Assembly: GCA_002256465.1 (NCBI GenBank)
Contig: NQJG01000024.1
Location: forward strand, 1-13,492
Source of the DNA: Methylococcaceae bacterium NSP1-1
GTDB lineage: Bacteria > Pseudomonadota > Gammaproteobacteria > Methylococcales > Methylomonadaceae
DNA: 13,492 bases
Reading direction: 5' to 3'
Part shown: in pieces, positions 1 to 13,492 of the stretch
Layout of the letters: each line of letters opens with the position of its first letter
Position numbering within the stretch: the first letter of the stretch is position 1
The notes under the pieces: model-generated
What the model saw: only the letters and a program-made list of their open reading frames with translations
Database searches by the model: none
What the model was told of the DNA's origin: nothing
Translations under genes and position numbers: made by a program

Positions 1-102
1 CAAATACTTCAAACGTTGAGTTATAACGGAAGAGTGGGCGAAAGGTCTGGAGTCGGGATTATTCTTTTTAATGATAAAAATGGGTATCATTCCCAAAAAG
101 GG

Positions 103-504
103 ATGAAGTTGACTTATGCCCACCATCTTATGTTTTCCAGGGATGAATTTGATTTGAACCAATTGTCTTTTGGTGTCAGTGCCGATTTTTTTCAACCGAC
201 TGACGGTGAGCCGATTCGTTCGTTGATAACACAATCTAAAGATGCTGTGGTAGTGGCTTGGTACATTAAGCAGGGGCAGGAAATTCCCCTGCATATTCAC
301 CCTCAAGGCCAGGATACCTGGACTCTATTAACAGGCAAGGGCCATTATTATCTGGACAATAATGGAACTACCCGGCCCATTATGGCAGGTGATGTAGTCG
401 TAGCCCATACCGGCGAAGTCCATGGGGTATTTAACGATAACCCCGAGCCCTTGGTGTTTATTTCGGTTGTCTCGCCTGCTGACGCCGGATATCAAGCTAT
501 TTAA
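103..504 (+). CDS. small cupin-domain protein, start uncertain
   Basis: Single-domain cupin of about 133 residues from the ATG at 103. The first cupin motif runs through H64-x-H66 and on to Q70/D71 and G78. The second is GDVVVAHTGEVHGVFN, with H107 and N111. H64, H66 and H107 are the likely metal ligands, and Q70 sits where many cupins have Glu. There is no signal peptide or membrane segment, so it is probably cytoplasmic. Catalytic role unknown; such small cupins can be enzymes, sensors or binding proteins. It lies 95 bp upstream of a nitrate-type ABC permease on the same strand, so a role in nitrate uptake or its control is an inference from position. The start is uncertain: the frame is open back to base 1, with a TTG at 16 and another ATG at 130, and none has a strong ribosome-binding site. 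The cupin fold itself begins near residue 29. Confidence 0.75.
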   Translation: MKLTYAHHLMFSRDEFDLNQLSFGVSADFFQPTDGEPIRSLITQSKDAVVVAWYIKQGQEIPLHIHPQGQDTWTLLTGKGHYYLDNNGTTRPIMAGDVVVAHTGEVHGVFNDNPEPLVFISVVSPADAGYQAI

Positions 505-599
505 GGAAGCAACGGTGTGAAAAAGCAGGTGAACTAATCGTTTTGTTGGTGTGCAAGAACGCATCCATTATTACTACCGGTAAAATTTAGGAGTCAAAT

Positions 600-1616
600 A
601 TGTACAATCAAATCATCAAATTTTTTAACATAACCGGGCTAACCTGGTTTGTTCCTTTGGTAAAACTTGCTGCGGGTGAAAACCCTGCCCAACAAGCCCG
701 TCAGCTGTTTCTGATTATGGGTGTGCCGATTATTGCCTTCGCCCTGTTTCTGGGTCTTTGGAGTGTTTCCGCTTCCAAAGTCAACACCAGCCTGGGAGCC
801 ATACCGGGTCCTGTGGCGGTTTGGCATGAGGCAGGAGGATTATTGGAAGAACATTTCGCAGAAAAAGAGAGAGAATCCAAGTATTACCAACGTCAGCAAG
901 AGCGCAACGCACAAACACTGGCAGAAAATCCGGCAGCTGAAATTAAAACCCGTCCCTATAACGGTCAAGCCACTTATCTGGACAAAATTTTCACCAGTCT
1001 TTACACAGTTTTTGCAGGTTTCTTGATTGCCACTCTGATTGCCGTACCTTTGGGTCTTTTATGCGGCATGAGTCCGGTTTTTAATACCGCTATTAATCCG
1101 CTGATTCAAATCTTTAAACCGGTATCGCCCTTGGCCTGGTTACCTATTGTTACTCTGGTTGTCAGCGCTGTTTATGTAACCACGGAAGATTCATGGTTTG
1201 AGAAATCTTTCCTGACTTCCGCCATAACTGTAACGCTATGTTCGCTTTGGCCTACTTTAATTAATACAGCGGTTGGTGTAGCGTCGATTGACAAAGACTT
1301 GGTTAACGTAGGGAAAGTATTGCGTCTAAGCTGGTTCACGCAGATCAAAAAAATCATATTACCGTCGGCATTACCTTTTATTTTCACCGGTATGAGGTTA
1401 TCGCTAGGAGTTGGCTGGATGGTGTTAATTGCTGCGGAAATGCTGGCACAAAATCCGGGACTGGGGAAATTCGTCTGGGATGAGTTCCAAAACGGCAGTT
1501 CAAATTCCTTGGGCAGAATTATGGTAGCGGTATTTACCATCGGTATCATCGGTTTTGTTCTGGATCGCATCATGCAGTCATTGCAAAGAGTATTCTCTTT
1601 CGGTAGAGAACTTTAA
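600..1616 (+). CDS. ntrB: nitrate-type ABC transporter permease (NtrB family)
   Basis: Inner-membrane permease of 338 residues in the nitrate/sulfonate/taurine ABC class. A first membrane segment lies near residues 36-56. A charged stretch follows at about 80-125 (rich in E, K, R, Q), then the core permease domain from about 130. Hydrophobic segments sit near 133-155, 168-192, 204-225, 263-284 and 306-322. The ATPase-coupling loop with the EAA-like pattern lies at about 224-262 (TAVGVASIDKDL, then ILPSALPFIFTGMRLSLG). Length and the charged insert fit NtrB rather than the shorter SsuC/TauC permeases. AGGAG at 589-593 is 6 bases before the ATG. The ATPase gene starts 13 bp after the stop, also with AGGAG, so they form an operon. 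The periplasmic binding protein expected for this system is not in the window. Nitrate as substrate rests on family resemblance; nitrite, cyanate or another anion remain possible. Confidence 0.88.
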   Translation: MYNQIIKFFNITGLTWFVPLVKLAAGENPAQQARQLFLIMGVPIIAFALFLGLWSVSASKVNTSLGAIPGPVAVWHEAGGLLEEHFAEKERESKYYQRQQERNAQTLAENPAAEIKTRPYNGQATYLDKIFTSLYTVFAGFLIATLIAVPLGLLCGMSPVFNTAINPLIQIFKPVSPLAWLPIVTLVVSAVYVTTEDSWFEKSFLTSAITVTLCSLWPTLINTAVGVASIDKDLVNVGKVLRLSWFTQIKKIILPSALPFIFTGMRLSLGVGWMVLIAAEMLAQNPGLGKFVWDEFQNGSSNSLGRIMVAVFTIGIIGFVLDRIMQSLQRVFSFGREL

Positions 1617-1629
1617 TCAGGAGCCTATT

Positions 1630-3381
1630 ATGCCAGCCGTAAAACTTAAACTCGTTGATATTAACGCTGTCACCGTTAAGCCATTGCCATCAAATGATCC
1701 TTACCAGCCTCTGGTGGAATTAAAGAATGTGTGTAAAGCCTATGGTGAAGGTAAAGATAAAATATCCATTCTCAAAAATATCAATTTAACGGTTAAAGAA
1801 GGTGAATTTATCGCCATCGTCGGTTTTTCCGGCAGCGGCAAAACCACACTGATTTCAACCATTGCCGGTTTGATTGAGGCTGACAGCGGCGAAGTGTTAA
1901 AACAGGGGAAACCAATTACCGCTCCTGGACCGGACCGTGGCGTGGTATTTCAAAACTATTCCCTGATGCCGTGGTTAACGGTCTATGAAAACGTGGCATT
2001 GGCGGTTGATGAGATTTTTAAAGACTGGCCTGCCGAACAACGTAAAGCGCATACAGAAAAATATGTCCGCATGGTCAATCTGGGCGCAGCCATGGACAAG
2101 AAACCCGCTGAATTATCGGGTGGCATGCGCCAGCGGGTTAATGTTGCCAGAGCACTCGCGGCCAGCCCGGATATTTTATTACTGGATGAACCGCTCAGTG
2201 CCCTGGATGCGTTGACACGCGGCAACCTGCAGGATGAAATTCTGCAAATCTGGGAACAGGAAAAGAAAACCGTCATCCTGATCACCAATGATGTCGATGA
2301 AGCCATCTATATGGCTGACCGTGTTATCCCCTTAAACCCTGGACCTGATGCAACATTTGGTCCCGATTTTCATATTAATATCGAACGACCACGTGATAGA
2401 ACTGCGCTAAACCATAACGAAACGTTCAAAAAATGTCGTGCCGAAATTACCCAATATCTCATGGCTATCGGTATGGAAAAAACTCAGGACTTAAGCCCCG
2501 ATAAAATTACGTTACCCAAAGTCCGGCCCAATACCAGCAACGATTGGAAACTGGACAGTTCCGCATTAAAGCCAAGTAAAGATGATCTGGGCAGACCTCG
2601 TTATCTGGAGTTTTCGCAACTGTCAAAAGTTTACCCGACACCCGATGGCAACAGCACTGTTAAAGTCGTTGACGGTTTCGATCTAAAAATGAAAAAAGGC
2701 GAGTTTATTTCGATTATCGGCCATTCAGGTTGCGGCAAATCCACGGTTTTATCAATGACCGCCGGATTAAACAGCATTTCCGAAGGCGGTATTGTTCTCG
2801 ATAACCGTGAAATTGACGGCGCGGGGCCTGATCGGGGCGTCGTATTTCAAGCACCGAGCCTGTTTCCATGGCTGACTGCATTTGAAAATGTCACCTTGGG
2901 GGTTGATAAAGTCTATCCACATGCCTCCAAATCAGAACGCAATGACATTGTCGAATACTATCTGACTCGTGTCGGTTTGGGAGACTCTCTGCATAAAAAA
3001 GCCGGGGATATGTCGAATGGCATGCGTCAACGTGTCGGCATTGCCCGCGCCTTCGCTTTATCACCCAAACTGCTGTTACTGGATGAACCTTTCGGCATGC
3101 TGGATTCATTAACCCGCTGGGAGTTGCAGGAAGTATTGATGGAAGTCTGGGAACGGACTCATGTAACCGCTATCGTGGTAACGCATGATGTTGATGAAGC
3201 TATCTTGCTGGCAGACCGCGTAGTGATGATGACCAATGGCCCACATGCAAAAATCGGCAAAATCGAAGAAATTGATTTACCCAGACCACGCACGCGCAAA
3301 GCACTGCTCGCACATCCTGATTATTACAAATACCGCGAAAGTTTACTGACTTTTCTGGCTGAATGTGAGCATACGCATTAG
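1630..3381 (+). CDS. ntrCD: nitrate ABC transporter ATPase, fused NrtC/NrtD-type tandem ABC domains
   Basis: Cytoplasmic ATPase of 583 residues with two complete ABC domains. Domain 1: Walker A GFSGSGKTT (65-73, K71), Q-loop Q108, signature LSGGMRQR (162-169), Walker B ILLLDE (182-187), and ITND where the switch His is expected (N220). Domain 2: Walker A GHSGCGKST (364-372, K370), Q-loop Q407, degenerate signature MSNGMRQR (461-468), Walker B LLLLDE (481-486), switch His H519. The linker at about 250-325 is polar. Cyanobacterial NrtC carries a binding-protein-like domain after its single ABC domain; here a second ABC domain takes that place, so one chain supplies both halves of the ATPase dimer. 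Start chosen at ATG 1630: AGGAG at 1619-1623, spacing 6. The frame is open upstream into ntrB, but a start there would overlap ntrB heavily and lack an equal site. It powers the NtrB permease. The N220 and N463 changes fall in the same composite ATP site (see findings). Confidence 0.9.
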   Translation: MPAVKLKLVDINAVTVKPLPSNDPYQPLVELKNVCKAYGEGKDKISILKNINLTVKEGEFIAIVGFSGSGKTTLISTIAGLIEADSGEVLKQGKPITAPGPDRGVVFQNYSLMPWLTVYENVALAVDEIFKDWPAEQRKAHTEKYVRMVNLGAAMDKKPAELSGGMRQRVNVARALAASPDILLLDEPLSALDALTRGNLQDEILQIWEQEKKTVILITNDVDEAIYMADRVIPLNPGPDATFGPDFHINIERPRDRTALNHNETFKKCRAEITQYLMAIGMEKTQDLSPDKITLPKVRPNTSNDWKLDSSALKPSKDDLGRPRYLEFSQLSKVYPTPDGNSTVKVVDGFDLKMKKGEFISIIGHSGCGKSTVLSMTAGLNSISEGGIVLDNREIDGAGPDRGVVFQAPSLFPWLTAFENVTLGVDKVYPHASKSERNDIVEYYLTRVGLGDSLHKKAGDMSNGMRQRVGIARAFALSPKLLLLDEPFGMLDSLTRWELQEVLMEVWERTHVTAIVVTHDVDEAILLADRVVMMTNGPHAKIGKIEEIDLPRPRTRKALLAHPDYYKYRESLLTFLAECEHTH

Positions 3382-3410
3382 GCGTAAGGCGCAAATGTGC
3401 AGGGTTACGC
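3382..3410 (+). other. weak inverted repeat after ntrCD
   Basis: GCGTAA (3382-3387) is matched by TTACGC (3405-3410) just after the ATPase stop codon. The loop is 17 bases and no T-run follows. It may be a weak hairpin or a degenerate dispersed repeat. The 123-bp gap before the porin gene otherwise holds a 10-bp direct repeat, AGGGGGCTTT, at 3462-3471 and 3495-3504; the second copy contains the porin ribosome-binding site. Confidence 0.3.
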
Positions 3411-3504
3411 TCGTTCCACGGCTCCAGATTCACAAATCCATACATCTTAATTAAAAACTTAAGGGGGCTTTTCACGAATCCATATTCAATTTATAGGGGG
3501 CTTT

Positions 3505-4806
3505 ATGCCACAGCAACAAAGAAAAATTCCAATATCCGCCGCACTGTTGTCATTGACGGTAATCAGTCAATCAGTAGTGGCGGATGTTACCAAGGAAGTT
3601 GAAGACGCGCTTAACTTTTATCATTATGGTAAAAACGGAGCAGTAAAGATTGATCTGAATTACCGCTATGAAAACGTTAACCAGGATAACGTCAGGGTTC
3701 CGCCACTCAGAGGAATACCTCTACCCGATGCAAGACAGCCGGATACGGCCAATGCCAACACGGTGCGCTTGCGCCTGGGTCTGCTTTCCCCGGTATTTCA
3801 TGGCCTGCAGGGTTATGCCGAATACCAGGGACTTTATGCGATGCAATCGGATTACAACAGTACCCGTAACGGTAAAACCGGATACTCAATCATTGCCGAT
3901 CCTTACGTAAATGAACTCGACCAGTTATGGATAAGTTATGCAGGCATTCCGGACACGCTCATCAAGGGAGGCAGGCAAGTCATCCAGCTGGATGATCAAC
4001 GTTTTATCGGCAACGTGGGCTGGCGGCAGTTACAACAAACATATGATTCGGTGCTGATTACGCACAACAATCAACAGTTGTTCGGTCTAACTATTAATGC
4101 CGGTTATATCGGCAGGTCAAAAACAATTACAGGTACAACCGAAGGACTGACTGCACCAATATTTAATGTTAATTATAAACTCGGCGATTACGGCAACTTG
4201 GTCGGTTATGCCTACTGGCTTGATTTTACCGATCCGGATGTCTATTTCAAATCAAACCAGAGTTATGGCATTCGCCTGACAAATTTTCAAAAACCGGGTG
4301 ATTCGTTCAAATTAAGTGATAACTATGGTCTGGTTTATACCGCTGAATGGAGTATCCAATCGGATTACCAAAACAGCCCAAGAGACTATACGGTAAACCG
4401 CTACAATCTGATGGGCGGCTTTACTGCCTATAATTTCACCTTTCAAGGCGCGATGGAGCAACTTGACGGCGTTGGTCAAAATCAGGCTTTTATTACCCCG
4501 CTAGGTACAAACTTTGCGTTTCAGGGCTGGGCAGATCAATTCCTGGTTACCCCTAACGATGGTATTCGTGATGTGTTCGGCACCATAATATCGACACTGA
4601 ATCGCGCGGATATTACCTTAATGGGAATTTACCACAATTTTTATGATGACACCGGAAATATTCATTACGGCAAGGAATGGGATTTTAGGGCTATCAAAAA
4701 ATTCGGCAAACATTATTCGCTATTAGCGCAATATGCCTATTACGATGCCGATCAGTACAGTACAGATACCCAGAAAATCTGGGTGCAGGGCAATATTAAT
4801 TTTTGA
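3505..4806 (+). CDS. outer-membrane beta-barrel porin, alginate-export-like family
   Basis: Protein of 433 residues with a Sec signal peptide: basic start (QQQRK), hydrophobic core about 8-25, cleavage likely after VVA at residue 26. The mature part alternates polar and aromatic/hydrophobic residues in beta-strand style, is rich in Y, N, Q, D and G, lacks long hydrophobic helices, and ends in Phe (QGNINF), the usual end of a barrel handled by the BAM machinery. The pattern resembles the alginate-export-like porin family (AlgE-type barrels). Ligand specificity cannot be read from sequence. Its place 123 bp after the nitrate transporter ATPase suggests it admits nitrate or another small anion through the outer membrane; this is inference from neighbourhood. 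AGGGGG at 3495-3500, 4 bases before ATG, sets the start. It could be cotranscribed with the transporter or have its own promoter in the gap. Confidence 0.75.
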   Translation: MPQQQRKIPISAALLSLTVISQSVVADVTKEVEDALNFYHYGKNGAVKIDLNYRYENVNQDNVRVPPLRGIPLPDARQPDTANANTVRLRLGLLSPVFHGLQGYAEYQGLYAMQSDYNSTRNGKTGYSIIADPYVNELDQLWISYAGIPDTLIKGGRQVIQLDDQRFIGNVGWRQLQQTYDSVLITHNNQQLFGLTINAGYIGRSKTITGTTEGLTAPIFNVNYKLGDYGNLVGYAYWLDFTDPDVYFKSNQSYGIRLTNFQKPGDSFKLSDNYGLVYTAEWSIQSDYQNSPRDYTVNRYNLMGGFTAYNFTFQGAMEQLDGVGQNQAFITPLGTNFAFQGWADQFLVTPNDGIRDVFGTIISTLNRADITLMGIYHNFYDDTGNIHYGKEWDFRAIKKFGKHYSLLAQYAYYDADQYSTDTQKIWVQGNINF

Positions 4807-4814
4807 ATACTCGG

Positions 4815-4848
4815 TTAATGGCAGGAGCCATGAGATTACTGCCATTAA
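4815..4848 (+). terminator. perfect 10-bp inverted repeat after porin gene, possible terminator
   Basis: TTAATGGCAG (4815-4824) pairs perfectly with CTGCCATTAA (4839-4848) across a 14-base loop, starting 9 bases after the porin stop. No T-tract follows, so it is not a classical intrinsic terminator. It may act as a transcript-end stabiliser, or be an operator. The rest of the 217-bp gap to the next gene is AT-rich with no gene seen. Confidence 0.45.
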
Positions 4849-5011
4849 GTTAAGTCCATCTTCACTTATATAGAAGCCCTCCCCTGTGCTCTTGTTAACT
4901 CATCATATAGCTATTCTTAATAGAAAGACTATTTAAAAAACCTAACTACAGGTGTAAAGTGCAAAGTACAAGAATAAACATGCCGATTATTTTCGCTGAA
5001 ACTTTTGCCCG

Positions 5012-5023
5012 AGGTTTAAACCT
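5012..5023 (+). promoter_or_regulatory. 12-bp perfect palindrome overlapping ribosome-binding site
   Basis: AGGTTTAAACCT is perfectly self-complementary and abuts the ATG at 5024. Its left arm contains the GAGG (5011-5014) that serves as Shine-Dalgarno site, 9 bases from the start. With no loop it is a poor hairpin, so a protein-binding site is more likely than an RNA switch. A chance palindrome is possible. Confidence 0.3.
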
Positions 5024-5715
5024 ATGCCCAATGCACGCATCTACTTATCGATAATTATCGCACTATTAATCGGCATTTTTTTCTATTTTGATCTGCAGCA
5101 ACTTCTCACGCTGGATAACTTAAAGTCTCAACAGGAAACTATCGTAACTTATCGTAATGATCATCCATTGCTGGCGACTGCTATCTATGCAATTGTTTAT
5201 ATCGCAGTCACCGGTTTATCACTACCCGGTGCTACAATCTTGACACTTGCTGGCGGTGCGGTATTCGGGTTATTGTGGGGCACGCTGATTGTGTCTTTTG
5301 CTTCCAGTATAGGTGCGACGCTTGCTTTTCTGGCAGCCCGTTTTCTATTCCGTGATGCCGTCAATGACAAGTTCTCAATGCCAAGTTCAATCTTCATCTC
5401 AAAGAAATCGATACAGGCATAGCCCGCGATGGTGCTTTTTATTTATTCACTTTAAGATTGGTACCTCTGGTTCCTTTTTTTGTTATCAATCTTGTGATGG
5501 GATTAACTGTTCTAAAAACCCGTACTTTCTACTGGGTTAGTCAAATAGGCATGTTGGCCGGAACACTGGTTTATGTAAATGCAGGAACACAGCTGGCTAA
5601 AATCGAATCTTTGTCCGGCATTTTGTCACCTGCATTGGTCGGCTCCTTCGCTTTAATAGGGGTATTCCCTATCATTGCCAAGAAAATCGTGGAATATTTC
5701 CCGCATGCCCAATAA
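5024..5715 (+). pseudogene. TVP38/TMEM64 (DedA-like) membrane protein, frameshifted
   Basis: Two reading frames together make one SNARE-associated/TVP38-type inner-membrane protein of about 230 residues. The first (5024-5422) has an N-terminal membrane segment (residues 7-24), then the family core with SLPGATILTLAGGAVFG and the segment ending LAARFLFRD. It then turns into out-of-frame sequence and stops at 5420-5422. The second frame, open from 5368, reads AKFNLHLKEIDTGIARDGAF, then FTLRLVPLVPFFVINLVMG and YVNAGTQLAKIESLSG to the stop at 5713-5715. Restoring one base near 5370-5380, for example one A in the CAATG at 5376-5380, would rejoin them through DKFSNAKFNLHLKEID. A plausible internal start in the second half is TTG 5458, but half a protein would lack the core. 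So this is a broken gene or a sequencing/assembly error. Its 3' end overlaps the oxidoreductase start by 11 bp; the two are commonly adjacent or fused. Confidence 0.82.
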
Positions 5716-7201
5716 AACCAAAACCACAGGCCATCATCCCTGGACAAAGCCAAAAAAATTTGACACCAACCTGGTAGTTATAGGCGCTGGCTCCGGTGGA
5801 TTGGTAGCTTCATACATAGCCGCTGCAGTTAAGGCAAAAGTTACTCTGATTGAGCAACATAAAATGGGTGGGGATTGCCTGAATACCGGTTGTATACCTT
5901 CCAAAGCATTGATTCGTTCAACTCGGTTATTAGCTCAACTGAGTCGCTCAGCTGAATTCGGTATTAAAAATATTAAAGCAGAATTTAATTTTGTAGACAT
6001 TATGGAACGTGTCCAAAGAATCGTTAATACCGTTGCACCACATGATTCGATAGAGCGCTATAACCAACTTGGCGTTGATATTTTAATAGGTAAAGCCAGG
6101 ATTATTTCACCCTGGGAAGTCGAAGTAACAAGCTTTACAGGCACTAGAAAAATCACTACGCTTGCAATTATTATTGCTGCAGGTGCGCGCCCCTTTGTGC
6201 CGCCGATTCCAGGTCTTGAAAATATTGACTATCTGACTTCCGATAATATCTGGAATTTGCGCCAACAACCCAAACGCATGGTCGTGTTAGGCGGTGGCCC
6301 TATCGGCTGCGAATTAGCACAGTGTTTTGCCAGATTGGGCGTGCAAATCATCCTGGTTGAAATGGCTGCACGTTTATTAATTCGTGAAGATAGCGAAGTA
6401 TCAGATTGTGTAACTGCACGGTTTCGTAAAGAAGGCATTGATGTTCGTCTGGAATATACTGCAAAACGATTTATCATTGAAAACGGTGAAAAAATCCTTA
6501 TCGCTGAACATCTTGGTAAAGAAGTACCCATTACTTTTGATGAGGTATTAGTGGCTATCGGGAGAGTTGCGAATACCCAAGGTTACGGCCTTGAAGAAAT
6601 TGGCGTAGAACTATCGCCACGAAAAACGGTTCAAGTAGATGCTTTTCAAGCAACCAATTACCCTAATATTTTTGCTTGTGGTGATGTTGCTGGCCCGTAT
6701 CAGTTTACCCATACTGCTGCGCTTCAAGCTTGGTATGCCTCAGTAAATGCTTTGTTTGGCATCTTTAAAAGATTTCGTACCGACTATTCAGTGATTCCCT
6801 GGGCAACGTTTACAGATCCCGAAGTGGCTCGTGTCGGTTTAAACGAGCAAGAAGCCAAAAACTTGGGGTTAGCTTATGAAGTTAGTCACTATGATCTAGC
6901 AGATCTGGATAGAGCTATTGCCGATAGTGAGGCACATGGCTTTGTAAAGGTATTAACAGTGCCGGGCAAGGATAAAATTCTCGGTGTAACGATTGTAGGT
7001 GAACATGCCGGCGACTTAATTGCAGAATATGTTTTGGCAATGAAGTACAAAATTGGGCTCAATAAAGTACTGGGCACCATTCATATCTACCCTACCCTGG
7101 CTGAAGCAAATAAATACGTCGCCGGAGTCTGGAAGCGGAACCATCAGCCCGAACTGTTATTACGGTGGATAGCACGTTTCCATAGTTGGCGGCGAGGGTA
7201 A
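5705..7201 (+). CDS. FAD-dependent pyridine nucleotide-disulfide oxidoreductase, mercuric-reductase/lipoamide-dehydrogenase-like
   Basis: Flavoprotein of 498 residues with the full class I architecture. An FAD-binding GAGSGG lies at 27-32, the redox-active pair at C58 and C63 (CLNTGC, followed by IPSK), a NAD(P)-binding GGGPIGCE at 196-203, and the second FAD motif CGDVAGP at 325-331. The dimerisation domain runs from about 363. In lipoamide dehydrogenases the end carries HPT-x-x-E with a catalytic His; here it reads IHIYPTLAEA, so Y462 replaces that His while E467 remains. It lacks both the N-terminal metal-binding domain and the C-terminal Cys pair of mercuric reductase, so its substrate is unknown. 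Start ATG 5705 overlaps the end of the TVP38-type gene by 11 bp, implying translational coupling. In this group the membrane protein and oxidoreductase often act as a pair, perhaps membrane-linked thiol or quinone redox. A TTG at 5675 in the same frame is a less likely start. Confidence 0.88.
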   Translation: MPNKTKTTGHHPWTKPKKFDTNLVVIGAGSGGLVASYIAAAVKAKVTLIEQHKMGGDCLNTGCIPSKALIRSTRLLAQLSRSAEFGIKNIKAEFNFVDIMERVQRIVNTVAPHDSIERYNQLGVDILIGKARIISPWEVEVTSFTGTRKITTLAIIIAAGARPFVPPIPGLENIDYLTSDNIWNLRQQPKRMVVLGGGPIGCELAQCFARLGVQIILVEMAARLLIREDSEVSDCVTARFRKEGIDVRLEYTAKRFIIENGEKILIAEHLGKEVPITFDEVLVAIGRVANTQGYGLEEIGVELSPRKTVQVDAFQATNYPNIFACGDVAGPYQFTHTAALQAWYASVNALFGIFKRFRTDYSVIPWATFTDPEVARVGLNEQEAKNLGLAYEVSHYDLADLDRAIADSEAHGFVKVLTVPGKDKILGVTIVGEHAGDLIAEYVLAMKYKIGLNKVLGTIHIYPTLAEANKYVAGVWKRNHQPELLLRWIARFHSWRRG

Positions 7202-7210
7202 ATCGCAGCC

Positions 7211-7252
7211 CATAGGTTGGGTTAAGCGACAGAGCAGCTAACCCAACCTATG
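7211..7252. repeat. REP-like palindromic element
   Basis: CATAGGTTGGGTTA (7211-7224) and TAACCCAACCTATG (7239-7252) form a perfect 14-bp inverted repeat around a 14-base loop (AGCGACAGAGCAGC). It begins 9 bases after the oxidoreductase stop. The TAGGTTGGGTTA/TAACCCAACCTA arm resembles dispersed REP-type palindromes seen in many bacterial genomes, from memory. Dispersal in this genome cannot be seen from one copy. It may also stabilise the upstream transcript end. Confidence 0.7.
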
Positions 7253-7293
7253 AACTACCCGTTCTATTCTAAAAGCATGTTAATATCAGAAAC

Positions 7294-7324
7294 AAAAAAG
7301 CCGATGCAAAACATCGGCTTTTTT
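7294..7324. terminator. bidirectional intrinsic terminator
   Basis: An A-run (7294-7299), then stem GCCGATG (7300-7306), loop CAAAA, stem CATCGGC (7312-7318) and a T-run (7319-7324). Flanked by A on the left and T on the right, it works on both strands. It ends the + oxidoreductase transcript and the - fba transcript, whose stop is 20 bases away. Confidence 0.92.
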
Positions 7325-7343
7325 GTTGACTCGTCCGCGTGGA

Positions 7344-8423
7344 TTACAACGTATTTACAGCATTCAATTCCTGGAATGCTTGCTCTAAACGGGTTACCAT
7401 ACCTACTTCACCTGCGCGTTGCCATACACGTGGGTCGTAGTATTTTTTATTAGGTTTGTCATCACCGTCGGGGTTACCGATTTGACCTTGCAAATAAGCT
7501 TCGTTTTGCTTGTAGTAGTTCATAATGCCTTCCCAAGTAGCCCATTGGGTATCAGTATCGATGTTCATTTTAACTACGCCGTAGCTGATTGATTCTTTTA
7601 TTTCCGCAGCAGTAGAACCTGATCCTCCATGAAATACAAAATTCAATGTATTCGCAGGCACATCATACTTTTCAGTTACGTATTTTTGCGAATTGTCCAA
7701 TATGGTTGGTGTCAATTTAACGTTACCAGGCTTGTATACCCCGTGCACATTACCAAAAGAAGCCGCGATAGTGAAACGGTGGCTGATTTTGCTTAATTCT
7801 TCATAAGCATAGGCAACATCTTCAGGCTGTGTATACAGCAAAGAGTGATCCATATCGGTGTTATCGACACCGTCTTCTTCACCGCCGGTAACACCCAATT
7901 CAATTTCAAGCGTCATACCCATTTTGGACATGCGCTTTAAATATTGGCCGCAAATTTCGATGTTTTCTTTCAGGCTTTCTTCAGACAAATCCAACATGTG
8001 CGAGCTGAATAGTGGCTTACCTTTTTCAGCAAAATGTTTCTCGCCGGCATCTAACAAACCATCAATCCAAGGCAACAATTTTTTTGCCGCGTGGTCTGTG
8101 TGTAAAATAACTGGCACGCCGTAAGCTTCTGCCATCAGGTGTACATGTTGGGCACCTGAGATAGCGCCCAGAATTGCAGTTTGCTGCCCTTCCAGCTTAA
8201 GGCCTTTACCAGCAACAAATTGAGCACCGCCATTAGAGAATTGGATCACTACAGGAGATTTAACTTTAGCTGCGGCTTCCAATACAGCATTGATTGAATC
8301 TGTATTGATAACATTAACAGCCGGCATTGCAAACTTGTTTTCTTTGCAAATCGCAAAGACTTTTTGTACATCTTCACCGGTTACAACACCGGGTTTAACT
8401 ACATCTAAAATTTTTTGTGACAT
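7344..8423 (-). CDS. fba: class II fructose-bisphosphate aldolase
   Basis: Zinc-dependent aldolase of 359 residues, the same length as E. coli FbaA and close to it along the whole chain. It cleaves fructose 1,6-bisphosphate to dihydroxyacetone phosphate and glyceraldehyde 3-phosphate, reversibly, in the cytoplasm. The catalytic Asp and first Zn ligand are D110 and H111 (HTDHAAKKLLPW). E175 (LEIELG), H227 (SFGNVHGVYKPG) and H265 (FVFHGGSGS) match the remaining metal-site residues, and NIDTDTQWATWEG carries the phosphate- and substrate-binding Asn/Asp. It is class IIA by length and motifs. The gene is last of a - strand run after tal, 102 bp downstream, and is closed by a strong terminator. AGGA (8434-8437 on -) precedes the ATG. 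In a RuMP organism it would serve both glycolytic cleavage and regeneration of ribulose 5-phosphate; the organism type is inferred. Confidence 0.97.
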   Translation of the reverse strand: MSQKILDVVKPGVVTGEDVQKVFAICKENKFAMPAVNVINTDSINAVLEAAAKVKSPVVIQFSNGGAQFVAGKGLKLEGQQTAILGAISGAQHVHLMAEAYGVPVILHTDHAAKKLLPWIDGLLDAGEKHFAEKGKPLFSSHMLDLSEESLKENIEICGQYLKRMSKMGMTLEIELGVTGGEEDGVDNTDMDHSLLYTQPEDVAYAYEELSKISHRFTIAASFGNVHGVYKPGNVKLTPTILDNSQKYVTEKYDVPANTLNFVFHGGSGSTAAEIKESISYGVVKMNIDTDTQWATWEGIMNYYKQNEAYLQGQIGNPDGDDKPNKKYYDPRVWQRAGEVGMVTRLEQAFQELNAVNTL

Positions 8424-8468
8424 TTAGGAATCCTGTTTCAGTCTATTACGTTGAGGGTGATAAAGTCG

Positions 8469-8531
8469 AAGCCATTCGGATAATGGTTAAGAAAACTATC
8501 CACTACTGAATGGCTTAGAACTTTCTTAACC
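8469..8531 (-). other. nested alternative hairpins between tal and fba
   Basis: Two inverted repeats interleave. AAGCCATTC (8469-8477) pairs with GAATGGCTT (8508-8516), and the stem can continue with GGATA (8478-8482) and TATCC (8497-8501), leaving a 6-base bulge. GGTTAAGAAA (8485-8494) pairs with TTTCTTAACC (8522-8531), which overlaps the tal stop. The two cannot form together. No long T-run follows on the - strand. It could be an RNA processing or stabilising element that sets the tal-to-fba ratio. Function is not shown. Confidence 0.4.
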
Positions 8532-9512
8532 CTCTAGGCTGGCCAAACGAGCTGCGAGAAGTTCTTCGAGTGCTTCCAATGCTTTTGCGAAACCACTGAT
8601 GCCTTCAGCCAATTTATCAGTAGCCATTCGGTTTTCAGCGTGCATACGCTCGAAAGTAGCTTTATCTATAGATAATTTTTCAATTGACAATTTAGCTGCA
8701 TTTACTGGATCAAGCTTACGTGGTAAATTGTCCTCCGTTGCTTGCAACTCTGCTAACAGAGATGGAGCAATAGTCAACAAATCACAACCAGCTAATTCTG
8801 TAATTTCACCGACATTGCGGAAACTGGCGCCCATCACTTCAGTTTTGTAGCCAAATTTTTTGTAATAATTATAGATTTCAGTAACTGAAACTACACCCGG
8901 ATCTTCTGCTGGTGCATAAGAATCACGTCCGGTATCTTTTTTATACCAGTCAAGAATACGTCCCACGAAAGGAGAAATTAAGGTGATGCCATTTTCTGCA
9001 CAAGCAATAGCCTGATGGATACCAAACAATAGTGTCAAATTAGTGTGAATACCTTCTTTTTCAAGAATTGCAGCAGCTTGAATACCTTCCCACGTAGCAG
9101 CAATTTTAATTAACACGCGGTCACGAGACACATTATGCGCTTCGTATTGTGCAATCAATTCACGTCCTTTTGCAACGGTAGCGTCAGTGTCGAAAGAAAG
9201 TCTTGCATCAACTTCGGTTGAGACACGGCCAGGAATAATCTCGAGAATTTTAAGGCCGAAAGAAACAGCAAGACGATCAAAAGCAAGGGAAACCACTTGA
9301 GCAGCTGAAGCCGCTTGCCCTAAACTAGTTCTGGCAGCTTTCAAAGTATCATCAACAATGCCTTGGTATTGTGGCATTTGTGCAGCAGCGGTAATTAACG
9401 ATGGATTAGTGGTTGCATCGCGAGGTTTGAAGGTTTCAATTGCCTGAATGTCTCCGGTATCTGCCACAACAACAGTGACTTCTCTGAGTTGTTCTAGTAA
9501 ATTTTTTCCCAT
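8526..9512 (-). CDS. tal: transaldolase (TalB type)
   Basis: Cytoplasmic transaldolase of 328 residues. It moves a dihydroxyacetone unit between sugar phosphates: sedoheptulose 7-phosphate plus glyceraldehyde 3-phosphate to erythrose 4-phosphate plus fructose 6-phosphate. The Schiff-base lysine is K136 in [12 protein letters not shown]. Family motifs include VVADTGD (D18 and D21), DATTNPSLI (32-40), [14 protein letters not shown] (95-108) and [17 protein letters not shown]. Length and motifs fit the classical TalB subfamily, not the short FSA/TalC type. AAAGG on the - strand (about 9522-9526) precedes the ATG. It is the fourth gene of the - strand run, with a 217-bp gap upstream to the repeat protein, long enough to hold its own promoter, and fba follows. 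With transketolase and aldolase it forms the carbon-rearrangement arm of the pentose-phosphate or RuMP pathway. The C-terminus ([14 protein letters not shown]) is a little longer and more acidic than the E. coli end. Confidence 0.97.
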
Positions 9513-9560
9513 AAGTGGTACCTTTTATAATTTAAGTTAAAAAAATTCGCATAATTGCAC

Positions 9561-9566
9561 ATTATA
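9561..9566 (-). promoter_or_regulatory. tal: possible -10 element of tal
   Basis: The - strand reads TATAAT here, about 48 bases before the tal start, in an AT-rich stretch. No good -35 hexamer lies at 16-18 bp (AGGCAT or CAGGCA at best), so it would need an activator or be a chance match. The rest of the 217-bp gap (9513-9729) holds short inverted repeats (GTTTAGG 9592-9598 with CCTAAAC 9635-9641; GAGGTA with TACCTC) and no gene. Confidence 0.3.
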
Positions 9567-9729
9567 ATAAACTATAAGCGCAAATGCCTGAGTTTAGGCG
9601 GTGACAGAAACATCATTCATCGAGGTAAATCTGACCTAAACCTACCTCCAGCAATTTGGGAGAAAAGGAGAAAACAGCCAGCAATTTTAAGGATTTTATT
9701 TACTGTAATCTCTTTTCCTCAGGTATTTA

Positions 9730-10683
9730 TCAATCTTGGTAACGCATGTATTTCTCAACACCCGTTTCAGTCACAATGGGTTTCTGCTTTTCGACTAAAG
9801 CTTGTCTTACCATGTACTTGGCAACCCTACTTATCTGCGGCAGACTGGCCTGATGTTGTAAATATTTGGCAACCCCTGTTGGCCCTACCTGAGCTTCGGG
9901 TTGCTTGACTTGCTTGGCAGCTAAAGCAGCTTGTTTTGCCATGTACTTTGCAACTCTGCTTGGCTGTGGCAAGCTTTCCAGGTGTTGCAAATACTTGGCA
10001 ACGCCCGTTACTTCAACTTCCGCTTGTTTTACATGTTTTACCTGTAATGCGGCCAAAGCAGCTTGTTTTGCCATATATTTTGCAACTCTACTTGGTTGAG
10101 GCAAGCTTTCTTGATGTTGAAGATACTTGGCTACACCCGTTGCTTGAAATTGCTTTGCAGATTGTTGTATTTCTTTTGTTTGGGTTGCGGCTAATATAGC
10201 TTGTTTTGCCAAATACTTGGCGACTTTACTGGGTTGTGGCAAGCTCTCCTGATGTTTCAAATACTTTGCTACCCCACTAAGTCCTGGTGCGTCTTTTTTA
10301 TTTTTTAGATATTTTTCAACACCCGTTACTTCAGTTTCCTTGAGTGTCTCCTTTTTTTGTTTTGCCGCTAATGACTGTCTCAGCAAATACTTAGTCACTC
10401 CACTGGTCGGACTGTGCTCTTGGCCTTGTAAATACCTAGCAACTCCACTGACCAATTGAACTGGCTCCTGGTCTTCTTCCTCATTTGCACTTCTACTTGC
10501 CAATAATGTAGCTTCTTGTTTATCAAGGTACTTAGCAACACCGGTAAGTCCGCTTGGATCTTTGGTGTAAACAGGATAATCGGTCTTAGCTTCCTCAATT
10601 TCCTCAATTTTAGGTCGCTTCATGAAAAAGAATAGTCCTGCAACAGCAGGAAAAAACAAACCACTCAAGTTATTCTGTTCCAT
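9730..10683 (-). CDS. unrecognised membrane-anchored protein with 13 GVAKYL-type motifs
   Basis: Protein of 317 residues from ATG 10683; I do not recognise it as a named family. A short hydrophobic anchor spans about residues 6-21, followed by KRPK, which predicts the rest lies in the cytoplasm. Thirteen copies of [ST]-[GRK]-V-x-[KR]-Y-[LM], often followed by x-x-Q, start near residues 47, 79, 94, 120, 136, 152, 182, 198, 226, 242, 269, 285 and 307. The last copies form a bipartite unit: TGVAKYLQHQ, then SLPQP, then SRVAKYMAKQ and a K/A/Q-rich linker. No enzyme motif or Cys pair is present; the tail is rich in K, Q and A, likely helical stretches in a low-complexity chain. It follows a gene encoding a similar motif-bearing protein and precedes tal. 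An in-frame GTG at 10692 overlaps that upstream stop as GTGA; ATG 10683, with GGGGGTGA upstream, is preferred. A multivalent scaffold or clustering role is inference. Confidence 0.85.
   Translation of the reverse strand: MEQNNLSGLFFPAVAGLFFFMKRPKIEEIEEAKTDYPVYTKDPSGLTGVAKYLDKQEATLLASRSANEEEDQEPVQLVSGVARYLQGQEHSPTSGVTKYLLRQSLAAKQKKETLKETEVTGVEKYLKNKKDAPGLSGVAKYLKHQESLPQPSKVAKYLAKQAILAATQTKEIQQSAKQFQATGVAKYLQHQESLPQPSRVAKYMAKQAALAALQVKHVKQAEVEVTGVAKYLQHLESLPQPSRVAKYMAKQAALAAKQVKQPEAQVGPTGVAKYLQHQASLPQISRVAKYMVRQALVEKQKPIVTETGVEKYMRYQD
9766..10278 (-). repeat. four tandem in-frame repeats of about 114-138 bp within a coding region
   Basis: Each copy encodes [ST]GVAKYL, a linker with SLPQ, then S[RK]VAKY[LM] and a linker. 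The copies occupy 10278-10141, 10140-10009, 10008-9880 and 9879-9766 on the - strand, encoding 46, 44, 43 and 38 residues. Copies 2 and 3 are nearly identical in their first 30 residues, which suggests recent duplication or homogenisation. The motifs before residue 136 are less regular and look older. Confidence 0.85.
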
Positions 10684-10687
10684 TGAT

Positions 10688-10696
10688 ATCACCCCC
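10688..10696 (-). promoter_or_regulatory. ribosome-binding site inside upstream gene end, deciding start at 10683
   Basis: The - strand reads GGGGGTGAT, ending 4 bases before ATG 10683. It contains the TGA stop (10689-10691) of the upstream gene, so ribosomes finishing that gene lie on the next start. The GTG at 10692 within it would be an alternative start for the same frame. Confidence 0.55.
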
Positions 10697-11405
10697 GGTC
10701 GCGCATGTACTTTTCAACTCCAGTTGCTGCTTTCGCTGCCGTTGTTTTTGGTGATGCTGCTTGTTGTTTTGCCATATACTTGGCAACCCCGGTTGTTGCG
10801 GTTGCTGATGCGGATTTAACCTGCTTTTCAAGGTACCTTGAAACGCCAGTCCCTGACACCTTGTTTAGGTACTTTGCGACACCAGTTGTGAGTGCATAAG
10901 ATGCTTTGGCAGGCGCTACTGCTGGTGCTTTTTTCTGAACTGTAGTGGTACTGCGATTTTTAAAGAAATAAAATCCGGCTAAGGCAAGAACGACCAAACC
11001 AATCAGATAACTGGACATAGATGATTCTTCTTTCTTAACGCCAGCAGGAGCAGCACTTTGACTTTCAACCTGATTCGAGCCAATTTCTTCTTTCGATACA
11101 GTTGTTTTTACGGATTGAGAGGGTTTGTAGCTAGGATCGTGATACAAAACTTCCGGCTGGAAATTTGCAGCAGGATATTGTGAATCAACTTCATTGCTTA
11201 CCGCGGTACTTGATGTAGCCTTTGGAGTCGATGCAGGAGCCTTACTTGCAGCTGCTGATGGGCTATTTTTGGCGATATAGTCACTGTCCTGGTAAAGCAC
11301 TTCTGGCTGGAAGTCTGCTGCTGGATATTGTTGATCTGCGCCCGCTGCAGTACTAGCTAACAGGAGTAACGCAAATGCACCTCTAGTCAAATTATTCTTT
11401 TTCAC
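10689..11405 (-). CDS. unrecognised exported, membrane-spanning protein with 4 GVAKYL-type motifs
   Basis: Protein of 238 residues, family not recognised. A Sec signal peptide (MKKNNLTRGAFALLLLASTAAGA) is likely cleaved after residue 23. The periplasmic part holds two copies of a motif, YPAADFQPEVLYQD and YPAANFQPEVLYHD, about residues 24-43 and 74-93, exactly 50 residues apart, in A/S/T/K-rich linkers. One membrane segment lies at about 133-148 (YLIGLVVLALAGFYFF), followed by KNR, so the tail is cytoplasmic. The tail has motifs near 174 (TGVAKYL), 186 (TGVSRYL), 205 (TGVAKYM) and 228 (TGVEKYM). It thus links a periplasmic motif to the same cytoplasmic motif as its neighbour. Start: GTG at 11405, since AGGTGA lies 5 bases ahead and the product is a clean signal peptide; a GTG at 11414 would overlap that site. 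It lies 128 bp downstream of transketolase and is coupled to the next gene. The role is unknown; anchoring or clustering is inference. Confidence 0.85.
   Translation of the reverse strand: MKKNNLTRGAFALLLLASTAAGADQQYPAADFQPEVLYQDSDYIAKNSPSAAASKAPASTPKATSSTAVSNEVDSQYPAANFQPEVLYHDPSYKPSQSVKTTVSKEEIGSNQVESQSAAPAGVKKEESSMSSYLIGLVVLALAGFYFFKNRSTTTVQKKAPAVAPAKASYALTTGVAKYLNKVSGTGVSRYLEKQVKSASATATTGVAKYMAKQQAASPKTTAAKAATGVEKYMRDRG
11127..11336 (-). repeat. duplicated periplasmic YPA-FQPEVLY motif
   Basis: Two 20-residue copies are encoded at 11336-11277 and 11186-11127 on the - strand. They agree at 14 of 20 positions, with the core QYPAA-FQPEVLY and a trailing D and Y. They are separated by a 30-residue low-complexity linker and lie in the predicted periplasmic part of the protein. 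Confidence 0.8.
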
Positions 11406-11410
11406 GTTGT

Positions 11411-11418
11411 TCACCTAA
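11411..11418 (-). promoter_or_regulatory. ribosome-binding site deciding start at GTG 11405
   Basis: The - strand reads TTAGGTGA, a strong match to the anti-Shine-Dalgarno sequence, 5 bases before GTG 11405. The competing GTG at 11414 is part of this site itself and so cannot use it. Confidence 0.6.
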
Positions 11419-11437
11419 AAGTCGGAAGAAGTGGATT

Positions 11438-11488
11438 GAGACCCCGACATGATAGACTGCTGTGCGCATCTAAAAGATAGGGGGTCTC
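11438..11488 (-). other. 8-bp inverted repeat in the leader between tkt and the repeat-protein genes
   Basis: GAGACCCC (11438-11445) pairs with GGGGTCTC (11481-11488), a GC-containing stem with a 35-base loop. The loop contains ATCT-AAA-AGAT, a small inner hairpin. On the - strand it lies between the transketolase stop and the next start. No T-run follows it, so it is not a clear terminator; it may be a processing, stability or attenuation structure. No convincing promoter was found in this 128-bp gap. Confidence 0.45.
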
Positions 11489-11533
11489 TCTCCAAATATT
11501 ATGTGTGTAACTACTCTATATTTTGTTTTAAAA

Positions 11534-13492
11534 TTAAAGTACTGCTTCTACGTTCTTGACTACGTTTTCAACGGTGAAGCCAAACTCCTTGAAAAGCTGA
11601 CCCGCTGGAGCAGATTCGCCAAAACGGTCGAGACCTACAATTTTACCGTTGGTTCCTACGTACTTCCACCAGCCATCGGTCACACCCGCTTCAACCGCGA
11701 CACGCTTGGTCACTGCAGCAGGTAATACCGACTCACGATAAGCCGCATCTTGAGCATCAAAGATGTTTGTAGAAGGCATAGATACTACGCGTATTTTTTT
11801 ACCTGCAGCCTTCAGTTGTTCAGCCGCTTTCAGAGCCAGTTCAACTTCCGAACCTGTAGCAATTATGATAGCTTCTGGTTGACCTTCGCTGTCACTCAGA
11901 ATATATCCACCACGTGAAATTTCCTCAATTTGCTTTTGAGTACGTGGTATGTGAGGCAGATTCTGACGGGAAAAAACCAGAATAGAAGGCCCATCTTGAC
12001 GTTCAAAAGCTGCTCTCCAGGAAACAGTCGTTTCAACTGCATCGCAAGGACGCCAGACTTGTATGCTTGGAATCAAACGCAGTGTTGCGGTTTGCTCAAT
12101 AGGCTGATGAGTTGGTCCGTCTTCACCCAGACCGATAGAGTCGTGAGTATAAACAAAGATCGAACGAATCTTCATCAAAGAAGCCATTCGCAACGCATTG
12201 CGTGCATATTCCGAGAACATCAAAAATGTCGCGCCAAATGGAATTAACCCGCCATGCAGGGCTATACCATTCATTATCGCAGACATGCCGAATTCACGTA
12301 CGCCATAGTTGATGTAATTAGCATCGGGTTTATCGGCACGCATCGGTCTGTATCCAGTCCATTCCGTCATATTGGAACAGCCTAAATCTGCGGAACCCCC
12401 AAAAATTTCCGGCAAAATCTTTGCAAAACCTTCAATTGCAGCCAATGAAGATAGACGTGTAGCCGTTGTCTTAGCTTCGGCATTAACCGCACTAACAAAG
12501 GCATCGGCATCAGCTTTCCAATTTTTTGGCAATTCGCCAACTATACGACGTTGGTATTCAGCGGCCAACTCAGGGTAAGCTGCCGTGTAAGCCGCGAACT
12601 TGTCGTTCCATTCCTTTTCAGCTTTTGCACCTTTTGCTTTGGCATCCCAACCAGCATAGACTTCCGCCGGAATTACAAACGCTTCATGATCCCAACCCAG
12701 AGCAGCCTTAGTCAGATTAATCTCGTCCTGACCTAGTGCAGCGCCATGACAAGCATGGCTTCCCGCTTTATTCGGTGAACCAAAACCAATGGTGGTTTTA
12801 CAGCAGATCATCGTTGGCTTATCCGTCATAGCCTTAGCCATTTGAACTGCTTTAGCTATTGCAGCAGAATCATGTCCATCAACATCTGCAATTACATGCC
12901 AGCCATAAGCTTCAAACCGCATTGGCGTATTATCGGTAAACCAGCCTTCGACATGACCATCAATGGAAATACCGTTGTCATCCCAAAATGCTATTAACTT
13001 GCCCAATCCCAGGGTTCCTGCCAATGAGCAGGCCTCGTGAGAAATGCCTTCCATAAGACAGCCATCGCCCAAGAAGACATAGGTGTGATGATCAACAATT
13101 TTGTGGCCATCTCTGTTGAATTGAGCAGCAAGTGCCTTTTCAGCAATCGCCATACCAACAGCATTGGTAATGCCTTGGCCTAAAGGTCCTGTAGTTGTCT
13201 CAACGCCCGGCGCATAACCATACTCCGGGTGACCAGGAGTTTTGGAATGAAGCTGACGAAAGTTCTTCAGCTCTTCGATTGGTAAATCATAGCCCGTCAA
13301 GTGCAACAAGGAATAAATCAGCATTGAACCGTGACCATTCGAAAGCACGAAACGGTCCCGATTTGACCATTGTGGATTGGTCGGATTGTGGATCATAAAG
13401 TCGTTCCACAAAACCTCGGCGATATCCGCCATTCCCATTGGTGCTCCTGGATGTCCAGAGTTTGCTTTTTGTACGGCATCCATGCTCAAAGC
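11534..13492 (-). CDS. tkt: transketolase, 5' end beyond the window
   Basis: Thiamine-diphosphate enzyme that transfers two-carbon units among sugar phosphates in the cytoplasm. 652 residues are present, and the frame is open at the window edge. Compared with E. coli TktA about 13-14 N-terminal residues are missing; the visible chain begins [20 protein letters not shown], so the true start lies outside. SGHPGAP and NGHGSML give the substrate and cofactor His residues. [13 protein letters not shown] with [10 protein letters not shown] is the ThDP/metal motif. GVREFGM carries the catalytic Glu of the ThDP ring, and [16 protein letters not shown] the pyrimidine-domain active-site loop. The C-terminal domain ([17 protein letters not shown]) is intact. 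It is the first visible gene of the - strand run leading to the two repeat proteins, tal and fba. With transaldolase it interconverts C3 to C7 sugar phosphates, regenerating pentose phosphate. TTG 13489 is an internal codon, not the start. Confidence 0.97.

Follow-up and report, generated by a model that had tools for sequence, protein, structure and literature searches.

PA and PB, two repeat-motif genes in a RuMP operon

The stretch of DNA analyzed here (hereafter, the window) comprises the 13,492 nucleotides of contig NQJG01000024.1 from Methylococcaceae bacterium NSP1-1. On its minus strand lie, in this order, tkt, two genes that we call PA and PB, tal, and fba (Table 1). PA and PB share the motif [ST][GRK]Vx[KR]Y[LM], of which there are 13 copies in PB and 4 in PA. 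These copies and both reading frames had been reported in an initial annotation of the window and hold well, given that 20,000 residue shuffles per protein yielded mean counts of 0.00065 (PB) and 0.0002 (PA) and never more than one copy. PB had been started at the GTG at 10692, but we place its start at the ATG at 10683, the likelier of the two because the Met encoded there is invariant in 58 aligned PB sequences. If PB begins at this position, 5 bases separate it from PA. The best database match to PB is likewise 317 amino acids long. Promoter-like sites were no commoner in the promoter scan than in shuffled sequences, and terminator-like sites hardly commoner in the terminator scan. Elsewhere in the window (5024 to 5715), a DedA/TVP38-like protein, recognized by eye, seems to be split into two ORFs in different frames.

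Table 1. Features of the PA/PB locus, in window coordinates
Feature	Position	Strand	Description	Basis
tkt	11534..13492	-	Transketolase, truncated by the window end; upstream neighbor	Pfam
PA	10689..11414	-	241-aa bitopic membrane protein with four C-terminal motifs	ORF, alignment of 19 sequences, hydropathy
PA signal peptide	11337..11414	-	Putative; residues 1-26, AxA-type cleavage site before D27	By eye
PA lumenal repeat 1	11292..11327	-	YPAADFQPEVLY	Sequence, alignment
PA lumenal repeat 2	11142..11177	-	YPAANFQPEVLY	Sequence, alignment
PA membrane helix	10962..11018	-	Predicted; residues 133-151	Hydropathy 1.95
PA cytoplasmic tail	10704..10886	-	Predicted; motifs at residues 177, 189, 208, and 231	
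PB	9730..10683	-	317-aa multivalent protein; likely ATG start	
PB N-terminal hydrophobic stretch	10612..10668	-	Short	Hydropathy 1.15, under 1.6
PB motif array	9745..10545	-	13 motifs	Motif count, AlphaFold2 helices
tal	8526..9512	-	Transaldolase; downstream neighbor	Pfam
fba	7344..8423	-	Class II fructose-bisphosphate aldolase	Pfam

Architecture and predicted structure

The signal peptide, the single membrane helix, and the charge distribution together suggest that the tail of PA faces the cytoplasm, since it holds 15 K/R against 3 D/E, compared with 8 against 14 in the lumenal part (positive-inside). Residue A26 is invariant in an alignment of 19 PA sequences sharing 40 to 75% identity with that of the window, and the AlphaFold2 helix at residues 131 to 154 is the highest-pLDDT block of the chain. 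The initial annotation described both products as membrane proteins. With a threshold of 1.6 for hydropathy over 19 residues, this stands for PA, where 60 of the 65 extracted sequences exceed it, and fails for PB, where none of 52 does and the window protein peaks at 1.15 (the window gene was counted twice in both sets). The N-terminal stretch of PB, hydrophobic or amphipathic, may act as a weak or peripheral membrane anchor.

On the lumenal side, PA carries two YPAADFQPEVLY-type repeats that the initial annotation had missed, here in the form YPA[DN]FxPxVxY. The broader pattern YPA[x][DN][FY]xPxVxY occurs twice in 62 and once in 3 of the 65 extracted PA sequences (window gene again counted twice). 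Conservation in the PA alignment is concentrated in both modules: of 32 invariant columns, 16 fall within the 28 motif residues and 8 within the 24 YPA-repeat residues, and the V and Y of the motif are invariant. At three loci (L081, L084, and L149), PA shifts to another frame part-way, through sequencing error or in reality; a relative (L119) has a single frame. In PB, 8 to 14 copies per protein were counted by regular expression at the loci found by PB peptide patterns, and 4 to 17 with a looser expression at later loci. Linkers and spacing vary among relatives, while the motif is kept.

AlphaFold2 returned no compact fold for PA (mean pLDDT, 57; pTM, 0.16) or PB (mean pLDDT, 69; pTM, 0.19), and the motifs were predicted as separate short helices without a global fold. 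In 12 of the 13 PB copies, the residue next to the S/T is the first of the helix; the remaining copy has no helix assigned. The S/T thus resembles a helix cap, and V, Y, and L/M would share one helix face, in agreement with the i, i+3, i+4 arrangement noted previously. Both proteins thus combine many copies of a conserved short motif with a chain devoid of compact fold, as multivalent short-motif scaffolds do. The near-identical, S/T-capped helices resemble a repeated ligand for a folded partner, and the low pTM values, variable linkers, and kept motif fit the previous suggestion of a short binding motif rather than a folded repeat domain.

Family assignments

As had been anticipated, no named family accounts for these proteins: neither Pfam nor NCBIfam holds one that explains PA or PB. 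PF12220 (U1snRNP70_N) scored 26 bits on PB against a cutoff of 23, with no single stretch passing and the match lying on the repeats. PF19809 (DUF6292) reached 23.2 bits, short of its curated cutoff of 27.1; both are probably repeat or composition artifacts. The LPXTG cell wall anchor (TIGR01167) scored 14.9 bits on PA, under the curated cutoff of 15.9, and is the name that one source puts on PA homologues. Public PB homologues are labeled PF12220 (U1 snRNP 70K) or PF19809 and, in one case, "DNA integrity scanning protein DisA," labels that look like composition artifacts. Among the best 120 matches listed for each of PA and PB, the names were "hypothetical protein" or apparent artifacts. The PDB offered no sequence relatives, the best matches being a malate synthase for PB (E, 1.2) and a ribosomal protein for PA (E, 0.9). 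A literature search, with coverage outside most subscription journals, found no description of either protein. Multivalent motif scaffolds are already known as a kind, to which a bitopic member with links to the RuMP cycle would add a new variety.

Gene order in relatives

We collected 68 loci by PB peptide patterns alone, irrespective of their neighbors. PA was extracted in 63 of them, PB stood alone in four (L007 and L047 to L049), and one (L061) was left unclassed. In every locus with enough sequence, tkt lay no more than 400 bases upstream of PA (47/47), hps was found farther upstream (40/40), and tal started less than 900 bases downstream (60/60). A genomic tie to the candidate partners named in the initial annotation (Tkt, Tal, and Fba) and, in relatives, to Hps and Phi is in keeping with multivalent docking. 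Only one of the four PB-only loci has tal downstream; the three others (L047 to L049) apparently represent a second Methylomonas-type cluster, in which tkt, a small YPA protein, and PB follow one another in all four fetched loci (L127, L128, L129, and L142), with hps in view in three of these. One locus of 19001 bases (L141) presents hps-phi-tkt-PB twice in tandem, with a 473-amino-acid PB of the same printed sequence, and then hps-phi-tkt-PA-tal-fba.

The f2 family has a rearranged order, tkt-aldolase-PA-hps-phi or PA-hps-phi (L118, L121, L137, L140, and L161). At L119, the former arrangement is tandemly duplicated, with an aldolase 24% identical to that of the window. PA adjoins hps in 10 of the 11 fetched f2 loci that hold PA (the six above plus L125, L149, L164, and L165). 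The most constant neighbor through these rearrangements is hps, followed by tkt. At L120, the 6.7 kb of sequence read contained PA but no RuMP gene. In genome G316, where the PA profile matched only at 9.8e-4, no PA was found beside the two Hps genes. For the duplicated RuMP block of M. capsulatus, the accessible text of the genome paper on this species names phi, hps, fba, tkt, and tal and no PA/PB gene (PMC517821); that of a second also covers the block, again with no PA/PB gene named (PMC8527097).

Separable modules and a third motif-bearing family

The motif and YPA modules are separable. The motif occurs without YPA repeats in PB and in a short two-motif membrane protein after tkt in L146. 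YPA repeats occur without the motif in the small protein that the second Methylomonas-type cluster encodes next to tkt and in a secreted protein with three repeats, encoded at another place in the window's genome (L082). Small secreted proteins that consist of two or three such repeats and have VIYP as their last residues were seen at L082 (322-621), L083 (1498-1824), and L131 (3189-3515), the latter two alongside ABC-transporter-like ORFs (by eye). In f175 genomes, a bitopic YPA protein ends in a basic KTKRSRRR tail without the motif (L122, L123, and L134); its gene adjoins a mutS-looking ORF (by eye). A PA-like paralogue lies less than 2 kb from a PQQ methanol-dehydrogenase-type gene, which we take to be xoxF, in 3/3 fetched loci, from three genomes of a single genus (L126, L144, and L145). 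There, a convergent response-regulator-like ORF (by eye) stands between the two genes.

In all 12 loci read (L147, L148, and L184 to L193, with L184 being the L147 gene again), proteins of a third family, PC, combine 2 to 9 motifs with a Cys/His pattern at the C terminus; L188 has a second ORF with five more motifs. PC proteins have an amphipathic-looking N terminus and a long K/P/A-rich linker ahead of the Cys/His pattern. Their neighbors, judged by eye, vary between loci, and tblastn with the RuMP set retrieved beside PC only a 30% Tkt match to part of L188 and L190. Apart from subthreshold PF12220, the PC proteins of L147 and L148 had no Pfam match at E ≤ 0.1. PC proteins were matched at E ≤ 1.4e-9 by 18 of 151 Methylococcales genomes, three of them over the C-terminal part only. 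When 12 genomes were scanned with the motif pattern, 111 of 116 matches fell at PA, PB, paralogue, or PC loci, some of which were assigned by position alone; as a control, the reversed pattern gave 62 matches, 47 of them in one genome (G396). A single match in G000:C118 (L070) was taken as chance.

Distribution across genomes

The PA profile matched 119 of the 151 Methylococcales genomes. Subtracting nine f175 genomes and G280, in which the match is a YPA-only protein, leaves at most 109 with the motif. Hps was above the cutoff in 121 genomes. Both were found in 114 and neither in 25, while seven had Hps without the PA profile (G296, G304, G323, G332, G352, G364, and G370) and five had the profile without Hps (G000, G280, G317, G347, and G390). 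A motif scan of 25 chosen genomes revealed no cluster in the seven Hps-only genomes, which belong to f2, or in nine of 10 f175 genomes, eight of these nine having Hps. In the tenth (G289), the cluster sits on an 11.2-kb contig that shares the same seven matched sequences with G275, and contamination or transfer is therefore likely. Because 15 Hps-bearing Methylococcales genomes lack a motif cluster, we discarded a strict correspondence between the motif and Hps. An AMO/pMMO-family gene was present in 11 of the 16 motif-less genomes (six f175 and five f2). The existence of motif-less, Hps-bearing genomes with such genes implies that the PA/PB system is dispensable for RuMP methanotrophy.

A link to AMO/pMMO-family genes was also discarded, because the PA profile matched none of 18 f176 and none of two f177 genomes, of which 12 and two, respectively, have an AMO-family gene. 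Within the class, PA matched 3 of 274 genomes, all three Methylococcales, and in the phylum sample PB matched none of the 397 genomes other than the window's own (1/398). The initial annotation had suggested a search of other proteobacteria; among the genomes sampled, PA and PB are restricted to Methylococcales. Their occurrence tracks lineage and the RuMP operon, and even within these limits some genomes lack them. No Hps was found in the window's own genome, which is 77% complete and whose contig stops inside tkt.

We then considered the phylogeny of Hps in a tree of 66 rows (12 of 78 having been thinned by hand), five of which were entered with unknown linkage; two of these, L164 and L165, proved to be linked afterwards. 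The 40 rows entered as PA linked required 4 label changes, compared with 20.8 for shuffled labels, and the 16 rows from motif-less genomes required 3, compared with 14.6. Hps from motif-less genomes mostly falls outside the PA-linked groups, in a tree in which 15 of 62 branches are starred and most lack strong support. This pattern agrees with inheritance as an operon rather than demonstrating contact. Three Hps residues (L58, E108, and R164) were specific to PA-linked copies when 54 linked rows were compared with 21 others, excluding 3 rows of unsure linkage. The search for a conserved partner surface, suggested in the initial annotation and made here on Hps by sequence, thus yielded a weak signal that is confounded by ancestry, and we do not take these residues as a docking surface.

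A candidate docking scaffold and its alternatives

In type I methanotrophs, toxic formaldehyde arises outside the cytoplasm and is fixed by Hps within it, which raises the question of how the two steps are coupled in space. We tentatively propose, as a possibility somewhat short of probable, that PA and PB are multivalent docking scaffolds of these organisms, gathering RuMP enzymes at the membrane. As a short helix-forming ligand, every copy of [ST]GVx[KR]Y[LM] would offer a binding site. PA would anchor the scaffold and expose four copies to the cytoplasm from the inner or intracytoplasmic membrane, while PB would extend it as a longer array. The copies would bind protein, namely, at least one of the RuMP-cycle enzymes encoded alongside (Hps, Phi, Tkt, Tal, or Fba), and formaldehyde-fixing enzymes would thereby be gathered at the membrane in whose lumen methanol is oxidized. 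The YPAADF repeats of PA may in turn have a partner on the opposite, lumenal side, plausibly the formaldehyde-producing methanol dehydrogenase. The docking reading of the initial annotation is partly supported. The RuMP enzymes are suggested as clients by gene order alone, and operon membership can mirror coexpression rather than contact. Against RuMP docking, the motif also occurs in PC proteins that have no clear RuMP neighbor, and the matches to the reversed pattern, the motif-less genomes with Hps, and the lack of Hps in the window's incomplete genome weigh in the same direction; L120 and G316 lowered our confidence slightly.

Under an extended version, which we consider unlikely, PA would be a transmembrane relay, its lumenal YPAADF repeats holding methanol dehydrogenase or pMMO and the cytoplasmic GVxKYL copies of PA and PB holding Hps-Phi and Tkt. 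If so, toxic formaldehyde would be fixed at its point of entry into the cytoplasm.

The main rivals of the docking scaffold are a self-assembling matrix and membrane architecture, both sustained by the existence of PC and of RuMP methanotrophs that lack the motif. In the former, the motif would dock on one dedicated adaptor or on itself, and PA, PB, and PC would build a general matrix or condensate for diverse clients, among which RuMP enzymes are just one possibility. The range of motif number (2 to 17 per protein) and the matches to PC in 18 genomes suit such a matrix, and its standing is slightly raised by the motif array in every PC locus read; yet we still see it as rather unlikely, since all testable PA loci among the 68 lie in RuMP operons. 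The exceptions to this linkage are L120 and the methanol-dehydrogenase-side paralogues.

In the latter rival, PA and PB would shape the intracytoplasmic membranes for which Methylococcales are known: their short basic amphipathic helices would bind neighboring membranes or each other and so fix the distance between stacked membranes, the operon merely securing expression alongside central metabolism. The bitopic PA bears repeats on either side of the membrane, its basic tail with V, Y, and L/M on one side and K/R between them suits membrane binding, and the family was found here only in this membrane-rich order. How these membranes form is given as not known in the accessible text of PMC9445010, which we count in favor of this reading. 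However, linkage with hps survives the rearrangement of the operon in 10 of the 11 f2 loci fetched, nine of 10 f175 genomes lack the motif even though six of the nine have an AMO/pMMO-family gene, and the invariant T/S, V, and Y seem to exceed the needs of a generic amphipathic helix; an architectural role is therefore improbable in our judgment. Low-complexity repeat proteins without a specific ligand (e.g., spacer or stress proteins), in the operon by chance, would have the linkers and copy-number variation typical of repeat expansion, but this is highly improbable, given the same motif across several families of the order, the invariant V and Y of the PA alignment, and a gene order that holds at every testable locus of the 68.

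If PA and PB are indeed docking scaffolds, a membrane-anchored scaffold encoded in the same operon would give a testable cause to the behavior of the hexulose-phosphate synthase of M. capsulatus, which is reportedly particulate, and the motif could serve as a short tag in the construction of pathways for methane or methanol. Among known systems, CsoS2, the alpha-carboxysome scaffold, which binds Rubisco by way of motif repeats, is likewise a disordered chain with many short-motif copies, encoded beside the enzymes to be gathered. Its family was absent among the Pfam matches of PA and PB at E ≤ 1, and the immediate neighbors here are tkt, tal, and fba (hps and phi in relatives) instead of Rubisco or shell genes; furthermore, one member, PA, is bitopic. 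Rubisco linkers of the EPYC1/PYCO1 type also repeat a short motif between variable linkers, but their motif differs, and PA and PB are bacterial with immediate neighbors other than Rubisco genes. A formaldehyde producer has been brought together with Hps-Phi in artificial Mdh-Hps-Phi fusions and assemblies, described as engineered in the accessible text of PMC8879981, whereas PA and PB are a natural, membrane-anchored candidate known here from sequence alone.
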